Shown in pieces: positions 1-64,000 of a stretch of DNA of 64,000 nt. The stretch's first letter is position 1; each line of letters begins with the position of its first letter. The stretch is from Thermoflexus sp. (GTDB taxonomy: Bacteria; Chloroflexota; Anaerolineae; Aggregatilineales; Aggregatilineaceae). Made by a program: the position numbers and the translations under genes. Under the pieces are notes generated by a model that worked only from the letters and a program-made list of their open reading frames with translations, did no database searches and was not told where the DNA came from. Location: assembly GCA_020724465.1 (NCBI GenBank), contig DYGX01000010.1, positions 116,291-180,290 on the forward strand. The letters are read 5' to 3'.

Positions 1-1
1 T

Positions 2-682
2 GCCAGCGCGTCGGACCTCGTGCCGGACAGCTTTGGCTCGTTCATACGCCTGACTTCGAAGCTGCCACCGAACGCGATCACCAACCCGGTGATCACCTGC
101 CTGATCTGGACGGCGCCCGACCAGGAAAGCTTCATCGGAGAAGAGCCAACGGAAGCGGCTCCGGCGGCAGACGAGATGGCCACACCCGATCCGCTGGTGT
201 CGCCCACGCCGACTCTGACACCCACGGCGACGCCCACGCCAACGCCGTCTCCCACGCCCACGCCAACCCCGACGCCGACACCGACTCCCACGCCGGAGCC
301 GGGCGCGCCCGAGGCGACGGCCACTCCGGACGTCTTTGCGCCGCCGGTGAATGTGGCGCCCTGCCGGCCCGGCGCGTTTGTCACCAGCCGGGCGTTCGGG
401 CGCTACCGCGACCCGATCAGCACCGAGCCGATCGATCTGGCTGTGGTGCGCTATCCTAACGAAGAGCATGCGACCGACGCCATGTACGACCTGCTCAAGC
501 TGGCGCGGCGCGAGGGGCAGGTGGGGAACTTCGCCGTCGCGGGCATCACTTCGGTCGATTTCTTCTACGGCTTCGCGGACGGCACGATCACCCTGACCTG
601 GCGCAAGGGGCAGTGGATCTTCGCGATGAGCGCGCGCCGCTACGCGCGCCTGGAAGCAGCGATCAACGAATACCCGTATTAA
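2..682 (+). CDS. Secreted/extracytoplasmic protein with Thr-Pro linker (5' partial)
   Basis: The frame is open to the left window edge, so the gene is truncated at its 5' end and its true start is not visible. The visible part has a short N-terminal stretch, then an almost pure Thr-Pro repeat of about 35 residues, then a compact C-terminal domain of about 120 residues with one Cys (VAPCRPGAF). Thr-Pro linkers of this kind commonly join a membrane anchor or exported domain to a second extracytoplasmic domain in Chloroflexota. I do not recognise the C-terminal domain. The gene is followed within 30 bases by a strong intrinsic terminator, so it ends a transcription unit that begins outside the window. 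Confidence 0.7.
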   Translation, partial: ASASDLVPDSFGSFIRLTSKLPPNAITNPVITCLIWTAPDQESFIGEEPTEAAPAADEMATPDPLVSPTPTLTPTATPTPTPSPTPTPTPTPTPTPTPEPGAPEATATPDVFAPPVNVAPCRPGAFVTSRAFGRYRDPISTEPIDLAVVRYPNEEHATDAMYDLLKLARREGQVGNFAVAGITSVDFFYGFADGTITLTWRKGQWIFAMSARRYARLEAAINEYPY

Positions 683-707
683 GACTGGCTGAGTTTGAAT
701 CGTTAAG

Positions 708-739
708 GCCTCATCCCCGGCCGGGGATGAGGCTTTTTT
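708..739 (+). terminator. Rho-independent terminator
   Basis: A perfect 26-base palindrome (GCCTCATCCCCGG and its complement, 708-733) is followed directly by six T residues at 734-739. It lies 25 bases after the stop of the upstream plus-strand gene. The minus-strand reading of the hairpin has no T tract, so it mainly serves the plus-strand gene and separates it from the convergent flippase gene. Confidence 0.9.
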
Positions 740-808
740 GCCGCATGGGGATCTGGACGCGGGGCAAGCGTCCGGGGATGCCGCCCCATGGCTCCGGCGT
801 GGCCAGGG

Positions 809-2569
809 CTAGATGCCGGCCTGCTCCAACGCGGCGTCGGCGCGGCGGCGGCGCAGTACCAGGGACGGCAGCGCCCGGATCTCCTGCACGCCAAGCGCCA
901 GCGCCCCGGCCACGTAGGCCAGCGCCCCAACGGCCGCCAGCCCCAGCACGCGCAGCGCCGAGATCACGATCCCGGCATCGTGCCATCCCATCCGTCCCAG
1001 AATGGCATCCGTTCCGAGCACCACAGCCGCCATGACCGCCGCGGCAGCCAGCGAGCGCGTCGCCGTGCGGATCAGCGCGCCCTCGTCGATCCCGCCCCAA
1101 CGCCGGCGCAAGATCGCCAGCAGCAGCACCAGCTCCACCAGGAACGTGATCGAATAGGCCAGCGCCAGCCCGCCAACGCCGCTGATGCCGGACAGCGTAT
1201 CCTGCACGCGCGCCGTGGCGCCGGCCAGCGCGTCCAGCCCGGCGGCGAAGTTCCCGCCCAGATAGCGCTCGCCCCAGGCGACGAAGGCGGCCCGCAGCGT
1301 GTCGTCCAGCCGGTAGACGAAGCCGAGATACAGCCCGCCAACGATGACCACGTTGATCAGCGCCGCGACGACCGAGATCCACAGCGGTGTGAAGGTGTCT
1401 TTATCGGCGTAGAAGCTGCGCGCGATGATCTCGTGGACGCTTTGGAAGATCAGCCCGAAAGCGAAGAACTGCAGCGCGCCATAGACCAGCGCGCTGTCGC
1501 GGGTGTCGAAGGCGCCGCGCTCCAGCAGGCCGATCATTGGCTGGCCGATCAGGATCAGCCCGGCGGCGGCGGGAATAGTCGCGATCAGGATGAAGCGCAC
1601 CGCGCCGGACATGGCACGTCGCTTGTGCTCCAGATCGCCCAGCTCGCTCAGCGCTGCCAGCGTGGGAAAGACGACGAAGCCCATTGCGCTGCCGATCAGC
1701 GTCTCTGGGATGTTCATCAGGCGATAGCCCCAGTCGAATGCACTGACCGCGCCGCTGCCCATGCGCGAGGCGACGTTGTTGAACACGATCGTGTTGAAGG
1801 TCAACACGCCGAGGCCCATCACGCGCGGGATCATCAGCCGGATGACGCGCCGCAGCGCCGGATCGCCCCAGCCAAGCCGCGCCTGCCAGCGCGCCCGGTA
1901 GCGGATCAGGCCGGGAACCTGCACGCCGAGATGCATCAGCGAGCCAAGCACCGCGCCCCAGGCGATCCCGTACACGCCGAACGGCTCGATCAGAAACGCC
2001 ACGCCGAACAGGATGCCGACGTCGAACAAGATCGGCGCCAGGGCGGGCAGCAGGAAATGATTGAAGCTGTGCAGGATGCCCTGGAAGATGCCGCTGATGC
2101 TGAACACGAGCGTGCTGATCAGCAGGATGCGCATCAGCCGGACGGTCTGCTCGACCTTGGCGGCGTCGAAGCCGGGCGCCACCACATGCTGGACCAGCCA
2201 CGGCGCGGCAACAAAACCGAGCACGCTGAGCGTCAGCGTGACGGTGAAGATGGTGTTGATCACGCTGCTGGCCAGCTGCCAGGCACGCGCCGGTTGCTGG
2301 CGCGCCAGCAAGCCGCTGAAGATGGGGATGAACGCGTAGCTCAGCGCGCCGCCGCCGATCAGCAGCACGATCTGCTCGGGGATGCGGTTGGCGGTCACGA
2401 AGGCGTCCCATTCGTCGCCCACGCCGAACACACTGGCGATGATGAACGTCTGCGCCAGGCTGATGGCTTTGGCTGTGGCGAAGGCGACCATCAAAATGAT
2501 CGTGTTGCGCGCCATGCTCTGCGCGCTGGCCTGAGCGGCGTGTGACGCTGGTTGGTTGGGTTCTGTCAT
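809..2569 (-). CDS. murJ: MurJ/MviN-family lipid II flippase
   Basis: This 586-residue polytopic membrane protein resembles the MurJ/MviN branch of the MOP exporter superfamily, which moves lipid-linked peptidoglycan precursor across the inner membrane. Visible family features are the N-terminal helix with AFATAKAISLAQ, the segment around FGVGDEWDAFVTANRIPEQ, and repeated helices in two similar halves. Length is slightly above the usual 500-550 residues. The ATG at 2569 is preceded by GAGGA at a good distance. It lies 96 bases downstream of the C39-like peptidase gene on the same strand, so the two are probably cotranscribed. MOP relatives also export other lipid-linked glycans, so the substrate is inferred. 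Confidence 0.85.
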   Translation of the reverse strand: MTEPNQPASHAAQASAQSMARNTIILMVAFATAKAISLAQTFIIASVFGVGDEWDAFVTANRIPEQIVLLIGGGALSYAFIPIFSGLLARQQPARAWQLASSVINTIFTVTLTLSVLGFVAAPWLVQHVVAPGFDAAKVEQTVRLMRILLISTLVFSISGIFQGILHSFNHFLLPALAPILFDVGILFGVAFLIEPFGVYGIAWGAVLGSLMHLGVQVPGLIRYRARWQARLGWGDPALRRVIRLMIPRVMGLGVLTFNTIVFNNVASRMGSGAVSAFDWGYRLMNIPETLIGSAMGFVVFPTLAALSELGDLEHKRRAMSGAVRFILIATIPAAAGLILIGQPMIGLLERGAFDTRDSALVYGALQFFAFGLIFQSVHEIIARSFYADKDTFTPLWISVVAALINVVIVGGLYLGFVYRLDDTLRAAFVAWGERYLGGNFAAGLDALAGATARVQDTLSGISGVGGLALAYSITFLVELVLLLAILRRRWGGIDEGALIRTATRSLAAAAVMAAVVLGTDAILGRMGWHDAGIVISALRVLGLAAVGALAYVAGALALGVQEIRALPSLVLRRRRADAALEQAGI

Positions 2570-2665
2570 GCCAGATCCTCGGACTGCGGCGTGCGTGCCG
2601 TCTTCGGGCCGAACACAAATTCGCCGGGCGATCCCCCGGCGAAGCGAGCGGCGACAGACCGCGTG

Positions 2666-4291
2666 CTAGCGAATGGCGGCCACCTGGAACGTCCCGGCTT
2701 CGACCTGGGCTTTGGCTTCCTGGGCCGGGATGAAGTTCCGGTTATAGAACAGCGCCCGGTCCAGCTCGCTCAGGGCGGCTTGCCTGTCGCCCCGGGCGGC
2801 GTAGACCACGCCCTTCCAGTAGTAGGTTTCTTCGACATAGGGCGTGATGTTGCGGTTGGTGTCCGCCAGCAAGAGCACGTCGTCGAAGCGCCCGGTGCGG
2901 AAGTACGCCTCGTAGGGGCCGAACTGGTACCACAGCATCCGCCAGGGCAGTTGAAGCTGGAACGCCTGATCGTAAGCGATCGCGGCGTTCTCATACTCGC
3001 CCAGCAGCACGTACGACGTGCCCATGTTGAACCAGGCCCATTTATCGCTTGGGTTCTTGGCGGCCTCGGCGCGTGCCGTTTCCAGCGCCACCTGGTAGCC
3101 GTAGACCGGGTCGGCATAGCCACCCAGCACCTGGCGCAGCTCCATTTCCCGCGATGGTTCGTAGACCACAATGAAGACACGGTTGAAGTGGCGCCAGTTT
3201 TCGTCGAAGATGCTGTACGGGTGGGGCAGGCCGTTGCCCTGGCCGTTGCCAAGATAGCTGTCGTAAGCCAGGAAACGCTGCTGGCTCTCGTCGTAGCCCA
3301 TCACCAGCAGGTAGTGGCCCATCCAGTCCTCACCCGCCGGCTGGAAGCCCTTTTCGATCACCACCGGGAACCCGGCGGCAATCAGCCGCTTGACCAGTTC
3401 CACCGTGCCGCCGTACCGGTAGAGCGCCTTGAGGCCGGTGTAGTCGTGCACGAAGCGCACCATTTGCCAGGGGCTGACGTTCTTGTCTTCGGTGTGCGGC
3501 TTCATCCAGCGCGCCGCGTCGTACTGGTTTTTGTCCCAGCCGAAGTAGCTGAGCGCCATCGACATGGTCGTCGGGCCGCAGTTGTTCCAGCCCTGCTCCT
3601 CATAGCGGATGTTGGTCAGCCGGGCGCTCGGCGGGAGTGGCACCGCTGTCGGCGCGACGAGCGGCGTCCAGGTCGGCGCCAGATTGGGTGTGGGCGATGG
3701 CAGGTTCGGCAGCGGGGTTGGCCCCTCGGTCGCCAGCGCGCCAACCGGGATTCCCGCCTCGGTCGCCGTGGGCGGGATGGCGTCGGCGCCCGTGCCGCCG
3801 GGCAGCACGCCGCCCTCGCCGGGGGCGGGCGTCATCACGGGCGGCTGGGTCAGCGCGATTTCCGTCTTGGCGATCTGTGTCAGCGCGGCCTGCGTCAGCA
3901 GGCGGCTGGCGTCCTCGCGCCCGGTGTCGGCTCCGCTGAGGGTTGGCAGTTCGTCAAAGGGGCGGGTCGGCATCCAGTAGGTCGCCGGCGGGAAGTAGTG
4001 CATGATGCGCGACTGGTAGCGCGGCTCCAGCCCGCGGAAGAACGGCGGGAACATGATCAGAAAGATCACGAGGGCAACCACGCCAAACGCGAGCACGCCG
4101 CCGCCCAGCGCCAGAATCGTCTTGAGCCAGGTTGGCATCCCGCCGCGCCGGCGTGCCTGGGGCCGCCGCCGGCGTGGGCCGCCCAGCGAAAGATTGAGCG
4201 AGCCGGGCACGCCCAGATGATCCATGTCGTTGGGAACATTCGAAGGGACTCGCGGCGTTCTCGACGGTGTTCGATTGCGGTTCGACGACAT
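2666..4291 (-). CDS. Membrane-anchored C39-like cysteine peptidase with C-terminal TPRs
   Basis: Domains in order are a basic Pro/Arg-rich N-terminus, one transmembrane helix (about residues 57-83), a Thr/Pro-rich linker, a papain-fold C39-like peptidase domain (about 225-365) and TPR repeats (about 410-541). Likely catalytic residues are Cys238 in NNCGPTTMSM with Gln233 upstream, His326 in MGHYLLVMGYD and Asp344 in LAYDSY. The start at 4291 is chosen because AGGAG lies 11 bases upstream; the frame extends 55 codons further without a ribosome site. Topology predicts the peptidase outside the cytoplasmic membrane. C39 peptidases often cleave leader peptides, but no ABC exporter or substrate is adjacent, so the target is unknown. 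Cotranscription with the MurJ-like gene suggests a cell-envelope role. Confidence 0.75.
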   Translation of the reverse strand: MSSNRNRTPSRTPRVPSNVPNDMDHLGVPGSLNLSLGGPRRRRPQARRRGGMPTWLKTILALGGGVLAFGVVALVIFLIMFPPFFRGLEPRYQSRIMHYFPPATYWMPTRPFDELPTLSGADTGREDASRLLTQAALTQIAKTEIALTQPPVMTPAPGEGGVLPGGTGADAIPPTATEAGIPVGALATEGPTPLPNLPSPTPNLAPTWTPLVAPTAVPLPPSARLTNIRYEEQGWNNCGPTTMSMALSYFGWDKNQYDAARWMKPHTEDKNVSPWQMVRFVHDYTGLKALYRYGGTVELVKRLIAAGFPVVIEKGFQPAGEDWMGHYLLVMGYDESQQRFLAYDSYLGNGQGNGLPHPYSIFDENWRHFNRVFIVVYEPSREMELRQVLGGYADPVYGYQVALETARAEAAKNPSDKWAWFNMGTSYVLLGEYENAAIAYDQAFQLQLPWRMLWYQFGPYEAYFRTGRFDDVLLLADTNRNITPYVEETYYWKGVVYAARGDRQAALSELDRALFYNRNFIPAQEAKAQVEAGTFQVAAIR

Positions 4292-4731
4292 CCTTGACAA
4301 TACTCCTGCGCTAACCGACGATCTGCGGCCATCCCGATCCCGATTAGCTTGGTGGGCGCTGCGCCAGCCCGGCTTCCAGTCCATCACCAACGCGCAGCTT
4401 TCCAGCACGCAGCGATCACGCGGGCGCGTCCGGCAATCCGGGCGCGCGCACCGCACTATAGCGCATTCATGCCGAGTCCGCCAGACTCATCTTGCGCCAA
4501 GTATCGCACAGGCGCCACCATTTGGCTGCGGCCGCGCCCTACGCTTGGCTGACGCCTGCTCTGCGCCCGTTCCTGGGCGCGCGGCTGAATCGCCTTTGAC
4601 TTTTGCCCGGCCACCTCGTACAATCCTGTCGTTTAACATGGGGTTGTGTCACGCGACGGTTGCGGCGGCACGCGCCGCTGCGGACGGTCCCGTTATAGAC
4701 CAACGTACGCATTTCTGGAGGCTCCATCCGC
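4292..4731. other. Divergent intergenic region
   Basis: These 440 bases separate the minus-strand peptidase gene from the plus-strand EF-G-like gene. They hold a good plus-strand promoter (4596-4624). On the minus strand there is a possible -10 TATAGT (4455-4460) without a convincing -35. A small hairpin (GCGGCG, loop, CGCCGC; 4662-4678) lies in the EF-G-like leader. I see no coding sequence with a credible ribosome site. Confidence 0.5.
4596..4624 (+). promoter_or_regulatory. Sigma-70-like promoter of the EF-G-like gene
   Basis: The -35 TTGACT (4596-4601) and -10 TACAAT (4619-4624) are separated by 17 bases. This is the best promoter match in the window and predicts a leader of about 100 bases before the start at 4732. 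Confidence 0.65.
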
Positions 4732-6813
4732 ATGAAGGAATACACCACCGATCAGTTGAGGAATGTTGCCCTGGCAGGCCATCAAGGCGCCGGTAAGACG
4801 AGCCTGGGCGAAAGCCTGCTCTTCGCGACCGGCGCGATTACACGCATGGGCAAGGTGGAAGAAGGCAACACCGTCGCTGACTTTGACGAAGACGAGCGTG
4901 CACGCGGCCTGTCGATCTACACATCGCTGCTCCCCATCGAGTATCAGGGCACCAAGATCAACGTGCTCGACGCGCCTGGCTATGTGGATTTTCAGGGCGA
5001 GGCCCGCAACGCGATGCGGGTGGCCGACGCCGCGCTGATCGTCGTCGATGCCGTTTCCGGCCCTGAAGTGGGCACCGAGCTGGCGTTTGACTATGCCGCC
5101 GAGTTTGATGTGCCCCTGATGGTCCTTATCAACAAAATGGATCGCGAAAACGCCAACTTTGCCAACGCGTTAAGCATGTTGCGCACGCGCTTTCCGTCGC
5201 ACCGCTTTGTCCCCGTTCTGCTGCCCATCGGCGCGCAGGCCAGCTTCTCCGGCGTGATTGACCTGGTCAGCCTGAAGGCCCGCACTGGCCCCGGCAAGGA
5301 CAGCGCTGATGTCCCGGCGGACCTGCGCGATGCCGCCGAAGAGGCACGGCTCGAACTGATGGAAGCCGCTGCCGAGGCCGACGACGCGCTGCTGGAGAAG
5401 TACTTCGAGTCGGAGACGCTGACGGATGACGAGATTCGCCAGGGGCTACTGGCGGCGGCTCGCGACCCGCACAAGAAGCTGGTGCCGGTCTTTGCCGCCA
5501 GCGCCACACACAGCATCGGCGTGCTGCCGCTGCTCGACGCGCTGGTGAGCTACGTCTTGCCGCCGAGCGAGCGCCGCGTCGCCGTTCAGGCCGAGCGTGG
5601 CGGGGAGGTGGAATACCTGGAGCCGCCCCAATCCGATCAGGGTCCGGTGGTGGCCTACGTATTCCACAGCCATACCGACAAGTACGGCACGCTGACTTAC
5701 TTCCGCCTGTTCAGCGGCATGATCAAGGGGAACGACACGCTGGTCAACCTGGACGGCGGCCACGAAGAGCGCATCGGCCAGTTGATGACCATGCGTGGCG
5801 AAACCCAGCTTCCGGTGGATGTTGTGCACGCCGGGGATATCGCGGTGGTTGCCAAGCTCCGCGCGACGTACACCGGTCACACGCTCGCCAGCAAAGGCTT
5901 CACCAAATTCGTGACGCGGCCCAATTTCGCCGAGCCGGTCTATGCGGTGGCCGTCCACCCGCGCACCCAGAGCGACAGTGCCAAGATGGGTGAAGTCCTG
6001 ACCGACCTGACCAACGCGGATCCAACCCTGCGCTGGCGCCAGGACCCGGCCCTCAAGCAGACGATCCTCGAAGGCTCCGGCGCGACACACATCGACATTG
6101 CCATCAGCCGCGCCGAGCGCAACGGCGTCAGCATGGACACCTCGCTGCCGAAGGTGCCCTATCTGGAGACGATCACCAAGACGGCATCGGCGGAGTACAC
6201 GCACAAAAAGCAGACCGGCGGCGCCGGGCAGTTCGCGCGCGTCTTCTTGCGTGTCGAGCCGCTGTCTGAGGAAGAAGGCGAGTTCGAGTTCGGCAACGAG
6301 GTTTTCGGCGGTGCGATCAGCGCCCCGTTCATCGCCTCGACTGAGAAGGGCGTGCGCCAGGCGCTGGAGAGCGGTGTGATCGCCGGCTACCCGGTGCGCT
6401 ACGTTCGCGCGGTGGTTTACGACGGCAAGATGCACCCGGTCGACTCGAAAGACATCGCCTTCCAGATCGCCGGGCGCGGCGCCTTCCGCGAGGCGTTCAT
6501 GAACGCCGGCCCGGTCCTGCTGGAGCCGATCATGTCGGTGCGCGTCATCGTGCCCGAAGAAAACATGGGCGACATCATGGGCGACTTCAACGCCCGCCGG
6601 GGCCGCGTGCTCGGTATGGAAACCGAAGCAGGCCGGAGCGTGGTCCGCGCTGAGGTTCCGCTGGCGGAGATGCAGCGTTATTCCAACGACCTGCGCTCCA
6701 TGACCGCCGGGCGCGGCGTCTTCACCATGGAATTCCTGCGCTACGAGCGCGTCCCGGCGCACATCCAGCAGGAGATCATCGCCAAAGCCGAGAAGGCCAA
6801 AGAAGAGGAATAG
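4732..6813 (+). CDS. EF-G-like translational GTPase
   Basis: This 693-residue protein has the full EF-G domain order: G domain, domain II, then domains III-V. The P-loop is GHQGAGKT (16-23), G3 is DAPG (80-83) and G4 is NKMD (134-137). It differs from canonical FusA: switch I reads ERARGLSI, and the G3 motif is followed by Tyr84 where canonical EF-G has His (DTPGHVDF). These traits fit the EF-G-like/EF-G2 paralogue group, so it is probably not the housekeeping elongation factor. GGAGG about 11 bases upstream supports the ATG. The gene has its own promoter and terminator. Its role in translation or ribosome stress is not established from sequence. Confidence 0.88.
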   Translation: MKEYTTDQLRNVALAGHQGAGKTSLGESLLFATGAITRMGKVEEGNTVADFDEDERARGLSIYTSLLPIEYQGTKINVLDAPGYVDFQGEARNAMRVADAALIVVDAVSGPEVGTELAFDYAAEFDVPLMVLINKMDRENANFANALSMLRTRFPSHRFVPVLLPIGAQASFSGVIDLVSLKARTGPGKDSADVPADLRDAAEEARLELMEAAAEADDALLEKYFESETLTDDEIRQGLLAAARDPHKKLVPVFAASATHSIGVLPLLDALVSYVLPPSERRVAVQAERGGEVEYLEPPQSDQGPVVAYVFHSHTDKYGTLTYFRLFSGMIKGNDTLVNLDGGHEERIGQLMTMRGETQLPVDVVHAGDIAVVAKLRATYTGHTLASKGFTKFVTRPNFAEPVYAVAVHPRTQSDSAKMGEVLTDLTNADPTLRWRQDPALKQTILEGSGATHIDIAISRAERNGVSMDTSLPKVPYLETITKTASAEYTHKKQTGGAGQFARVFLRVEPLSEEEGEFEFGNEVFGGAISAPFIASTEKGVRQALESGVIAGYPVRYVRAVVYDGKMHPVDSKDIAFQIAGRGAFREAFMNAGPVLLEPIMSVRVIVPEENMGDIMGDFNARRGRVLGMETEAGRSVVRAEVPLAEMQRYSNDLRSMTAGRGVFTMEFLRYERVPAHIQQEIIAKAEKAKEEE

Positions 6814-6853
6814 GCCGCTTCTCCCGGCTCGTCCCAGTTCACACCGTCCAGCT

Positions 6854-6893
6854 ATGAGGAAATGCCCCGCGGCGTTTCCTCATGTTTGTTTTT
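6854..6893 (+). terminator. Rho-independent terminator after the EF-G-like gene
   Basis: A 13-pair stem with one G-U wobble (ATGAGGAAATGCC, loop CCGC, complement; 6854-6883) is followed by a T-rich tail (6884-6893). It lies 40 bases beyond the stop codon. Confidence 0.85.
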
Positions 6894-7016
6894 CGCGCCA
6901 GAGCCGCGCAGCCGCGACGAAAAGGACGCGTTATGCATGCACACCGCCAACTTTTGGTTTTCAGCGGGCGGGTGTAAAGTAAAGCGCGTTCGGTGGCTGG
7001 TGTGGGGCAGTGTCGT

Positions 7017-7622
7017 ATGACGGATGCCAACGCGGACGGCGCGGGCGACGGCAGCCTGCTCGCGCATGAAACCCAACAGAACCCGTCGCTCTGGCGGCGG
7101 ATCGCGATTTTGCAGGTGCTGGCGCAGCGCGGCTTTACGCCGTGGCCAGAGCTGGTCGCGGCGGTTGAAGCGGCGCTGGAGCCAGGGATCTTTGGCGCGT
7201 CGCCGCAGACGCGCCTGGCGCGGGATGTGCGCGCCCTGCGTGCGTCGGGGGTGGCCATCGGCTACAGCCGCGTGCGCGGCGCCGAGGGCTATTACCTGCT
7301 TGCCAGCGCGCTCGGCGAGCCGATGGCGGGCGCCATCGAAAGCGCCACGTGCGATCTGGACCCGATCACGGCGGTTGTGCTGGCGCTGGAAGCCGGCGCC
7401 AGAGCCAACGGCGCGGCGCCGGAGCAGACGGTGATCGACCTGCTGGCGGAGAGCGCGGGCACGGCCCGTGTCGAGCCGCTGCGCCTGGCCTTCGCGCTGG
7501 TGACGGTGCGGGGCCATACGTTCGACCTGGCCGCACTCAGCGCGGCGGCAGCCGAAGCGGGCCTGGGCGGGCTGTGGGCCGGCCTGCTGGACGCGATCTG
7601 GCGGCGCCGGGCGCGGCGCTAG
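7017..7622 (+). CDS. Hypothetical protein with possible N-terminal winged-helix region
   Basis: This 201-residue protein is Ala/Leu-rich, mainly helical and has no transmembrane segment. Its N-terminal 70 residues (WRRIAILQVLAQRG ... RDVRALRASGVAIGY ... EGYYL) have the spacing of a winged helix as found in DeoR/WYL-type regulators, where a helical pair is followed by a short wing. This is only a pattern-level similarity. The C-terminal half is not recognised. ATG 7017 was chosen over GTG 6993; neither has a strong ribosome site. The stop codon overlaps the stop of the convergent YceI-like gene in a shared CTAG. Confidence 0.6.
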   Translation: MTDANADGAGDGSLLAHETQQNPSLWRRIAILQVLAQRGFTPWPELVAAVEAALEPGIFGASPQTRLARDVRALRASGVAIGYSRVRGAEGYYLLASALGEPMAGAIESATCDLDPITAVVLALEAGARANGAAPEQTVIDLLAESAGTARVEPLRLAFALVTVRGHTFDLAALSAAAAEAGLGGLWAGLLDAIWRRRARR

Positions 7623-8302
7623 TCACCCGATGGTGGGCTGCTCCCTTCGTGGACCGTCACGATGCGCATGGCCGCTTCCAGCTCGCTGCTGCCCACGATG
7701 GTTGGGATGCTGACCCCGAACTCCCTCGCGTCAACCGTCGCTGCCGACACCAGCGTCAGGCGATCGCCCGCGAACGTCAGCGTGGTGGGGAAGGTGTAAT
7801 CGCGCACGACGCCGTGCAGTTCCAGCGGGCCACGCAGATCGACGACGAACGTCCCTTCGCGCGCGGGGATCGGCGTCTCGCTGCGGCCCAGGAAGACACC
7901 GATCGGGTATGTCTCGACAGCCAGCGCCAGCCGGATGAGGCGGTTCACAAACTCGTTGCCAACGTTGAACGACGAGACGTCCATCGACAGATTCGCCACC
8001 ACGTGCCAGCCCGTGCCGTCGCGCACCAGCTCGACCGACCCGTCGCGCATCTCCGCCTGCCCGGACACGCGCCCGATGGTGGCGTTGACCGTCAGCTCCA
8101 GGTGCGATTCGTCCGGCATGACCTGGTAGCGCAGCGCGTCGGGGATCGGCGTGCCCGGCACCAGGATCGGGTCGCGCGGACCTGTGCCGGCCGTCAGCCA
8201 GGGATACAGCCCGGCGAGCAGGCCCAACAGGGCAGCCAGCAGCGCGGCGATCAGCGCGCAACCGCGCGGCTGCGCCCGATCGACGGCCTCAGCGCGTTTC
8301 AT
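7619..8302 (-). CDS. YceI-like domain protein, membrane-anchored
   Basis: The 227-residue protein has an N-terminal hydrophobic helix (about 15-38) that acts as anchor or signal, then an extracytoplasmic domain that resembles the YceI lipocalin-like fold. Matching elements are LRYQVMPDESHLELTV at the start, a hydrophobic strand series, and the closing pattern VVDLRGPLELHGVVRDYTFP followed by REFGVSIP. YceI proteins bind amphiphilic or isoprenoid ligands, but the ligand here is unknown. The start overlaps the 3' end of the upstream glycosyltransferase gene by 14 bases, which indicates cotranscription and perhaps translational coupling. Confidence 0.7.
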   Translation of the reverse strand: MKRAEAVDRAQPRGCALIAALLAALLGLLAGLYPWLTAGTGPRDPILVPGTPIPDALRYQVMPDESHLELTVNATIGRVSGQAEMRDGSVELVRDGTGWHVVANLSMDVSSFNVGNEFVNRLIRLALAVETYPIGVFLGRSETPIPAREGTFVVDLRGPLELHGVVRDYTFPTTLTFAGDRLTLVSAATVDAREFGVSIPTIVGSSELEAAMRIVTVHEGSSPPSGD

Positions 8303-9515
8303 CGGGCGACCATCCGGCAGCGGGCACGTTCGCCGGGCGTGTCTTGCCGCCGGGCAGGATGCGAAAGGTCCGGCCTTCGCGTGTGATCGTGCGGCGGATC
8401 AGCGCGCGCGCCCACAGCAGCGGCGCGATGAACGTGTCCAGCATCAGCAGTTGGGCGTAGGCGCCGGGATGAAACGCCCGCCCCAAGCGCAGGCGGTCGA
8501 GCTGGTAGGCCAGCACCAGCCGCAGCCAGGCGAAGGCGTACCAGGTCTGCCGCCCCCACCAGCGCCCCTCGCGCTCGGTGATCAGGCCCAGCACAAAACC
8601 GACGGTCAGCGGGTTGGTAAACGGCCACACCAGCGTATTGCGCAGGTGATAGGCCCGGCTGATGGTGAGCAGGTCGAGGATCTGCTCGGTGGCCTCGCTG
8701 ATGCTGATGCGCGACGGCACAAGCCAGACCGGCGCCGGGATGACGGCGACGCGCTGTCCGTTCTCGCGCAGCACGCGGCCCAGCGCCTGCCCGGCTGACG
8801 CGTCGTCCAGCAGGTGCAGCAGCCCGCCGGCTTCTTCCAGCACGCGGCGCCGCAAGATCATAAAGCCGTCGGCCAGCCCCTGCACGCGCTGGCTCACCGC
8901 CGCCACCGGCACCGTCGCCGTTCGCCCGTGATTGATGTGCAGCGCCATCAGCATCTCGCCCCCGGTCGCCACGGGCAGATTGCCGCGCCGTTCCGGCTGG
9001 AGCACCAGCGGCGGCGCGAACGCTGCGTCCACCGCCGGATCGGCCAGGGCGGCCAGGGCCGCGTTCCATAGTTCGGCGGTTAGCTGCGCTTCCGGTTCGA
9101 CGATGGCGATCAGTTCTCCCCGCGCTGCCTGCCAGCCCGCGTTGATCCGGTGCAGGCGCGGAACGCGCCCGGCCGGCGGGCCGCTGATCAGCACGCGGGC
9201 AATATCCGAATAGCTGTCGGCCACCTCGCGCGCAACCGGGTACGCCGGGTCAGACTCGCTCTCCAGCACCATCAGCAGCTCGTAGCGATCTGTGGGCCGG
9301 GTGATCGCCATGACGTGCAGCAGCGCGAGCGTGTCGAGCGTTTTGTCACGCAGCGGGACGATCACGGTGATGGATGGCGCGTTCTCGGCGGGCGGCGGGG
9401 GAGTCTGCCGCCAGAAGCGCCGGTTGGCGAGATAGACGGCGAACTGATACAGCGTGGACAGCACCAGCGCGTTGACCAGCAGCGTCTCGATGGCGTAGCG
9501 AATACGCCGGCCCAT
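8289..9515 (-). CDS. Membrane-associated GT2/GT21-like glycosyltransferase
   Basis: The 408-residue protein has an N-terminal membrane helix (about 8-30), a GT-A nucleotide-sugar domain beginning SITVIVPLRD, and C-terminal hydrophobic helices. The layout resembles ceramide glucosyltransferase/HpnI-like GT21 enzymes, which glycosylate lipids at the membrane. The usual DxD position appears to read VEPEAQ, and no clear QxxRW motif is seen, so activity or donor specificity may differ from the family. It lies upstream of the YceI-like gene (14-base overlap), and 12 bases after the preceding kinase gene stops, so the three are likely one operon. Confidence 0.7.
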   Translation of the reverse strand: MGRRIRYAIETLLVNALVLSTLYQFAVYLANRRFWRQTPPPPAENAPSITVIVPLRDKTLDTLALLHVMAITRPTDRYELLMVLESESDPAYPVAREVADSYSDIARVLISGPPAGRVPRLHRINAGWQAARGELIAIVEPEAQLTAELWNAALAALADPAVDAAFAPPLVLQPERRGNLPVATGGEMLMALHINHGRTATVPVAAVSQRVQGLADGFMILRRRVLEEAGGLLHLLDDASAGQALGRVLRENGQRVAVIPAPVWLVPSRISISEATEQILDLLTISRAYHLRNTLVWPFTNPLTVGFVLGLITEREGRWWGRQTWYAFAWLRLVLAYQLDRLRLGRAFHPGAYAQLLMLDTFIAPLLWARALIRRTITREGRTFRILPGGKTRPANVPAAGWSPDETR

Positions 9516-9527
9516 GTGGGACCCCTT

Positions 9528-10634
9528 TCAGCCAGCGATCAGGATCACAAGTGCCGCGATCAGCACTGCTCCGATCATAAACAACAGCACCCATATCCGA
9601 AAAACGGTCTGGCCTGGCGGGGCCGGAAGCGCATCGAGCGGGGGAAGGGCGTTGTTCAGGGCGGGGACGGCGGTGGACGGCGGCGGAGTGAAAGCCCGCA
9701 GCAGATCTTCGGGGATTGGTAGTGGAGCAGCGCCGGGGTCGGGCGGGTGCTCGAAGACCGGATTGGGGCCGGGCGGCGGCAGCGTTGCCAGGCGCGCGCT
9801 CAGGTGCAGCTCGCCGAGCGCGTCGTCGAAGGCGGCGCTGAGCGCCCCGGCGCTCTGGAAGCGCACCGATGGCAGCTTGGCAAGCGCCTTGCGCAGCACA
9901 TCCGCGACGGCCAGCGGCAGGTCCGGCCGGTAGCGCAGCGGGCTGGGCGCCGGCTCGCTGAGATGCTGGTGCATGACGGCCAGCGGCGTCGGGCCGGTGA
10001 ACGGCAGCCGGCCGGTAAGCATCTCGAAGAGCATGACGCCCAGCGAGTAGATGTCCGAGCTGGCCGTCAAGGCTTCGCCCCGGCACTGCTCCGGCGAGGC
10101 GTAGGCGACCGTCCCGATGAAGCCGCCCCGCCCGGTGACCACGTCCGTGCCTTCGTTCAGGTGCGCCACGCCAAAATCGCCCAGGTAGAGCGTGCCTTCG
10201 GCGTCGAAGAGGATATTCTCCGGCTTGAGATCGCGGTGAATGACGCCCTGCGAATGGGCATAGTCGAGCGCCCCGGCGATCACGGCCAGGACGCGCGAGA
10301 CGAACGGCAGCGGCAGAGCGCCCTCGCGCACGAAGCTGTCCAGCGTCCCGCCCTCGACCAGCTTCATGACGATATAGGGCATTCCGGCGGATTCGCCGTA
10401 ATCGTACACCGGCAGGATGTGCGGGTGATCGAGCCGGGCGGCCATCTGCGCCTCGCGCATGAAGCGCCGGTAGAGGTCGTCGTTGGCGGCCAGATGCAGC
10501 GGCAGGATCTTCACGGCGACATAGCGGTCGGCCTGCGCGTCGTGCGCGCGGTAGACGGCTGCGCTGCCGCCCGAGCCGATCCGGCTCAGCAGGAAATAGC
10601 GGTCAAGCTTGGTGCCGATCAGGTCAGTTGCCAT
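9528..10634 (-). CDS. Hanks-type Ser/Thr protein kinase with C-terminal membrane anchor
   Basis: The kinase domain covers about residues 12-275. The glycine-rich loop is IGSGGSAAVY, the ATP-anchoring Lys is Lys42 (VAVKIL), the catalytic loop is HRDLKPEN with Asp135, and DFG is at 153-155. The usual APE motif reads SPE. A Pro-rich linker follows and one transmembrane helix sits near the C-terminus (about 345-366), with no sensor domain beyond it. The kinase would therefore face the cytoplasm and be tail-anchored. It heads a probable operon with the GT2 and YceI-like genes. The substrate is unknown. Confidence 0.88.
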   Translation of the reverse strand: MATDLIGTKLDRYFLLSRIGSGGSAAVYRAHDAQADRYVAVKILPLHLAANDDLYRRFMREAQMAARLDHPHILPVYDYGESAGMPYIVMKLVEGGTLDSFVREGALPLPFVSRVLAVIAGALDYAHSQGVIHRDLKPENILFDAEGTLYLGDFGVAHLNEGTDVVTGRGGFIGTVAYASPEQCRGEALTASSDIYSLGVMLFEMLTGRLPFTGPTPLAVMHQHLSEPAPSPLRYRPDLPLAVADVLRKALAKLPSVRFQSAGALSAAFDDALGELHLSARLATLPPPGPNPVFEHPPDPGAAPLPIPEDLLRAFTPPPSTAVPALNNALPPLDALPAPPGQTVFRIWVLLFMIGAVLIAALVILIAG

Positions 10635-10753
10635 GCCGGTGCGCCGTGGGTGGCATGAGCCGCGGGTTTCTCTGGCTCCAGTGTATCACACCGATCGCGC
10701 GCCGGTTTGTTAAGCCGCTGCTAGGTTTTGTCACGATCTCTACGCGCGGGCGG

Positions 10754-11863
10754 TCATGGCGCGATGTGCTCGACCTCGTCACACGGCTCGCAGACAATCG
10801 TCTCGACCGGCTCGCCGGCGGCCAGAGCCGCGACCCAGTCGCGCACGGTGACGCCCTGCGCCCCCGTTGTGTAGAACTCCGGGCGGTGCAGCACGGTGTG
10901 TTCTGAGCCGCCGGCCAGGAAGTAGCGGAAGTTCGGCGCGGCCCGCGCGATCGCATCCAGCGTGCCCGGCAGGACGTCTTCGAGCGGCGGTGTGCCGGGA
11001 GCCAGCGACAGGAAGAACGCCTGCGTCGCGTCGTAGAGGGTGTTGTACTGCGCGAACATCACGTCCGGATAGTGCGCCGCCGCGGCGGTGTACAGATCCT
11101 CGAACGCCAGCTCCGCCGGAGATTCGATCGCCGCCAGCGCCGGGATCCAATCCGGCAGCAGTGCGATGGTGCCCCACGGCTCCAGCACCATCGCCAGGTC
11201 GAAGCCCGGCGCGCTGTAACCGCCGGCGCTGTCGCCAAGCACGGCGATGCGCGTCTGCGGGTAGTGCTCGATGATGGCCGGGGCGTGGAACGACGCGCCC
11301 AGCGCGCCCGCGCTCTCGCCGGTGATGAAGACGGATGCAGGTGCAGGGAAGTTGGCATAGGTCCACGCCAGCGCCGCCGACGCGTTGGCATAGCCCTTGT
11401 GGCGGATCGTCACGGCCATACTGCCGGTGCCGTAGTCCCGCACCGTGTCGCCCATGAACACGTCGCCGGTGCAATAGGGGATGACGATCATGTCGTAGTC
11501 GCCGAAGGGGTTGGCCGGGTTGTCGAAGTCGAAGATGCCATCCTCGGCCAGCTCGATCCGCTCCGGGTCGATGGTGGGCACGAAGGTGCGATTGAGCGGG
11601 CCGCAGGTCAGCGCGGACCAACACGCCCCGCCGCCGCTGAAGTAGATCAGCAGATCGTCGCCGGCACCTTCGCGCGCGGCGAACTGGAACGGCGAGCCAT
11701 CCGAGCAGGTCGTCTCGCCGCCCGGCGCGATCCAGGTCCAGTCGCCGGACAGATCGTCGCGGGTGGGTAGATCCCCCTGCGCGGTCGCACTGTCTGCAGC
11801 GGCGAGCAACGCCAGCACCATCACAACCAGACTGATCCAGCCAATAGACCGTTTGTAAGCCAT
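10754..11863 (-). CDS. Secreted pectinacetylesterase/Notum-like hydrolase
   Basis: The 369-residue protein has an N-terminal signal peptide with a likely cleavage after ATAQ (about residue 29). Family marks are the oxyanion segment YFSGGGACW (about 74-82), the nucleophile elbow TGESAGALGA with Ser184, and a late GGSEHTVLH that probably carries the catalytic His. Several Cys residues (TTCSDG, ACW, LTCG, YCTG, VCEPC) suggest disulphides outside the cell. Pectinacetylesterase-family enzymes remove acyl esters, but many members in bacteria that do not use pectin act on other substrates, so the substrate is not assigned. It lies between two kinase genes on the same strand. Confidence 0.8.
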   Translation of the reverse strand: MAYKRSIGWISLVVMVLALLAAADSATAQGDLPTRDDLSGDWTWIAPGGETTCSDGSPFQFAAREGAGDDLLIYFSGGGACWSALTCGPLNRTFVPTIDPERIELAEDGIFDFDNPANPFGDYDMIVIPYCTGDVFMGDTVRDYGTGSMAVTIRHKGYANASAALAWTYANFPAPASVFITGESAGALGASFHAPAIIEHYPQTRIAVLGDSAGGYSAPGFDLAMVLEPWGTIALLPDWIPALAAIESPAELAFEDLYTAAAAHYPDVMFAQYNTLYDATQAFFLSLAPGTPPLEDVLPGTLDAIARAAPNFRYFLAGGSEHTVLHRPEFYTTGAQGVTVRDWVAALAAGEPVETIVCEPCDEVEHIAP

Positions 11864-11929
11864 TGTGCCCCTCTTTCAGACCAACAGGCAGCCTGGCTCG
11901 GATTCTACCTCGGTGCGGCGAGAGGGGGA

Positions 11930-12796
11930 TCACGGGCGCTCGTCGCGGGGCGTGGCGGCCAGACCCAGGGCGGCGTCGAGCGTGCGGCTGAAGGCCAGCA
12001 CAGACGGGTAGCGGTCTTCGCGGCGCTTGGCGAGCGCCCGCTCCAGAGCCGGACGCACCGCTTCCGGCAGGGCCGGGTTGTGTGCCAGCGGGTCGGGCGG
12101 CGGCTCGCTCAGGTGAAGCGAGATCACCGCCAGCGCGGTCGGGCCGTCGAAGGGGCGTTGCCCGGCCAGCATCTGGTAGGCGACCACCGCCAGCGCATAC
12201 TGATCGCTGGCGCCGGTCAGTGGCAGGCCCAGGCACTGCTCCGGCGAAGCGTAGGCGGCGGTGCCCACGAACTCGCCGGGCGCGGCGTCGTGTGGGGCGG
12301 CCTGATCGAGTACAGTTGCCACGCCGAAATCGGCCAGATAAGGCGAGCCGTTGGCGTCGAAAAGCACGTTGCCCGGCTTCACATCGCGGTGGATGATCCC
12401 GCGCGCGTGGGCGTAATCCAGCGCCCCGGCAAGCTGCCGCACCAGCCGGGCCGCGTCGGCGAAGTCTGGCGGCGCTTCGTCCAGCCAGTCCGCCAGCGAG
12501 CGCCCGCTCAACAGCCGCATGACCAGATAGGGCACATCGCCGTCCTCGCCGTAGTCGTACACCGGCAGGATGTGCGGATGGCGCAGGTCGAGCAGCAGCG
12601 CCGCCTCGTGCCGGAACCGGGCGCGGGCCGCCGGCTGGCCTTCGAGGTGCAGCGCCAGCACCTTGATCGCGACTGGCTCGCCGGTGGCGCCGTGCTGCGC
12701 CCGGTAGACGTTCGCCATGCCGCCCGCGCCGATCTTCTCGGTGACGATGTAGGGGCCGATGGGGCGAGGGAGAGGCCCGGTCGGGAAAGGGGTCAC
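11930..12796 (-). CDS. Soluble Hanks-type Ser/Thr protein kinase
   Basis: The 288-residue protein is a kinase domain with almost nothing else. The glycine-rich loop is IGAGGMANVY, Lys45 lies in VAIKVL, the catalytic loop is HRDVKPGN with Asp138, and DFG is at 156-158. It has no transmembrane helix, unlike the neighbouring kinase. The GTG start at 12796 was chosen because GGGAG lies about nine bases upstream and the start then falls 25 bases after the hydrolase stop; the longer frame would overlap that gene by 92 bases. It is the third gene of a TPR-hydrolase-kinase operon. Confidence 0.87.
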   Translation of the reverse strand: MTPFPTGPLPRPIGPYIVTEKIGAGGMANVYRAQHGATGEPVAIKVLALHLEGQPAARARFRHEAALLLDLRHPHILPVYDYGEDGDVPYLVMRLLSGRSLADWLDEAPPDFADAARLVRQLAGALDYAHARGIIHRDVKPGNVLFDANGSPYLADFGVATVLDQAAPHDAAPGEFVGTAAYASPEQCLGLPLTGASDQYALAVVAYQMLAGQRPFDGPTALAVISLHLSEPPPDPLAHNPALPEAVRPALERALAKRREDRYPSVLAFSRTLDAALGLAATPRDERP

Positions 12797-12821
12797 GGTG
12801 GGGCGCTCCCGCTTGCGCCGC

Positions 12822-13559
12822 TTAGCCGGGCAGCAGATGCTGCCGGAACCAGTCGATGGTCCAGCCGAACACGGTAGGCCGCCACTGGGGATGCGCAAAG
12901 GTGTGGCTGCCACCCTCGAACCAGCGCCGCTCGCTCTGGTCGTTCAGCACGGCGGCGTAGGCATCGGCGTCGGCCCTCGGCACCACCTCGTCCCCGGTGG
13001 CGTGAATCACCAGCGCCGGCCCGCCAAAGCGCGCCAGCGCGCCGACCGGGTCCGCCCGGCGCAGCGAGTCAAGCAGCGGCGTGCCGAGCGTCAGCCCGCC
13101 GCGCGGCCCGGGAGCGAGGTCGTCGGCCATGCGCGCTGTGAAGGCAACCGCGTTCCACAGCACGGCGGCTTTGAGGCGCGCGTCCTGCCCGGCCAGCAGC
13201 GCGGCGATCGCCCCGCCCAGGCTCAACCCCACCACGCCCAGGCGCGCCGCGTCGATCCCCGGCCGGGCCGCGATCCAGTCCAGCGCCGCGGCGGCGTCGG
13301 CGACCTCGCTATCAACCGTGAACGCGTCGAATTCGCCGTCGCTGTCGCCCGAGCCGTAGAAGTCGAAGCGCAGCGCCGCGAAGCCGGCCCCGGCCAGGGC
13401 GCGACCCGCCTGGACGAAGAGCCGGTCATGCTCGATGTGCTGGCCGGTGAAGCCGTGCAGCAGAATCACCCCCGGCGCGGGCGCGGCATCCGGGCGGTGC
13501 AGCACGCCGCGCAGCGTGCCGAGCGGTCCCGCGAACGCGATCATCTCGGTGGTGGGCAT
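12822..13559 (-). CDS. Alpha/beta hydrolase, esterase-like
   Basis: The 245-residue protein has the serine hydrolase fold: HGFTG (35-39) forms the oxyanion hole, GLSLGG holds the nucleophile Ser113, the acid residue is likely in HATGDEVVP, and the His lies in GGSHTF near the C-terminus. It resembles cytoplasmic feruloyl/cinnamoyl-type esterases and DienHase-like hydrolases, but the substrate cannot be read from sequence. No signal peptide is seen. Its start is two bases after the stop of the TPR gene, so these two are translationally close and surely cotranscribed. Confidence 0.82.
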   Translation of the reverse strand: MPTTEMIAFAGPLGTLRGVLHRPDAAPAPGVILLHGFTGQHIEHDRLFVQAGRALAGAGFAALRFDFYGSGDSDGEFDAFTVDSEVADAAAALDWIAARPGIDAARLGVVGLSLGGAIAALLAGQDARLKAAVLWNAVAFTARMADDLAPGPRGGLTLGTPLLDSLRRADPVGALARFGGPALVIHATGDEVVPRADADAYAAVLNDQSERRWFEGGSHTFAHPQWRPTVFGWTIDWFRQHLLPG

Positions 13560-13561
13560 CG

Positions 13562-14122
13562 TCAGCCTTCCTGCTCCGGGGCGGACCCGCCTTGTCCGGT
13601 CAGGCGATTGCGCAGGCCGAGCAGGCTGCGCATCACCTTCTGGCGGGCGTTCGGGTTCTTGACGTAATCGAGGCCGATCTCATAGGTGGCAGCCGCCTGA
13701 GCCAGCTGCCCGCTGCGCAGTTGCAGGTCCGCGATGGCGAGCACGGTCTGACCGTAGTTTTCCTCGTCGCCTGCGTCCAAGAACAGCGCCGACGCCTCGC
13801 GGTAATTGGTGACCGCCTGCTCGGTGTTGCCCAGCCTGGCGTAGACGCGCGCCATGTTGCCCAGCACCTGCGCCAGACGGTGCGCGTCGGCATGCGCCTG
13901 GAAGACGGCGTGCGCCGCGCTCATCTCTTCGAGCGCCTGCCCGGATTCCCCCAGGGCGTGCAGCGCCAGCCCCAGATTGACCTGCATCTCGGCGGCCATG
14001 ATCTCGTTCCCGTCCCCGGCATAGGCACTCCGGGCGGCGCGGAAAGTGTCTGCCGCCTGGGCGTAGTCCTGCTGCATGAACTGCCTGATACCCTGATCTT
14101 TCAGATCGTCGGCGCTCGCCAT
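13562..14122 (-). CDS. TPR-repeat protein
   Basis: The 186-residue protein is built of helical TPR units, recognisable from repeats such as AEMQVNLGLALHALGESGQA, LGNMARVYARLGNTEQAV and AIADLQLRSGQLAQAA, covering about residues 8-165. There is no signal peptide or membrane helix. The start at 14122 has AAAGGAGC seven bases upstream, while the longer frame adds 36 codons with no ribosome site. It is probably a scaffold for protein-protein contacts and is the first gene of an operon with the hydrolase and the soluble kinase, so a kinase-related role is possible but not shown. Confidence 0.8.
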   Translation of the reverse strand: MASADDLKDQGIRQFMQQDYAQAADTFRAARSAYAGDGNEIMAAEMQVNLGLALHALGESGQALEEMSAAHAVFQAHADAHRLAQVLGNMARVYARLGNTEQAVTNYREASALFLDAGDEENYGQTVLAIADLQLRSGQLAQAAATYEIGLDYVKNPNARQKVMRSLLGLRNRLTGQGGSAPEQEG

Positions 14123-14198
14123 CCCATGCTCCTTTGCTGATTGGCCTTGTGCTATTGTCCTGGCAACCGGGCGGCCCGCGCAAGTGAGGTCCGCCCGT

Positions 14199-14828
14199 CT
14201 AGGATAGATACAGCCCACCCGTTGCCTCAAGCCAGTCCGCGATGCGCTCCACCGCGCCGGGCACGTCGTTGTCGGAGATGTCCAGGTGCAGCGCCGGCAG
14301 AGTCGATTCGCCCACCAGCCGGTCGAAAAGCGCCTGTTCGGCGACGAAAGCGCCCAGATCGTCGTACTGCGCGGGGTTCCCGGAGACTTTCAGCCGCTCG
14401 GCGCGGGCGGCCTCGAACGACTCCGGCCTGCGCGTGACGTACACCAGGCGGAAGCCGAGCGGCCTCAGGCGTTGCTCCAGCCAGGTGAAGTTGTAGTCTT
14501 TGCCGTGCAGGCGAAGTTGGGCTGCCCGCGTGGAGATGTGGAAACGGTCGACGATCCACGAATAATAGCGCTGCAGCTCGAACAGGCGCGCCCAGGTGTG
14601 GTAGGTCTCCATCGCCAGCGCCTCTTCTTCTGGCGCGAAGTTGATCAGCCCGCGCCCCCAGGGGAAGTTCGTGAAGGCGCACCATTCCGCCGAGACCAGC
14701 GGCGAGTGATAGCGGTATTTGCGCGGCCCGACGATGCGCGGGTGCTCGTTGAGCGCAAACGCGATCTCGGTCTTGAACGTCAGACGCGTGCCTTCCAGGA
14801 TGACTTTGGGGCAGAGTTTGCGTCCCAC
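14199..14828 (-). CDS. P-loop NTPase/thymidylate-kinase-like protein, degenerate Walker A
   Basis: The 209-residue protein starts KVILEGTRLTFKTEIAFAL, which has the layout of a nucleoside-kinase Walker A, but the Gly before the Lys is replaced by Phe (EGTRLTFKT). A possible switch or lid element DRFHIS and a hydrophobic strand LVYVTRRP follow; this resembles the dTMP-kinase-like fold in which DR(F/Y) binds the substrate base. The GTG start has GGGAG eight bases upstream. It lies between the GT39 gene and the TPR gene on the same strand. It could be a kinase-like or sulfotransferase-like protein; the assignment is tentative. Confidence 0.5.
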   Translation of the reverse strand: MGRKLCPKVILEGTRLTFKTEIAFALNEHPRIVGPRKYRYHSPLVSAEWCAFTNFPWGRGLINFAPEEEALAMETYHTWARLFELQRYYSWIVDRFHISTRAAQLRLHGKDYNFTWLEQRLRPLGFRLVYVTRRPESFEAARAERLKVSGNPAQYDDLGAFVAEQALFDRLVGESTLPALHLDISDNDVPGAVERIADWLEATGGLYLS

Positions 14829-14862
14829 ATGTTACTCCCTTGTTCGGCGCCCAGGCGGGCGG

Positions 14863-16767
14863 TCAGCGCAGCGCGAGCGCGCCGGCGGCGGCGTACTCGG
14901 CGCCGTCCGCCGTGTGCAGAATCGCCTGGTCCCAATAGGTGTAGAGCTTGACCCCGACGGTGTAGCGCCCCGGCGGCAGATCGAGTGGCAGCGCGAGCGG
15001 GTGCGCGTCGAAGACCGGGGTGCCCGGTGCCCAACCACTGGTCGGGGCGTGGCCGAGGGCGGGGAACCCGTCGTGCTGCGCGCGCAGCAGGCCGCTTTCG
15101 TCCAGCAGAAAGACGGAGACGCTGTAGTCGAACGGGGGCGGCGCGTCTGCTTCCCACCACAACAGCACCGGGATTGTCTCGCCCGGCGCGGCCTGGGACG
15201 GCAGCACCACGCGCCGCAGGATGATCGACTCGCCGAAGCGCGCGGCAGTCCCGCCGAGCGCCGCCGCCCGGTCGTAGCGGTAGCCGTAGATCGGGTGGCC
15301 GTGATGCTGATAATTGAGCGTCGCCGTCCGCACGAAACCTTCCTGCGCCAGCAGGTCCAGCACGTCGTGCTTCTTGGCCTCGTCGCCCCAATAGGCGTAC
15401 CACAGGCCGTCGGTGCGGTCCAGCACGGCCTTGACATGGGGCATGAAGAGCGTGTTGTACCGGTCGCGGTAGTCGAACAGCGAGATGACCGGGTCGCCGG
15501 TTGCTTGCGCCGGAAGCTGCCGCATGACCCGGCGAATGTCTGTGTCGCGGAGCGCCAGCTCCAGATGGTACCACAGCGCGGCGTGCTCGCCCTCGACGTC
15601 GAGCAGCACCGGCTCGCCTGCTGGACGCTGGGCGGCGAGGTCGGCGGCCATCTGGCGCCAGGGCGGCTTGACGTAGTAGGCGCTGGTAACCAGCAGCCCG
15701 TTGACCACCACCAGCGCGATCAAAAAGCCGCGCCCGAAGCGCTCGAAGGCGGTCAGGCCGAAGCCCACCAGCAGCGCGATCGCGGGCAGGATAACCGAGA
15801 GATTGCGGTCGGTCAGCAGCGGATAGCGTTTGTGGAGCGCCACGGTGAACAGGATCGGCGCTGCAAACCACAGCCCCGCCAGCAGCGCGCCGGAAAGCCG
15901 CCTCGCGCGCGGCAGACGGCCCATCGGCCCCGGCACGTGGCCCAGCGGCCCAAGCCAGCCTGCCAGCATCAGCAGCCCGTAGAGCGCGACCGGGCTGCCC
16001 AGCGACTCGGTCGCCAGGTATTCGAGCGTGGCGCGGTTGAAGGGCATGCCGCGCGTGGTCAGCACCTCGGCATCGACCGGCGTGTTCAGAAACTGGTGGA
16101 CGACGATCGCCGTCCAGGGCAGAAACGCCACCGCGATCAGCACGTGGAGCGCTGCGAAATGTCGCCAGAGCCGCCCGCCGCGCAGCGTGACCAGCGCGTG
16201 CGCCGCGATCGCCAGGTTGGCCATCGCGGCGTAGTAATGCAGGTGCAGCCCGATCACGCTCGACGCCACGAAGCCGAACGCCGCTCCGCGCCGCCCCCGG
16301 CGCCAGGCCAGATAGCACAGCGCCGTCGTCATCATGACGAAGTACAGGATCGGGTAGCTGCGCACTTCCTGCGTCAGCACAACGTGCTTGTCCATCAGGG
16401 CGAAGGCCAGCGCCGCGCCCACCCCAGCCAGCGGCGAGAACAGGCGCGCGCCCAGGCGATAGAGCAGGGCGATGCTGGCGATCGAGAACAGTACCGTCAG
16501 CCAGCGCAGCGCCAGCACGCTTGGCCCGGCGAGGGTATACCAGCCCCGCAGCAGAAAGGTGTAGACTGGTCCGTGCTGGTCGGTGAGGACCATCGACAGC
16601 ACCTCGCGCGGGGTCTGGCCGCGCGCCAGCCACATCGACCAGCCCTCGTCGCCCCACATGCCCTGCGCGTTCAGCCCATAGATGCGCAGCGCCGCCGCCA
16701 GCAGCAGCACGGCCAGCATCGGGCGCAGGGTCGAGCGAGCGGGAAGATGACGCGGTGTGTGGGTCAT
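14863..16767 (-). CDS. GT39/PMT-type membrane glycosyltransferase with C-terminal beta-domain
   Basis: The 634-residue protein has about ten or more transmembrane helices in its first 400 residues and the first-loop motif MWGDEGWS, whose Asp-Glu is the catalytic mark of GT-C enzymes such as PMT and ArnT. They transfer sugars from polyprenyl phosphates to proteins or lipids. The final 120 residues form a soluble extracytoplasmic domain with strands such as VLLWWEADAPPPFDYSVSVF and LDLPPGRYTVGVKLYTYW, which resembles the C-terminal domain of the GT-C-like protein at 18204-20837. The ATG at 16767 lies only about 8 bases after a TACAAT -10 box, so the transcript may be leaderless. Confidence 0.8.
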   Translation of the reverse strand: MTHTPRHLPARSTLRPMLAVLLLAAALRIYGLNAQGMWGDEGWSMWLARGQTPREVLSMVLTDQHGPVYTFLLRGWYTLAGPSVLALRWLTVLFSIASIALLYRLGARLFSPLAGVGAALAFALMDKHVVLTQEVRSYPILYFVMMTTALCYLAWRRGRRGAAFGFVASSVIGLHLHYYAAMANLAIAAHALVTLRGGRLWRHFAALHVLIAVAFLPWTAIVVHQFLNTPVDAEVLTTRGMPFNRATLEYLATESLGSPVALYGLLMLAGWLGPLGHVPGPMGRLPRARRLSGALLAGLWFAAPILFTVALHKRYPLLTDRNLSVILPAIALLVGFGLTAFERFGRGFLIALVVVNGLLVTSAYYVKPPWRQMAADLAAQRPAGEPVLLDVEGEHAALWYHLELALRDTDIRRVMRQLPAQATGDPVISLFDYRDRYNTLFMPHVKAVLDRTDGLWYAYWGDEAKKHDVLDLLAQEGFVRTATLNYQHHGHPIYGYRYDRAAALGGTAARFGESIILRRVVLPSQAAPGETIPVLLWWEADAPPPFDYSVSVFLLDESGLLRAQHDGFPALGHAPTSGWAPGTPVFDAHPLALPLDLPPGRYTVGVKLYTYWDQAILHTADGAEYAAAGALALR

Positions 16768-16775
16768 GGCCGGCG

Positions 16776-16804
16776 ATTGTACCGCGTTCGCCAGAGAGCG
16801 GGAA
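16776..16804 (-). promoter_or_regulatory. Promoter of the GT39-like gene, probably leaderless
   Basis: On the minus strand, TTCCCG (16799-16804) and TACAAT (16776-16781) are 17 bases apart. The predicted start point is next to the ATG at 16767, with no room for a ribosome site. Confidence 0.45.
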
Positions 16805-16828
16805 GGCCGGCCAGGCGGGGAATCACAA

Positions 16829-16856
16829 CGCCCGGTCTGCGTGTGCGGACCGGGCG
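16829..16856 (-). terminator. Possible terminator hairpin after the cold-shock gene
   Basis: A perfect nine-base-pair stem (CGCCCGGTC with its complement, loop of ten) lies 22 bases after the cold-shock gene stop. The minus-strand tail is only weakly T-rich, so termination is uncertain. Confidence 0.5.
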
Positions 16857-16878
16857 CTGAGATTGGCTTTGCCGGTGT

Positions 16879-17094
16879 TTAGTGGCCGAGGCGCACGACG
16901 TCGGCAGCCTGCGGGCCTTTCGGCCCATCGGCGATCGTGAACTCCACGCGCTCGCCCTCGGTCAGCTCGCGGTAGCCGCTGCCCTGGATCGCGCTGAAGT
17001 GCACGAAGACGTCCGAGCCGCCTTCACGCTGGATGAAGCCAAAGCCCTTCTGGGCGTTGAACCACTTGACAGTTCCCTGGATGCGGTTCGACAT
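16879..17094 (-). CDS. csp: Cold-shock domain protein (CspA family)
   Basis: The 71-residue protein is a single cold-shock OB-fold that binds single-stranded RNA and DNA. The nucleic-acid-binding motifs are intact: RNP1 KGFGFI (16-21) and RNP2 VFVHF (29-33), with the start TVKWFNAQ. The start at 17094 has AAGGAG nine bases upstream; the reading frame continues 50 codons upstream but that part is leader. The gene is preceded by a leader of about 140 bases with a strong hairpin and T tract, a sign of RNA-level control as is common for cold-shock genes. Confidence 0.95.
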
Positions 17095-17164
17095 GGTGGG
17101 AGTCTCCTTCCCTGGTACAAACGAACGATTGCTTGGTGATCGCAGGGGTTGTTGCAACAGGGAC

Positions 17165-17198
17165 AAAAAACTCCCAGGCACGCGGAGTCGCGCCAGGG
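17165..17198 (-). promoter_or_regulatory. Terminator-like hairpin in the cold-shock leader
   Basis: On the minus strand a ten-pair stem (CCCTGGCGCG with CGCGTGCCTGGG, one mismatch and one G-U pair; 17173-17198) is followed by six T residues (17165-17170). It lies between the csp promoter and the csp start. It may attenuate csp, or may end transcripts from the upstream HTH gene. Confidence 0.55.
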
Positions 17199-17243
17199 AA
17201 TTTGGCTTCCGGACATGCGAACAACCTGCATACACGGCCCTCA

Positions 17244-17271
17244 TTGTATGCTATTCCGGGGCCGATGTAAA
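17244..17271 (-). promoter_or_regulatory. Promoter of the cold-shock gene
   Basis: On the minus strand, TTACAT (17266-17271) and TACAAT (17244-17249) are 16 bases apart. The predicted leader is about 140 bases long, which is typical for cold-shock genes. Confidence 0.5.
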
Positions 17272-17304
17272 TAGCGAGTTTTTCCGGTCGCGATCCGAGC
17301 GCGA

Positions 17305-18048
17305 TCAGAGCGTGATGTTCAGGATCGCTTCGGCGATGTCGCGCATTTCCTGCGACGACATGCGCGACAGCTTCATCGCCAGCTCCAGATAGGGTTGGTT
17401 GATGGGTTTGGTGACGAAGCGCCGCAGCTCGTCGGGCAGCTCGGCAAAGCGCTTGAAATCTTCTTGCAGCGCCAGGAACTCGCCCACGCGGCTTGCCTCC
17501 TCGTAGAAGGTCGAGAGGCTCACGCCGCAGGCGCTGGCAAGCGTCACCAGCACGGGCAGCGGGATCGGGTGGCGGCCTAACTCGTAGGCGTGGATGTGCC
17601 CGGCAGTCAGGCCAGCTTCAGCGGCAAGCTGCTCCGGCGTGAGATTGGCGGCGGTCCGCGCCTGGCGCAGCAGCCCGCCGATCAGCCGCTGGCGCAGCAG
17701 AACGTACTCCTGCCCGTCGACGGCGCGCGATGCGGCCTGCTGGGCGAGGGTTTCCGTGCCCATGAAGTGGCTGAGCGGAACCTGAAGCGTGTGTGCCAGC
17801 AGCTCGACTTCCGGCAGGCTCGGCATCATCTGCCCGAATTCCCACGCCTCAAGCACCTCAGGCTCGACGCCGATCCGGCTGGCGCACGCCTCAATGGTCA
17901 GGTCGGCGGCCTCGCGCGCGTCGCGGATCAGCACGCCCAGAATGCGCGCGCGCAGCATATACACGTCATCGAGATTGCGCGGCGCGCCCCCTTCGGTTCG
18001 CTCGTCGGAATGCCGGCGCATGCGGTCGGCGATGTCGCTGAAGCTCAT
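17305..18048 (-). CDS. XRE-family regulator with two tandem HTH domains
   Basis: The 247-residue protein carries two related helix-turn-helix domains. The first is about residues 35-96 (IRDAREAADLTIEACASRIG, then EAWEFGQMMPSL). The second is about 118-182 (LRQARTAANLTPEQLAAEAG, then HAYELGRHPIPL). Each ends with a similar tail (LSHFMG, LSTFYEE), consistent with internal duplication. A helical C-terminal tail of about 60 residues follows. XRE proteins usually bind DNA as dimers; two domains in one chain may let it bind a two-part operator as a monomer. The gene has a good promoter at 18087-18115 and is divergent from the GT-C-like gene, which it could control. Confidence 0.82.
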   Translation of the reverse strand: MSFSDIADRMRRHSDERTEGGAPRNLDDVYMLRARILGVLIRDAREAADLTIEACASRIGVEPEVLEAWEFGQMMPSLPEVELLAHTLQVPLSHFMGTETLAQQAASRAVDGQEYVLLRQRLIGGLLRQARTAANLTPEQLAAEAGLTAGHIHAYELGRHPIPLPVLVTLASACGVSLSTFYEEASRVGEFLALQEDFKRFAELPDELRRFVTKPINQPYLELAMKLSRMSSQEMRDIAEAILNITL

Positions 18049-18086
18049 CGTGAGGTCCCTCTCCCAGGGCGGGCGGATGTGCCGTT

Positions 18087-18115
18087 ATTATACGGGCGCG
18101 CTCCACCCGGCGCAA
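18087..18115 (-). promoter_or_regulatory. Sigma-70-like promoter of the double-HTH regulator
   Basis: On the minus strand, TTGCGC (18110-18115) and a consensus -10 TATAAT (18087-18092) are 17 bases apart, about 40 bases before the ATG at 18048. Confidence 0.6.
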
Positions 18116-18203
18116 CGCGGGCTATTCGTGAGCCGGCGCGCGTGTGGTACACTTCTGCGCGATATACCGTGGACCCCGGTCTGTACGCCCACAGGGGGAC
18201 AGG

Positions 18204-20837
18204 ATGCGCATCCACCCAGCCGATCGCCTGCCACACGCGCTGCATCGCCGGGTCTGGCGGCTGCTGCCGCCGGTGGTCTATCTGGCTGTAGCAGTGCTGA
18301 TGACCTGGCCGCTGGCGGCGCGGCTGACGACGCACGTCGCCGGGTTTGGCTTCGGCGACGGCTACGAGGTCATCCGGCAGGTGTGGTGGGCGCGCGAGCA
18401 GATCGCCGCCGGCCGCAACCCGTTCGACCAGCCGCTGCTCGTCTATCCCGATGGGTTCACCAGTTGGCTGCAGTGGACGCAGCCGCTCCAGTACCTGCCC
18501 GCGGCGCTGCTGGCGTTCCTCGTCAGCCCGCTGGCCGCGTTTAACCTCGTGCTGCTGCTCACGCTGGCGCTCAACGGGCTGGGCGGCTATGCGCTCGGCA
18601 TGACGCTCACCGGTAGTCGCGGGGCGGCGCTGCTCGGCGGGCTGGCGCTGATGGCGTTCCCCGCCGTGCAGGGACATCTGAGCGTCGGGCATCTGGGCAA
18701 CCTGATCCTGTTCCCGGCGGCGCTGGCGGCGCGCAGCCTGTGGCGCGTGCTGGCGCAGGGCGCGGGCTGGCGCGAGAGCGTCCGGGGCGGCGTGTGGCTG
18801 GCGCTGACCGCGCTCGGTCATGTGACCCAAGTGAGCTTCGTTGTCTTTCCGCTGGCGGTCTTTCTGCCGCTCGGCGCGCTGATCGCTGCTCGGCACGCCG
18901 TGATCCGGCGTGGGGCGCCGCTGCGCGATCAGCCGTGGGCGAGGGCGCTGGCGCTGCTGGCGCTCGGCGGGGCGCTGATCGCTCCGTTCTTCGCGCCGCT
19001 GCTGACCAGAGCCGGACGCGCCGAGCTAACCAGCGTCGAGGAAGGCGGGCGCGTGACGTACAGCACGGATCTGCTGGCGTTCGCCAGCCCGTCGCCGTTC
19101 GGCCCGCTGGACGACGCCGGGCTGGTGCCGGAGTATTCGCGCCGCGTGCTGGGGACGAATTCCGCCGAAGGATCGGCCTATCTCGGCGCGATCCCGCTGG
19201 CCTTCGCCGCGCTGGCGCTGGCAAGGCGGCGCGACGCGCGGGCCTGGGTCGTGCTGGCGCTCGGCGCGATGATCCTCTCGCTGGGTCCGCTGCTCAAATG
19301 GCAGGACGAGCCGCTTACGCTGGCGGTTGAGGACTACGCGACGCATATCCCGCTGCCCTGGGCGCTGCTCGGCGAGCTGCCCGTGTTCGACGCCACGCGC
19401 ACGCCGGGCCGCTTCAACCTGGCGACCGGCCTGGCGCTGAGCGCACTCGTCAGCGTCGGCGCGGGGATCGCGCTCGATCGCGTGCGGCGGAGCGGGGCAC
19501 GGGCCGCGCTGCTGATCGCGCTCGGTGGGCTGATCCTGCTCGAATACCAGTTGTTCTGGCCGTTCCCCACCGACGACGCGCGCCAGCCGGATTACTTCCG
19601 CGCTCTGGCGCAGGCCGGGGACGTGCGTGCGGTGCTGAACGTCCCGGCGGACGATCTGCTCGTGGCCAAGATCGGCCTCTACCAGCAGACGATCCACGGC
19701 AAACCGTTGATTGCCGGGCACACGCTGCGCCGCACGCCGCAAAACCCGGCGGTGCTCGCGCTGCTGGACCGCGCCGCGCTGGACGGCCCGGCTGCGGATT
19801 GGGCCGGCTTGCGCGCCGGGCAGGTTCCCGCGCTGCTCTCCGCCGCCGGAGCAGATCGCGTAATCGTGCACAAGACGCATCTAGCCGCCCCGGACTCCGC
19901 GCTGGACTGGCTGAGCCGGGCGCTCGGCCCGCCGGAGTATGAGGACGAGCGCATCACCGCGTTCGCCGTGCCCCGCGACGACACGCTGGGCGACGACGCG
20001 CTGCTGCTGGTGCCGGGCTTCGCGGGCTGGAGCGAGCCGGTCAAGGCGGGCGGGCAGCGGGTGATGTTCCTGGCCCGCGACGGCGCGTGGCACCTCTACA
20101 GCCCGACCGGGCAGTTCGGCGAACTGGTCTTCGGAGCGGCGCCGTATCGCACCGCGCGCCCGCTGGCTGTGTGGCTCGACGGGGATCTGCTGGCGGCGTG
20201 GACCGTGAGCGCCGAGGCCCGGCCGGGATACGGCTTCGGGAAGGACGCGATCCGTCTGCCGCTGTGGCTGGAGCCAGGCTTCCACACGCTGACCTTCGAG
20301 GCACCCGGCGGCTGCACGCCGTACCCGTTTGAGCTGGCCTGCTGGGATGAACCCACGCTCGCCCCTTCGTGCTCGCCCATCGATCCCCCGGCGTGCATCA
20401 GCATCGCGTTCGGATCGCCCGCCTGGGAACCGCTCGACGCGCTGCCCACGGCGACCGACTTCCGTCTGGATGGTGGGCTGCGCCTGCGCGGCTACACGCT
20501 CGACGTGACCGGGCGCGTCGTTGCCCTGCGGCTGTTCTGGTTGGCGGACGGGCCGCTGCCGGGAAGCTACGCACTGTTCGTGCATGTGGCAGATCCGGCC
20601 ACCGACCGGCCTCTGGCGCAGTACGACGGCTATCCGGCGGTCCACACCGATGAATGGGCGGACGGCGCGCAGTGGGTGTCGCAGGTGGCGATCACGCTGC
20701 CGGATGATCTGCCGCCGGGCGAGTACGCGCTCAATTTGGGCTGGTCCGACCCGGCGACTGGCGAGCGGCTGGCGGTGCACGACGCGCCGGATGGGCTGAT
20801 CCGGCTGGAGCGGATCGCGTACACGGGTGGGGAATAA
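18204..20837 (+). CDS. GT-C-like polytopic membrane protein with C-terminal beta-domain
   Basis: The 877-residue protein has many transmembrane helices in its first 450 residues, then a large extracytoplasmic region. The N-terminal half has the topology of YfhO/GT-C glycosyltransferases, with a conserved-looking acidic first loop (GFGFGDGYEV), but I cannot assign a family with certainty. The last 100 residues (LFWLADGPLPGSYALFVHV, then LPDDLPPGEYALNLGW) form a beta-sandwich-like domain also seen at the end of the GT39-type protein at 14863-16767. ATG 18204 was chosen because AGGGGG lies about seven bases upstream. It probably acts in cell-surface glycan assembly. Confidence 0.65.
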   Translation: MRIHPADRLPHALHRRVWRLLPPVVYLAVAVLMTWPLAARLTTHVAGFGFGDGYEVIRQVWWAREQIAAGRNPFDQPLLVYPDGFTSWLQWTQPLQYLPAALLAFLVSPLAAFNLVLLLTLALNGLGGYALGMTLTGSRGAALLGGLALMAFPAVQGHLSVGHLGNLILFPAALAARSLWRVLAQGAGWRESVRGGVWLALTALGHVTQVSFVVFPLAVFLPLGALIAARHAVIRRGAPLRDQPWARALALLALGGALIAPFFAPLLTRAGRAELTSVEEGGRVTYSTDLLAFASPSPFGPLDDAGLVPEYSRRVLGTNSAEGSAYLGAIPLAFAALALARRRDARAWVVLALGAMILSLGPLLKWQDEPLTLAVEDYATHIPLPWALLGELPVFDATRTPGRFNLATGLALSALVSVGAGIALDRVRRSGARAALLIALGGLILLEYQLFWPFPTDDARQPDYFRALAQAGDVRAVLNVPADDLLVAKIGLYQQTIHGKPLIAGHTLRRTPQNPAVLALLDRAALDGPAADWAGLRAGQVPALLSAAGADRVIVHKTHLAAPDSALDWLSRALGPPEYEDERITAFAVPRDDTLGDDALLLVPGFAGWSEPVKAGGQRVMFLARDGAWHLYSPTGQFGELVFGAAPYRTARPLAVWLDGDLLAAWTVSAEARPGYGFGKDAIRLPLWLEPGFHTLTFEAPGGCTPYPFELACWDEPTLAPSCSPIDPPACISIAFGSPAWEPLDALPTATDFRLDGGLRLRGYTLDVTGRVVALRLFWLADGPLPGSYALFVHVADPATDRPLAQYDGYPAVHTDEWADGAQWVSQVAITLPDDLPPGEYALNLGWSDPATGERLAVHDAPDGLIRLERIAYTGGE

Positions 20838-20840
20838 CAA

Positions 20841-20871
20841 ACCGGGGCAGACGGTCTGCACCTGCCCCGGT
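20841..20871 (-). terminator. Hairpin terminator between convergent genes
   Basis: A perfect ten-base-pair stem (ACCGGGGCAG with its complement, 11-base loop) lies just past the GT-C-like gene and 22 bases from the stop of the minus-strand ABC operon. The T-rich tail (TTGTTATT) is on the minus-strand side, so it mainly serves the ABC operon, though it may act both ways. Confidence 0.6.
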
Positions 20872-20892
20872 GAACGCGTGCGACTGCCGGCT

Positions 20893-22242
20893 CTAGCCCC
20901 GGATCAGCTTAGGGATGTCCTTGAGGCGGGGGGTCTTGCCCATCAGCAGCGTGTTGACGCGGAACAGCCGGCCCGCCAGCCAGATCACGCCGATGACGGT
21001 GAGTGTCAGCAGCGCGATGCTCAGCGCCAGCTGCCCGGCCGGGATCGTCGTCACCGACGCGCGCATGATCATCGAGAGCGGCGCGGTCAGCGGGATGATG
21101 CTGAACGCGGTGGCGACAGCCCCGTTTGGTTCCTCGGCGAACAGGGTCAGGAAGAAGAACGGCACCACGGCGGGCAGCGTCACGAAGGTGACCAGGTTCT
21201 GGCTCTCGCGCACCGAGCTGGTCAGCGCACCGATGGCGGCCATCAGGCTGCCGAACATCAGGAAGCCCAGCACGAAGTAGACTCCCGCGATCGCCAGCGA
21301 CGACGCGTTGATGCTGAAACCCTGCAGAACGCCCAGGGTATCGCCCGCGCGGCTCATAAGGTACAGCGTCGTCCCCAGCAGCGTGATCACCTGGATGATC
21401 GCAGCCAGCCCCATCGCGATGATCTTGCCGAACAGCAGCGGCACTGGCCGCACAGACGAGAGAATGATCTCGATCACGCGGCTTTCTTTTTCCTGCACGA
21501 CGCTCTGCATCAGGTAGCCGCCGCCCCAGAACAGGCTCATCATCAAGATCAGGCCGAAGGCGTAGACCAGGGCGAAATTGGTGTCTTCGTCCTGCTCGCT
21601 GACCGCGCCTTCCACCAGGGTGTGCGCGTGGATATTGGCCGGGTTGCGCAGGCGCAGGTACAGTTCTTCGTAGACTTCCGGCTCCGTGTCGTACAGCAGG
21701 CTGGCGAAAATGAAGTCTTCGATCAGCCGGCTGGCTGTCTGGCTCGTGTCGATCGTCAGCGACGGGATGTAGAGGTCGATTGTGCCCGTCTCGGCGTAGT
21801 TCTCAGGGATGATGTACAGCGCGTCAAGCTCGCCGCTCTTGAGCGCCTGCTGGCCGGCCTCGAAGCTGTCGAAAGCGCGGACGCTCTCGCGCAGGCAGTA
21901 GGGCGAGCTGACACGCTTGATCAGTTCCGCGTTCACGGTCTGGACCTCGTCAGGGGCGATCCGGCAGTCGCCCGGCTCGCCCGGGTAGCGCTCCGGCGGC
22001 GGGAAGAAACCCTGCGGTGTCTGGTCAACATATCCGATCACGGTGGTGCGCGTCCGGCCCGCGTCGCCCACGACCGGCTCGATCGTCTCCGTTTCGTCGC
22101 CGCGCGTCAGATCGCGGATCGTCTGGTAGCCGAAGAAGGCGACCAGCGCCAGCACGGGCAGGACGAAGGTCAGGAACACATAGGCCTTGCGGCGAAACTG
22201 CAACCGTAGCTCGTAGCGAAACACATCCATCCAGCGGTTCAT
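20893..22242 (-). CDS. ABC-2-type transporter permease (NatB-like)
   Basis: The 449-residue protein has one N-terminal transmembrane helix (LRLQFRRKAYVFLTFVLPVL), a long extracytoplasmic loop of about 180 residues, and a bundle of about five to six helices at the C-terminus. This is the topology of NatB/ABC-2 export permeases. A conserved segment VVQEKESRVIEIILSSVRP precedes the helix bundle and marks the family. It is the last gene of a three-gene exporter operon, 16 bases after its paralogue. The cargo (sodium, drug or lipid) cannot be told from sequence. Confidence 0.85.
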   Translation of the reverse strand: MNRWMDVFRYELRLQFRRKAYVFLTFVLPVLALVAFFGYQTIRDLTRGDETETIEPVVGDAGRTRTTVIGYVDQTPQGFFPPPERYPGEPGDCRIAPDEVQTVNAELIKRVSSPYCLRESVRAFDSFEAGQQALKSGELDALYIIPENYAETGTIDLYIPSLTIDTSQTASRLIEDFIFASLLYDTEPEVYEELYLRLRNPANIHAHTLVEGAVSEQDEDTNFALVYAFGLILMMSLFWGGGYLMQSVVQEKESRVIEIILSSVRPVPLLFGKIIAMGLAAIIQVITLLGTTLYLMSRAGDTLGVLQGFSINASSLAIAGVYFVLGFLMFGSLMAAIGALTSSVRESQNLVTFVTLPAVVPFFFLTLFAEEPNGAVATAFSIIPLTAPLSMIMRASVTTIPAGQLALSIALLTLTVIGVIWLAGRLFRVNTLLMGKTPRLKDIPKLIRG

Positions 22243-22258
22243 CGTCGGCTCCGCTCCC

Positions 22259-23584
22259 CTATTTACCAGCCCCGCCAGGGGCAGCGCCTTCTCCGGCGGT
22301 CGTCAGGGTGGCGCGCCCTTCGCGCAGCGCGTTCCAGAAGGCGCGCGGCGTCAGGCGCTTGCCGTACATCAGCATCCCCAGGCGGAAGATCTTCGCCGCC
22401 AGCCACATCATCGCCACCACCGACACGATCTGGATCGCCAGGCTGATCGCGATCTGCCAGGTGGGGATCGTGGTCAGGCCGAAGCGCAGGATCAGCGCCG
22501 TGGCCGCCGTGAACGGGAAGAAGGTGAAGAAAAGCGGCAGCGGACCGTCCGGATTGGTGAAGAAGGTGACGACCGCGGCCATCGGCAGCACGGCAATGAA
22601 GGTGAAAATCCCGGCGAGCTGGCGGCTTTCGGCCTCGGCGGTCACGGCGGCGCCGATGGCGAGCATCATCGACGCGAAGAGCAGGAAGTTGATGACGAAC
22701 ACGACGACCACCAGCAGGATATCCCCCGCTGCGAACGGGATCGCGGTCACGAACTCGCGCGCGCCCTCGGACATCATCACGATCACCAGCCCGGCCGCCA
22801 GCCACAAACCGATCTGGGTGAACGACAGCGCCGCCAGGCCCAGCATTTTGCCCCACAGCAGTTCGAGGGGACGGATGCTGGTCGCCAGAATCTCCATCAG
22901 GCGGTTCTCTTTTTCCTCGACCACGCCGCTCATCAAGAACTGCGCGGTGGTGCTCGACGCGAGGAAGTAGATGAACACGAAGATGAACGGCAGCATCATG
23001 CGGCCCACCAGCGCGGTCTCGCTCAATTCCCGGTCGGTGTTGACGTCGCGCAGCACTTCGACTGCCGGCGATGCCAGACGGCTCGGCGGCAGCGGCAGCG
23101 TATCCGGAGCGCGCGCCGAAAGCTGCTCGCGCATCAGGTCGCGCACGCTGTTCAGCAGCACCGCCGGCACGTTGCGCATGGTGTACAGATCGACGCGCCC
23201 ACTCAGCACGTAGTCGTCCGCGATGACCAGGTAAGCATCCAGCTCGCCTGCTTCCATTTGCCGCCGGGCGGCGTCTTCGAGCGCGGCGAAGTACGCCTCG
23301 CGCGCGGCCGGGTCGTCGCCGTGGGGCGCGGGGATGGCCGGGTCGGTGAACAGGACATAGCGCCCCTCTGGCGCCAGCGCCGTGACAATCCCGGCCCGGT
23401 CAATCACGCCGATCCGGTTGTACGCGTCCAGGTTCGTCTCGCGCCCGGTGGTGAAGCGAATGATCAGGAACATCGCGACCAGCGTCAGCAGCGGGACCCC
23501 GAAGGCGGAGAACAAGAAGCTCTTGCGCTTGAAGTTGACCCAGTACTCGCGCTTGAGCACAAGCACGATCTTATGCCAGGCCAT
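22259..23584 (-). CDS. ABC-2-type transporter permease (NatB-like)
   Basis: The 441-residue protein shares the layout of its neighbour: one N-terminal helix, an extracytoplasmic loop, then about six helices, with the family segment VVEEKENRLMEILATSIRP. The two permeases are paralogues and likely pair as a heterodimer with the ATPase encoded four bases upstream. The start at 23584 is four bases from the ATPase stop. The transported substrate is unknown. Confidence 0.86.
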   Translation of the reverse strand: MAWHKIVLVLKREYWVNFKRKSFLFSAFGVPLLTLVAMFLIIRFTTGRETNLDAYNRIGVIDRAGIVTALAPEGRYVLFTDPAIPAPHGDDPAAREAYFAALEDAARRQMEAGELDAYLVIADDYVLSGRVDLYTMRNVPAVLLNSVRDLMREQLSARAPDTLPLPPSRLASPAVEVLRDVNTDRELSETALVGRMMLPFIFVFIYFLASSTTAQFLMSGVVEEKENRLMEILATSIRPLELLWGKMLGLAALSFTQIGLWLAAGLVIVMMSEGAREFVTAIPFAAGDILLVVVVFVINFLLFASMMLAIGAAVTAEAESRQLAGIFTFIAVLPMAAVVTFFTNPDGPLPLFFTFFPFTAATALILRFGLTTIPTWQIAISLAIQIVSVVAMMWLAAKIFRLGMLMYGKRLTPRAFWNALREGRATLTTAGEGAAPGGAGK

Positions 23585-23587
23585 CGC

Positions 23588-24532
23588 TTAACCCCCCTGG
23601 CGGCTGTGGCCGTGGTTGTTGCCGCCCGCCACCTGAATGAAGATCTGGGTCAGGCTGGGGACGGCCAGCTCGAAGCGCCGCACCTGATAGGTCGGGTTGG
23701 CGGCCAGCGCCTGCATAATGGCGTTGGGCGTCGCTCCGTCGCCCAGATGCAGCACCACCTCGCGCCCCGTTTCGGACACCTCGACCGAGCGCACGCCGGG
23801 CAGCGCCGCCCAATCGCCCGTGCCTTCTACCACAACGGCGTTCTCTGCAAAGCGCTCGCGCACTTCCTGGACCGTGCCGTACAGCACGCGATGGCCGTGA
23901 TCGATCATCAGCAGGCGGTCGGCCATCTCCTCGACGTGGTTCATCTGGTGGGTGGACATCACAATCGTGACGCCCTCGCGGTTCATGTCGTAGAGCATGT
24001 CCTTGATCATCTGCGTGTTGACCGGGTCCAGCCCGGCGAACGGCTCGTCGATGATCACCAGGTCGGGGCGGTGCAACACGGTCGCGATGATCTGGACTTT
24101 CTGCTGCATACCTTTGCTCAGCTCGCTGACCTTGCTCTTGATGTTGGCTTCCAGCCCAACCTGCTTGAGCATGGCGATGGCCCGGCGCTGAGCCTCGGCG
24201 TGCGACACGCCCTTGAGCTGGGCCAGATAGGTCAACACATCCAGCACAGGCACGTCGCGGTATAGCCCGCGCTCTTCCGGCAGGTAACCGATGCGGTCTT
24301 TCGCGGCGTCGGTCAGCGGTCCCCCAAAAACGGTGATCGAGCCTGTATCCGGCTTGAGAATGTCGAGGATCATGCGCAGGGTGGTGGTCTTGCCCGCGCC
24401 GTTGGGACCCAGCATGGCGAAGATCTCGCCGGGCCGGACCTCGAAGGTCAGATCGCTCACCGCCGTGAAGGAGCCGTAGCGTTTGGTGACGTTCTGAACG
24501 GAAATCGCACAGTCATTCGACGTGGCGGTCAT
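23588..24532 (-). CDS. ABC transporter ATP-binding protein (NatA-like)
   Basis: The 314-residue protein has a complete ABC ATPase domain: Walker A GPNGAGKTT (42-50), a signature reading LSKGMQQKV instead of LSGGQ (a form common in NatA-type proteins), Walker B LVIIDEPFAGLDP, and an H-loop STHQM. A C-terminal extension of about 90 residues follows the ATPase core. The ATG at 24532 has AAGGAG eight bases upstream. It is the first gene of the operon with two ABC-2 permeases. Confidence 0.93.
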   Translation of the reverse strand: MTATSNDCAISVQNVTKRYGSFTAVSDLTFEVRPGEIFAMLGPNGAGKTTTLRMILDILKPDTGSITVFGGPLTDAAKDRIGYLPEERGLYRDVPVLDVLTYLAQLKGVSHAEAQRRAIAMLKQVGLEANIKSKVSELSKGMQQKVQIIATVLHRPDLVIIDEPFAGLDPVNTQMIKDMLYDMNREGVTIVMSTHQMNHVEEMADRLLMIDHGHRVLYGTVQEVRERFAENAVVVEGTGDWAALPGVRSVEVSETGREVVLHLGDGATPNAIMQALAANPTYQVRRFELAVPSLTQIFIQVAGGNNHGHSRQGG

Positions 24533-24871
24533 GCGGTTGCTCCTTGCCAAAATCCAATGGAGACAAAGCGGTGCTGCAGTGATGAGAGGATGCAGGACCC
24601 CCTACCGTCGGTCCTGTATCCTACTATACGGATTGAGCGTGAGTTTCGATGCGCATTTTAACACATTTGGCGGCGCTGCCGGATGGTTGACAGCCGTTTG
24701 TCCGGTTGTGTGTCAGCCGCATGTCAGAGACGGGCGGGCGCTATGAGCGGGGCGGCGGGGTTTGTGTTTCGGCAAGCTTTAGCGCTACAATGAACGCACA
24801 CGGCGGCATCGTCCCGGCACGATTGTGCTACCCCGCCCCGGCCCGGCGCAGACACAAGAGAGGATGGCTCG
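24533..24871. other. Divergent intergenic region
   Basis: These 339 bases lie between the minus-strand ABC operon and the plus-strand branching enzyme gene. They hold a probable plus-strand promoter (24762-24791). On the minus strand there is a possible -10 TATAGT (24623-24628) without a clear -35. A perfect TTGACA at about 24687 has no matching -10. I see no small gene. Confidence 0.45.
24762..24791 (+). promoter_or_regulatory. Promoter of the GH57 branching enzyme gene
   Basis: TTGTGT (24762-24767) and TACAAT (24786-24791) are 18 bases apart, about 80 bases before the start codon. Confidence 0.45.
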
Positions 24872-26737
24872 ATGAGTGCAATTGGTGCGTTCACTTTCGT
24901 TTTACACAGTCACCTGCCCTATGCCCGGCTGGCAGGGCGCTGGCCGCACGGCGAGGAGTGGATTCACGAAGCGGCCAGCGAGACGTACATCCCGCTGCTG
25001 GACGCGCTCTATGACCTGCGCGACGAGGGGGTTCCGTTCCGGCTGACGGTCGGCATCACGCCGGTGTTGGCCGAGCAGTTGGCCGATCCCGACGTGCTCG
25101 ACCATCTGGACGAGTATCTCGACGACAAGATCGCGCGCGCCAAACAGGACGTGCTGCGCTTTCGCGGCGAGGAAGAGGTCGCGGGCGTCCCGCGCGAAGC
25201 GGCCGAGGAAGGCGAACTGCCGCCGGTTGATCGCGCCGCGGTGGGCGCGGCCTTCGAGCGCGCGCGCCAGGCGGCGCTCGCCGCCGAGGACGACGAGGAC
25301 GCGCTGCTCCCGCCGCCCGAGCCGAAACCGTGGTGGGTGGGGCACAAGCACCTGGAATACCTGGCGGGCTTCTACCAGCAGTTTTATGAGCGGGTCAAAG
25401 ATTCGCTTGACCGCCGTTACAACCGCGACTTGATCGGCGCCTTCCGGCGGTTGCAGGACGAAGGCTATATCGAGATCACGACCAGCGCGGCGACGCATGG
25501 CTATCTGCCGCTGCTGGGCCGGGACAGCGCCATTCGCGGCCAGCTCCGCGCCGGCGTGCAGAGCTATCGCCGCTTCTTCGGGCGCGAGCCGCGCGGCATC
25601 TGGCTGCCCGAGTGCGCCTATCGCCCCGCCTATTACGACGCCAACGGCGCCGTTCGCCCTGGGCTCGAGTACTTCTTGCGCCAGGAAGGGCTGAAGCTCT
25701 TCTTCAGCGAAACGCACCTGATCACCGGCGGAGCGCCCGTTGGCGTGGCAGCCGGCGAAGCCATCGGACCGTATGGCGAGATCAAACGCCGCTATCTGGT
25801 CCCGATGTCCGCCAAGCCGATCCCCGCCGAGCCGCTGACGACCTTCCGCGCCTATTACGTCAGCGACACCACCGCCGGGCCGCACGCCGACGAGCACAGC
25901 GGTGTGGCCGTGATCGGGCGCAACAACGAGACCGGGCAGCGCGTGTGGTCGGCAGACTGGGGCTACCCTGGCGATTTCGATTACCGCGAGTTTCACCGCA
26001 AGGATGGCATCAGCGGCCTGCAATACTGGCGCGTCACCGGGGCGAAGGTCGATCTGGGCGACAAGGACTTCTACCATCCCGACTGGGCGGAGAACAAGGT
26101 CCGCATGCACGCCCAAGACTTCGCCGCGCTGGTGGAGCGCATCCTGCAGGCGCAGTGGGACACCGGGCAGGGCTACGGCATCATCTCGTCCAACTACGAC
26201 ACGGAGCTGTTCGGGCATTGGTGGTTCGAGGGGGTCGAGTGGCTCAAGCAGGTGTTGCGGCTGCTGGCCGCCAACCCGAAGGTCGATCTGGTTACCGCGT
26301 CGGAGTATCTTGAGGCGCATCCGCCCCAGCGGGTGATCCATCTGCCCGAAGGGAGCTGGGGCGCCGGGGGCAATCACTTCACGTGGGACAACAACGACAC
26401 GCACTGGATGTGGACCCCTATCCACGAAGCCGAGCAGCATATGGAGTGGCTCGCCAACACCTACAAGAACCGCTACAACGACGAGACCTATCGCGGCGTG
26501 CTCAACCAGGCGGCACGCGAGCTGCTGCTGCTCGAAAGCTCGGACTGGCCCTTCCTGGTGACCACCGGTCAGGCGCGCCAGTACGCGATCCAGCGCTTCA
26601 GCCAGCACCTGGAACGCTTCAACGAGCTGGCGGAGAGCGTCGAGCGCGGACAGCCGGATATCGTCCTGGCGGCGCGTCTGTGGGAGCGCGACCGGCTGTT
26701 CCCGGATATCGACTATCGCTGGTGGGCGACGGTCTAG
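24872..26737 (+). CDS. 1,4-alpha-glucan branching enzyme, GH57 (DUF1957)
   Basis: The 621-residue protein belongs to the GH57 family with a C-terminal DUF1957 domain. The N-terminal motif HSHLPYAR (12-19), the nucleophile Glu247 in GIWLPECAY and the acid/base Asp443 in SNYDTELFGHWWFEG are all present. Branching enzymes make alpha-1,6 branches in glycogen. An acidic insert (about 100-150) is unusual in length for the family. GAGAGGA upstream supports the ATG. The gene sits next to glycogen synthase and near ADP-glucose pyrophosphorylase, consistent with glycogen synthesis. Confidence 0.92.
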   Translation: MSAIGAFTFVLHSHLPYARLAGRWPHGEEWIHEAASETYIPLLDALYDLRDEGVPFRLTVGITPVLAEQLADPDVLDHLDEYLDDKIARAKQDVLRFRGEEEVAGVPREAAEEGELPPVDRAAVGAAFERARQAALAAEDDEDALLPPPEPKPWWVGHKHLEYLAGFYQQFYERVKDSLDRRYNRDLIGAFRRLQDEGYIEITTSAATHGYLPLLGRDSAIRGQLRAGVQSYRRFFGREPRGIWLPECAYRPAYYDANGAVRPGLEYFLRQEGLKLFFSETHLITGGAPVGVAAGEAIGPYGEIKRRYLVPMSAKPIPAEPLTTFRAYYVSDTTAGPHADEHSGVAVIGRNNETGQRVWSADWGYPGDFDYREFHRKDGISGLQYWRVTGAKVDLGDKDFYHPDWAENKVRMHAQDFAALVERILQAQWDTGQGYGIISSNYDTELFGHWWFEGVEWLKQVLRLLAANPKVDLVTASEYLEAHPPQRVIHLPEGSWGAGGNHFTWDNNDTHWMWTPIHEAEQHMEWLANTYKNRYNDETYRGVLNQAARELLLLESSDWPFLVTTGQARQYAIQRFSQHLERFNELAESVERGQPDIVLAARLWERDRLFPDIDYRWWATV

Positions 26738-26775
26738 GGGAGCGGCGCCAGCAGGCACGGCGAGGGATGGGCAGG

Positions 26776-27770
26776 CTATCCGCCGCTGTGCTCAGGATCG
26801 GGGTGGCGGGCCGGAGCCGGGCGGCGCGCCCAAACAAAGACGGCGCTGGCGGATGTGTCGTGCCGCCGGGCCGCAAGCGCGGCGACGGTGTCGAACAGGT
26901 AGTTGGCTGCCTGGCGCAGCACCCGGCGCGCAGCGGGTTGGGCAGCGGCACGCCCGGCAGATAGCCGTCGATGGCGATCAGCTCCAGCCCCAGATCGGCG
27001 ACCAGCCGCCGGAGCAGCGCCGGACGGAAATAGTACAGGTGCTCGATGATGAAGCCGCGCCACGGCTGACGCAGCCGACGGGCCAGCCGGGCTTCGGCGC
27101 TGTCGACGTTGGGGGCGTCGAACATCAGCACGCCGCCTGGACGCAGCAGCGCCGCCGCATCGCGCAGAAAGTCGACCGGCGCGCGCACGTGCTCGAGCAC
27201 GTGGATCAGCGTCACGGCATCCAGCGAGCCGGGCGCCAGACCCATTGTCCGGAAATCGCCACAATGGACGGGCACGCCGAGGGTCTGGCTGGCGTGCTGT
27301 GCGGCATACGCCGAGAGTTCCGCCCCGTCGATGCGCCACCCGCGCGCCTGCGCCAGCGCCAGCAACTGCCCGGCTCCGCAGCCGATATCGAGCAGGTGCG
27401 GGCGCGGTGCCGCGACATGGCGGCTCAGCGCGTCCAGATAGTAGCGGACCTGGACCGCCAGGTCGCTTTCGAACAGCTCGGCAGCGCCGGCGGCGTAGAC
27501 GGTGTCGTAGAAGCGGGCGATGGCGGCCTCCGTCAGTCGCGGGTTCATATACACCAGGCCGCAACGCCGGCACTCGACCAGATGGATCGGCTGCCCGTCC
27601 AGGGCCAGCGCGGATGCGCCCAGGCGGTGCATCGGCCACAGAAGGCGGTCGGGGGGTGGCAGGGTCGCCAGGCGTCGCGCGTCGTCGTGCCCGCAAATAT
27701 CACACACGACCCATTCCAGGTCGGGGGTGGCCGGGCGTGGGTCAATCGCGCTGTGACTGTGTGGCGCCAT
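26776..27770 (-). pseudogene. Class I SAM methyltransferase with N-terminal zinc ribbon, frameshifted
   Basis: The start at 27770 has GAGAGG upstream. The N-terminus has a zinc-ribbon pattern (CDICGHDD, then CRRCGLVYMNP), followed by a Rossmann SAM-binding domain with LLDIGCGAGQLLALA and a late HVLEHVRAP. After PLPNPLR, near 26924-26932, the frame loses sense, whereas the next frame continues VLRQAANYLFDTVAA and ends at 26776. The true gene thus needs a one-base change. Without correction the frame runs on into the 3' end of the branching enzyme gene. This is either a real frameshift or a sequencing error in a GC run. The family includes methyltransferases for glycans and antibiotics; the target is unknown. 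Confidence 0.8.
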
Positions 27771-27846
27771 GTGTGCCTCTCTCGGCTCGGCGTGTATGCC
27801 CGGATTGTAACACGCCTGGCGCCTCGTCCGGCATGGGAACACCGTC

Positions 27847-27852
27847 TATAAT
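27847..27852 (+). promoter_or_regulatory. Consensus -10 box upstream of glycogen synthase
   Basis: A perfect TATAAT lies at 27847-27852, 111 bases before the start of glgA. No good -35 is found 16-18 bases upstream, so the call rests on the -10 only. Confidence 0.35.
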
Positions 27853-27962
27853 CCGGACCAGGCGCGATCACTCTCCGTCTGCGCCGGGTGGCGTGGCGGA
27901 TGCGTTGGGACCGGCCGGGCGCTGTGCGGGCAAGGCCCGGCCCTGTGCAAGGAGCGTGTCGG

Positions 27963-29474
27963 ATGCGCGTGCTCTTTATTGCGGCGGAGATGGCCCCGTT
28001 TGCCAAGACTGGCGGCCTGGGCGACGTGGTTGGCAGCCTGCCGGCGGTGCTGCGCCGCAAGGGCGTTGACGCGCGGGTGCTGATCCCGCTGCACGGCCCG
28101 ATCAAGGCGGCATTCGGCGACCGGTTGGAGCATCTGTTCACGTTCACCTTCTCGCGGCGCCCCGGCACGGCGGATGTGCACATCTACACCACCGAGCAGG
28201 ACGGCGTCCCAGTCTACCTGATGCAAAGCTGGCCGTTCTTCGGCGAGGGCGACGCCATCTATACCGATCTAGACTGGGATCGCGAGCGCTTCATCTTTTT
28301 CTCGCAAGCCGCGATGGCCGTCGCCTGGGAGTTGGGGCAGGGCCGCCACCGGGGCGAGCCGTGGATGCCCGACGTGCTGCACGTCCACGACTGGCACACC
28401 GCGCTGATCCCTTTTTTGCTGCGCGAGGCGCGCTTCCAGCCCGGCTGGGAAGACGTGGCCAGCGTGCTGACCATTCACAACATGGCCTACCAGGGCTGGG
28501 ACGCGGGCGGCTATCTATGGATGGCCGGGGTGCCGGGCCGCCACGACCCGCATCTGATCTATCAGAACAAGACCGACAACCTGCTCGGTATTGGGATCAT
28601 CTACGCCGACAAGCTCAACACCGTCAGCCCGCGCCACGCCATCGAGCTCCACTACCCGCGCTTTGGCGAGGGGCTGGAAGGGCTGATCTGGGTGCGCGAC
28701 AGCGATCTGGTCGGCATCCTGAACGGGCTGGACATGGAGCACAACAACCCCGAAACCGACCCCGCCCTGGCGCGCAATTTCAACTGGCGCACTTTCCGCA
28801 CCGACCGCATCGAGAACAAGCGCGCCCTGCAGTACGAGTTTGCGCTCGAACAGCGCGACGACGCGCCGTTGATCGCCATTGTCAGCCGCCTAGTCGAGCA
28901 GAAGGGGATGGACTTCGCCGCCGAGGGACTGCGCTGGGTGCTGGCCGAGACCAACGCGCAGCTCATCGTGCTGGGCACGGGCAAGCCGGAAATCGAGGAG
29001 CAGATGCGCCGGCTGGAGTGGGATTTCGGCTGGAAGGCAAAAGTCTATATTGGCTATAATGCCGGGCTGGCGCAGCGCATGTACGGCGGCGCGGATATGC
29101 TGCTGGTCCCCAGCCGCTACGAGCCGTGTGGCCTGACACAGATGCTCGCCATGCGCTATGGCGCGCTGCCGGTGGTGCGCGAGACGGGTGGCCTGGCGGA
29201 CACGGTCGTCAACTACGACAACGGCCCGGCCGATCAGGGCACGGGGTTTGTGTTCTTGTGGGAAGAGCCAGAAGCCGTGCGTCACACTCTGCGCTGGGCC
29301 ATCGACACCTATCGCAACCGCCGCGCTGCGTGGGAGCGGATGCAGGAGCGCGGGATGCGCATCGACTGGAGCTGGGAGCGCCCGGTCCAGCAATACATCG
29401 CGCTCTACGAGCAGGCGCTTGCCAAAGTGGGGCGCGGGCAGGTCGGGCTGACGGAGATCCGGCAGCCGCATTAG
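27963..29474 (+). CDS. glgA: Glycogen synthase, GT5
   Basis: The 503-residue protein is an ADP-glucose-type glycogen synthase. It starts MRVLFIAAEMAPFAKTGGLGD, with the ADP-glucose-binding KTGGL at residues 15-19. The second Rossmann domain has VSRLVEQKGMD and the conserved RYEPCGLTQM near the C-terminus. The start at 27963 has AAGGAG nine bases upstream, while the longer frame adds 25 codons without a ribosome site. It is 188 bases from the divergent methyltransferase gene and is followed 26 bases on by a membrane protein gene. Confidence 0.95.
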   Translation: MRVLFIAAEMAPFAKTGGLGDVVGSLPAVLRRKGVDARVLIPLHGPIKAAFGDRLEHLFTFTFSRRPGTADVHIYTTEQDGVPVYLMQSWPFFGEGDAIYTDLDWDRERFIFFSQAAMAVAWELGQGRHRGEPWMPDVLHVHDWHTALIPFLLREARFQPGWEDVASVLTIHNMAYQGWDAGGYLWMAGVPGRHDPHLIYQNKTDNLLGIGIIYADKLNTVSPRHAIELHYPRFGEGLEGLIWVRDSDLVGILNGLDMEHNNPETDPALARNFNWRTFRTDRIENKRALQYEFALEQRDDAPLIAIVSRLVEQKGMDFAAEGLRWVLAETNAQLIVLGTGKPEIEEQMRRLEWDFGWKAKVYIGYNAGLAQRMYGGADMLLVPSRYEPCGLTQMLAMRYGALPVVRETGGLADTVVNYDNGPADQGTGFVFLWEEPEAVRHTLRWAIDTYRNRRAAWERMQERGMRIDWSWERPVQQYIALYEQALAKVGRGQVGLTEIRQPH

Positions 29475-29500
29475 CGCGCCCGCGCCGGCGGAAGGACGGC

Positions 29501-30022
29501 ATGAACGAGATCAAGCGCAAGAATCCCGAATACACGGTGGAATTTGTGACCGCGCTGCCCGTGCGCGAGTGCCTGGAACGGTTGGAGCGCGAGCCGATTT
29601 CGCGCCCGCGTGGGGCGCAGGGCGCGCTGGCGCCGATGCGCCAGGAGACGATCCTGGGCGACAACCGGACCTTCCTCGTCGAGCGCCATTTCCCCGGCGC
29701 GCTGCACCCGATCCGCTTCGTCGGCAGCCTGGACCCGGACGATTCCGGCGGGACGTGGGTGCACGGCGGCATCACGCACGACACCGAGAATCAGGTCTTG
29801 CTGGAAGGGCTGGCCGTCTTCGTCGTGTTCTTTCTGCTGGCGGTCCTGTTCTTCATCGCCCTCAAAACGCGCGGCTTGCTGCTTATCACGCCGGTCTTTT
29901 TGCTGGTGCTGCTGATATTCTCGATCCGCTGGCGCGCGCTGCACGCGGCTACGATCGACCTGGCGCGCTGGGTGCGCCGCAAACTGTACTTAACCCCGGA
30001 GCAGGTCCGGCGCTCGACGTGA
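29501..30022 (+). CDS. Conserved-style membrane protein, function unknown
   Basis: The 173-residue protein has a soluble N-terminal half of about 95 residues and a pair of transmembrane helices (about 104-144), then a short basic C-terminal tail. GGAAGGA lies just upstream of the ATG. I do not recognise a family. It sits between glgA and glgC and is probably cotranscribed with glgA, so it may be related to glycogen or only carried along. Confidence 0.65.
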   Translation: MNEIKRKNPEYTVEFVTALPVRECLERLEREPISRPRGAQGALAPMRQETILGDNRTFLVERHFPGALHPIRFVGSLDPDDSGGTWVHGGITHDTENQVLLEGLAVFVVFFLLAVLFFIALKTRGLLLITPVFLLVLLIFSIRWRALHAATIDLARWVRRKLYLTPEQVRRST

Positions 30023-30069
30023 CGACGCGGTCCGCTGGCGCTGCGGGCGTGCGGATTTGTCCTGGGATT

Positions 30070-30078
30070 TGCTATACT
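30070..30078 (+). promoter_or_regulatory. Extended -10 promoter element upstream of glgC
   Basis: The sequence TGCTATACT fits an extended -10 (TGnTATAAT-type). No -35 is found at the usual distance. It would give a leader of about 110 bases holding the hairpin at 30107-30159. Confidence 0.35.
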
Positions 30079-30106
30079 GGAAGCACATGCAACGAGTGTT
30101 TTTGAC

Positions 30107-30159
30107 GCCTGCCAGCCGGTCGACCGCCACGGGGGGATGGTGGCCTCGCGACCGCAGGC
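30107..30159 (+). promoter_or_regulatory. Nested stem-loop in the glgC leader
   Basis: Three nested perfect stems occur in order: GCCTGC/GCAGGC (30107-30112 with 30154-30159), GGTCG/CGACC (30118-30122 with 30149-30153) and GCCAC/GTGGC (30126-30130 with 30140-30144). No T tract follows, so it does not look like a terminator. It could be a regulatory RNA fold. Confidence 0.4.
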
Positions 30160-30195
30160 ACTGCCATACAGCTGCTTACTGAGGAGCGAGAGTTG

Positions 30196-31461
30196 ATGCG
30201 AACACGAGCCGTGATTCTGGCTGGAGGCGAGGGGAGCCGCCTGGGTGTGCTGACGGCCAAGCGGGCCAAGCCCGCGGTGCCCTTTGCCGGGAAATATCGA
30301 ATTATTGATTTTGCCTTGAGCAACTGCGTCAATTCTGGCATTTTCGACGTTGTCGTCCTGACTCAGTATCGCCCGCACAGCCTCAACGAGCACATCGGCC
30401 TGGGGCGGCCCTGGGATCTCGACCGGACGTTCACCGGCGGGGTGCAGCTTCTCCAGCCCTATCAGGGGCGCTACGACACCGACTGGTATGCCGGGACCGC
30501 CGACGCGGTGACCCAGAACCTGAACTTCATTCGCCGCAACCGCCCGCGGAACCTGCTGATCCTCTCCGGCGACCACATCTACGAGATGGAATACGACATG
30601 CTGATCCGCTACCACGAGCAGCATGAAGCCGACGCCACGGTGTGCGTGATCCGCGTGCCGCTCGACGAAGCCTCGCGCTATGGCATCATGGAAGTGGATC
30701 ACCGCAACCAGATCGTCAACTTTGTGGAGAAGCCGGAAGTGCCGCCGGGCGACCTGGCGAACATGGGCGTCTATGTGTTCAGGACCCAGGTGCTGGAACA
30801 ATTGCTGCTGGAAGACGCCATGGACCCGAACTCGCGCCACGATTTCGGCTACAACATCATCCCGCGGATGGTCGAGCTGGGGATGAAGGTCATGGCCTAT
30901 CCGTTCGGCGGCTACTGGATCGACGTGGGGACCATTGACGCCTACTGGGAAGCGCACATGGATTTGATCGCCACGCCGCCGTCGCTCGATCTCAACGACC
31001 GCTCGTGGATCATCCACACGCGCAGCGAGGAGCGCCCGCCGGTCAAGATCGAGCGCGGCGCGATTGTCGAAGACAGCATGATCACAGACGGCTCGACCAT
31101 CTGCTCCGGCGCGCGCGTGGTGCGCAGCGTGTTGTCGCCGGGCGTGTATGTGGGGCCGGGCGCGATGATCTACGAGAGCGTGATTCTGACCGACAGCTAT
31201 ATCGAGCGGGATGCACGCATTGAGCGGGCCGTGATCGACAAGGGCGTGCTGGTCGGCGAAGGCGCCCGCATCGGCGAGCGGGGTGAGGTTGGCGAGTTCG
31301 GGATCGCCTGCGTGGGCAAGAACACGCGCATCCCGCCGGGCTTCCGGCTGCATCATGGCGCCGTCCTGGGGACCGACCTGTCGGCAGAAGACATTCTCGA
31401 GCAGTATCCAGACGGCGAGATCCCGGCTGGGGTCGAGGTGGGGCTGAAGCTGCATAAATAG
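30196..31461 (+). CDS. glgC: Glucose-1-phosphate adenylyltransferase
   Basis: The 421-residue protein makes ADP-glucose, the sugar donor for glycogen synthase. The N-terminal nucleotide loop reads [11 protein letters not shown] (usual GGxGxRLxPLT), followed by [18 protein letters not shown] and the YAGTADAV motif. A left-handed beta-helix follows in the last 130 residues. GAGGAG about 11 bases upstream supports ATG 30196; a TTG one codon earlier is less likely. It is followed by a strong terminator. Confidence 0.95.
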
Positions 31462-31502
31462 GCAGGCAGCCGAGGCGTGCCAGTTTGGACCATGTTGGGT
31501 GA

Positions 31503-31526
31503 GGGGCGCGCGCCGCGCCCCTTTTT
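31503..31526 (+). terminator. Rho-independent terminator after glgC
   Basis: An eight-base-pair GC stem (GGGGCGCG, loop CGC, complement; 31503-31521) is followed by five T residues (31522-31526), 42 bases after the glgC stop. Confidence 0.8.
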
Positions 31527-31538
31527 GCTGCGTGCAGG

Positions 31539-32129
31539 TCAGGAGAGCGGGCCGGTCTGGTAGAAGATCAGTTCGGCGGCGCTGCGCAGGTTGTCCATTT
31601 CCTCGAAGACGACCTCGACCGGGGCGGAGAGATAGCGCCCGCCCGCCGCAAGCTGCGCCCAGATCCGGCGGTTGATCTGCCCCTCAAGCGCCAGTGCCCA
31701 GCGCCCGGCTTCCTGACCGGCCAGCTCGCCGGTAGCCAGCGCTTGGAGCGGGGTGTAGTCTCCCCACACGATGACGCTGATCCCGTCGAGCGGCTGCCCG
31801 GCGTCGTTGAGGATCAGGCCGTGCACAAGCTGGCTCTCCGGCTCCGGGGCGGCGCCGTAGCGCGGGCCGGACGCCTGGAGCACAAAGGTGTACTGGCCCG
31901 CGATAACTTCCGGCGCCGGAGTCGCGGTCGTTTCCAGCGCGCCGATGGTCTGCTGCGCGCTGTGCTGCACCGCGGTGAGCGTCGCGCTGAATTCTTGCTC
32001 GCGCTCGTCTTCCCGCGCCGACGTAATGATCAGCAGGATGATGACGGCCGTCAGGGTGATGAACAACAGCGTGATCGCGACCGCCAGCGCGGTTTTGTAG
32101 GGGCGCGTCACAAGCCGGTCGGAGTCCAT
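31539..32129 (-). CDS. Single-pass membrane protein, function unknown
   Basis: The 196-residue protein has one N-terminal transmembrane helix (about 14-36), a short helical and Thr-rich stalk, and an extracytoplasmic domain of about 120 residues with beta-like strands (LVHGLILNDAGQPLDGISVI resembles a carboxypeptidase-regulatory/Ig-like repeat). It starts six bases after the debranching enzyme stop, so it is cotranscribed with it. I do not recognise a specific family. Confidence 0.65.
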   Translation of the reverse strand: MDSDRLVTRPYKTALAVAITLLFITLTAVIILLIITSAREDEREQEFSATLTAVQHSAQQTIGALETTATPAPEVIAGQYTFVLQASGPRYGAAPEPESQLVHGLILNDAGQPLDGISVIVWGDYTPLQALATGELAGQEAGRWALALEGQINRRIWAQLAAGGRYLSAPVEVVFEEMDNLRSAAELIFYQTGPLS

Positions 32130-32135
32130 CGCGCG

Positions 32136-34190
32136 CTATCCGGTTGTGGTGCGGGCTGCCAGAGTCGGCTGGAGCACGCCGCCGGCCTGCTGCTGGAGCG
32201 TGTGCCAGGCGCGCAGCGCCTCGGCGACGCTCCACGCCTGGGCGATACAGCCGCGCGGCGTGTGCGGCGGGTCGCCGTCAAAGATTTCGCCGATCGTGCC
32301 CAGCCCGTAATCGGCCAGGTGATCGGCCAACGGGCGTAGATAGCTGAGCGCGGTCGCCGGATCGTTGAAGACGCGCAGGTGCGCGTCCACGAAGCTGCCC
32401 AGCAGCCACGCCCAGGCCGTCCCCTGGTGATAGGCGCTGTCGCGCTGGAGCCGGTCGCCGGTGTAGTGCCCGTGATAGTCGGTTTCGTCTGGGGCGAGGG
32501 TGCGCAGCCCGCACGAGACGGCCAGCTCGCGCGCGCAGATGGTGACCACGTCGCGCGCCCGGTCGGCGTCGAGCAGCGGGAAAGGCAACGCCACGGCGAA
32601 TAGCTGGTTGGGGCGCAGGGTGGGGTCGTCGCCGTCCGGCCCGTCGATGACATCGTACAGATAGCCGCCGGTGTACCAGTAGCGCGCGTTGAAGCGCTCG
32701 CGCACCTCGTCCGCCATCCTGGTATACCGCTCGACATCTTCGCCGTAGCCCAGCGCCCCGGCCAGCTCCGCCAGCACGCGCAGCGCCCCATACCACAGCG
32801 CGTTGATCTCGACCGGCTTGCCGATGCGCGGCGTGGCGACCCAGGTATTGGCTTTGACGTCCATCCAGGTGAGTTGCGTGCCCGGCTCCCCAGCGAAAAG
32901 CAGGCCGTCCGCCGGATCGCGAACGATGTTGAAGCGCGTGCCGCGGATGTGCCAGTCCACGATCTCGACCAGCACCCCGTATAGTTCGGGCAGGGCAGGG
33001 TGATCGGCTCCGGCAGCCCGATACCAGGCGTAGATGGCCTGGAAATACCACAACGTCGCGTCGGCGGTGTTGTATTCCGGCGTCGCGCCCTCGTCCGGGA
33101 AACGGTTGGGCAGCATTCCCTGGTCGACGTAGCGGGCGTAAGTGCGCAAGATCGAAAGGGCGTCGTCGGTTCGCCCGGTGACCAGCGTCAGGCCGGGCAG
33201 CGCGATCATCGTGTCGCGGCCCCAGTCGGAGAACCAGGGATACCCCGCGATGATGCTCTTGCCGTCCTCGCCGCCGATATCGCGGGTGACGATGAACTGA
33301 TCGGCGGCCAGCACAAGCTGCTCGATCCAGTCCGGCGCGTCGGCGGGCAGGTCGGCCTGTTCGAGCAGCGCCCGCTGGCGTGCCTGTTCGGCGTGCAGCG
33401 CTTCGTCCCATGGCAGCGGATCGCCGTCGTCGGCGGTCAGCGCCAGCGCCAGCGTCTCGCCCAGCTCCAGCCCGGTCGAGATGGTCGCGGCAGCAAACAG
33501 GTCTTCCTGATCGTCCTCACCGCGCGCCTTCTCGGCGGAAAGATGGAAGTTCCACCACCACTCGGTTTCGGCGTGGGCGGTGCCCCGGTTCGCCAGGATG
33601 CGGTATGGCCGGGCGCCTGGGCTGCCGCGTTCGGGCCTGGCCGTGATCGTCAGGGTGTGCCCGTCGGCCCAGGGACCGCCCGCGTCGTGCTGCACGTCGA
33701 TGGCGAACCCGCCGCGTGTCAGGTGGTGGTGATCGCGGAACGTGCACAGCGGCTTGGTCACCAGGCGAACGTCCGCGCAGCCACGCTGATAGGTAAACGT
33801 CACGTAGGTCGTGTTGTGCCCATGCGCCATCCAGATGCGCTGGACGATCTGCACGTCGCCCAGCGCCCAGGTGAAGACGGGGATTGTTCCGTCCAGTTCG
33901 AAGTGCTCCAGGTGGCGATAGCCGTCCGGCAGGACGACCCCGGCGGCCCATTCGTGGGTTACCAGCGGGTAGCGCCGCCCGTTGATCTCGATCCAGGTGT
34001 CCAGGCTGGCAACCATCACCGTGCGGCGCGTCGGAGGTTGGAGCGAGGCGGTCAGCAGGCTATGATAACGGCGGGTGCGCGCGCCAGCTACAGTTCCCAT
34101 CGCATACCCCCCGATGCCGTTCGTGACCAGCCACTCGCGCCGCAGTGACGCTTCGAGGCTACCGGTGATTTCGCGACCAAATCGAATCAT
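32136..34190 (-). CDS. Glycogen debranching enzyme (amylo-alpha-1,6-glucosidase, GDE-C/GH133)
   Basis: The 684-residue protein has an N-terminal domain starting REWLVTNGIGGYAMGT, followed by an (alpha/alpha)6 catalytic domain with GYPWFSDWGRDTMIALPGL, the hallmark of GDE-C enzymes. A later segment with YHQGTAWAWLLGSF matches the family C-terminus. These enzymes remove alpha-1,6 branches from glycogen limit dextrin. The start at 34190 has GGAGAAG upstream; the longer frame adds 29 codons without a site. It lies in a minus-strand operon with the CBM48 protein and a membrane protein. Confidence 0.9.
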   Translation of the reverse strand: MIRFGREITGSLEASLRREWLVTNGIGGYAMGTVAGARTRRYHSLLTASLQPPTRRTVMVASLDTWIEINGRRYPLVTHEWAAGVVLPDGYRHLEHFELDGTIPVFTWALGDVQIVQRIWMAHGHNTTYVTFTYQRGCADVRLVTKPLCTFRDHHHLTRGGFAIDVQHDAGGPWADGHTLTITARPERGSPGARPYRILANRGTAHAETEWWWNFHLSAEKARGEDDQEDLFAAATISTGLELGETLALALTADDGDPLPWDEALHAEQARQRALLEQADLPADAPDWIEQLVLAADQFIVTRDIGGEDGKSIIAGYPWFSDWGRDTMIALPGLTLVTGRTDDALSILRTYARYVDQGMLPNRFPDEGATPEYNTADATLWYFQAIYAWYRAAGADHPALPELYGVLVEIVDWHIRGTRFNIVRDPADGLLFAGEPGTQLTWMDVKANTWVATPRIGKPVEINALWYGALRVLAELAGALGYGEDVERYTRMADEVRERFNARYWYTGGYLYDVIDGPDGDDPTLRPNQLFAVALPFPLLDADRARDVVTICARELAVSCGLRTLAPDETDYHGHYTGDRLQRDSAYHQGTAWAWLLGSFVDAHLRVFNDPATALSYLRPLADHLADYGLGTIGEIFDGDPPHTPRGCIAQAWSVAEALRAWHTLQQQAGGVLQPTLAARTTTG

Positions 34191-34346
34191 GCTGCTTCTC
34201 CGCTTAGGCGGGTGTGTGTTCGCAAATACCCGCCCGATACGTCCTGGCATCAGCCGGTGGTATAGGGCGGGTGGCATGGACTGTGGTGTGGAGTCGGCGC
34301 CGGGCGGCGGCGCGGCTCCCTGGGCTGCGTGGTATGCGTGGCTCGG

Positions 34347-34655
34347 CTAATCCCGGTACGTGGTGACGACCGAGTTGTCGCCGCTGAAGGGATTCGGTTC
34401 GTAGCGGTCCGCTTCCCAATCGTTGTGCCACTGGTTGCCGTTGACGAGATAGCGGAACTGGTACTCCCGGTCTGGCTCCAGCTCCAGCACGGCTTTAAAG
34501 GTCCCGTCCTTGAGCTTGGTCATGGGGGTGGCGGTCTCGTCCCAGTTGTTGAAATCGCCGACCACATAGGCGCTGGACGCCTGACCCGCCACGGCAGGCG
34601 GCAGGACGAACTCGACCTTACACGTGCCGCGCTTGAGAAACCGCTTCTTGAGCAT
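34347..34655 (-). CDS. Stand-alone CBM48/AMPK-type glycogen-binding protein
   Basis: The 102-residue protein is almost entirely one CBM48 domain of the AMPK-beta type. Key features are VVGDFNNWDE (carbohydrate-contact loop with Trp), FKAVLELEPDREYQFRYLVNG, and WEADRYEPNPF. No catalytic domain is attached. It probably binds glycogen or alpha-glucan as an adaptor or protein partner. The start at 34655 (MLKKRFL) has GGAG 12 bases upstream; ATG 34667 sits directly on that site and is less likely. It is 156 bases upstream of the debranching enzyme on the same strand. Confidence 0.82.
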   Translation of the reverse strand: MLKKRFLKRGTCKVEFVLPPAVAGQASSAYVVGDFNNWDETATPMTKLKDGTFKAVLELEPDREYQFRYLVNGNQWHNDWEADRYEPNPFSGDNSVVTTYRD

Positions 34656-34870
34656 CTTCGACACCATCTCCTTTTCCAGGCGCACCCGGCATCTCGTATT
34701 CTACCATGTCCTGGTGGCTCAACCAGGCTTCTTTTTTCATCCTATTACCGGCCGGGGTTGCCTCTGTCGCATAGGGTGGCATGGATCGTTCTACCCTTCA
34801 TTTTAGAGCATAGTCCGTCCGGCAAGCGACGGCCACACCAATTTGTGGGATGGGTTTGGCCGGCGCGGGT

Positions 34871-34899
34871 TTGCCCTTTACCGCGCTCCGAACTACACT
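34871..34899 (+). promoter_or_regulatory. Promoter of the addB-like gene
   Basis: TTGCCC (34871-34876) and TACACT (34894-34899) are 17 bases apart. The ribosome site GGGAGG follows at 34907-34912, so the leader is very short. Confidence 0.5.
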
Positions 34900-34917
34900 C
34901 CCGTCCGGGAGGATACG

Positions 34918-37900
34918 ATGCCGTACGTGCCGTTCGAGGCGGTTGAGCAGGATGCGCCGCGCCCGGATGCGGTGCTGTGGATCGGGCCGGCGGGCTGCGG
35001 CAAAACGCGCGCGGTCATCGAGGAGATCGCGGCGCTGCGCACGCTGCGAGCCTTCGGCGCGGTCTGGGTACTGCTGGCGAGCGGAGTCCAGGTGACGTCG
35101 TTTCGCCAGCGATTGCTGGCGGGCAGCAGCGACGGGGTGCTGTTCGGCGTCGAGTTCTTCAACTTCGAGGCGCTCTACCGCCGGCTGCTCGACCGGGTCG
35201 GGGACCCCCAGCGGGCCATCGGGCGGAGCGCCAGCATGCATGTACTGCGCCGCGCGATCGAGCGCCTGCGCGACGACGGCGCTTTGGAGCATTTCGGCCC
35301 CATCGCCGGGACGCCCGGCTTCGTGGCGCTGGCCGGGCGGTTGATCACCGAGCTGAAACAAGGGCTGGTGCTGCCGGAGACGTTCACCCAGGCAGCAGAA
35401 GAGCGCGGCCCCAAGGATCGCGACCTGGCGCGCATCTACCACGCCTACCAGGCGTTTCTGCAAGAGCGCGAGCTGGTGGACAATCACGGCGCGGGCTGGG
35501 TGGCGCTGGAGCACGTGCGGCGCGGCACGGCCGGCATGGACGGCGTCCGGCTGCTGGTGGTCGACGGATTCGACCAGTTCAACCGCCTGCACGTCGAACT
35601 GCTGACCGCCCTGGCGCGCCAGACCGAGCGCACGCGCCTGACCCTGACGCAGGTGGACGACGCCCGCGCCCCGCGCTTTCGCCGCTTCGTTCAGACGCGC
35701 GAGCGGCTGCTGGCCGCTGGCCGCGACGTCTGGCGGATCGAGCCGGTGCCCTCGCCCGAAGACGGCTGCGGGCGTGCCGTGCCGCTCCAGCACATGATGG
35801 AGACGGTTTTCGCCGTGACGTCCCAACCGGCTCCGGCGGGCGATGCCCTGACGCTCATCGCGGCGCCGGACGTGGGGCGCGAGGTCAGCGCGGTGCTGCG
35901 GCGTGTCAAGCGCCGGCTGCTGGACGGCACACCCCCTGAGTCGATCGCCATCCTCACGCGCGACCCGGCGCGCTACAGCGGCACACTGCGCGAAACCGCT
36001 CGCGCCTACGGCATCCCGCTGGTCGTGCGCGAAGGGCTGCCCCTGCGCGAAAACCCGGCCGTGGCCGCGTTCCTGGACCTGATCGATCTCTCCGCGCTCG
36101 ACTTTCCCCGGCGCGAGACGCTCGACGTCCTGCGCAGCCCCTATCTGGCAGCGCCTGGCCTGGATCCCGAAGCGATCGCGGCGCTGGCGCGCATCAGCCA
36201 GGAGCGGCAGGTCGTGCGCGGGCGCGACGCCTGGCTGGCCGCGATCCGCGCGAGCGCCAGGCCGCTGACCGACGAAGACGGCGAGGCGCGCCCGGAGCTG
36301 GCCGCCGATCCGGACCGGCTGGCGGACACGCTCGACGCCTGGTTCCGGCGCGTGACTCCACCCGCTGCCGGGACGCTCGACGACCTGCTGCGCTGGGTCG
36401 AGGCGCTGGCCGGGCCGGATCCGGAAGCGCAACGCGAGGCCGAGGCCGCCGGCGAGCAAATCCCGCCGCCTGCTGCGCGCGACCATGTCAATCTGGTCGG
36501 GCAGGTCCGCGCCGGGCACGACGGCGAGCAGGTCACGCGCGATATGCTGGCCCTGCACGCGCTGTGGGACGTGTTGCGCGAGATCCGCGCGGCGCACGCG
36601 CTGGTCAATCCGGCGGCGCGCATGCCCTGGGCCGCCTTCCGGCAGGAGCTTGAGCTGGCGCTGGCCGGGGTGGACGTCACGCCGCCGGGCGGACTGAGCC
36701 GGCTGGGGCGGGTGTTGGCGACGGACGTTCACGAGGCGCGCGGTCTGCCCCACGATCACGTTTATCTGCTGGGGCTGGCTGAGGGGATTTTCCCGGCGCC
36801 CCAGGTGCACGCCGATCTCTATCAGGAAAGCGAGCGCCGGTCGCTGGCTGAAAAGGACGTCGATCTGCCGCTGGCTGCGGAGCGGGCGGACGACATCAGC
36901 CTGTTCTACCAGGCCGTCGGGCTGGCGCGCCAGACGCTGACGCTCAGCCGCTTCACCGTGGACGACGCCGGCGCGCCCGTCCCGCCGTCGCCCTTCTGGA
37001 GCGCGGTGCTGGATGTGCTGGATGTGCCGCCGGGCGCGCGCGAGCGGATCCCGGCGGGCGCGGCGCCCGGCCTGGAGCAGGCCGCCACACCCGGCGAGGC
37101 GGCGGTCGCGGCGGCGGCGCTGCTGGCATCGCCTCTATCCGAGGCGACCCCGGCGCTGGCCGTGCACAACGCGCTGATCGACGACGCGGCCTGGCGCAAC
37201 GTCCTGCGCGGGCGCGCGCTCGAGGCCCGCCGCGAAGACGCGCGCACGCCCTTCGACCGCCACACCGGCCTGCTCCGGCACGCCGGTCTGCTGGCGCGGC
37301 TGGCGGCGGCGCTGGGCTCGGACCGCCTGTGGAGCGCCAGCCAGCTCAACGATTACGGGATGTGCCCGTTCCGCTTCTTCGTCGGGCGCCTGCTGAAGCT
37401 CGAGGCGCTGAAAGAGCCGGAAGAAGGGCACGATCCGCTGCAACTCGGCTCGATCTACCACGCCATCCTGGAACAGCTTTACGACGCCATCCGGCTCGAA
37501 GGGTTGGCGATTGTGCCAGACAACCTGCCGCGCGCGCTGACGATGCTGGACGAGGTCGCCGCTGGGGTCTTCGCGGCGGCCCCGGAGAGATACGGGTTTC
37601 ACGCGTCCGCCGTCTGGGAGCAGGAACAGAAGGGCCTGCTGCGGCGCCTGCGCTGGCTGGTGGAGCAGGATTTCGGCCCCAAGAACCCTGTCGACAGCCT
37701 GGCAGCGGGCAACGGGCCGCGTGTCCCCTATGCCCTGGAAGTGCCGTTTGGCATGCAGGGCGTGCCCCCGGTGGAGATCACCGGCCCCACCGGGCCGGTC
37801 CGGCTGCGCGGCGTGATCGACCGGCTGGATCGGGTGGGGGATGCGGTAGTGGTCATCGACTACAAATCCGGTTCCAGCAAGTTCACCGACGACGATCTGC

Positions 37901-38232
37901 GCCAGGGGCGCAGCGTCCAGATGCTGGTCTATCTGCTGGCGGCACAGCGGTTGCTGACCGGGCAGGGCGAACCGGCACGCGTGATCGGCGGGCTGTACTG
38001 GCACATCAGCAGCCGCGAAAGCAGCGGGGCGGTGGCGGCCGGGGACGCGCTGCTCGACGAAGCACGCCAACAGGTGCACGCCCATATCGAGGCGGCGCGG
38101 GCCGGGTTCTTCGCCGTCCGACCCAGCAAGCCGATGGCGCGCGGGCGCTGCGCTTTTTATTGCGACTTCAGCGCGATGTGCCGCCTGACGCCGGCCAGCC
38201 GCCGCAAAGCCGTTCCGGGAGGCGAGGTATGA
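34918..38232 (+). CDS. addB: AddB-like helicase/nuclease subunit
   Basis: The 1104-residue protein has a Walker A GPAGCGKT (23-30), a large UvrD-like but otherwise degenerate helicase region, and a C-terminal RecB-type PD-(D/E)XK nuclease (RGVIDRLDRV then VVIDYKSG, about 965-985). Four Cys residues (GMCPFRF near 815; CAFYCDFSAMC near 1080) fit the iron-sulfur cluster that staples the AddB nuclease domain. The paired AddA gene lies downstream. AddAB processes double-strand DNA ends for recombination repair. GGGAGG supports the ATG at 34918. Confidence 0.87.
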   Translation: MPYVPFEAVEQDAPRPDAVLWIGPAGCGKTRAVIEEIAALRTLRAFGAVWVLLASGVQVTSFRQRLLAGSSDGVLFGVEFFNFEALYRRLLDRVGDPQRAIGRSASMHVLRRAIERLRDDGALEHFGPIAGTPGFVALAGRLITELKQGLVLPETFTQAAEERGPKDRDLARIYHAYQAFLQERELVDNHGAGWVALEHVRRGTAGMDGVRLLVVDGFDQFNRLHVELLTALARQTERTRLTLTQVDDARAPRFRRFVQTRERLLAAGRDVWRIEPVPSPEDGCGRAVPLQHMMETVFAVTSQPAPAGDALTLIAAPDVGREVSAVLRRVKRRLLDGTPPESIAILTRDPARYSGTLRETARAYGIPLVVREGLPLRENPAVAAFLDLIDLSALDFPRRETLDVLRSPYLAAPGLDPEAIAALARISQERQVVRGRDAWLAAIRASARPLTDEDGEARPELAADPDRLADTLDAWFRRVTPPAAGTLDDLLRWVEALAGPDPEAQREAEAAGEQIPPPAARDHVNLVGQVRAGHDGEQVTRDMLALHALWDVLREIRAAHALVNPAARMPWAAFRQELELALAGVDVTPPGGLSRLGRVLATDVHEARGLPHDHVYLLGLAEGIFPAPQVHADLYQESERRSLAEKDVDLPLAAERADDISLFYQAVGLARQTLTLSRFTVDDAGAPVPPSPFWSAVLDVLDVPPGARERIPAGAAPGLEQAATPGEAAVAAAALLASPLSEATPALAVHNALIDDAAWRNVLRGRALEARREDARTPFDRHTGLLRHAGLLARLAAALGSDRLWSASQLNDYGMCPFRFFVGRLLKLEALKEPEEGHDPLQLGSIYHAILEQLYDAIRLEGLAIVPDNLPRALTMLDEVAAGVFAAAPERYGFHASAVWEQEQKGLLRRLRWLVEQDFGPKNPVDSLAAGNGPRVPYALEVPFGMQGVPPVEITGPTGPVRLRGVIDRLDRVGDAVVVIDYKSGSSKFTDDDLRQGRSVQMLVYLLAAQRLLTGQGEPARVIGGLYWHISSRESSGAVAAGDALLDEARQQVHAHIEAARAGFFAVRPSKPMARGRCAFYCDFSAMCRLTPASRRKAVPGGEV

Positions 38233-38507
38233 AGCTCCGATCGTGGACCAGGATGCAGCTTGCCGGGCTGGTCTTCATCGCCGTGGGGCTGATGAACTTG
38301 CTGACTGCCGATCTGCTGCTGGGTGGGGTGTGGGCGCTGCTCGGCCTCAGCCTGATCGCCTACGTCAGCCCATCTGCGGAGCCAGACGGCAGGCCGCGCC
38401 GCTTCGAGCCGACGCCGCGCAACCTGCTGGCGCTGGCGGCGGCGCTGGCGGCGCTCGTGCTGCTGGTGGCCGAGATCGCCGTCGAGATCGCCAGTCTGGT
38501 GAGGTAG
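38229..38507 (+). CDS. Small membrane protein 1 of the addB-addA interval
   Basis: The 92-residue protein has two to three hydrophobic segments (about 10-45 and 66-90). The ATG overlaps the addB stop in ATGA, so translation is likely coupled. Shares with its two downstream neighbours the pattern VWALLGLSLIAY and a PDGR element after it, which suggests a tandem family. Function is unknown. Confidence 0.65.
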   Translation: MKLRSWTRMQLAGLVFIAVGLMNLLTADLLLGGVWALLGLSLIAYVSPSAEPDGRPRRFEPTPRNLLALAAALAALVLLVAEIAVEIASLVR

Positions 38508-38517
38508 GTGGCAGGCG

Positions 38518-38778
38518 ATGCGCGTGCGGGAACTTCTGCGGCGGATAAGCTGGCTTCAGGTCGTCGGGTTAGGCGTGGGCGCGGTTGGCGTCGTGCGGGT
38601 CGCGGGCGGTTCTCTGCTCAACGGCGCGACCTGGCTGCTCTTGGGGATCTCGCTGCTGTTTTTTAAGCACCCGGTCGAGCCGGACGGGCGCGTGCGGTGG
38701 GGCTGGCGCAGCGTCATCGGCTACGCGGCGATGGTGGCCGCCTTCATTCTGATGCTGGCGTATGTCATCTTGAACTGA
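38518..38778 (+). CDS. Small membrane protein 2 of the addB-addA interval
   Basis: The 86-residue protein has hydrophobic segments at about 14-48 and 62-84. It contains TWLLLGISLLFF and PDGRVRWG, which align with the same points in the preceding protein. It starts ten bases after that gene's stop. No known domain is seen. Confidence 0.62.
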   Translation: MRVRELLRRISWLQVVGLGVGAVGVVRVAGGSLLNGATWLLLGISLLFFKHPVEPDGRVRWGWRSVIGYAAMVAAFILMLAYVILN

Positions 38779-38784
38779 GGGGCG

Positions 38785-39060
38785 ATGCGTCGCTTAGTGC
38801 AGATTATCCGGGCGATCATCTCCGGGCGCTTCATCGGCGCGCTGTTTGGGGTGCTGGGCGTGCAAAGCCTGCTGGCCGCCGATGTGCTGACGGCGGCTGT
38901 GTGGGGGCTGCTCGCTGTGGCGGTCTTGATCTACCAGCCGCGCCCCGCCCGGACGCGCGCGGGATCGTCCCCGCGCTGGATGGGCCGCAACGTGGCGGCG
39001 GCAGGTGCGCTGGCGCTGGCCCTGGTGCTGTTTATCGTGTTGCTGGCGCTGCGGGTGTGA
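38785..39060 (+). CDS. Small membrane protein 3 of the addB-addA interval
   Basis: The 91-residue protein has hydrophobic segments at about 15-50 and 68-90, with VWGLLAVAVLIYQP at the position of the shared motif. It starts six bases after the second small gene and is followed closely by addA. It is the most diverged of the three. Function is unknown. Confidence 0.62.
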   Translation: MRRLVQIIRAIISGRFIGALFGVLGVQSLLAADVLTAAVWGLLAVAVLIYQPRPARTRAGSSPRWMGRNVAAAGALALALVLFIVLLALRV

Positions 39061-39083
39061 GCGTCGCGGGAGAGCTGGATGCC

Positions 39084-42000
39084 ATGCAGTTGACGCGCGA
39101 GCAGGCCGCAGCCGTTACCATCCACGACCGCAACCTGATCGTCACTGCCGGGGCGGGCAGCGGCAAGACGCGTGTGCTGGTCGAGCGGTTCATCACCCTG
39201 CTGGACACGCACCCAGACTGGCCGCTGCCGTCCATCGTGGCGATCACCTTCACCGAGAAAGCTGCCCGCGAAATGCGCGACCGCGTGCGCAGCGCGATTG
39301 AGGCGCGGCTGGCCAGCGCCCCGGAACACGCGCGCGGCCACTGGTTCGAGCGGTACGCCGCGCTGAGCGAAGCGCGGATCGGGACGATTCACGCGCTGTG
39401 CGCCCAACTGCTGCGCGCCAACCCCGCCGAAGCCGGGCTGGATCCCGCCTTCGAGGTGCTGGACGAGGCCGAAGCCGCGATCGTGCTGGACGACGCGCTG
39501 GAAGCGGCGCTCGTCCGGCTGGTCGCCAGTGGATCGCCGGCGGCGGCGCTGCTGAGCGCGTACGACCTGCGCGCGGTTCGCTCTGTGCTGCGCACCTATG
39601 CCCGGCCCGCTAGCGCGGCGGCGGTGGCCGAGGCGCTGGCGGGCGATCCCCGCGCGCTGCTCGACCGCTGGCACGCGGCCTGGCGCGACGAACGGGCGGC
39701 GCTCATCCGCGATCTGCGCGCGAACCCGGACTGGCGCGCGTCGCTGGCGTGGATCGAACCCCGCCAACTGCCCCCTGGCGACAGGCTCACCCCCATCTGG
39801 GAAGCGGTGCACGCCGCCACGCCCGCGCTGCTGGCCGGGGACGACGACGCGTGCTGGCAGGCGGTCGAGAATCTAAGCTCGCTGATCAAGGTCAACGTCG
39901 GCTCGAAGGCGAACTGGGGCGGAGAAGAGGGGTTGCAGGCGTGCAAGGACGCGCTGCTCCGCATCCGCGAGCCGCTCAAGGTGGCGCTGAAAATGCTACC
40001 GCCCCCGCCCGGCGACCTGGACGAGCAGGCGCTCGCCTGGCTGGCCCACTGGGGCGAGGCGATTGGCGTCGCAGCCGAGGAGTATCGCCGCCTGAAAGCG
40101 GAGCGAGGCGCGCTCGATTTCGACGACCTGGAGCACCGCGCGCGCGAGTTGCTGCGCTCCGACGCGGTCTGCGCGCGCTATCACGCCGAGTTCCGCCACG
40201 TGCTGGTGGACGAGTTTCAGGATACCAACGCTGCCCAGCGCGACATCATCTACCGCCTGTGCGCGGCAGATCGACCGGAAGGCGCCGGGCGGCTCTTTGT
40301 GGTGGGCGACCCCAAGCAGAGTATCTATGCGTTTCGCGGGGCGGATGTGAGCGTCTTCGACGCGGTGCGCGACGATCTGCTGCGGGCAGGCGGGCAGGAA
40401 CTGCCGCTCTCGACCTCGTTCCGCACGCACGAACGGCTGGTTGGCGCGTTCAACGACCTGTTCGGCGCGATCCTGCGCGTCGGCGCTGGACCGGCGGCCC
40501 GCTACGAGATCGCGCTTGGTCATCCGCTGACGGCCTACCGCGCCTGCGATCTCGCCCAGGCCCCGCATCAGGCGCAGCCGGTGACGGTGATTGCGATCCG
40601 GGCGCCTGAAAACGGAGCCGAGACGGAATTTGGCGACAAGGACGCGCTGCGCCGCTGGGAAGCGTGGGAGCTGGCGCAGCTTCTGCGCCGCTGGGTGAAC
40701 CAGGGCGCGCCCATCTGGGACCGCGAGCGGGACGGCGGCTGCTATCGCCCGGCGGGCTACGGCGATATAGCGGTGCTGTTCCAGGCGATGACCAGCGCGC
40801 CGCTGGTCGAGGATGTTTTCAAGGCGGCGGGCGTGCCCTACGTCACGATCGCCGGCCGGGGCTACTTCGACCGCCAGGAAGTCTGGGATCTGCTCAACCT
40901 GCTGCGCGCGTTGCACAACCCCGCCGATGATCTGGCGCTGGCGGCGGTGCTGCGCTCGCCGCTGTTCGGCCTCAGCGACGAGGCGCTGCTCGCCCTGCGG
41001 CTGTCGCCAGACGACTCCGAATCGCCGGTCCCGCTGTGGCAGGCGCTGCGCGGCGATGACCCGCCCTGGCTGCCGGAAGCGGATATTCCGGCGCTGGATT
41101 TCGCTCGCGATGTGTTGGCGGAGCTGCGCGACCGGGCGGGGCGCGTGTCGATCGCGGAACTGCTGGCGCGCGCGCTGGATCGCACGGGGTATCTGGCCAT
41201 CCTCAGCGGCCTGCCCGACGGGACACGCCGCCGGGGTAACGTCGAGAAGCTGCTGCGCCTGGCGCGGGCGTCGGGCCGGATCGGCCTGGGCGCGTTCAAC
41301 GCCTACGCCCGCGATCTGACGGCGCGCGAGGCGCGCGAGGGCGAGGCGGCGGTCGAAGTCGAGGACGCGGTCAGGCTGATGTCCGTGCACGCCAGCAAAG
41401 GGCTGGAGTTTCCTATCGTCGCCCTGTTCGATACCACCTGGATGCGTACCGACCAGAGCGAGGTCTTCGCGCTGGATCCGGACGCCGGGCCGGTCTGCAT
41501 CCCCCCGGCCGAGACGCCGGACGACAAGACCAAGCCTTTCGCCGCCGCCTGGGCGAAGGCTCTGGCCGCCCGGCGCGACCTGGCCGAGCGCCGCCGCCTG
41601 CTGTATGTGGCGGCTACCCGGGCCGCCGATCATCTGATCCTCAGCGGGTCGCTGAAGGCCGCCTCCAGGGACTGCTGGCTGGCGCAGTGGCTGGCTGCGT
41701 TGGGGGTTTCGCCCGACGCGCTCCAGCCCGGCGCCGATCCGATCCTGGTCGACCGAGACTGGGGGCAGTGCGCGATTCACGTGCCGCTGACGCCGCCGGA
41801 CCCGGCTGCTCTGATCCCGCGCGCCGTGCGCGGCGACACCGGCTGGGACCATCCGGCGATTGTGGCGGGCGAAGCTGCCCCCGGTGTGGCTGCCACGCAC
41901 CCGCCCCTGCTCGCGCCGGTCCCCGCCGAGCCGGACGCTCCGGCGAGGGCGCTCAGTGCGACGCAGATCGCCCGCCTGGGCCTCGCCCCATACTATGATC

Positions 42001-42659
42001 CACAGGCCGCCGGGCGGCGCGCCTTTCGCCACGCCGTGCTGCACGACGCCCCCGACGCCTTGCAGCCGCTGCCCGATCCCGATCCGGCTTCGACCTGGCG
42101 GGCACGGATTGTTGGGCAGACGGTCCACCGCGCGCTGCGCGCCTGGCTGCTGCCCGGCGCGGTCGATCCCGCGCTGCTCGACCGGCGGCTGCGCACTTAC
42201 GCCTGGGAGCAGGGCGTCTCCGATCCGGTTTCGATGGACGCGGTCGTGCAGGACGCGGCGCGGCTGCTGCGCAAGTTCGAGGCGAGCGAGATCCCGGCCT
42301 GGGTGGAGCGGGCGTCGCAGGTCTACCGCGAGCTGTCGTTCGTCTACCACACCGGCCAGCGCGCCATTCATGGCGTGATCGATCTGCTGTTCTTCGACGG
42401 CAAAGCCTGGCACATCATCGACTATAAGACGGCGCTCGTGTCCTGGAAGAAGGTGCCGGACAACGCCCGGCGCTATTTTCTGCAGGTGGGGGTCTATGCG
42501 GCGGCGGTGTATGCCCATTCCGGCAAGCTGCCCACGGCCGCTCTGTATTACATTCACCCGGCGCGGCTGGTCACCGTCCGGCAGGATGACTGGCAGCCCG
42601 CGCTGGCCCGGCTGGACGACGATGTGCGCGGTGCGCTCGAAATCGACGGGGAGGCTTGA
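39084..42659 (+). CDS. addA: AddA-like UvrD-type helicase/nuclease
   Basis: The 1191-residue protein is a full SF1A helicase fused to a C-terminal RecB-type nuclease. It starts MQLTREQAAAV, with Walker A AGAGSGKT (22-29), Walker B VDEFQDTNAAQRD, motif III VGDPKQSIYAFRGAD, and motif VI LLYVAATRAADHLI. The nuclease has HGVIDLLFFDGKAWHIIDYKT. The ATG at 39084 matches the family's usual N-terminus and has GGGAGAG nine bases upstream; a GTG overlapping the previous stop is an alternative. It is the active motor and nuclease partner of AddB. No recD or recC is present. Confidence 0.9.
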   Translation: MQLTREQAAAVTIHDRNLIVTAGAGSGKTRVLVERFITLLDTHPDWPLPSIVAITFTEKAAREMRDRVRSAIEARLASAPEHARGHWFERYAALSEARIGTIHALCAQLLRANPAEAGLDPAFEVLDEAEAAIVLDDALEAALVRLVASGSPAAALLSAYDLRAVRSVLRTYARPASAAAVAEALAGDPRALLDRWHAAWRDERAALIRDLRANPDWRASLAWIEPRQLPPGDRLTPIWEAVHAATPALLAGDDDACWQAVENLSSLIKVNVGSKANWGGEEGLQACKDALLRIREPLKVALKMLPPPPGDLDEQALAWLAHWGEAIGVAAEEYRRLKAERGALDFDDLEHRARELLRSDAVCARYHAEFRHVLVDEFQDTNAAQRDIIYRLCAADRPEGAGRLFVVGDPKQSIYAFRGADVSVFDAVRDDLLRAGGQELPLSTSFRTHERLVGAFNDLFGAILRVGAGPAARYEIALGHPLTAYRACDLAQAPHQAQPVTVIAIRAPENGAETEFGDKDALRRWEAWELAQLLRRWVNQGAPIWDRERDGGCYRPAGYGDIAVLFQAMTSAPLVEDVFKAAGVPYVTIAGRGYFDRQEVWDLLNLLRALHNPADDLALAAVLRSPLFGLSDEALLALRLSPDDSESPVPLWQALRGDDPPWLPEADIPALDFARDVLAELRDRAGRVSIAELLARALDRTGYLAILSGLPDGTRRRGNVEKLLRLARASGRIGLGAFNAYARDLTAREAREGEAAVEVEDAVRLMSVHASKGLEFPIVALFDTTWMRTDQSEVFALDPDAGPVCIPPAETPDDKTKPFAAAWAKALAARRDLAERRRLLYVAATRAADHLILSGSLKAASRDCWLAQWLAALGVSPDALQPGADPILVDRDWGQCAIHVPLTPPDPAALIPRAVRGDTGWDHPAIVAGEAAPGVAATHPPLLAPVPAEPDAPARALSATQIARLGLAPYYDPQAAGRRAFRHAVLHDAPDALQPLPDPDPASTWRARIVGQTVHRALRAWLLPGAVDPALLDRRLRTYAWEQGVSDPVSMDAVVQDAARLLRKFEASEIPAWVERASQVYRELSFVYHTGQRAIHGVIDLLFFDGKAWHIIDYKTALVSWKKVPDNARRYFLQVGVYAAAVYAHSGKLPTAALYYIHPARLVTVRQDDWQPALARLDDDVRGALEIDGEA

Positions 42660-42666
42660 GCCGGCA

Positions 42667-42696
42667 TTGAGGCGCAGCGCCCCGATCGGGTACAAT
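42667..42696 (+). promoter_or_regulatory. Promoter upstream of membrane-protein operon
   Basis: TTGAGG (42667-42672) and TACAAT (42691-42696) are 18 bases apart, directly after the addA stop and about 45 bases before the next start. Confidence 0.45.
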
Positions 42697-42741
42697 CCGC
42701 CGCGTTCTGAGGCATGGCAGCGCGCGATCTGAGGTTCGGCT

Positions 42742-43743
42742 GTGCGGCTTTCGCTCGATCTCAACCCCCAACTTCCCCCCTGGGCGCGGTTGACACACCC
42801 GGTGCTGCGCTCCGTGTTGCAGCGCGAGCGCCGCCGCCGGACCCCCGCCGGGCGGGTGCTGGCCGCGCTGGTCGGCGGCGGGATGGTGCTGGGGATGCTG
42901 TACGCTGGCGTGGACGCGTACCGGCGCGGTCTGGCGCTGGGCGTCAGCAGCCAGGGCGAGTCGCCGGTCTTCTCGGTGCTTTATCTGCTGCTGTTGTGCC
43001 TGCAGCTCTTCGCCCAGTTTGCCGCGCTGCTGCTGGCGTCCAGCCTGCTGGCCGGGGCGCGCCAGCGCGAGTCGTGGGAGCTGGTCCGCGTGACCAGCCA
43101 CGGCGCGGAGATGGCTGTCTGGGCGCGCTGGGCAGCGGTGTTCTTCCAACTGCGCTGGGTTCTGGGGATGCTGATGGTGCCGCGCCTGTTCTTCGCCGCG
43201 CGGATGCTCGCCGGCGTGGCAGACTATCACGGCCACCAGCTTGACCTGGCGATCATGGGCATCACGCCGGGCGTGTCCATCGAAGCGGCGATCGGGCTGC
43301 TGGCGGCGCTGATGGCGGCGGCGCTGGTGCAGCCGGTGGTGATCGTGGCGCTCAACGCGGCGGCGGGGCTGCTGCTGGCCGTGGTGTTTGGCGGCGGGCG
43401 GCTGTTCCAGGTGGCGCGCACCGTCGCCGTCGTGGCGCAGGCGGGTGTTTTCGGCGTCGCGCTGTCGAGCGGCTGGGTTGTGCTCAACGGCGACCCGCTT
43501 TCGCCCGCCTACGCCAGCATGTCGACGGGCGAGCGCTGGAGCAGCCTGTTCCTGCTGGCGGTCGGCGGCGATCAGAGCCTGCGCTTCATGAACCTGCAAA
43601 CCACGCTGCGCGCCTGGGCCGATGTTGAGTACGGCGTTTTGCTGGGCGCGGCGATTCTGGCGGTCGTGCTGGTCGAGGCGCTGCTGGCGGGTGGCGTGGT
43701 GGGCTGGGCGGCGCGCCGTGCGGGGCGGCCCGTGCGCGCGTGA
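42742..43743 (+). CDS. Polytopic membrane protein, function unknown
   Basis: The 333-residue protein has about six hydrophobic segments and an Arg-rich cytosolic N-terminus (LQRERRRRTPAGR). The layout and the RQRESWELVRVTSHGAEM segment recall ABC-2-type permease-like proteins without a cognate ATPase nearby, but this is weak. The start is GTG at 42742, with a weak ribosome site (TGAGG). It is followed by two small genes without gap and with overlap, likely one operon. Confidence 0.6.
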   Translation: MRLSLDLNPQLPPWARLTHPVLRSVLQRERRRRTPAGRVLAALVGGGMVLGMLYAGVDAYRRGLALGVSSQGESPVFSVLYLLLLCLQLFAQFAALLLASSLLAGARQRESWELVRVTSHGAEMAVWARWAAVFFQLRWVLGMLMVPRLFFAARMLAGVADYHGHQLDLAIMGITPGVSIEAAIGLLAALMAAALVQPVVIVALNAAAGLLLAVVFGGGRLFQVARTVAVVAQAGVFGVALSSGWVVLNGDPLSPAYASMSTGERWSSLFLLAVGGDQSLRFMNLQTTLRAWADVEYGVLLGAAILAVVLVEALLAGGVVGWAARRAGRPVRA

Positions 43744-44357
43744 TGGGGCGTTGGAGCGCGGCGCTGGCGCTGGGGGTATGGATCGCGCTCGCGGCACTGC
43801 TCGCGGGAGCGCGCTGGCTCGGCCAGCAGGCTGCCGCGCCGGGGTTCCCTCTGCCGCAGGCCGACGGCTGCTGGCAGGGCGTGTGTTTCCTCGATCTGGC
43901 GCCGGACTTGATCCCCGCGACGCTTAACGCGCATCCCGGTGTGGTGCCCGGCAGCGCGCGGCGCGTCGTCAACCCGGCTGCGCCCGGCGAGCAGCGGGTG
44001 CGATTCCTGGTCCGGCAGGGCGGGCGCGTCTACGCCGTCGAGCTGGTTCACGACGCGGCGAGCTATTATCTGGCGCCAGAAGCGCCGTGGCTGCGCCTGG
44101 GCGATGTGGTCACCGCGTGGGGCGCGCCGGAGCGGATCACGCTGCTGGCGGACCAGATCGGGCTGCATTATCCCGCGCAGAGCCTGGTCGTGTTTGTGCT
44201 GCACCGGGGAGCCGGGACGGCGACCCGCCTGGCGCCTTCCGATGCAGTGGTCGGGCTGGCGGTGCTGCGCCGCGAGCCGGCCGGGGCCGAGGGCCGCGTG
44301 TACTATCCCCCGTCGTCGGGGTGGCGGGGGTTTGGCGTGTATCACTTTGAGGACTGA
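43743..44357 (+). CDS. Membrane-anchored protein, function unknown
   Basis: The 204-residue protein has an N-terminal hydrophobic helix (about 5-22) and an extracytoplasmic region with two close Cys residues (ADGCWQGVCFLDL) that could form a disulphide. ATG 43743 overlaps the previous stop, and GTG 43740 one codon earlier is an alternative. I recognise no domain. Confidence 0.6.
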   Translation: MGRWSAALALGVWIALAALLAGARWLGQQAAAPGFPLPQADGCWQGVCFLDLAPDLIPATLNAHPGVVPGSARRVVNPAAPGEQRVRFLVRQGGRVYAVELVHDAASYYLAPEAPWLRLGDVVTAWGAPERITLLADQIGLHYPAQSLVVFVLHRGAGTATRLAPSDAVVGLAVLRREPAGAEGRVYYPPSSGWRGFGVYHFED

Positions 44358-44363
44358 GCGCGA

Positions 44364-44573
44364 ATGACCCGGCTTCAACAGTGGGAAAAATGGCTCTACC
44401 GGCTGACGTTCGCCGCGCTGATCGCCTTTCTGGCGAGCGGCGCGTGGGTTGTGACCGAGCCGACCGACGCGCGAACAGACGCGTTTGGCGTCGTGCTGTA
44501 TGTGACGCTCATTCTGGCGGTTGCGTCCGGGCTGGCGACGATCTACGCCTCAAGCCAGCGCGGCAGAGGTTGA
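44364..44573 (+). CDS. Small membrane protein
   Basis: The 69-residue protein has two hydrophobic segments (about 13-30 and 43-61). The start is six bases after the previous stop, so it is part of the same operon. Nothing further can be said on function. Confidence 0.58.
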   Translation: MTRLQQWEKWLYRLTFAALIAFLASGAWVVTEPTDARTDAFGVVLYVTLILAVASGLATIYASSQRGRG

Positions 44574-44596
44574 GCCGCGTCTGGATGTGAGAGGGA

Positions 44597-45781
44597 TCAC
44601 CAGCCCTCGGCGGTTTCCGCGATCAGGTGATCGACCACGGCGAAGAGCGCTTCCTGGCGGCTCTTGCCCTCGTCCAGCGCCCGGTAGAACACGGCAAGCT
44701 GGCGTTCGGCGCTGGTGCCGCCCGCGCAAATATCGCGAATGCGGCTGACTTCCTGGCGCGAGCCGAGATCGTCCACCACATCATCGACCAGCTCCAGCAG
44801 CTCTTCGACCAGCTCGCTCATCGGCACCTCGCTCTCGATCCCGAAGTCGATGAGCTTGCCGCTGATGCCGTAGCGCACCGCGCGCCACTTGTTTTCGCTG
44901 ATGTATACGCCGCGATAAATGCGCCACGACTGGTTCTGATTGCGCAGCTTGATCAGCTTGGCGGTGATCGCCTGGATCAGCGCGGCGACAGCGATCGCGT
45001 CGTCGAGGCGCGTGCACATGTCCGGGATACGCACTTCCAGCGTGCCCAGGTGCGGGTGCGGGCGCGCGTCCCACCAGATCTTGGTTGGATCCCCGATCCC
45101 GGATTGGCCGCTGATTTTGGCCGTATCCGGATTGCGGCCCAGCGACCCGACACGCCCCATCAGCGTCACGTAGCGGTCGTATTCCCCGTAGCCGTAGAAG
45201 TGCGGCGGGATGCCCGAACGCGGCATGTTCTCGAACACCAGGCTCCGGTAGCTCTTCAGGCCGGTGTCGCGCCCGTGCCAGAAGGGAGACGACGTCGTCA
45301 GGGCGAGGATGTGCGGCAGGAAATAGCGGAGCTGGTTGAGCACGTCGATCATCAGCTCGAAGGCGGCGTCCGTCCGCCCGAAGCCAAGATGCACGTGCAT
45401 CCCGAAGATCAGCAGACGACGCGCAGCGTCCTTCATCTCCGAGGCCAGGTCGTCGTAGCGCGCACCTTCGCTGATGGCCTGGTCCATCCAGCGCGAAAAC
45501 GGGTGAGTGGACGCCGCCACGATGGTACAGCCGGTCTCCTGCGCGACGCTCGACACGGTCCGGCGCAGGCGGACCAGCTCGGCGCGCGCCTCGTGGATGT
45601 TCTGGCAGATCCGGCTGCCGACCTCGATTTGCGACTGCATAAACTCCGGCTTGAGCTGGTCCCCCAGCACCACCCGGCCCTGATTGAGCATCTGCTGGAC
45701 ATAGGAAGTCAGCTCGCGCGTTTGCGGGTCGATGATCTGGTACTCTTCCTCGATCCCCAGAGTGAGCGGGGCGGTGGGCAT
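44597..45781 (-). CDS. YbdK-type carboxylate-amine ligase (GCS2 family)
   Basis: The 394-residue protein belongs to the glutamate-cysteine-ligase-like GCS2 family. It starts LTLGIEEEYQIIDPQT, and has GMHVHLGF and LEVRIPDMC as active-site segments. E. coli YbdK shows only weak gamma-glutamyl-cysteine ligase activity, so the real substrate is not assigned. The gene stands alone, convergent with the small membrane-protein operon and divergent from the response regulator. Confidence 0.88.
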   Translation of the reverse strand: MPTAPLTLGIEEEYQIIDPQTRELTSYVQQMLNQGRVVLGDQLKPEFMQSQIEVGSRICQNIHEARAELVRLRRTVSSVAQETGCTIVAASTHPFSRWMDQAISEGARYDDLASEMKDAARRLLIFGMHVHLGFGRTDAAFELMIDVLNQLRYFLPHILALTTSSPFWHGRDTGLKSYRSLVFENMPRSGIPPHFYGYGEYDRYVTLMGRVGSLGRNPDTAKISGQSGIGDPTKIWWDARPHPHLGTLEVRIPDMCTRLDDAIAVAALIQAITAKLIKLRNQNQSWRIYRGVYISENKWRAVRYGISGKLIDFGIESEVPMSELVEELLELVDDVVDDLGSRQEVSRIRDICAGGTSAERQLAVFYRALDEGKSRQEALFAVVDHLIAETAEGW

Positions 45782-45909
45782 GGTGTCTTCTCCGCGTGCT
45801 AGGGCTGCGTGCCAGTGTACGCCGAAACTATAGCGGAGACCGGCCGGCGCGCAATCGTCGATTTTGGACGATTCACACGAGAGGCGATGCGTGTGAAAGA
45901 TTCCACAAA

Positions 45910-45939
45910 TTGCCCGAACGCGGGTGCGTCTGGTACAAT
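45910..45939 (+). promoter_or_regulatory. Promoter of the response regulator gene
   Basis: TTGCCC (45910-45915) and TACAAT (45934-45939) are 18 bases apart, about 28 bases before the ATG. Confidence 0.5.
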
Positions 45940-45967
45940 GCTCCTAGGCGCGTATCGAGGATATCCC

Positions 45968-46468
45968 ATGCCCTTTCGCCTGGTGGCAGTGGAAGATGAG
46001 CCGGAGATCGCCGAACTGCTGAGGGTCGTGCTGACCTGCCCGCAGATCGTGCTGTACGGCGCGGTGACCGGCCGTGAAGGGCTGGAGCTGATCCACGAGA
46101 TCCGGCCCCATCTGGTTGTTCTGGATGTCATGCTGCCGGGCGAAATGGATGGGTGGCAGGTCTTCGACACCCTGCGCGCCAACCCGGATTTTCACGCGCT
46201 GCCGATCATCATCCTCACCGTGCTGCGCGAGCGCGTCGAGCGGCGCGCCGCGTTCCGCGATAATATGCTCAACCAGTATGTCTCCAAGCCGTTCGATACG
46301 CCGGTGCTGCGCGCGCATGTCGAGCGGATGCTGGGGCAGGCCGATCTGTGGCAGGCGCCGAGTCGCTCGGTCCGCGATGTCATCGGGCTGCTCCACGACG
46401 CGAACGAGGCGCTCGACCTGGAGCGCCGGCGCAGACGCCGGAAAGGTCCGGATCAGCCGCCGTCCTGA
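45968..46468 (+). CDS. Response regulator, receiver domain only
   Basis: The 166-residue protein has an intact receiver domain: acidic Asp10/Glu11, phospho-acceptor Asp53 in VVLDVMLPGEM, Thr84 and Lys107 in VSKPFD. After about residue 120 there is only a short basic tail (LERRRRRRKG) with no recognised output domain. The start at 45968 has GAGG about eight bases upstream. No histidine kinase is adjacent. A second stand-alone receiver lies at 57602-58003. Confidence 0.88.
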   Translation: MPFRLVAVEDEPEIAELLRVVLTCPQIVLYGAVTGREGLELIHEIRPHLVVLDVMLPGEMDGWQVFDTLRANPDFHALPIIILTVLRERVERRAAFRDNMLNQYVSKPFDTPVLRAHVERMLGQADLWQAPSRSVRDVIGLLHDANEALDLERRRRRRKGPDQPPS

Positions 46469-46597
46469 GCGTAGCGTGAACCGTTTGTCCCCCTTACGGA
46501 TAGATCAAACGACAGACCCGATGAACAGCGCGACAGTGGGCCTGGATCCAGCCCGGCGCGTCAAGCCGCGCCCGGCCCAGGCGGTGAGTAAAGTCCC

Positions 46598-47296
46598 ATG
46601 ACGATCCGAACCCTGCGAGACAGCCTGGCTGAGACCGGCGAGCGCCTGATCCCGGTTGATACCGACCATTTCGCCATCCGGTTTCTCGTCCCCATTTTGA
46701 CCATCGCCACGACCGTGCTGGTGCACATTGTGGGCGTGGTGCTGCTCGGCCAGGTGATGGGCGACGACACCAGCCCGCTGTGCATCATGCTGCCCATCGA
46801 CGTGCTGGTGCTGATCGGGGCGGGGACGGGCATCGAGCGCGTGCTCAAGCGGCTGCTGCCCTCGAAGCGATCGGCCCGCCTGAGTGAGGATGCGCTGGTG
46901 CTCACCGACGCGCGGCGCAAACCGGCGGACGTGCGCCGCGTGATGCTGGATCGGGCGATCAACGTCAACACCTGGCATTTTGTCATCCGGCGGCGTTCGC
47001 GGGTGCCCAAGGGGTGGTATTGCATGGCGATGCACCTGCTGCAAGACGAAACCGAGATGATCTTCTACACGTTTATGTCGCCCAAAGACGCGGAGGCGCT
47101 CGCCAGCTACGACCGGTTTGTGCGTCTGCGCCCCCGCAGGGAAACCGAATCCAACACCGATCTGCGCCAGGTCGCCACCCAGCGGCGGCTGCTGCGCCTG
47201 GAAGATCAGCGCTGGCTCAACGGCGCCGAGATCGCGCCCGACGATTTCCGCGCGGTCCTGGCCCGCGTCGAGATGCTGCGCATCGACATCCCCTGA
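46598..47296 (+). CDS. Two-helix membrane protein, function unknown
   Basis: The 232-residue protein has two membrane helices near the N-terminus (about 29-53 and 60-77) and a soluble C-terminal region of about 150 residues rich in charged residues. There is a possible ribosome site GAGTAAAG. No family is recognised. The 129 bases before it show nothing clear. Confidence 0.62.
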   Translation: MTIRTLRDSLAETGERLIPVDTDHFAIRFLVPILTIATTVLVHIVGVVLLGQVMGDDTSPLCIMLPIDVLVLIGAGTGIERVLKRLLPSKRSARLSEDALVLTDARRKPADVRRVMLDRAINVNTWHFVIRRRSRVPKGWYCMAMHLLQDETEMIFYTFMSPKDAEALASYDRFVRLRPRRETESNTDLRQVATQRRLLRLEDQRWLNGAEIAPDDFRAVLARVEMLRIDIP

Positions 47297-47329
47297 GTTT
47301 TCCCCTCAACTGGCCCCGTGCATGACTAT

Positions 47330-47347
47330 CGTACCATCGCTGGTACG
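47330..47347. repeat. Inverted repeat upstream of secreted protein gene
   Basis: CGTACCA, four bases, TGGTACG forms a perfect seven-base inverted repeat 66 bases before the next start codon. Its position and symmetry suit an operator, but no bound protein is known. Confidence 0.35.
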
Positions 47348-47412
47348 GGCGTGCGTTGATATAGTTAAGATGGAACAACGAAATCACAACGCAGGCTTAA
47401 TGGAGTTTCTCC

Positions 47413-48477
47413 ATGCCGGGTCAACGCCGCCTCACCATGATCGCGCTCAGCTTGGCGCTGCTGCTGTCGATGCAGGCAGTGCCGGGCGCGGCGTTGGCCG
47501 GGCCGGACACTCAGGGCGTACAGGGGCAGTTGGCGTTGTTTGGGCCGCCGGTCCAGGGCCTGCTGGACGCCAACACGCCCCAGGCGTCCTATCTCTTCCA
47601 CGCGCGCGCGGGGCAGCCGATCTCGCTGCGCGCGGTGGCTCTTTCCGGCGATCTCTCGCTGGACCTCGTGCTTTTCGGCCCGGATGGCGACGGGCTGGCG
47701 CGTGGGGTTCCAGCCCTCAGCGCCCCGCGTACGCTGATCATTGACGCGTTCATTCCCCCCGCCGATGGGACCTACTCGGTCACTGCCAGCGCCTTGAGCG
47801 GCTCGTCCGGCCAATATGAGGTGCGCCTGCTGGGCGGGTACGCCGAGCTGGCGGTGCTGGACGACTTTTCCAACGGGTTCGATCCGCTACGCCTGGAATG
47901 GAGTCCGTTTGTGACGGTGGACGTCGCCGCGGACATGGTTGACGGCGCGCTTGGCATTCAGGTGCTGAACAAGGGCCGGCTAGGGTGTGTGGAGCCGGAT
48001 CAGTGGAGCGCCTACAGCGACCTGTACATCCAGGCCGATTTCACGATTGAAGACACGCCGGGCTATCACGAGTATGGCTTCGCGCTGCGGCTGGCCCGGG
48101 GCACCAGCGCGTTCTATGCGCTTATCTTCAGCAGCGAGGGCGACTGGGCGCTGTTCTACTATGACGGCGCGTGGCATACCGTGCAGGACTGGACCGTCTC
48201 GCCTGCTATCGACGCGTCCGACCGGACACCGCGCATCGGGGTGTTCGTGCAGGACAGCACGTTCCGCGTCTATTTCAACGACCGGGAAGTCGGCGCCATC
48301 ACCGACGACCGGCCCTTCGCGCTCGAAGGCGGCATCGGCCTGGTGGCCGGGACCTCGCCCGACGAGCAGGGTATTCTGGTGGCTTACGTTGATAATCTCG
48401 CTGTGACCACGCCGGCGGCGCCCTATGGCGCGATGGCGCGCGTGGGCACGGCAGAGGTTAATCCTTCTGCGCCGTAA
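47413..48477 (+). CDS. Secreted protein, PPC-like plus LamG-like domain
   Basis: The 354-residue protein has a signal peptide (cleavage near AALA-GPD, about residue 29). Residues 40-135 resemble a pre-peptidase C-terminal (PPC) beta-domain (LFHARAGQPISLRAVAL ... GTYSVTASAL). Residues 145-335 resemble a LamG/concanavalin-like fold (YGFALRLARG ... IGVFVQDSTFRVYFNDREVG). No anchor or sorting signal is seen. It is a paralogue of the next gene. GGAG upstream supports the start. Likely binds glycans or cell-surface material. Confidence 0.72.
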   Translation: MPGQRRLTMIALSLALLLSMQAVPGAALAGPDTQGVQGQLALFGPPVQGLLDANTPQASYLFHARAGQPISLRAVALSGDLSLDLVLFGPDGDGLARGVPALSAPRTLIIDAFIPPADGTYSVTASALSGSSGQYEVRLLGGYAELAVLDDFSNGFDPLRLEWSPFVTVDVAADMVDGALGIQVLNKGRLGCVEPDQWSAYSDLYIQADFTIEDTPGYHEYGFALRLARGTSAFYALIFSSEGDWALFYYDGAWHTVQDWTVSPAIDASDRTPRIGVFVQDSTFRVYFNDREVGAITDDRPFALEGGIGLVAGTSPDEQGILVAYVDNLAVTTPAAPYGAMARVGTAEVNPSAP

Positions 48478-48550
48478 TCCAGCACAGCGCCCGCACAGCG
48501 CCCTGGGTGTCTGCGCGGGACTGGGCCGCAGGCGGCGCATCCCCTCCCGC

Positions 48551-48592
48551 AATCCCTTCCCCTGATTCCGTGCGGCTTTTGGGGAAGGGATT
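48551..48592 (+). terminator. Hairpin after the secreted protein gene
   Basis: A perfect 12-base-pair stem (AATCCCTTCCCC with its complement, loop of 18) lies 74 bases after the stop. It has only a weak T tail and runs into the -35 region of the next promoter, so its role is uncertain. Confidence 0.4.
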
Positions 48593-48595
48593 TCC

Positions 48596-48623
48596 TTGTG
48601 GTACAGTTGAAGTGTCGTACAAT
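48596..48623 (+). promoter_or_regulatory. Promoter of the second secreted protein gene
   Basis: TTGTGG (48596-48601) and TACAAT (48618-48623) are 16 bases apart, directly after the hairpin. Confidence 0.45.
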
Positions 48624-48661
48624 CTGCGGTCTGCCATTCCATGCTTGGGCGCAGGCTTGTG

Positions 48662-50239
48662 ATGAAATCTACTTGTGCACAAACAGCGACGCTGGCGCGC
48701 CTGGTTGCGCTGGTCCTGGTGTGTGGTTTGCTGCCGGCTGGCGCGGTGCGCGCGCAGGGCGGCCTGGCCGCCGGGGCGCTGACCTTCTTCGAGCCGGTGC
48801 GCGGGACGCTGAGCGCCGCGAACCCCTCCGACGACTGGGTGCTGGATGGATCTGCGGGGCAGCCGGTCGCACTGCTGGCTACCGGCGATGGTGACCTCGA
48901 TCCGGTGCTGGAGGTGATCGGGCCGGACGGGGCGCTGCTGGCCGAAAACGACGATATGGACTCGCTGGTGCGCGACGCGGGGCTTGAGGCACTCGTCCTG
49001 CCGTCGGATGGCGCGTATACGGTGCGCGTGCGGCGCTACGAAGGCGCAGGCGGCGCGACGGCGGGCGCGTATGAGTTGATTGCTCTGCCGGGCTTCGGAG
49101 AGATCGTCCGGCGCGACACGTTTTCGGAGAACGAGACGACCTGGATCGCGGTGGGCGATGGCTCGGTTGCGCCCGCGCAGGGATATCTCCGCCTGCGCGC
49201 GCCGGGCGGCGGCGGCCGGGTCCTCGCGGTTCCGACGGACACGCCCCCGCTGAAGGACTTCTACTTCCAGGCCGACACGCGCCTGTTCGGCACGCCGAGC
49301 TATGCCGAGCTTGGGCTGATGGTGCGCATGCCCGTGCAGCCGGGTGCGGTCCACCAGGGCTATACGTTCAAGGTCAACACGGCGGGACAGTGGTCGGTGG
49401 TTGTGGCGGATGCCTCCGGCGAGTTTGTGCTCCAGAGCTGGCGGGCGGCTCCGTCGCTTGAGGCGCAACGCTGGACGCTGGGCGTGCTGGTGCAGGATAC
49501 GACGCTGTCCTTCTACGGAAACGGTGCCTTGCTGGGCACGGTGACCGACGGCCGTCTGGTGGATGCAGGCACGGTCGGGCTGATGGTCGCGACGGACCCC
49601 GGCCAGGACGACCAGGCGACCGTGCTGTTTGATAACGTGGTCATCACGCGGCGGCTGGGGACGACCTATCGCGGCCTGCCGCTGACACTGACCGAGTGGG
49701 CGAATCCGGACTTCCGCCGGGTGGTGGCAGAATTGGCCGCATCGGGCCATGTCGAGCCGGCGCCGGCTCATGCCCTTTACCTCAACAGCCGCGCGCTGGA
49801 CGCCATGGACCGGCTCTCGCGCTTCGAGCTCATCGGCTCGGAGCGGGCGCTGTACGGTGATTTCATGCTCGGCGCCGCGGTGTTGATCTCAACCGAGGGC
49901 GAAAGCGCAGGCTGCGGGCTGCTGTTCCGCTACCAAGACGAGCGCAACCTGGACATGGCGTATATCGACAGCGGCGGCGGCTTTGGGATCGTCCAGGCAC
50001 AGGACGCCGCGCTGACAACCAACGTCTACGACCGGATCCGTCTCAACGAGGCCGGGCCGGATCGGTTGCTGGTTATCGCGCAGGGTGAGCGGGTGACTCT
50101 GTACGTGAACGGCGCGCTGGTGGCGCGGGAAACGCTGGCGCCCAGCGTGGGGCGTGCTGGTCTGGCCCTGCTCAACTACGACGACGCGGTGACGCATTGC
50201 CTGGTCGGGGATATCTGGGTCTGGCTGCTGGCCGGCTGA
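48662..50239 (+). CDS. Secreted protein, PPC-like plus two LamG-like domains
   Basis: The 525-residue protein has a signal peptide (likely cleavage after AVRAQG), a PPC-like domain (about 40-140) and two LamG-like regions. The first of these (about 150-330) matches the LamG-like region of the preceding protein, including TLGVLVQDTTLSFYGNG. The second (about 340-525) is more diverged (DRLLVIAQGERVTLYVNGAL). ATG 48662 was chosen; ATG 48641 seven codons upstream is possible and neither has a strong ribosome site. Probably binds surface or extracellular glycans. Confidence 0.72.
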   Translation: MKSTCAQTATLARLVALVLVCGLLPAGAVRAQGGLAAGALTFFEPVRGTLSAANPSDDWVLDGSAGQPVALLATGDGDLDPVLEVIGPDGALLAENDDMDSLVRDAGLEALVLPSDGAYTVRVRRYEGAGGATAGAYELIALPGFGEIVRRDTFSENETTWIAVGDGSVAPAQGYLRLRAPGGGGRVLAVPTDTPPLKDFYFQADTRLFGTPSYAELGLMVRMPVQPGAVHQGYTFKVNTAGQWSVVVADASGEFVLQSWRAAPSLEAQRWTLGVLVQDTTLSFYGNGALLGTVTDGRLVDAGTVGLMVATDPGQDDQATVLFDNVVITRRLGTTYRGLPLTLTEWANPDFRRVVAELAASGHVEPAPAHALYLNSRALDAMDRLSRFELIGSERALYGDFMLGAAVLISTEGESAGCGLLFRYQDERNLDMAYIDSGGGFGIVQAQDAALTTNVYDRIRLNEAGPDRLLVIAQGERVTLYVNGALVARETLAPSVGRAGLALLNYDDAVTHCLVGDIWVWLLAG

Positions 50240-50268
50240 GCACCGGCGATCGCCTGGAGCGCGCACCC

Positions 50269-50580
50269 ATGGACGAACTGCACCCGCTCAGCGGGTTCGT
50301 GTGGAAGCGAGGCGCCCGGCTTGGGCTGCTCTGGGCCGCGCTGTTTTTCGCGATGACGGGCGTGGTGTACGCGCTGCTGAGCGCGTTGGGGTGGGATATC
50401 GTGGCGCGGGCGGCATGCGCGGCGCTGGCGGGGCCGCTGCTCTCCACGGCGCTGATCGCGGCGTGGTGGATCGTGCGGCGTCCGGTCTTCGTCGCGCCGG
50501 GGCGCGCTGCCAGCGCGGATCGGGAGCCGGGAGAGGGGGATCGTGAGCCGGACAGACGCGACGACGCTCCAGCACTATAA
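50269..50580 (+). CDS. Small two-helix membrane protein
   Basis: The 103-residue protein has two hydrophobic helices (about 20-38 and 44-68) and a charged C-terminal tail. GGAG lies six bases upstream of the ATG. It overlaps the next gene by 38 bases, so both are likely in one operon. No family is recognised. Confidence 0.58.
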   Translation: MDELHPLSGFVWKRGARLGLLWAALFFAMTGVVYALLSALGWDIVARAACAALAGPLLSTALIAAWWIVRRPVFVAPGRAASADREPGEGDREPDRRDDAPAL

Positions 50581-51448
50581 AACGCTGGAAGTCCGCTTTG
50601 ACCGCGCCGCGCAGATGTACGACGCGATGTTTGGCCCGGCGGACGCCAACGGGCACGGAAACCCGCTGCTGGACTGGCTGCGCGCCGAGCATGTGCGCCT
50701 GCTGCGCGAGCTGTTGCCGGCCAGGGCCGCGGTGCTCGATATTGGCTGCGGCACCGGCGAAGAGGCGCTCGCGTTGGTGCGCGAGGGGTACAGCGTGCTG
50801 GGAATCGACGTCAGCCCGATGATGATCCGCCAGGCGCAGACCAAAGCCGCCGTGTTCGGCGTGCGGCGCGGCTTCACCTGCCGGGTGCTGCCGGCGGGCC
50901 AGCTTGGGCGGCTGGACGAGCGCGGCCCGTTTCAGGGCGCCTACGCCAGCCTGGGCACGCTCAACACCGAGCCTGATTTGCCGGGGTTCGCGCGCGGTCT
51001 GCACGCACTGCTGGAGCGCGGCGCGCCGTTTGTGGCCACCATCATGAGCCGCCGCTGCCTGTTCGAGATGGTGTGGAACCTGCGCCGCCTTAAGCCGACT
51101 GCCACGCTGAAGCGGTCCGGCGTGTGGGCGGAGAGCCGCGCCGGGGCCAGCGCGGTGACGGCGCCGGTTCGTTTCTATTCACCGCGGGCGTTCGCCGCGC
51201 CGTTTCGCCCGTATTTCGCCGTGGAGTCGGTGCGCGCCTTCCCACTGTGGCTGCCGCCGGTGCATCTCCACGAAGTGTACCGGGACGCACCCGATGGCTT
51301 CGCGCGTGCCAAACGCTGGGACGCGCGGATGAGCACCTGGCCGGTGTTTCGCGCGCTGGGCGATCACTTTCTGATGGTGTTGCGCCACACCGCCGATCCA
51401 CAGCCCGACCTGAACCAGGCCGATCAAGACGAGCTGGACAACCCATGA
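50543..51448 (+). CDS. Class I SAM-dependent methyltransferase
   Basis: The 301-residue protein has a clear SAM-binding motif AVLDIGCGTGEEALAL followed by GIDVSPMMIRQA. The rest of the domain is of the general UbiE/COQ5-like layout. The start is GTG at 50543 with GGGGA upstream. The substrate is unknown. It overlaps the next methyltransferase-like gene in ATGA. Confidence 0.85.
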   Translation: MSRTDATTLQHYKTLEVRFDRAAQMYDAMFGPADANGHGNPLLDWLRAEHVRLLRELLPARAAVLDIGCGTGEEALALVREGYSVLGIDVSPMMIRQAQTKAAVFGVRRGFTCRVLPAGQLGRLDERGPFQGAYASLGTLNTEPDLPGFARGLHALLERGAPFVATIMSRRCLFEMVWNLRRLKPTATLKRSGVWAESRAGASAVTAPVRFYSPRAFAAPFRPYFAVESVRAFPLWLPPVHLHEVYRDAPDGFARAKRWDARMSTWPVFRALGDHFLMVLRHTADPQPDLNQADQDELDNP

Positions 51449-52353
51449 CATCCGATTCTTCTCGCGACACATCCGACTCCCTCAATCGTCCGTTTAAGGG
51501 GCGGGGGCGGCAATATCTGCCGCTGCTCGTCTGCCCCATCGACCGTACGCCGCTGGCTCCCGCTGAGGGAGGTGCGGTGTGCACCGCCGATCCGCCGCAT
51601 CACTACCCGATGGAGGACGGCATTTTGCGCCTGGTGACCGATGCGCAGCGCGCCGCGTTCGACGCGGCCTCGCGGGAGCACGAAGCGCGGGCCGCCGCGC
51701 AGGGTTGGGAGTCACCCGACGAGGAGGCGTTCAAGCGCCTGCCGCAAACCGGCCTGGGCGGCTATCCGGAAGACTATTGGCCGCAGTATGCGGCCAGCAC
51801 GGCGTTGCTGTGGCGCTATCTGGAAGCGATCCGGGTGCGGGCGGGCGCGCTGCCCATCGGCCCGATGGGAGACGCGGCAGTGCTTGGCGCGGGGATGGGC
51901 TGGCTGGCGTACGCCCTCGACGTGGCGGGCTACACGACGCTGGCGATCGACGCGGACATCGGGCGCCGCTACGGGCTGGGCGTGTTCCCCATCGCCCGCT
52001 TCATGCGCGTCCAGGCGGACCCGGTGCGTCCGCCTCTGGCGCCGGGAGTGCTCGATCTGGTCCTGTTCCAGGAAGGGCTGGCGCGCACGCGGAGCGAGGA
52101 CGACGAAGCGGCGGCGCTGGCGCGCGCGATCGAGGCGCTGCGGCCGGGCGGTTGGCTGGCAGTGATGGACGCTTTCCCGGAGTCGCTTGAGGTTGTCGAG
52201 GCGTTGCGCGCGCGCTTGCAGGCCGCCGGGTTGCGCCTGATGGATCATCCCAAGCGGTTGCAGTGGCGCGACCGGCTGGCCGAACAGCTTGACCGGATGC
52301 TCAGCCGGAACGGCACGATTCCGTTGGTCACCGTTGCCCAGAAGCCGGAATAG
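51445..52353 (+). CDS. Methyltransferase-like protein with Trm112-like N-terminus
   Basis: The 302-residue protein starts with a Trm112-like segment (LVCPIDRTPL, then VCTADPPHHYPMEDGILRLV), in which the usual CPxC is CPID, so metal binding may be lost. A Rossmann domain follows with AVLGAGMGWLAYAL, a diverged SAM motif. ATG overlaps the upstream stop (ATGA), indicating coupled translation. It could be a partner or regulator of the upstream methyltransferase, or an enzyme in its own right. Confidence 0.68.
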   Translation: MTSDSSRDTSDSLNRPFKGRGRQYLPLLVCPIDRTPLAPAEGGAVCTADPPHHYPMEDGILRLVTDAQRAAFDAASREHEARAAAQGWESPDEEAFKRLPQTGLGGYPEDYWPQYAASTALLWRYLEAIRVRAGALPIGPMGDAAVLGAGMGWLAYALDVAGYTTLAIDADIGRRYGLGVFPIARFMRVQADPVRPPLAPGVLDLVLFQEGLARTRSEDDEAAALARAIEALRPGGWLAVMDAFPESLEVVEALRARLQAAGLRLMDHPKRLQWRDRLAEQLDRMLSRNGTIPLVTVAQKPE

Positions 52354-52703
52354 TTCGCCCGGCGATCAGCCCCCAGACCCCAGACGGTGAGCATCTCGCT
52401 GCGCTCTGCGGCCCGGCTTCGAGCGCGATCAGCACCGCACTGCGCCGCGCGTCGATCCGGCCGGGCGTCGGGCGCGTGTAGCGGCCCACGGCCGGCACCG
52501 ATCCGTTGTCTGCCGCAGGCCCGATGCTCTGCGACCATTAACATCCTGCCGCGCGTATAACAATACCGGTGTGGCGCAATAGCCCCCTGCGCTGTTTGAC
52601 AAAACCGGGCGAGTTGATCACACTTCTTGCCCGCGCTGCGACGCGCCAACCCTCACCGGCCCGAGTCTGTGACGCTGTGGCTGAATGCCAGGAGATGACA
52701 GCC
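52354..52703 (+). other. Intergenic region before the GNAT array
   Basis: These 350 bases precede the acetyltransferase array. They hold a TTGACA (52596-52601) with a poor -10 (CACACT, 17 bases on) and a TATAAC at 52556. No strong terminator and no coding frame with a ribosome site are seen. Any promoter for the array must be in this region or upstream. Confidence 0.4.
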
Positions 52704-53330
52704 ATGTTCGAAGGGACGCTCGTCGATCTCGTTCCGTTCGAGGACGATTTCGCGACCTATATGGAAAGCTGGATGAACGAAGAGGCATGGTTCCGCGCCC
52801 GCCTGTGGGACCGCCGCGAGCCGTCTCCGGAAGAGGCGGTCAAGAAATTCATCGAGAAGATGGAGAAGAACGAGCACGGCCAGTTGATCGGCTTTCAGAC
52901 CAAAGCGGGCGATCCGATCGGCGGCCTGATCTTCGACCACGAGTGGCCGCGCGTGCGGAAAGTGGACATCATGTTCTTCGCCGGCGACTCCCGCTACGAA
53001 GGTTCTGACGAGCTGCTGGACGGCCTGCTGATGCTTGCCCGCTACTGCTTCGAAACGCGCAACATGCACCGGCTGGACACTCTCGCACTGGCCTTCGACG
53101 AGGCGAAGATCGACATCCTGCGCCGCGCGGGGTTTGTGCACGAGGGCACGCTGCGGCAGCACATTCGCTGGGATGGCGATTATGTGGATGTCGAGCTTTT
53201 CGGGTTGCTGGAAGACGAATGGCCGGGCTATGCCGCCAAAGTCAAGGCGCTCAACTTGCAGCCGAGCGGGCTGGAGCCAAAGCCCAAGCCGGAAAAGAAA
53301 CCCGACGACGAGAAGAAGCCCGCATCCTAA
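52704..53330 (+). CDS. GNAT acetyltransferase 1 of 5 (diverged)
   Basis: The 208-residue protein starts MFEGTLVDLVPFEDDF, the array's shared N-terminus. It differs from the other four: the usual acetyl-CoA loop (W-G-x-G-Y-G-T) is replaced by RYEGSDELLDG, and the C-terminus has a charged tail KPKPEKKPDDEKKP. The remaining fold with RAGFVHEGTLRQ is still RimJ/RimL-like. It may be a weak or non-acetylating member. GGAG upstream supports ATG 52704. It lies 26 bases before the next copy. Confidence 0.75.
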   Translation: MFEGTLVDLVPFEDDFATYMESWMNEEAWFRARLWDRREPSPEEAVKKFIEKMEKNEHGQLIGFQTKAGDPIGGLIFDHEWPRVRKVDIMFFAGDSRYEGSDELLDGLLMLARYCFETRNMHRLDTLALAFDEAKIDILRRAGFVHEGTLRQHIRWDGDYVDVELFGLLEDEWPGYAAKVKALNLQPSGLEPKPKPEKKPDDEKKPAS

Positions 53331-53356
53331 CACGCGAGAGGAGAGGAGATCGCTCC

Positions 53357-53956
53357 ATGCTCGAAGGTTTGCTGGTCGATCTGGTTCCCTATAGCAAGAA
53401 ATTCCTGGATCTGGAACACATCTGGCGCAACAGCGAATCGGCCTTCTGGAGCAGCGGCGGCGAGCGGTACATTGTCTCGCGCGCTGCCATCCGGCGCAAG
53501 GCCGAGGAATGGGCTGAAGAAGCCGAGCGGCTGGGTCCGGCGCGGCCCATGATGTTCGGCATGCAAACCAAAGTCGGCACGCCGATTGGCTTCTTCGCGA
53601 TCACCTGGCTGCTGCCGCATCACCGCGTGGGATTGCTGGGGGTCCGCATCGGCGACCCCAACTATTGGGGCAGGGGCTATGGCACGGATGCGCTGCTGCT
53701 GATTACAGAATTCGCGTTCGACTGGCTGGACTTGCGCAAGGTCTGGCTGGCGACGACCAGCGCCAATGAACGCGTGATGCGCCAGATGGACAAGGTTGGC
53801 TTTGTGCTGGAAGCCCGCGAGCGGCGCGCCTCGCTGATGGACGGCATCTGGGTGGACGGGCTGCTGTACGGCATGCTGCGCGAGGAGTGGCCCGGCCGCG
53901 AGGCGTTGATCGAACGTCTCGGGCTGCGCCCGGTGGAGCAGGGTGATGTTCGGTAG
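53357..53956 (+). CDS. GNAT acetyltransferase 2 of 5
   Basis: The 199-residue protein starts MLEGLLVDLVPYSKKF. The acetyl-CoA loop is intact (YWGRGYGTDALLL), followed by FDWLDLRKVWLATTSANERV and KVGFVLEARERR, and the end EEWPGREALIERLGL. The layout is that of RimJ/RimL-type N-acetyltransferases (Acetyltransf_3). GGAG upstream supports the ATG. The substrate is unknown. Confidence 0.85.
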   Translation: MLEGLLVDLVPYSKKFLDLEHIWRNSESAFWSSGGERYIVSRAAIRRKAEEWAEEAERLGPARPMMFGMQTKVGTPIGFFAITWLLPHHRVGLLGVRIGDPNYWGRGYGTDALLLITEFAFDWLDLRKVWLATTSANERVMRQMDKVGFVLEARERRASLMDGIWVDGLLYGMLREEWPGREALIERLGLRPVEQGDVR

Positions 53957-54518
53957 CGGCGTGCTGGTTGATCTGGTCCCCTACGGCCAGCGATTCCTGG
54001 ATCTGGAGCACGGTTGGCTGAACGGCGAGGGCGTGTTCTGGTGGGCGGTCGGCGGGCGGTGGTTTGTCACCCGCGCCGGACTGGAGATGGACCGGCGTGA
54101 GGAGCAGGATGATACCAGCGGGCGCGTGCGCTTCGGCGTGCAAACCAAGGACGGCACGCCGATCGGCCTGATCGGCATCAACTGGCTTGCTGCCCATCAC
54201 CGGACCGGGATGCTCACCGCCTTCATCGGCGAGCCGGCCTACTGGAGCGGCGGCTATGGCACGGACGCGCTGTTGTTGCTGATTGACTATGCCTTCGATT
54301 GGCTCGACCTGCGGCGTGTCTGGCTGATGACCATGAGCCTCAATGCGCGGGTGATGCGCCAGATGGAGAAAGTGGGCTTCCGGCTGGAAGGCTGCCGCCG
54401 CCAGGCGACCTGGGCCGATGGGGCGTGGCACGACATGCTGGTTTATGCGCTGGCGCGCGACGAGTGGCCGGGCCGCGAGGTGCTGGTGGCGCGGTTGGGA
54501 CTGACCGCGCAGAACTGA
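53946..54518 (+). CDS. GNAT acetyltransferase 3 of 5
   Basis: The 190-residue protein starts MFGSGVLVDLVPYGQRF and overlaps the previous copy by 11 bases, so translation is likely coupled. The acetyl-CoA loop reads YWSGGYGTDALLLL, with one Gly-to-Ser change at the first Gly. It retains DWLDLRRVWLMTMSLNARV and the C-terminal EWPGREVLVARLGL. A GTG one codon upstream is an alternative start. Confidence 0.85.
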   Translation: MFGSGVLVDLVPYGQRFLDLEHGWLNGEGVFWWAVGGRWFVTRAGLEMDRREEQDDTSGRVRFGVQTKDGTPIGLIGINWLAAHHRTGMLTAFIGEPAYWSGGYGTDALLLLIDYAFDWLDLRRVWLMTMSLNARVMRQMEKVGFRLEGCRRQATWADGAWHDMLVYALARDEWPGREVLVARLGLTAQN

Positions 54519-54526
54519 GAGGCCTT

Positions 54527-55114
54527 ATGTTCGAAGGACTGCTGGTAGACCTCGTTCCTTACGGCAACGCTTTTCAACAGCAGGAACACCGCTGGTTCAA
54601 TAACGAGTCCGCGTTTTGGGGCACGGCTGGCGATCGCTTGATCGTGTCCAAAGCGGCGGTCGAGCGCTGGCAGACTGAGCGCCAGGACGATGGGGCCCGG
54701 CCGGACGGCGGCTCAATCTGGTTCGGAATTCGTTCCAAGGCCGGCGTGCCGCTGGGCGACATTGAGCTGGGGTACATCTCGCCGCATCACCGCATGAGCA
54801 TGATCGGCGTCGGTATCGGCGAGCCGGAATACTGGGGCGGGGGGTATGGAACGGACGCCCTGCTGCTGATCATGGAGTACGCTTTCAACTGGCTGGACCA
54901 TCATCGCCTCTGGCTGCACACGATGGGCACCAACGTGCGCATGCAGCGCGCGGCCACAAAGGTGGGCTTCCACGAGGAGGCGCGGCGGCGCCGGTTCTGG
55001 CTGGCAGATGGTCAGTGGACCGATGACGTGATCTACGGTCTGTTGCGCCAGGACTGGCCGGGCCGCGAGGCGCTGGTCGAGCGGCTGGGGCTGCACCCCC
55101 GCCAGGAGCCGTGA
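54527..55114 (+). CDS. GNAT acetyltransferase 4 of 5
   Basis: The 195-residue protein starts MFEGLLVDLVPYGNAF, eight bases after the third copy. The acetyl-CoA loop is YWGGGYGTDALLL, and it ends DWPGREALVERLGLHPRQEP. It has MGTNVRMQRAATKVGF where the other copies have RQMEKVGF-type sequence, so it is diverged in that region. GAGAGG upstream supports the ATG. Confidence 0.85.
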   Translation: MFEGLLVDLVPYGNAFQQQEHRWFNNESAFWGTAGDRLIVSKAAVERWQTERQDDGARPDGGSIWFGIRSKAGVPLGDIELGYISPHHRMSMIGVGIGEPEYWGGGYGTDALLLIMEYAFNWLDHHRLWLHTMGTNVRMQRAATKVGFHEEARRRRFWLADGQWTDDVIYGLLRQDWPGREALVERLGLHPRQEP

Positions 55115-55116
55115 CC

Positions 55117-55689
55117 ATGCTCGAAGGGCTGCTGGTCGATCTGGTGCCATACGGTCAGGCGCATCAGGCGCGGGACCATGCCTGGTGGAACAACGAATCG
55201 TCCTTCTGGGCCAGCATGGGCGAGCGTGAGATCGTCTCGCGTGCGGCGGTCGAGCGCCGGCACCGCGAGTGGGTTGAGCCGGACCAACCCAGGACGGGGG
55301 TCGCGTTTGGCGTCCAGACAAAAGACGGGACGCCAATCGGCTATTTCGGGGTCAACTTCCTCAGCTATCACCACCGCGTCGCCAACCTGGGCGCGAACAT
55401 CAGCGAGCCGGGCTATTGGGGCGGTGGCTACGGGACGGACGCGCTGCTGCTGATCGTGGACTACGCCTTCAACTGGCTCGATATGCGCCGTGTCTGGCTG
55501 GGCACCATGAGCCTGAACACCCGCGTGCTGCGCCAGATGGAGAAAGTCGGGTTTGTGCTCGAAGGGCGCCACCGCCGGATGACGCTGGCCGACGGGCAGT
55601 GGTATGACGAGGTGATCTTTGGCCTGCTGCGCGAGGAATGGCCGGGGCGCGAAGCCATGCTCGAGCGGTTGGGGCTGCGCGCCCGCTGA
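55117..55689 (+). CDS. GNAT acetyltransferase 5 of 5
   Basis: The 190-residue protein starts MLEGLLVDLVPYGQAH, two bases after the fourth copy. The acetyl-CoA loop is YWGGGYGTDALLL, with NWLDMRRVWLGTMSLNTRV and RQMEKVGFVLEGRHRR, and the end EEWPGREAMLERLGL. GGAG upstream supports the ATG at 55117; GTG 55111 is an alternative. The gene is followed by a strong GC hairpin. Confidence 0.85.
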   Translation: MLEGLLVDLVPYGQAHQARDHAWWNNESSFWASMGEREIVSRAAVERRHREWVEPDQPRTGVAFGVQTKDGTPIGYFGVNFLSYHHRVANLGANISEPGYWGGGYGTDALLLIVDYAFNWLDMRRVWLGTMSLNTRVLRQMEKVGFVLEGRHRRMTLADGQWYDEVIFGLLREEWPGREAMLERLGLRAR

Positions 55690-55710
55690 GGGCGCAGGAC
55701 GGCACGCATA

Positions 55711-55736
55711 CCGGGGCGGGTGCAGGCTCGCCCCGG
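55711..55736 (+). terminator. Hairpin after the GNAT array
   Basis: A perfect eight-base-pair GC stem (CCGGGGCG with its complement, loop of ten) lies 22 bases after the fifth acetyltransferase. There is no T tract, so it may stabilise the 3' end or be a Rho-type stop. Confidence 0.45.
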
Positions 55737-55836
55737 CTGATTCAATGGATTCGGAAGCCGGGCGGATTCGTGGCAGAATCACGCCGGGGCGCGGGATCTG
55801 GCCCGCGCAGAGCGGGCGTGACGAAGGAGTCCGGCG

Positions 55837-57396
55837 ATGAACCGATCGATCGTGGGTCTGCTGATCGCGGCGGTGCTGGCGCTGGGCGGCGCGCTTCCCG
55901 CGCTGGCGCAGCCGCCACAACCGGCGATTATCGCGTTTGAAAGCTCGCTGGATGCGCTGACGCTCGACGAAGCCGAGGCGGGGGCGCGGACGACCGAACT
56001 GTCATGGTTTACCGCCAATATGACCGAGGGCTACCGTCTGCGGCTGCTGACCTACCGTCAGGGGGCGTGGGAGCCGGTCTTTGGTGAAGACAGCGTCCCG
56101 CTGGAACCGAACGGCTCGCGCGTGGTGACCGTCCAGCACCCGCTGACATTCGCCGCGCCGACCTATCTGCTCTCCATTGTGGATGCGCAGCAGCGCGTCA
56201 TCGACCAGCGCACGCTCACCATCCCGTACGACGCGGCTTCGGTCGAGGGGCCGCCGGTCATCGAGTACTTCGCGGCAGACGTCACGGTGGTGGACGCGGC
56301 GGCGCTGGCGAGCGGGTCGGCGCTGGTGCAGGTTGCGTGGCAGGTCACGCGGCGCGCGCCCGGATCCAACCTGGTCTTCGAGCAGGTCTTCGAGGACGGC
56401 ACGGCGCAGTCCATCGAGCTGCCGCGCCAGTATCTCTGGATTGCCTCGGCAGGGCAGGGGCCGGTCCGGCCAGGGCTGCCGCAGGCGCCGGGCAACCCGA
56501 TCCGGCTGCGGCTGCGCGTGGTCGATCTGATCTCCGGGAATGTCTATGCGGAGGAGACGATCGCGCTGGGCGTGATCGGCTTCGCCGTGCGCCCGCCGGA
56601 AACGGCCCCACCCCTCCAGCCGACTCCCGCGCCGGCAGTGCCGCCCGGCCCGGCATCAGATGGCGGGCAGGTAGTCTCGTTCACCGCCAGCCCGCCCACG
56701 GTCAACCCCGGCGCTGCCGTCACGCTGAGCTGGGAAGTGCGCGGGACGGGCGGGGTGACGATCACCGAGACCGTGCCGAACGGCGGCGATCCCATCACGG
56801 TTGTCAACGCGCAGTCGCCGAAGGGGACCGCGACCGTCTACGTGCCCGACCGCGCGGCCTATAGCGTCGATTACACGCTCTTCACCGCGCAAGGCGCCTA
56901 CCTGACGCGCACCGTCCGGGTGCACTGCCCCTACGCCTTCTTCTTCGGCGAGGGCGACGGTTGCCCGTCCTCGCCGCCGGTCGAGATTCCCGCCGCCTAC
57001 CAGCCGTTCGAGGGCGGGTTCATGGTCTGGCGCGGGGACACGCACGAGATCTACGTCTTCTACCAGGGGGCGCCCGGCGATCAGAGCGGGGCAGCGGGCT
57101 ACTTCCTGGCAAGCTCGTACAGCACGCTGCCGGAGACGCCCGCCGATGGGCGCGTGCCGCCGCTCGACCGCTTCGCGCCGGTGCAGGGTTTCGGCAAGGT
57201 GTGGGCCAATGCGCCGGGGGTGCGCGACCGGCTGGGCTGGGCGCTGGCGCCGGAAATGCCGGTCACGCTTACGGTGCAGCAGGTCGCGCTGACGCGCATC
57301 CCCGTGCCCCAATTCGCGATCTATCTGATGCTGCCGGACGGTGAGGTGATCGGGACGGGCGGCAACCGGTGGCAGGTCGTCCAACCGGCTCCCTGA
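55837..57396 (+). CDS. Secreted protein, function unknown
   Basis: The 519-residue protein has a signal peptide with likely cleavage after ALAQ (about residue 25). Several beta-rich segments follow, including an Ig-like region (FTASPPTVNPGAAVTLSWEV, about 285-350), and a C-terminal domain rich in aromatic residues with a VRDRLGWAL element resembling modules found in other secreted Chloroflexota proteins. Pro-rich linkers separate the parts (PPLQPTPAPAVPPGPAS). GAAGGAG upstream supports the start. It may bind surface polymers; this is a guess. Confidence 0.65.
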   Translation: MNRSIVGLLIAAVLALGGALPALAQPPQPAIIAFESSLDALTLDEAEAGARTTELSWFTANMTEGYRLRLLTYRQGAWEPVFGEDSVPLEPNGSRVVTVQHPLTFAAPTYLLSIVDAQQRVIDQRTLTIPYDAASVEGPPVIEYFAADVTVVDAAALASGSALVQVAWQVTRRAPGSNLVFEQVFEDGTAQSIELPRQYLWIASAGQGPVRPGLPQAPGNPIRLRLRVVDLISGNVYAEETIALGVIGFAVRPPETAPPLQPTPAPAVPPGPASDGGQVVSFTASPPTVNPGAAVTLSWEVRGTGGVTITETVPNGGDPITVVNAQSPKGTATVYVPDRAAYSVDYTLFTAQGAYLTRTVRVHCPYAFFFGEGDGCPSSPPVEIPAAYQPFEGGFMVWRGDTHEIYVFYQGAPGDQSGAAGYFLASSYSTLPETPADGRVPPLDRFAPVQGFGKVWANAPGVRDRLGWALAPEMPVTLTVQQVALTRIPVPQFAIYLMLPDGEVIGTGGNRWQVVQPAP

Positions 57397-57601
57397 TGCC
57401 GGTGCGCCAGGGCGTATCTGGCACTTGACGGGAAGCGGCGATGTTGGATGTTCTTGTCGGGACGATGCGTGCATCGCCCGCTGCCTCACCACCGCGCGTT
57501 TGACGCCGGGTTGAGCACGGCACGGGCCGGGCAAGCCCGACCCCTCCGCGTGGCAGTGGGCATTTGTTCCGCGGTCCGGTCTGCAAAGTTCATGGCAGCC
57601 T

Positions 57602-58003
57602 CTAGGGCTGGACATCCGGCTGGGCCGGCGGCGGGTTGAGGCGAACAGCACGGTCGAGGGCGTGCTCGATGTCTTCCAGCGTGGGCGGTTTGACCAGGTA
57701 GGCGCTGGCCCCGGCTTCCTGAGCGGCGCGGCGCATCTCAACCGAATCGTTGGCGGTAATGACCACAACCGGCACATCGGCAGTGACCGGGTCGCGACGC
57801 AGGAAGCGCAGCACTTCCAGCCCGTTGACGCCCGGCATGTTGATGTCCAGCAGGATCACGTCGGGGATCACCTGGCCAAGCTGGCGCAGCGCCATGCGCG
57901 GCCCGTAGGCGATGGCGACGGTGTGCCCCAATACGCCGACCTGCGCGCCCAGGCTGTCCGCGGTGCGGCGGTCGTCTTCGATAATCAGCACGTTATACAG
58001 CAT
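57602..58003 (-). CDS. Response regulator, receiver domain only
   Basis: The 133-residue protein is a CheY-like single receiver domain: Asp10/Asp11, phospho-acceptor Asp53 in ILLDINMPG, Thr83 and Lys105 in YLVKPP. It has no output domain. The start at 58003 has GAAGGG upstream; the longer frame adds 19 codons without a site. No histidine kinase is nearby. Confidence 0.9.
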   Translation of the reverse strand: MLYNVLIIEDDRRTADSLGAQVGVLGHTVAIAYGPRMALRQLGQVIPDVILLDINMPGVNGLEVLRFLRRDPVTADVPVVVITANDSVEMRRAAQEAGASAYLVKPPTLEDIEHALDRAVRLNPPPAQPDVQP

Positions 58004-58133
58004 TTTTGGCCCTTCTTGTCCTGCCCAAAGCTGCTCCCGGCTGCGGGTATTGTAGCACACGCCCTGCCCAACGCGCAGCCGTGTCAGAATTCCCTGGATC
58101 GCGAGCCGCCACCCTCGTCCCCGTGCCGATCTG

Positions 58134-58142
58134 TGCTACAAT
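58134..58142 (+). promoter_or_regulatory. Extended -10 promoter of the parvulin-like gene
   Basis: TGCTACAAT (58134-58142) is an extended -10 with a TACAAT core. No -35 is seen. The start would give a leader of about 60 bases. Confidence 0.4.
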
Positions 58143-58210
58143 GTGCGGCTCCCCGGCGCGTATAACGTGGCAGATAAGCGACGGGCAGATGACGAAGGGT
58201 GGGCGAGTTG

Positions 58211-59467
58211 ATGCGACGGATTTCCGGAATCTGGTTGATTCGGCGAACGATTGCTCTGCTCATGCTGGCCCTGGCGGTGCTCGGTGGAGCGAGCTGCTCG
58301 CCTGGGGCGGGCGAGGTCTACCATGTGGACGTGGGGGCCACGCTGACGCAGACGGCGCGTGCCGTTAGTGCGGCGCAGACTCCCTCGCCCACGCCCGGAC
58401 CCTCGCCGACTCCGACTCTGACGCCGACGCCCTACCAGCGCCCCACCGATCCGCCCGATTATGACGGCCGTACCGTCATCACGCGGGTTGGCAACGAGAC
58501 GATCACGCTGGACGAGTTCCGGCAGCGCGTGCGTTTCGAACGCTGGCACCCGTTGCGCTTGCTGGCCCAGCGCGCCGAGCAGCGCGGCCCGCAGCGCGTG
58601 CTGGACCTGACCCTGCCCGAAAACCAGAACATCGCCTCGCTGTTCGCCACGCTGGCGGACAGCTACAGCTTCGGTATTCAGGTGCACCGCATCATGGTGA
58701 TCGAGTCGATTGCCCGTCAGGAAGCCGCTCGTCGCCAGCTTGAGCTGGATCCCTACCAGTTCGACGCCAAGCGCGCGCAGTATTTGGGGATGCTGCCCGG
58801 TCCCAACGGCGCGCTGCCGCCGGAATTCGAGCCGGCCTATCGGGATTTTCTGGCCGAAATGACGCTCTACACCGGCATGACCGAAGAGGACTTTCGCCGC
58901 ATTGTGCGCGCGCAGACGGCCTATTCGCAACTGGAGTTTCTGATCGGGCAGGAGCGGGGCGCGATCCCCGAAGCGAGCGCGGCGCAGGCGGGCATCGAGG
59001 TGCGCGACGCGGTTCTCAGCAGCGAGGCCCGCGCCAACCAGGTCGCCGAGCGCCTGCGCGCGGGCGAGCCGCTCAACACCATCATGGCGTCGCTCGGCCA
59101 GGCGGACGCGCCCGCGGAGAACGTCTCGCGCATTGTGCGGCGCTTCGACCAGACACTGCCCCCCGCCGTGCTGGACGCTATCTTCAGCGCCGAGCCGGGC
59201 AGCGTGATCGGCCCGCTTGCCACCGAGCAGGGCTGGTATGTGGCGCGCGTGGTGGGCGAGAAATTCCAAGCGCTCAGCCCGCGCGAGATCGAAGACCTGC
59301 GCAAGCAGTATTTCCTGGACTGGATCGAGGCGCGGATGGATGACCCGACATACACCGTCGATTACCAGAACTGGCTCAGCGCCACCCCGCAGGAGCCGCT
59401 GCCGCGCGACGTCTCGCCGTATTTCACCGAAGACATCGTCAAGCTGCCACCGACGCCGGAGAGCTAG
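58211..59467 (+). CDS. Parvulin-type peptidyl-prolyl isomerase, probable lipoprotein
   Basis: The 418-residue protein has an N-terminal hydrophobic segment followed by LGGASC, a weak lipobox with Cys29 as possible lipidation site, and a Thr-Pro linker (SPTPGPSPTPTLTPTP). A SurA/PrsA-like helical region follows and then a parvulin-type rotamase domain (about 245-345; VLDAIFSAEPGSVIGPLATEQGWYVARVVG). These act as extracytoplasmic folding helpers. The start at 58211 has AAGGGTGGG nearby; GTG 58199 is an alternative. It is convergent with the FtsX-type gene across a repeat-rich region. Confidence 0.82.
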   Translation: MRRISGIWLIRRTIALLMLALAVLGGASCSPGAGEVYHVDVGATLTQTARAVSAAQTPSPTPGPSPTPTLTPTPYQRPTDPPDYDGRTVITRVGNETITLDEFRQRVRFERWHPLRLLAQRAEQRGPQRVLDLTLPENQNIASLFATLADSYSFGIQVHRIMVIESIARQEAARRQLELDPYQFDAKRAQYLGMLPGPNGALPPEFEPAYRDFLAEMTLYTGMTEEDFRRIVRAQTAYSQLEFLIGQERGAIPEASAAQAGIEVRDAVLSSEARANQVAERLRAGEPLNTIMASLGQADAPAENVSRIVRRFDQTLPPAVLDAIFSAEPGSVIGPLATEQGWYVARVVGEKFQALSPREIEDLRKQYFLDWIEARMDDPTYTVDYQNWLSATPQEPLPRDVSPYFTEDIVKLPPTPES

Positions 59468-59470
59468 AAG

Positions 59471-59625
59471 CAGCGAGGAGCAGCGAGGAACAGCGAAGAG
59501 CAGCAAAGAACAGCAAAGAACAGCTAAGAACAGCAGAAAGCAGCGGAAGAACGGTATCTCCCGCTGCTTTTCAGCTGCTTTTCAGCTGCTTTTGGCTGTC
59601 TTTAGCTGCCTTTAGCTGCTTTTCG
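59471..59625. repeat. 10-nt tandem repeats and hairpin between convergent genes
   Basis: From 59471 there are eight consecutive ten-base units of the form CAGCnAnGAn, in exact register (59471-59550). From 59561 the sequence consists of pyrimidine-rich units related to CAGCTGCTTTT (59561-59625). The central stem AAAGCAGCGG (59537-59546) pairs perfectly with CCGCTGCTTT (59561-59570). The two halves are roughly complementary, so they can form a long imperfect hairpin with T tracts, likely a terminator for both convergent genes. Confidence 0.8.
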
Positions 59626-62448
59626 CTACTGGTAGCGCAAGATGTCCGAGACGGTCTTGCGCGAGGCCGAGATCGACGGCCACAGGCTGGCGATGGTGGT
59701 GATGACCAGCATTCCCACCAGGCCGATCACCGCCGCGCTGAGCGGGAAGGTGAAGGGGAAGGTTTCGTCGAAGCCGGTCACCTTCAACAGGAGCAGCTCG
59801 ACCAGCGCGGCCAGCGGCAGGCCCACCGCCCACGAGATGATGCCGACGACCAACCCTTCGGTCAGGAACTGGGCGGCCACAGTCGAGGAACCGGCGCCGA
59901 TAGAGCGCATGACGCCGATTTCCTTCTGCCGCTCGTAGACGCTCATCGACAGCGTGGTGAGCAGGCCCAGCGCGCCCACCAGGGCGATCAGCAGGGCGAC
60001 AGCGCTGAGGATGACCTGGATCGTCAGGAAGATCTCGCTGATCTGGTTGACCAGCTCGACGAAATTGAAGAACCCGGTCGGGATGCCCTGCGCGAGCATG
60101 ACCTCGTTCACCTCGTCGATGATGTCGTCCAGCTCGTCCTCGGTGGGATCTTCGAGCGTGGTCGTCACAAAGTAGCCCTGCGGCTGCGGCTTGCCTTCCA
60201 GGCTCAGCCCTTCGAGCGCGGCGAGGTCCTGCCAGTACATCCCGGCGAAGTCCGGCGGGATCTGGTCGTTCTGCAGCATCGGGGGCAGGCTGAAGATGCC
60301 GACAATCGGGTACTGCGCGCTGTTGCCGTTGGCGGCGATCAGCGTGATGGTATCGCCGACGCTGTAGCCGCCGGCGTCCGCCATGCCCTGGCTGATGATC
60401 AGCCCTGGCTCACCCCGCGTCACGAACGCGCCTTCCGAAAAGGTCAAGAAGCGCCCGACCGTCTCGTCGAAGCCGACAATGCCAAGCTGTCCCTGGGGCA
60501 GTGTGCCGTCGTAGCCCTCGACCGTCACAGTCGCCAGATACTCGTTCGGTCGCGGCGCGCCCACCAGATAACCCGCGGTACGCGCCAGCGTCCGCCAGTC
60601 GATCCACACCTGATCCAGCGGGAAATCCGCGATGCCGATGACTTTGAGCGCGACAGCATTGCCCGGCACGCGCATCACGACGGTGTCGCCCACGGTCTTG
60701 TCCATGTTTGCGGAGAGCAGGCTGCTGAGAATGATGCCGTCCTCAGCCGTCGCATCGGTCAGGGTTTCACCCTCGATGATGGTGAAATTGAAGGCGGGCG
60801 TCTCGCTGTTCACATCGTACCCGTAGGCGAAAATGCCGGGCGGCCCGCCCGCGGTCGGCTCCGGATCGTAGCCTTCGAACTCGACCTGAAGCTGGAAACC
60901 GGGTTCAATCGAGCGGAAGATGTTGCGGTCTTCGCTCTGGAAATGCTCGCGCAGGATGGCGGTGAACTGGTCCGGATCGCGTCCTTCGTTGGGGAAGATG
61001 CCGATCTGCACATTGAAGCTGTCGAGGAACAGATCCAGGCTGCTGGTCAGTGAGTTGAACATCGCGTAGATGCCCATAAACGCGCCCGCCGCGATCGCCA
61101 GCGTGAGGACGGTGAACGCCAGGCGCGCCTTCTTCAGGCTGACGTTGCTCAACCCCTGGCGGACGGTGATCGGAACCGGCAGCCGGGCGATGAGCTTCGC
61201 CAGCGGCCCCGAGCCGTAGTTGGCGTCGATGCCCAGGTCGGTCATGGCGTCCAGGATCTTGACGCGTGTCCCGTTGAAGACGGGCACCAGCGAGGCGAGC
61301 ACCGGGATCGCCAGCCCAACCACCACGCCGAGGATAATCGAGCTGGGCGAGACCTTGAAGCCTTCCAGCACGGTGTTGAGCTGCGGGGCGAGGGCGTGTG
61401 CGGCGGTGTTGCCCAGCGGGATGCCGATGATGACGCCGGGGATAACCGCGATCAGCCCGTAGGTGAAGGCGATGCCGGAGTACATCAGCATGTTGTCCCA
61501 GCGCGTGGCGCCCATCGACTTCATCACGCCAATTTGCCGCTTCTGCTCGACCACAATCGAGGTGATCACGTTAATGACCAGGAAGCCGGACACGATCAAC
61601 GAGATCAGCGCCAGAAAGCCCATGGTGCCGGCGATGGTCTGGGCCTGCTGGATCATGCTGTTGTTGGCCGGGTCCTCGCTTTGCACAAAGACCGGGATGT
61701 ACGGCGTCTCCCGGGCGATGTAGTCGGTGAAGGCTTCCTTCCGGTCCTGAGCGGTCGCGTAATCGGTGAAGCGCGCGGTGAAGCCGGTGAAGCCGGTGGT
61801 CCCGGTCACGTAGTTCGCGTCCGCCATATTCGAGTAGACGCTGGTTTTGGGGCTGAAGGTGTAGGGATGAAAGACGATTCCGCTGACGGTCCAGGCTTCG
61901 ACCGTGCCGATCTCGCCGGACTGATTCGTGCGCGACGGGCTGAGCACGCGGAAGTAGAGCGTATCGCCCACCGCCAGGCCGTATTCTTCGGCCATGCGTG
62001 TCTCAATTGCGACCTCGTTGGCGCCTTCTGCCGGGTAGCGCCCTTCGATCAGGCGCAGCGGCGTGATCGGCAGGCGCGGCTCGTAGGGGTTAGAATAGGC
62101 CATCACCAGGGCTTCTTCAAACGCCGTCTCGTCCTCGTTGAGCTTGAAATAGCCCAGGCTTTGGACGTGGCCCTGAACCTCGGTGACGCCGGGCAGTCTC
62201 CGCAGACCGTCAAGATAGGCGGCGTTGTCGGGCAGCGTGCCGGCGCTGATCGTCACGAAGACGTCCAGCATCGCCAGCTCGTCTTCCTTGATATCCTGCC
62301 GGAGCTGGCTGACGATGATGTCGCTGAGCGAGAAGAGGGTAATCGTGCCGGCGACGCCGATAAAGATCGCCAGAGAAACCAGAGCAGTGCGCCCTTTGCG
62401 GGCCCATACGTCGCGTAGGATCTTGCGTCCGCGAGTTCGTAGCTGCAT
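59626..62448 (-). CDS. FtsX-type ABC transporter permease (MacB-like)
   Basis: The 940-residue protein has two FtsX units, each with an N-terminal helix, a large extracytoplasmic region, and three C-terminal helices. The family segments VVEQKRQIGVMKSMGATRWD and VYERQKEIGVMRSIGAGSS mark the two repeats. These proteins pair with an ABC ATPase to act as lipoprotein, peptide or signal transporters. No ATPase gene is adjacent in the window. The ATG at 62448 has AAAGGGG upstream. The cargo is unknown. Confidence 0.88.
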   Translation of the reverse strand: MQLRTRGRKILRDVWARKGRTALVSLAIFIGVAGTITLFSLSDIIVSQLRQDIKEDELAMLDVFVTISAGTLPDNAAYLDGLRRLPGVTEVQGHVQSLGYFKLNEDETAFEEALVMAYSNPYEPRLPITPLRLIEGRYPAEGANEVAIETRMAEEYGLAVGDTLYFRVLSPSRTNQSGEIGTVEAWTVSGIVFHPYTFSPKTSVYSNMADANYVTGTTGFTGFTARFTDYATAQDRKEAFTDYIARETPYIPVFVQSEDPANNSMIQQAQTIAGTMGFLALISLIVSGFLVINVITSIVVEQKRQIGVMKSMGATRWDNMLMYSGIAFTYGLIAVIPGVIIGIPLGNTAAHALAPQLNTVLEGFKVSPSSIILGVVVGLAIPVLASLVPVFNGTRVKILDAMTDLGIDANYGSGPLAKLIARLPVPITVRQGLSNVSLKKARLAFTVLTLAIAAGAFMGIYAMFNSLTSSLDLFLDSFNVQIGIFPNEGRDPDQFTAILREHFQSEDRNIFRSIEPGFQLQVEFEGYDPEPTAGGPPGIFAYGYDVNSETPAFNFTIIEGETLTDATAEDGIILSSLLSANMDKTVGDTVVMRVPGNAVALKVIGIADFPLDQVWIDWRTLARTAGYLVGAPRPNEYLATVTVEGYDGTLPQGQLGIVGFDETVGRFLTFSEGAFVTRGEPGLIISQGMADAGGYSVGDTITLIAANGNSAQYPIVGIFSLPPMLQNDQIPPDFAGMYWQDLAALEGLSLEGKPQPQGYFVTTTLEDPTEDELDDIIDEVNEVMLAQGIPTGFFNFVELVNQISEIFLTIQVILSAVALLIALVGALGLLTTLSMSVYERQKEIGVMRSIGAGSSTVAAQFLTEGLVVGIISWAVGLPLAALVELLLLKVTGFDETFPFTFPLSAAVIGLVGMLVITTIASLWPSISASRKTVSDILRYQ

Positions 62449-62707
62449 GGTCGGACCCCTTTGTGAGCTGGTGCGAGCGAGCGCGGCGAGTGTGCGTGGC
62501 ACATTCCCGCTAATTGTACCATTGAAACCACGCGTTCAGGAAGCAGTGTGGACGGCGTGCCGGGACGGCGGTCCGGGCGTGCTCCCCAAACCCACGTGAT
62601 CTATACGCAGCCTGATGCGTGGAGTTGCGCGCCCGTCCCCGCCAGTTTGCCGGATGGGTGCTTGCCAGGCTGGTTGTCGCTGCTTCGCGCTGTGCGGCGG
62701 CGTCCGG

Positions 62708-63679
62708 TTACTTCGCCAGCACTCGCGCCAGCTCGAAGAGCGTCGTGTCGAGCGTCTTGGTCCGGCTGACGACTTCGTCGTAGGGCGTGGTGGTAATTTC
62801 CCCTTTGCGATGCCCCACCAGCACGCCGTGCCGGCCGTTCGCCAGTTCCTCGGTGGCGCGCGCGCCGAGCCGCGTCGCCAGCAGTCGGTCGAAGGCGCCG
62901 GGCGCGCCGCCGCGCTGCACGTGGCCGAGGGTGGTGACGCGCAGTTCGAAGCCGATCCGCTCCGCGTGTTTCTTGAAATAGCGGGCCAGCCCGTCGGCTT
63001 CGGGCTTCGCGCCTTCCGCCACGACGATAATGGCGTGCGCCTTGCCGCGCTTGTAGGCGATGCGCACTTCTTCGACCAGCGCCTCGGGATCGGTCTCAAC
63101 TTCGGGGATGACGACGGCCTCGGCGCCGCCCGCGATGCCGGCCATCAGCGCCAGATAGCCGCTGTTGCGGCCCATCGTCTCTACCAGGAAGGCACGCTGG
63201 TGCGACGAGGCGGTGACTTTCAGGCGATCGATGGCTTCCAGCGCGATGTTGAGCGCCGTATCCACGCCGATCGTGATATCCGAGCCGTAGAGGTCGTTGT
63301 CGATGGTCGAGGCAACGCCCACGACCGGAAAACCCATCTGGTCGAGCGCGTGCGCGCCGGTCTGCGAGCCGTTGCCCCCAATGACGACCAGTGCCTCGAT
63401 CCCGGCCTGGTTTAATTCGCGGATGGCGCGCAGACGGCCTTCTTCGGTGCGGAATTCGTCGGAGCGCGCGCTGCCCAGGATCGTGCCGCCCTGCTGGATG
63501 ATGCCGCCCACATCGCGCTGGCCGAGCAGGCGAAAGTTCCCGTCGATCAGGCCGCTGTAGCCGTGCTGCACCCCATAGACTTCCCAGCCGTGGTCGATCC
63601 CGGTCCGCACCACGGCGCGGATCGCCGCGTTCATTCCTGGGGCGTCGCCGCCGCTGGTCAAAACCGCTATGCGTTTCAC
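62708..63679 (-). CDS. pfkA: 6-phosphofructokinase
   Basis: The 323-residue protein has the full PfkA fold. Residues match the E. coli numbering: TSGGDAPGMNAAI (8-20), the ATP/Mg loop GGNGS (101-105), TIDND (125-129) with the catalytic base Asp127, and MGRNSGY. Asn103 replaces the usual Asp103 that binds Mg, while Gly104 is kept, which favours ATP over PPi. Ser124 replaces the Gly of classical ATP-type enzymes. The GTG at 63679 has GAGGAGG five bases upstream and gives the family's usual length; the longer frame is unlikely. It catalyses a committed step of glycolysis and links to glycogen breakdown. Confidence 0.92.
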   Translation of the reverse strand: MKRIAVLTSGGDAPGMNAAIRAVVRTGIDHGWEVYGVQHGYSGLIDGNFRLLGQRDVGGIIQQGGTILGSARSDEFRTEEGRLRAIRELNQAGIEALVVIGGNGSQTGAHALDQMGFPVVGVASTIDNDLYGSDITIGVDTALNIALEAIDRLKVTASSHQRAFLVETMGRNSGYLALMAGIAGGAEAVVIPEVETDPEALVEEVRIAYKRGKAHAIIVVAEGAKPEADGLARYFKKHAERIGFELRVTTLGHVQRGGAPGAFDRLLATRLGARATEELANGRHGVLVGHRKGEITTTPYDEVVSRTKTLDTTLFELARVLAK

Positions 63680-64000
63680 AGGCAGCCTCCTCAATGCTAG
63701 ATGTATCTCCCTTCTGATCATAAAGCATCTGGCGTGGGGTGGCGCTTCTGGGTGGGGAAGGGGTGGGGGTGGAGGTTTACTCAACGAGCGCAGCTTGCTC
63801 GGCCCGCGGGTAATCGCTCAATCAATCCGAGATCAGAAGTGTGGAGATGCGGACTTCATCTCCCTCACCCCGAACCCCTCTCCCTCTGCGACGGCGTCGC
63901 GGGAAGACGGGCTTTGAGGCGCCGCGTGCTCTCCTTCTCCCCGCGCGCGGCTGAGGGGGCGACACTAACAACGGACAGGAGGGCCGGAGCAGAGATACCA
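63680..64000. other. Terminal gene-free region
   Basis: I see no credible gene in these 321 bases. The sequence around 63863-63910 (CCCTCACCCCGAACCCCTCT and following) looks like the GC-rich interspersed motifs that recur in some bacterial genomes, and contains a small palindrome GCGACGGCGTCGC. No second copy is seen in this window, so its repeat status is unproven. Confidence 0.35.

Follow-up and report, generated by a model that had tools for sequence, protein, structure and literature searches.

A row of five adjacent GNAT genes in a Thermoflexus genome begins with a gene that lacks the acetyl-CoA phosphate loop, and both this lead gene and the row are conserved across the bacterial family Aggregatilineaceae. 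The arrangement is real, conserved and made of known parts, and it is undescribed as far as our search of open-licence papers reaches, in which no paper on these GNAT arrays was found. Taking the sequences, the structural models and analogies with known systems together, we tentatively propose that the lead, likely non-catalytic, works together with RimJ/RimL-like acetyltransferases whose number and kind vary between lineages, a reading to which we give slightly less than an even chance.

The window analyzed here is a stretch of 64,000 nt from Thermoflexus sp. (assembly GCA_020724465.1, contig DYGX01000010.1, positions 116,291–180,290 of the forward strand), and the features discussed are listed in Table 1. 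A sequence-only reading of the window had described five tandem GNAT genes, and their frames, positions and spacings (26, –11, 8 and 2 bases, in order from G1 to G5) were borne out. By eye, purine-rich stretches resembling ribosome-binding sites precede the gene starts. A scan for sigma-70 promoters found none and is counted as uninformative, and a terminator scan found three candidates, all on the minus strand, with none on the plus strand at the row end.

Table 1. Positions of the row, its parts, its neighbours and related features (window coordinates unless a locus is named)
Feature	Position	Strand	Length or basis	Description
MT1	50543..51448	+		SAM methyltransferase; neighbour conserved on the upstream side, not assigned to the operon
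MT2	51445..52353	+		Methyltransferase-like, with Methyltransf_11 and Trm112p matches below threshold; neighbour conserved on the upstream side
G1	52704..53330	+	208 aa	Lead GNAT without the P-loop and with a C-terminal tail rich in Lys/Pro; probably a non-catalytic subunit
G1 codons 97–106	52992..53021	+	alignment	RYEGSDELLD, where the canonical copies have their acetyl-CoA pyrophosphate loop
G1 codons 189–208	53268..53327	+	model and tail comparison	Lys/Pro-rich tail with LEPKPKPEKK core, end predicted disordered
G2	53357..53956	+	199 aa	Canonical-loop RimJ/RimL-like GNAT
G3	53946..54518	+	190 aa	Canonical-loop GNAT, 11-base overlap with G2
G4	54527..55114	+	195 aa	Canonical-loop GNAT
G5	55117..55689	+	190 aa	Canonical-loop GNAT
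S	55837..57396	+	519 aa	Protein without Pfam match; conserved downstream neighbour
Response regulator	57602..58060	-		Response regulator receiver protein; conserved downstream neighbour
Insertion in G010	L046 2472-3779			Gene for a class II tRNA synthetase (D, K and N type), between the lead and the sole canonical copy
Insertion in G012	L048 1315-3114			ABC transporter gene, fused membrane and ATPase parts, splitting the GNAT row
GNAT rows elsewhere	L089-L098, L100-L118			Tandem RimL-like GNAT rows of five other Anaerolineae families, with their own loop-intact lead clade

All five proteins exceeded the cut-off of Pfam Acetyltransf_3, G1 only barely (27.3 versus 25.4 bits). The GNAT fold is further supported for G1 and G5 by AlphaFold models compared using Foldseek and VIA-align, and for G2–G4 it is supported by Pfam alone. 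Pairwise identity is 50.8–61.1% among G2–G5 and 28.9–30.4% between G1 and each of them. As judged from their sequences, G1–G5 are true paralogues; beyond the row, the same genome (98.99% complete) contains two more matches to G5, both weak.

Lead protein and canonical copies

The first gene had been read as lacking the acetyl-CoA loop, and our alignment agrees, the glycine places being replaced in G1. In 104 aligned lead rows (of 97 database leads, just those of 195–240 aa were taken), a nearly invariant R-Y-E-G-(S/T)-D-E stands where the loop would be; in this motif, R97, E99 and E103 are each present in 103 rows and D102 in all 104. This motif is found in all 15 full-length leads of the genomes compared. 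The P-loop glycine places are occupied by Asp102 and Leu104 in G1, and by Asp and, in most cases, an aliphatic residue in other leads. According to PMC4964394, the GNAT P-loop reads Gln/Arg-x-x-Gly-x-Gly/Ala and holds the CoA phosphates by backbone amides. Because G1 does not match this motif, it is a GNAT by its predicted fold and its descent, not by its cofactor motif. The AlphaFold model of G1 is that of a complete GNAT (mean pLDDT 91.5; under 50 at residues 200–207), and its closest structures by Foldseek and VIA-align are SpeG, RimJ and a lasso-peptide acetyltransferase.

We compared substitution rates in six genome pairs, all within two trios. The dN value of gene 1 was the lowest of the array in all six pairs, and its dN/dS value (0.048–0.186) was the lowest in five, gene 3 being lower in the pair G014/G015; dN/dS values of the other row genes ranged from 0.092 to 0.416. 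All row genes tested are under purifying selection. Decay of the first gene was considered and ruled out, because its loop is nearly invariant in the 104 rows and its dN is the lowest throughout.

Beyond the GNAT fold, the lead alone carries a conserved tail core, (L/I)EPKPKPEKK, of which the PKP part is present in 15/15 full-length genome leads. Among proteins in which the EWPG motif was found (98 of the 104 leads and 57 of the 67 canonical copies), at least three lysines were present in 94/98 lead tails versus 0/57 canonical tails, whose median length is two residues. The lead tail consists of 30% lysine, yet its median net charge is just +1. Simple electrostatic RNA binding is therefore a weak explanation, and the idea of ribosome docking by charge alone is weakened.

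For the four remaining genes, the sequence-only reading had given a common loop, YWxGGYGTDAL. This is exact in G3 (YWSGGYGTDAL) and in G4 and G5 (both YWGGGYGTDAL), whereas G2 has YWGRGYGTDAL; likewise, the C-terminal pattern said to be common to the row is present but differs by one or two residues between copies. Both P-loop glycines are kept in 67/67 full-length canonical copies, and R87, D108, T130, N134, E149 and W175 are invariant in the same rows. The first P-loop position is Trp rather than Gln/Arg in G2–G5 and in 66 of the 67 rows (W101). Tyrosine at the usual general-acid place was found in none of the 65 canonical copies in which this column was readable (Met 50, Val 9, Ala 4, Ile 2), and in 24 of 33 proteins from the rows of other families.

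We also compared identity within orthologues with identity between paralogues by region, using five orthologue groups (21 rows). The ratio was highest in the helix 1–2 region (0.65 versus 0.32) and lowest at the C-terminus (0.66/0.62), in the cofactor loop and helix 3 (0.78/0.73) and at the N-terminus (0.84/0.78). Enzymes that use the same cofactor but act on different substrates would be expected to show this pattern. The leads entered this comparison as 100 rows, identical ones having been removed.

Distribution and descent of the row

Relatives of G5 were found in all 18 genomes of the same family, which represent 12 genera; the family name is taken from the public record names (Anaerolineae, Chloroflexi, Aggregatilineaceae). 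Rows were read on 20 genomic stretches from these genomes, and every genome has a row of at least two copies, although in G010 and G012 a different gene is inserted in it. Chance is excluded, because relatives and rows are present in 18/18 genomes. A lead orthologue is present in 16 of the 18 and is single and first in each, although that of G008 lies in two pieces on two contigs. Where no lead was found (G005 and G012), the row starts at a contig end or close to one; an additional copy of G012, on contig C32, has no lead within the 7.4 kb of upstream sequence compared. The number of canonical copies after the lead ranges from one (G007, G010) to nine (G001), and these counts are minima, since some rows stop at contig ends. 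Canonical-copy relatives also occur away from the row (G005, contig C158; G017, C62; G004, C130; G011, C14). The insertions in G010 and G012, together with gaps of 81–254 bases between the row genes of G009, indicate that strict co-translation of the row is not required.

In the order as a whole (121 genomes), no lead orthologue turned up beyond the family: the best non-family match reached 7.1e-17, versus 1.9e-66 or better for the leads, the contig-end fragment of G008 apart. In the protein collection, 97 lead relatives matched at E 1e-10 or better, all at least 50% identical and some of them fragments. At the same threshold there were 479 relatives of G5, of which the best 120 were listed individually and the weaker ones may include other GNATs.

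A tree was computed from 82 of 84 array proteins; the two excluded were fragments, including a piece of the G008 lead. The 15 full-length leads formed one clade (100/100) opposite the other 67 proteins. Each of G2, G3, G4 and G5 grouped with its counterpart in both remaining genomes of the genus and, in some cases, with copies from other genera; local duplications were seen in G001 (copies 8–10) and G005 (copies 3–5). When GNATs from outside the family were added, in a thinned set from which 11 name patterns and G005b were dropped, the leads and the canonical copies fell on one side of a branch with 99/95 support. This result supports duplication within one ancestral row. Duplication with divergence, as the sequence-only reading had proposed, is supported by this grouping and by the orthologues that the window copies have elsewhere; the relatives are mostly syntenic arrays rather than scattered single genes, and G1–G5 belong to one family rather than to different GNAT families.

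It had also been assumed that RimJ/RimL-like GNATs normally occur singly, which is wrong in this class. A class-wide profile search of 249 genomes yielded at least 16 non-family genomes, counted by eye, with adjacent RimL-like GNATs. In 8 of 10 non-family stretches examined, the row is headed by a protein that belongs to a single, separate clade (100/100, eight leads; one fragment was left out of this tree), and the cofactor loop is intact in all eight. In a search started from one of these leads, the clade was found at E 1e-45 or better in 19 of the 249 genomes and in five families (f50, f34, f28, f46 and f11), each time with an adjoining GNAT. Like the row of the window, the rows of these families start with a distinct GNAT followed by RimL-like GNATs; unlike it, they have a lead that keeps its loop and belongs to a separate clade. 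The loop-less, tailed lead was seen only in the family of the window. None of the genes flanking the window row was found in the short stretches compared from the five families. An AU test did not reject joining the row lead with the leads of other families (P = 0.099), although the best tree separates them. GNAT rows led by a distinct GNAT have either arisen at least twice or are very old.

Possible functions of the row

We compared the row proteins with characterized GNATs. RimJ/RimL enzymes and the solved structure TTHA1799 (PDB 2z0z), to which G5 comes closest among PDB sequences (E 8.7e-12), share with them the fold, the length, the C-terminal (K/R)EEWPG stretch and the lack of Tyr in the customary general-acid position; Ser141 has been put forward for this role in RimL (PMC4964394). 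However, the row proteins differ in being organized as a row with a loop-less lead, and they did not reach the RimJ/RimL equivalog cut-offs (NCBIfam PRK10809, PRK10151; at most 26.1 bits versus 184–190). SpeG spermidine N-acetyltransferase is the top Foldseek match of the G1 and G5 models, and SpeG 6vfn is the top profile match among PDB sequences. The latter has Tyr at the general-acid column, unlike the canonical copies, and the SpeG equivalog cut-off (NCBIfam PRK15130) was not reached (at most 33.2 bits versus 218). The defence or antibiotic-related role suggested previously found no support: none of the five array proteins matched a PADLOC model at 1e-3, and none reached a family cut-off for AAC(6') aminoglycoside acetyltransferases (at most 25.7 bits versus 250–450). 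A PHROGs search, made for G1 and G5 only, returned generic acetyltransferase families.

In the reading that we prefer, the lead would be a likely non-catalytic GNAT fold that serves as adaptor or regulator of the canonical copies by binding them directly. It would not bind acetyl-CoA but would bind the other row proteins, and its tail may dock on a common target, which could be the ribosome, a substrate or partners. The canonical copies would then form a lineage-variable set of RimJ/RimL-like acetyltransferases with differing predicted substrates, presumably protein N-termini or similar amines. The row proteins may form a mixed complex, and because the lead is both conserved and loop-less, such a complex is likelier than could be known when the sequence-only reading suggested it. 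The off-array canonical relatives, the insertions in G010 and G012, the gaps in G009 and the existence of GNATs that bind CoA despite an atypical P-loop count against this reading.

The same off-array relatives would fit independent acetyltransferases that act on small-molecule or peptide substrates of their own and are co-transcribed for convenience. The lead would then be a further enzyme, or else an unrelated regulator, and the proteins would not assemble. The divergence of the helix 1–2 region between paralogues and the RimL-like rows without a loop-less lead in other families of the class point in this direction, and because the leads of those families keep their loop, a lead gene need not be inactive. 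However, this explanation leaves unaccounted for the single copy of the lead, its first place, its top conservation and its tail, and we regard it as somewhat unlikely. Alternatively, the lead might have stayed catalytic after its cofactor site was remodelled, by taking a different acyl donor or by holding CoA through its acidic loop in a novel manner. Its loop is conserved rather than decayed and the gene is under strong purifying selection; moreover, PMC4964394 names MtAAC(2')-Ic and PseH as GNATs that bind CoA with atypical P-loops, and in our alignment TTHA1799 likewise has an odd loop, so that loss of the motif is no proof of loss of the cofactor. Nevertheless, both glycines are replaced and two acidic residues stand in their region, which should disfavour a negatively charged pyrophosphate; we consider a remodelled enzyme distinctly improbable. 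The range of one to nine canonical copies and the local expansions in G001 and G005 might also reflect gene dosage or drift through unequal crossing-over, with added copies that are mostly redundant. We consider this very improbable, since the window copies have orthologues in other genomes and all tested genes are under purifying selection, which indicates that most copies are kept separately.

Two systems offer precedents for the proposed partnership of an inactive lead with active copies. According to PMC9500918, yeast Naa50 is inactive and yet belongs to NatE, in contact with the ribosome, so that here too a GNAT without activity is retained alongside an active partner; it differs from the row lead in being eukaryotic and in that NatE has a further subunit, Naa15. 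Eis, as described in PMC4964394, combines an active unit with an inactive middle GNAT domain, in the P-loop of which a key residue is missing; we propose a similar pairing for the row. However, Eis is one polypeptide, whereas the row consists of separate genes, with one lead to 1–9 canonical copies. By analogy, the row could be a bacterial counterpart of eukaryotic Nat complexes, in which a tail-docked pseudo-GNAT carries swappable catalytic GNATs and added copies widen the acetylation repertoire; we consider this extension quite unlikely. If the preferred reading is right, bacteria would have an acetyltransferase system in which one fixed pseudo-enzyme is combined with catalytic paralogues in varying number. 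Such a system would allow the function of a pseudo-enzyme and the birth of new specificities to be studied together in a natural setting. It would also provide a function to test for the lead relatives in the protein collection and for many array enzymes annotated as generic GNATs.

Flanking genes

Across the family, the row mostly lies beside the same neighbours. Within the genomic stretches compared, where contig ends account for some of the misses, MT2 was present upstream of the row in 11/18 genomes and the protein S downstream in 12/18 (in G003, both in part). The response regulator was present in 11/18, a weak match in G005 (36%) being excluded from this count. MT1 and MT2 are absent from the 1.7–7.3 kb of upstream sequence in G007, G009, G010 and G011, and G009 has neither methyltransferase nor the protein S.

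Three further observations concern these neighbours. MT2 begins with a weak Trm112p-like stretch (E 0.011, below the cut-off), which is followed by the methyltransferase-like part. MT1 has a PADLOC match, to the model mad2 (E 4e-13), that is limited to residues 17–115 and probably reflects just the common methyltransferase domain. Further upstream, at positions 47413-50239 of the window, lie the genes of two proteins with weak similarity to PPC or laminin-G in parts; like the protein S, they accompany the array in several genera.
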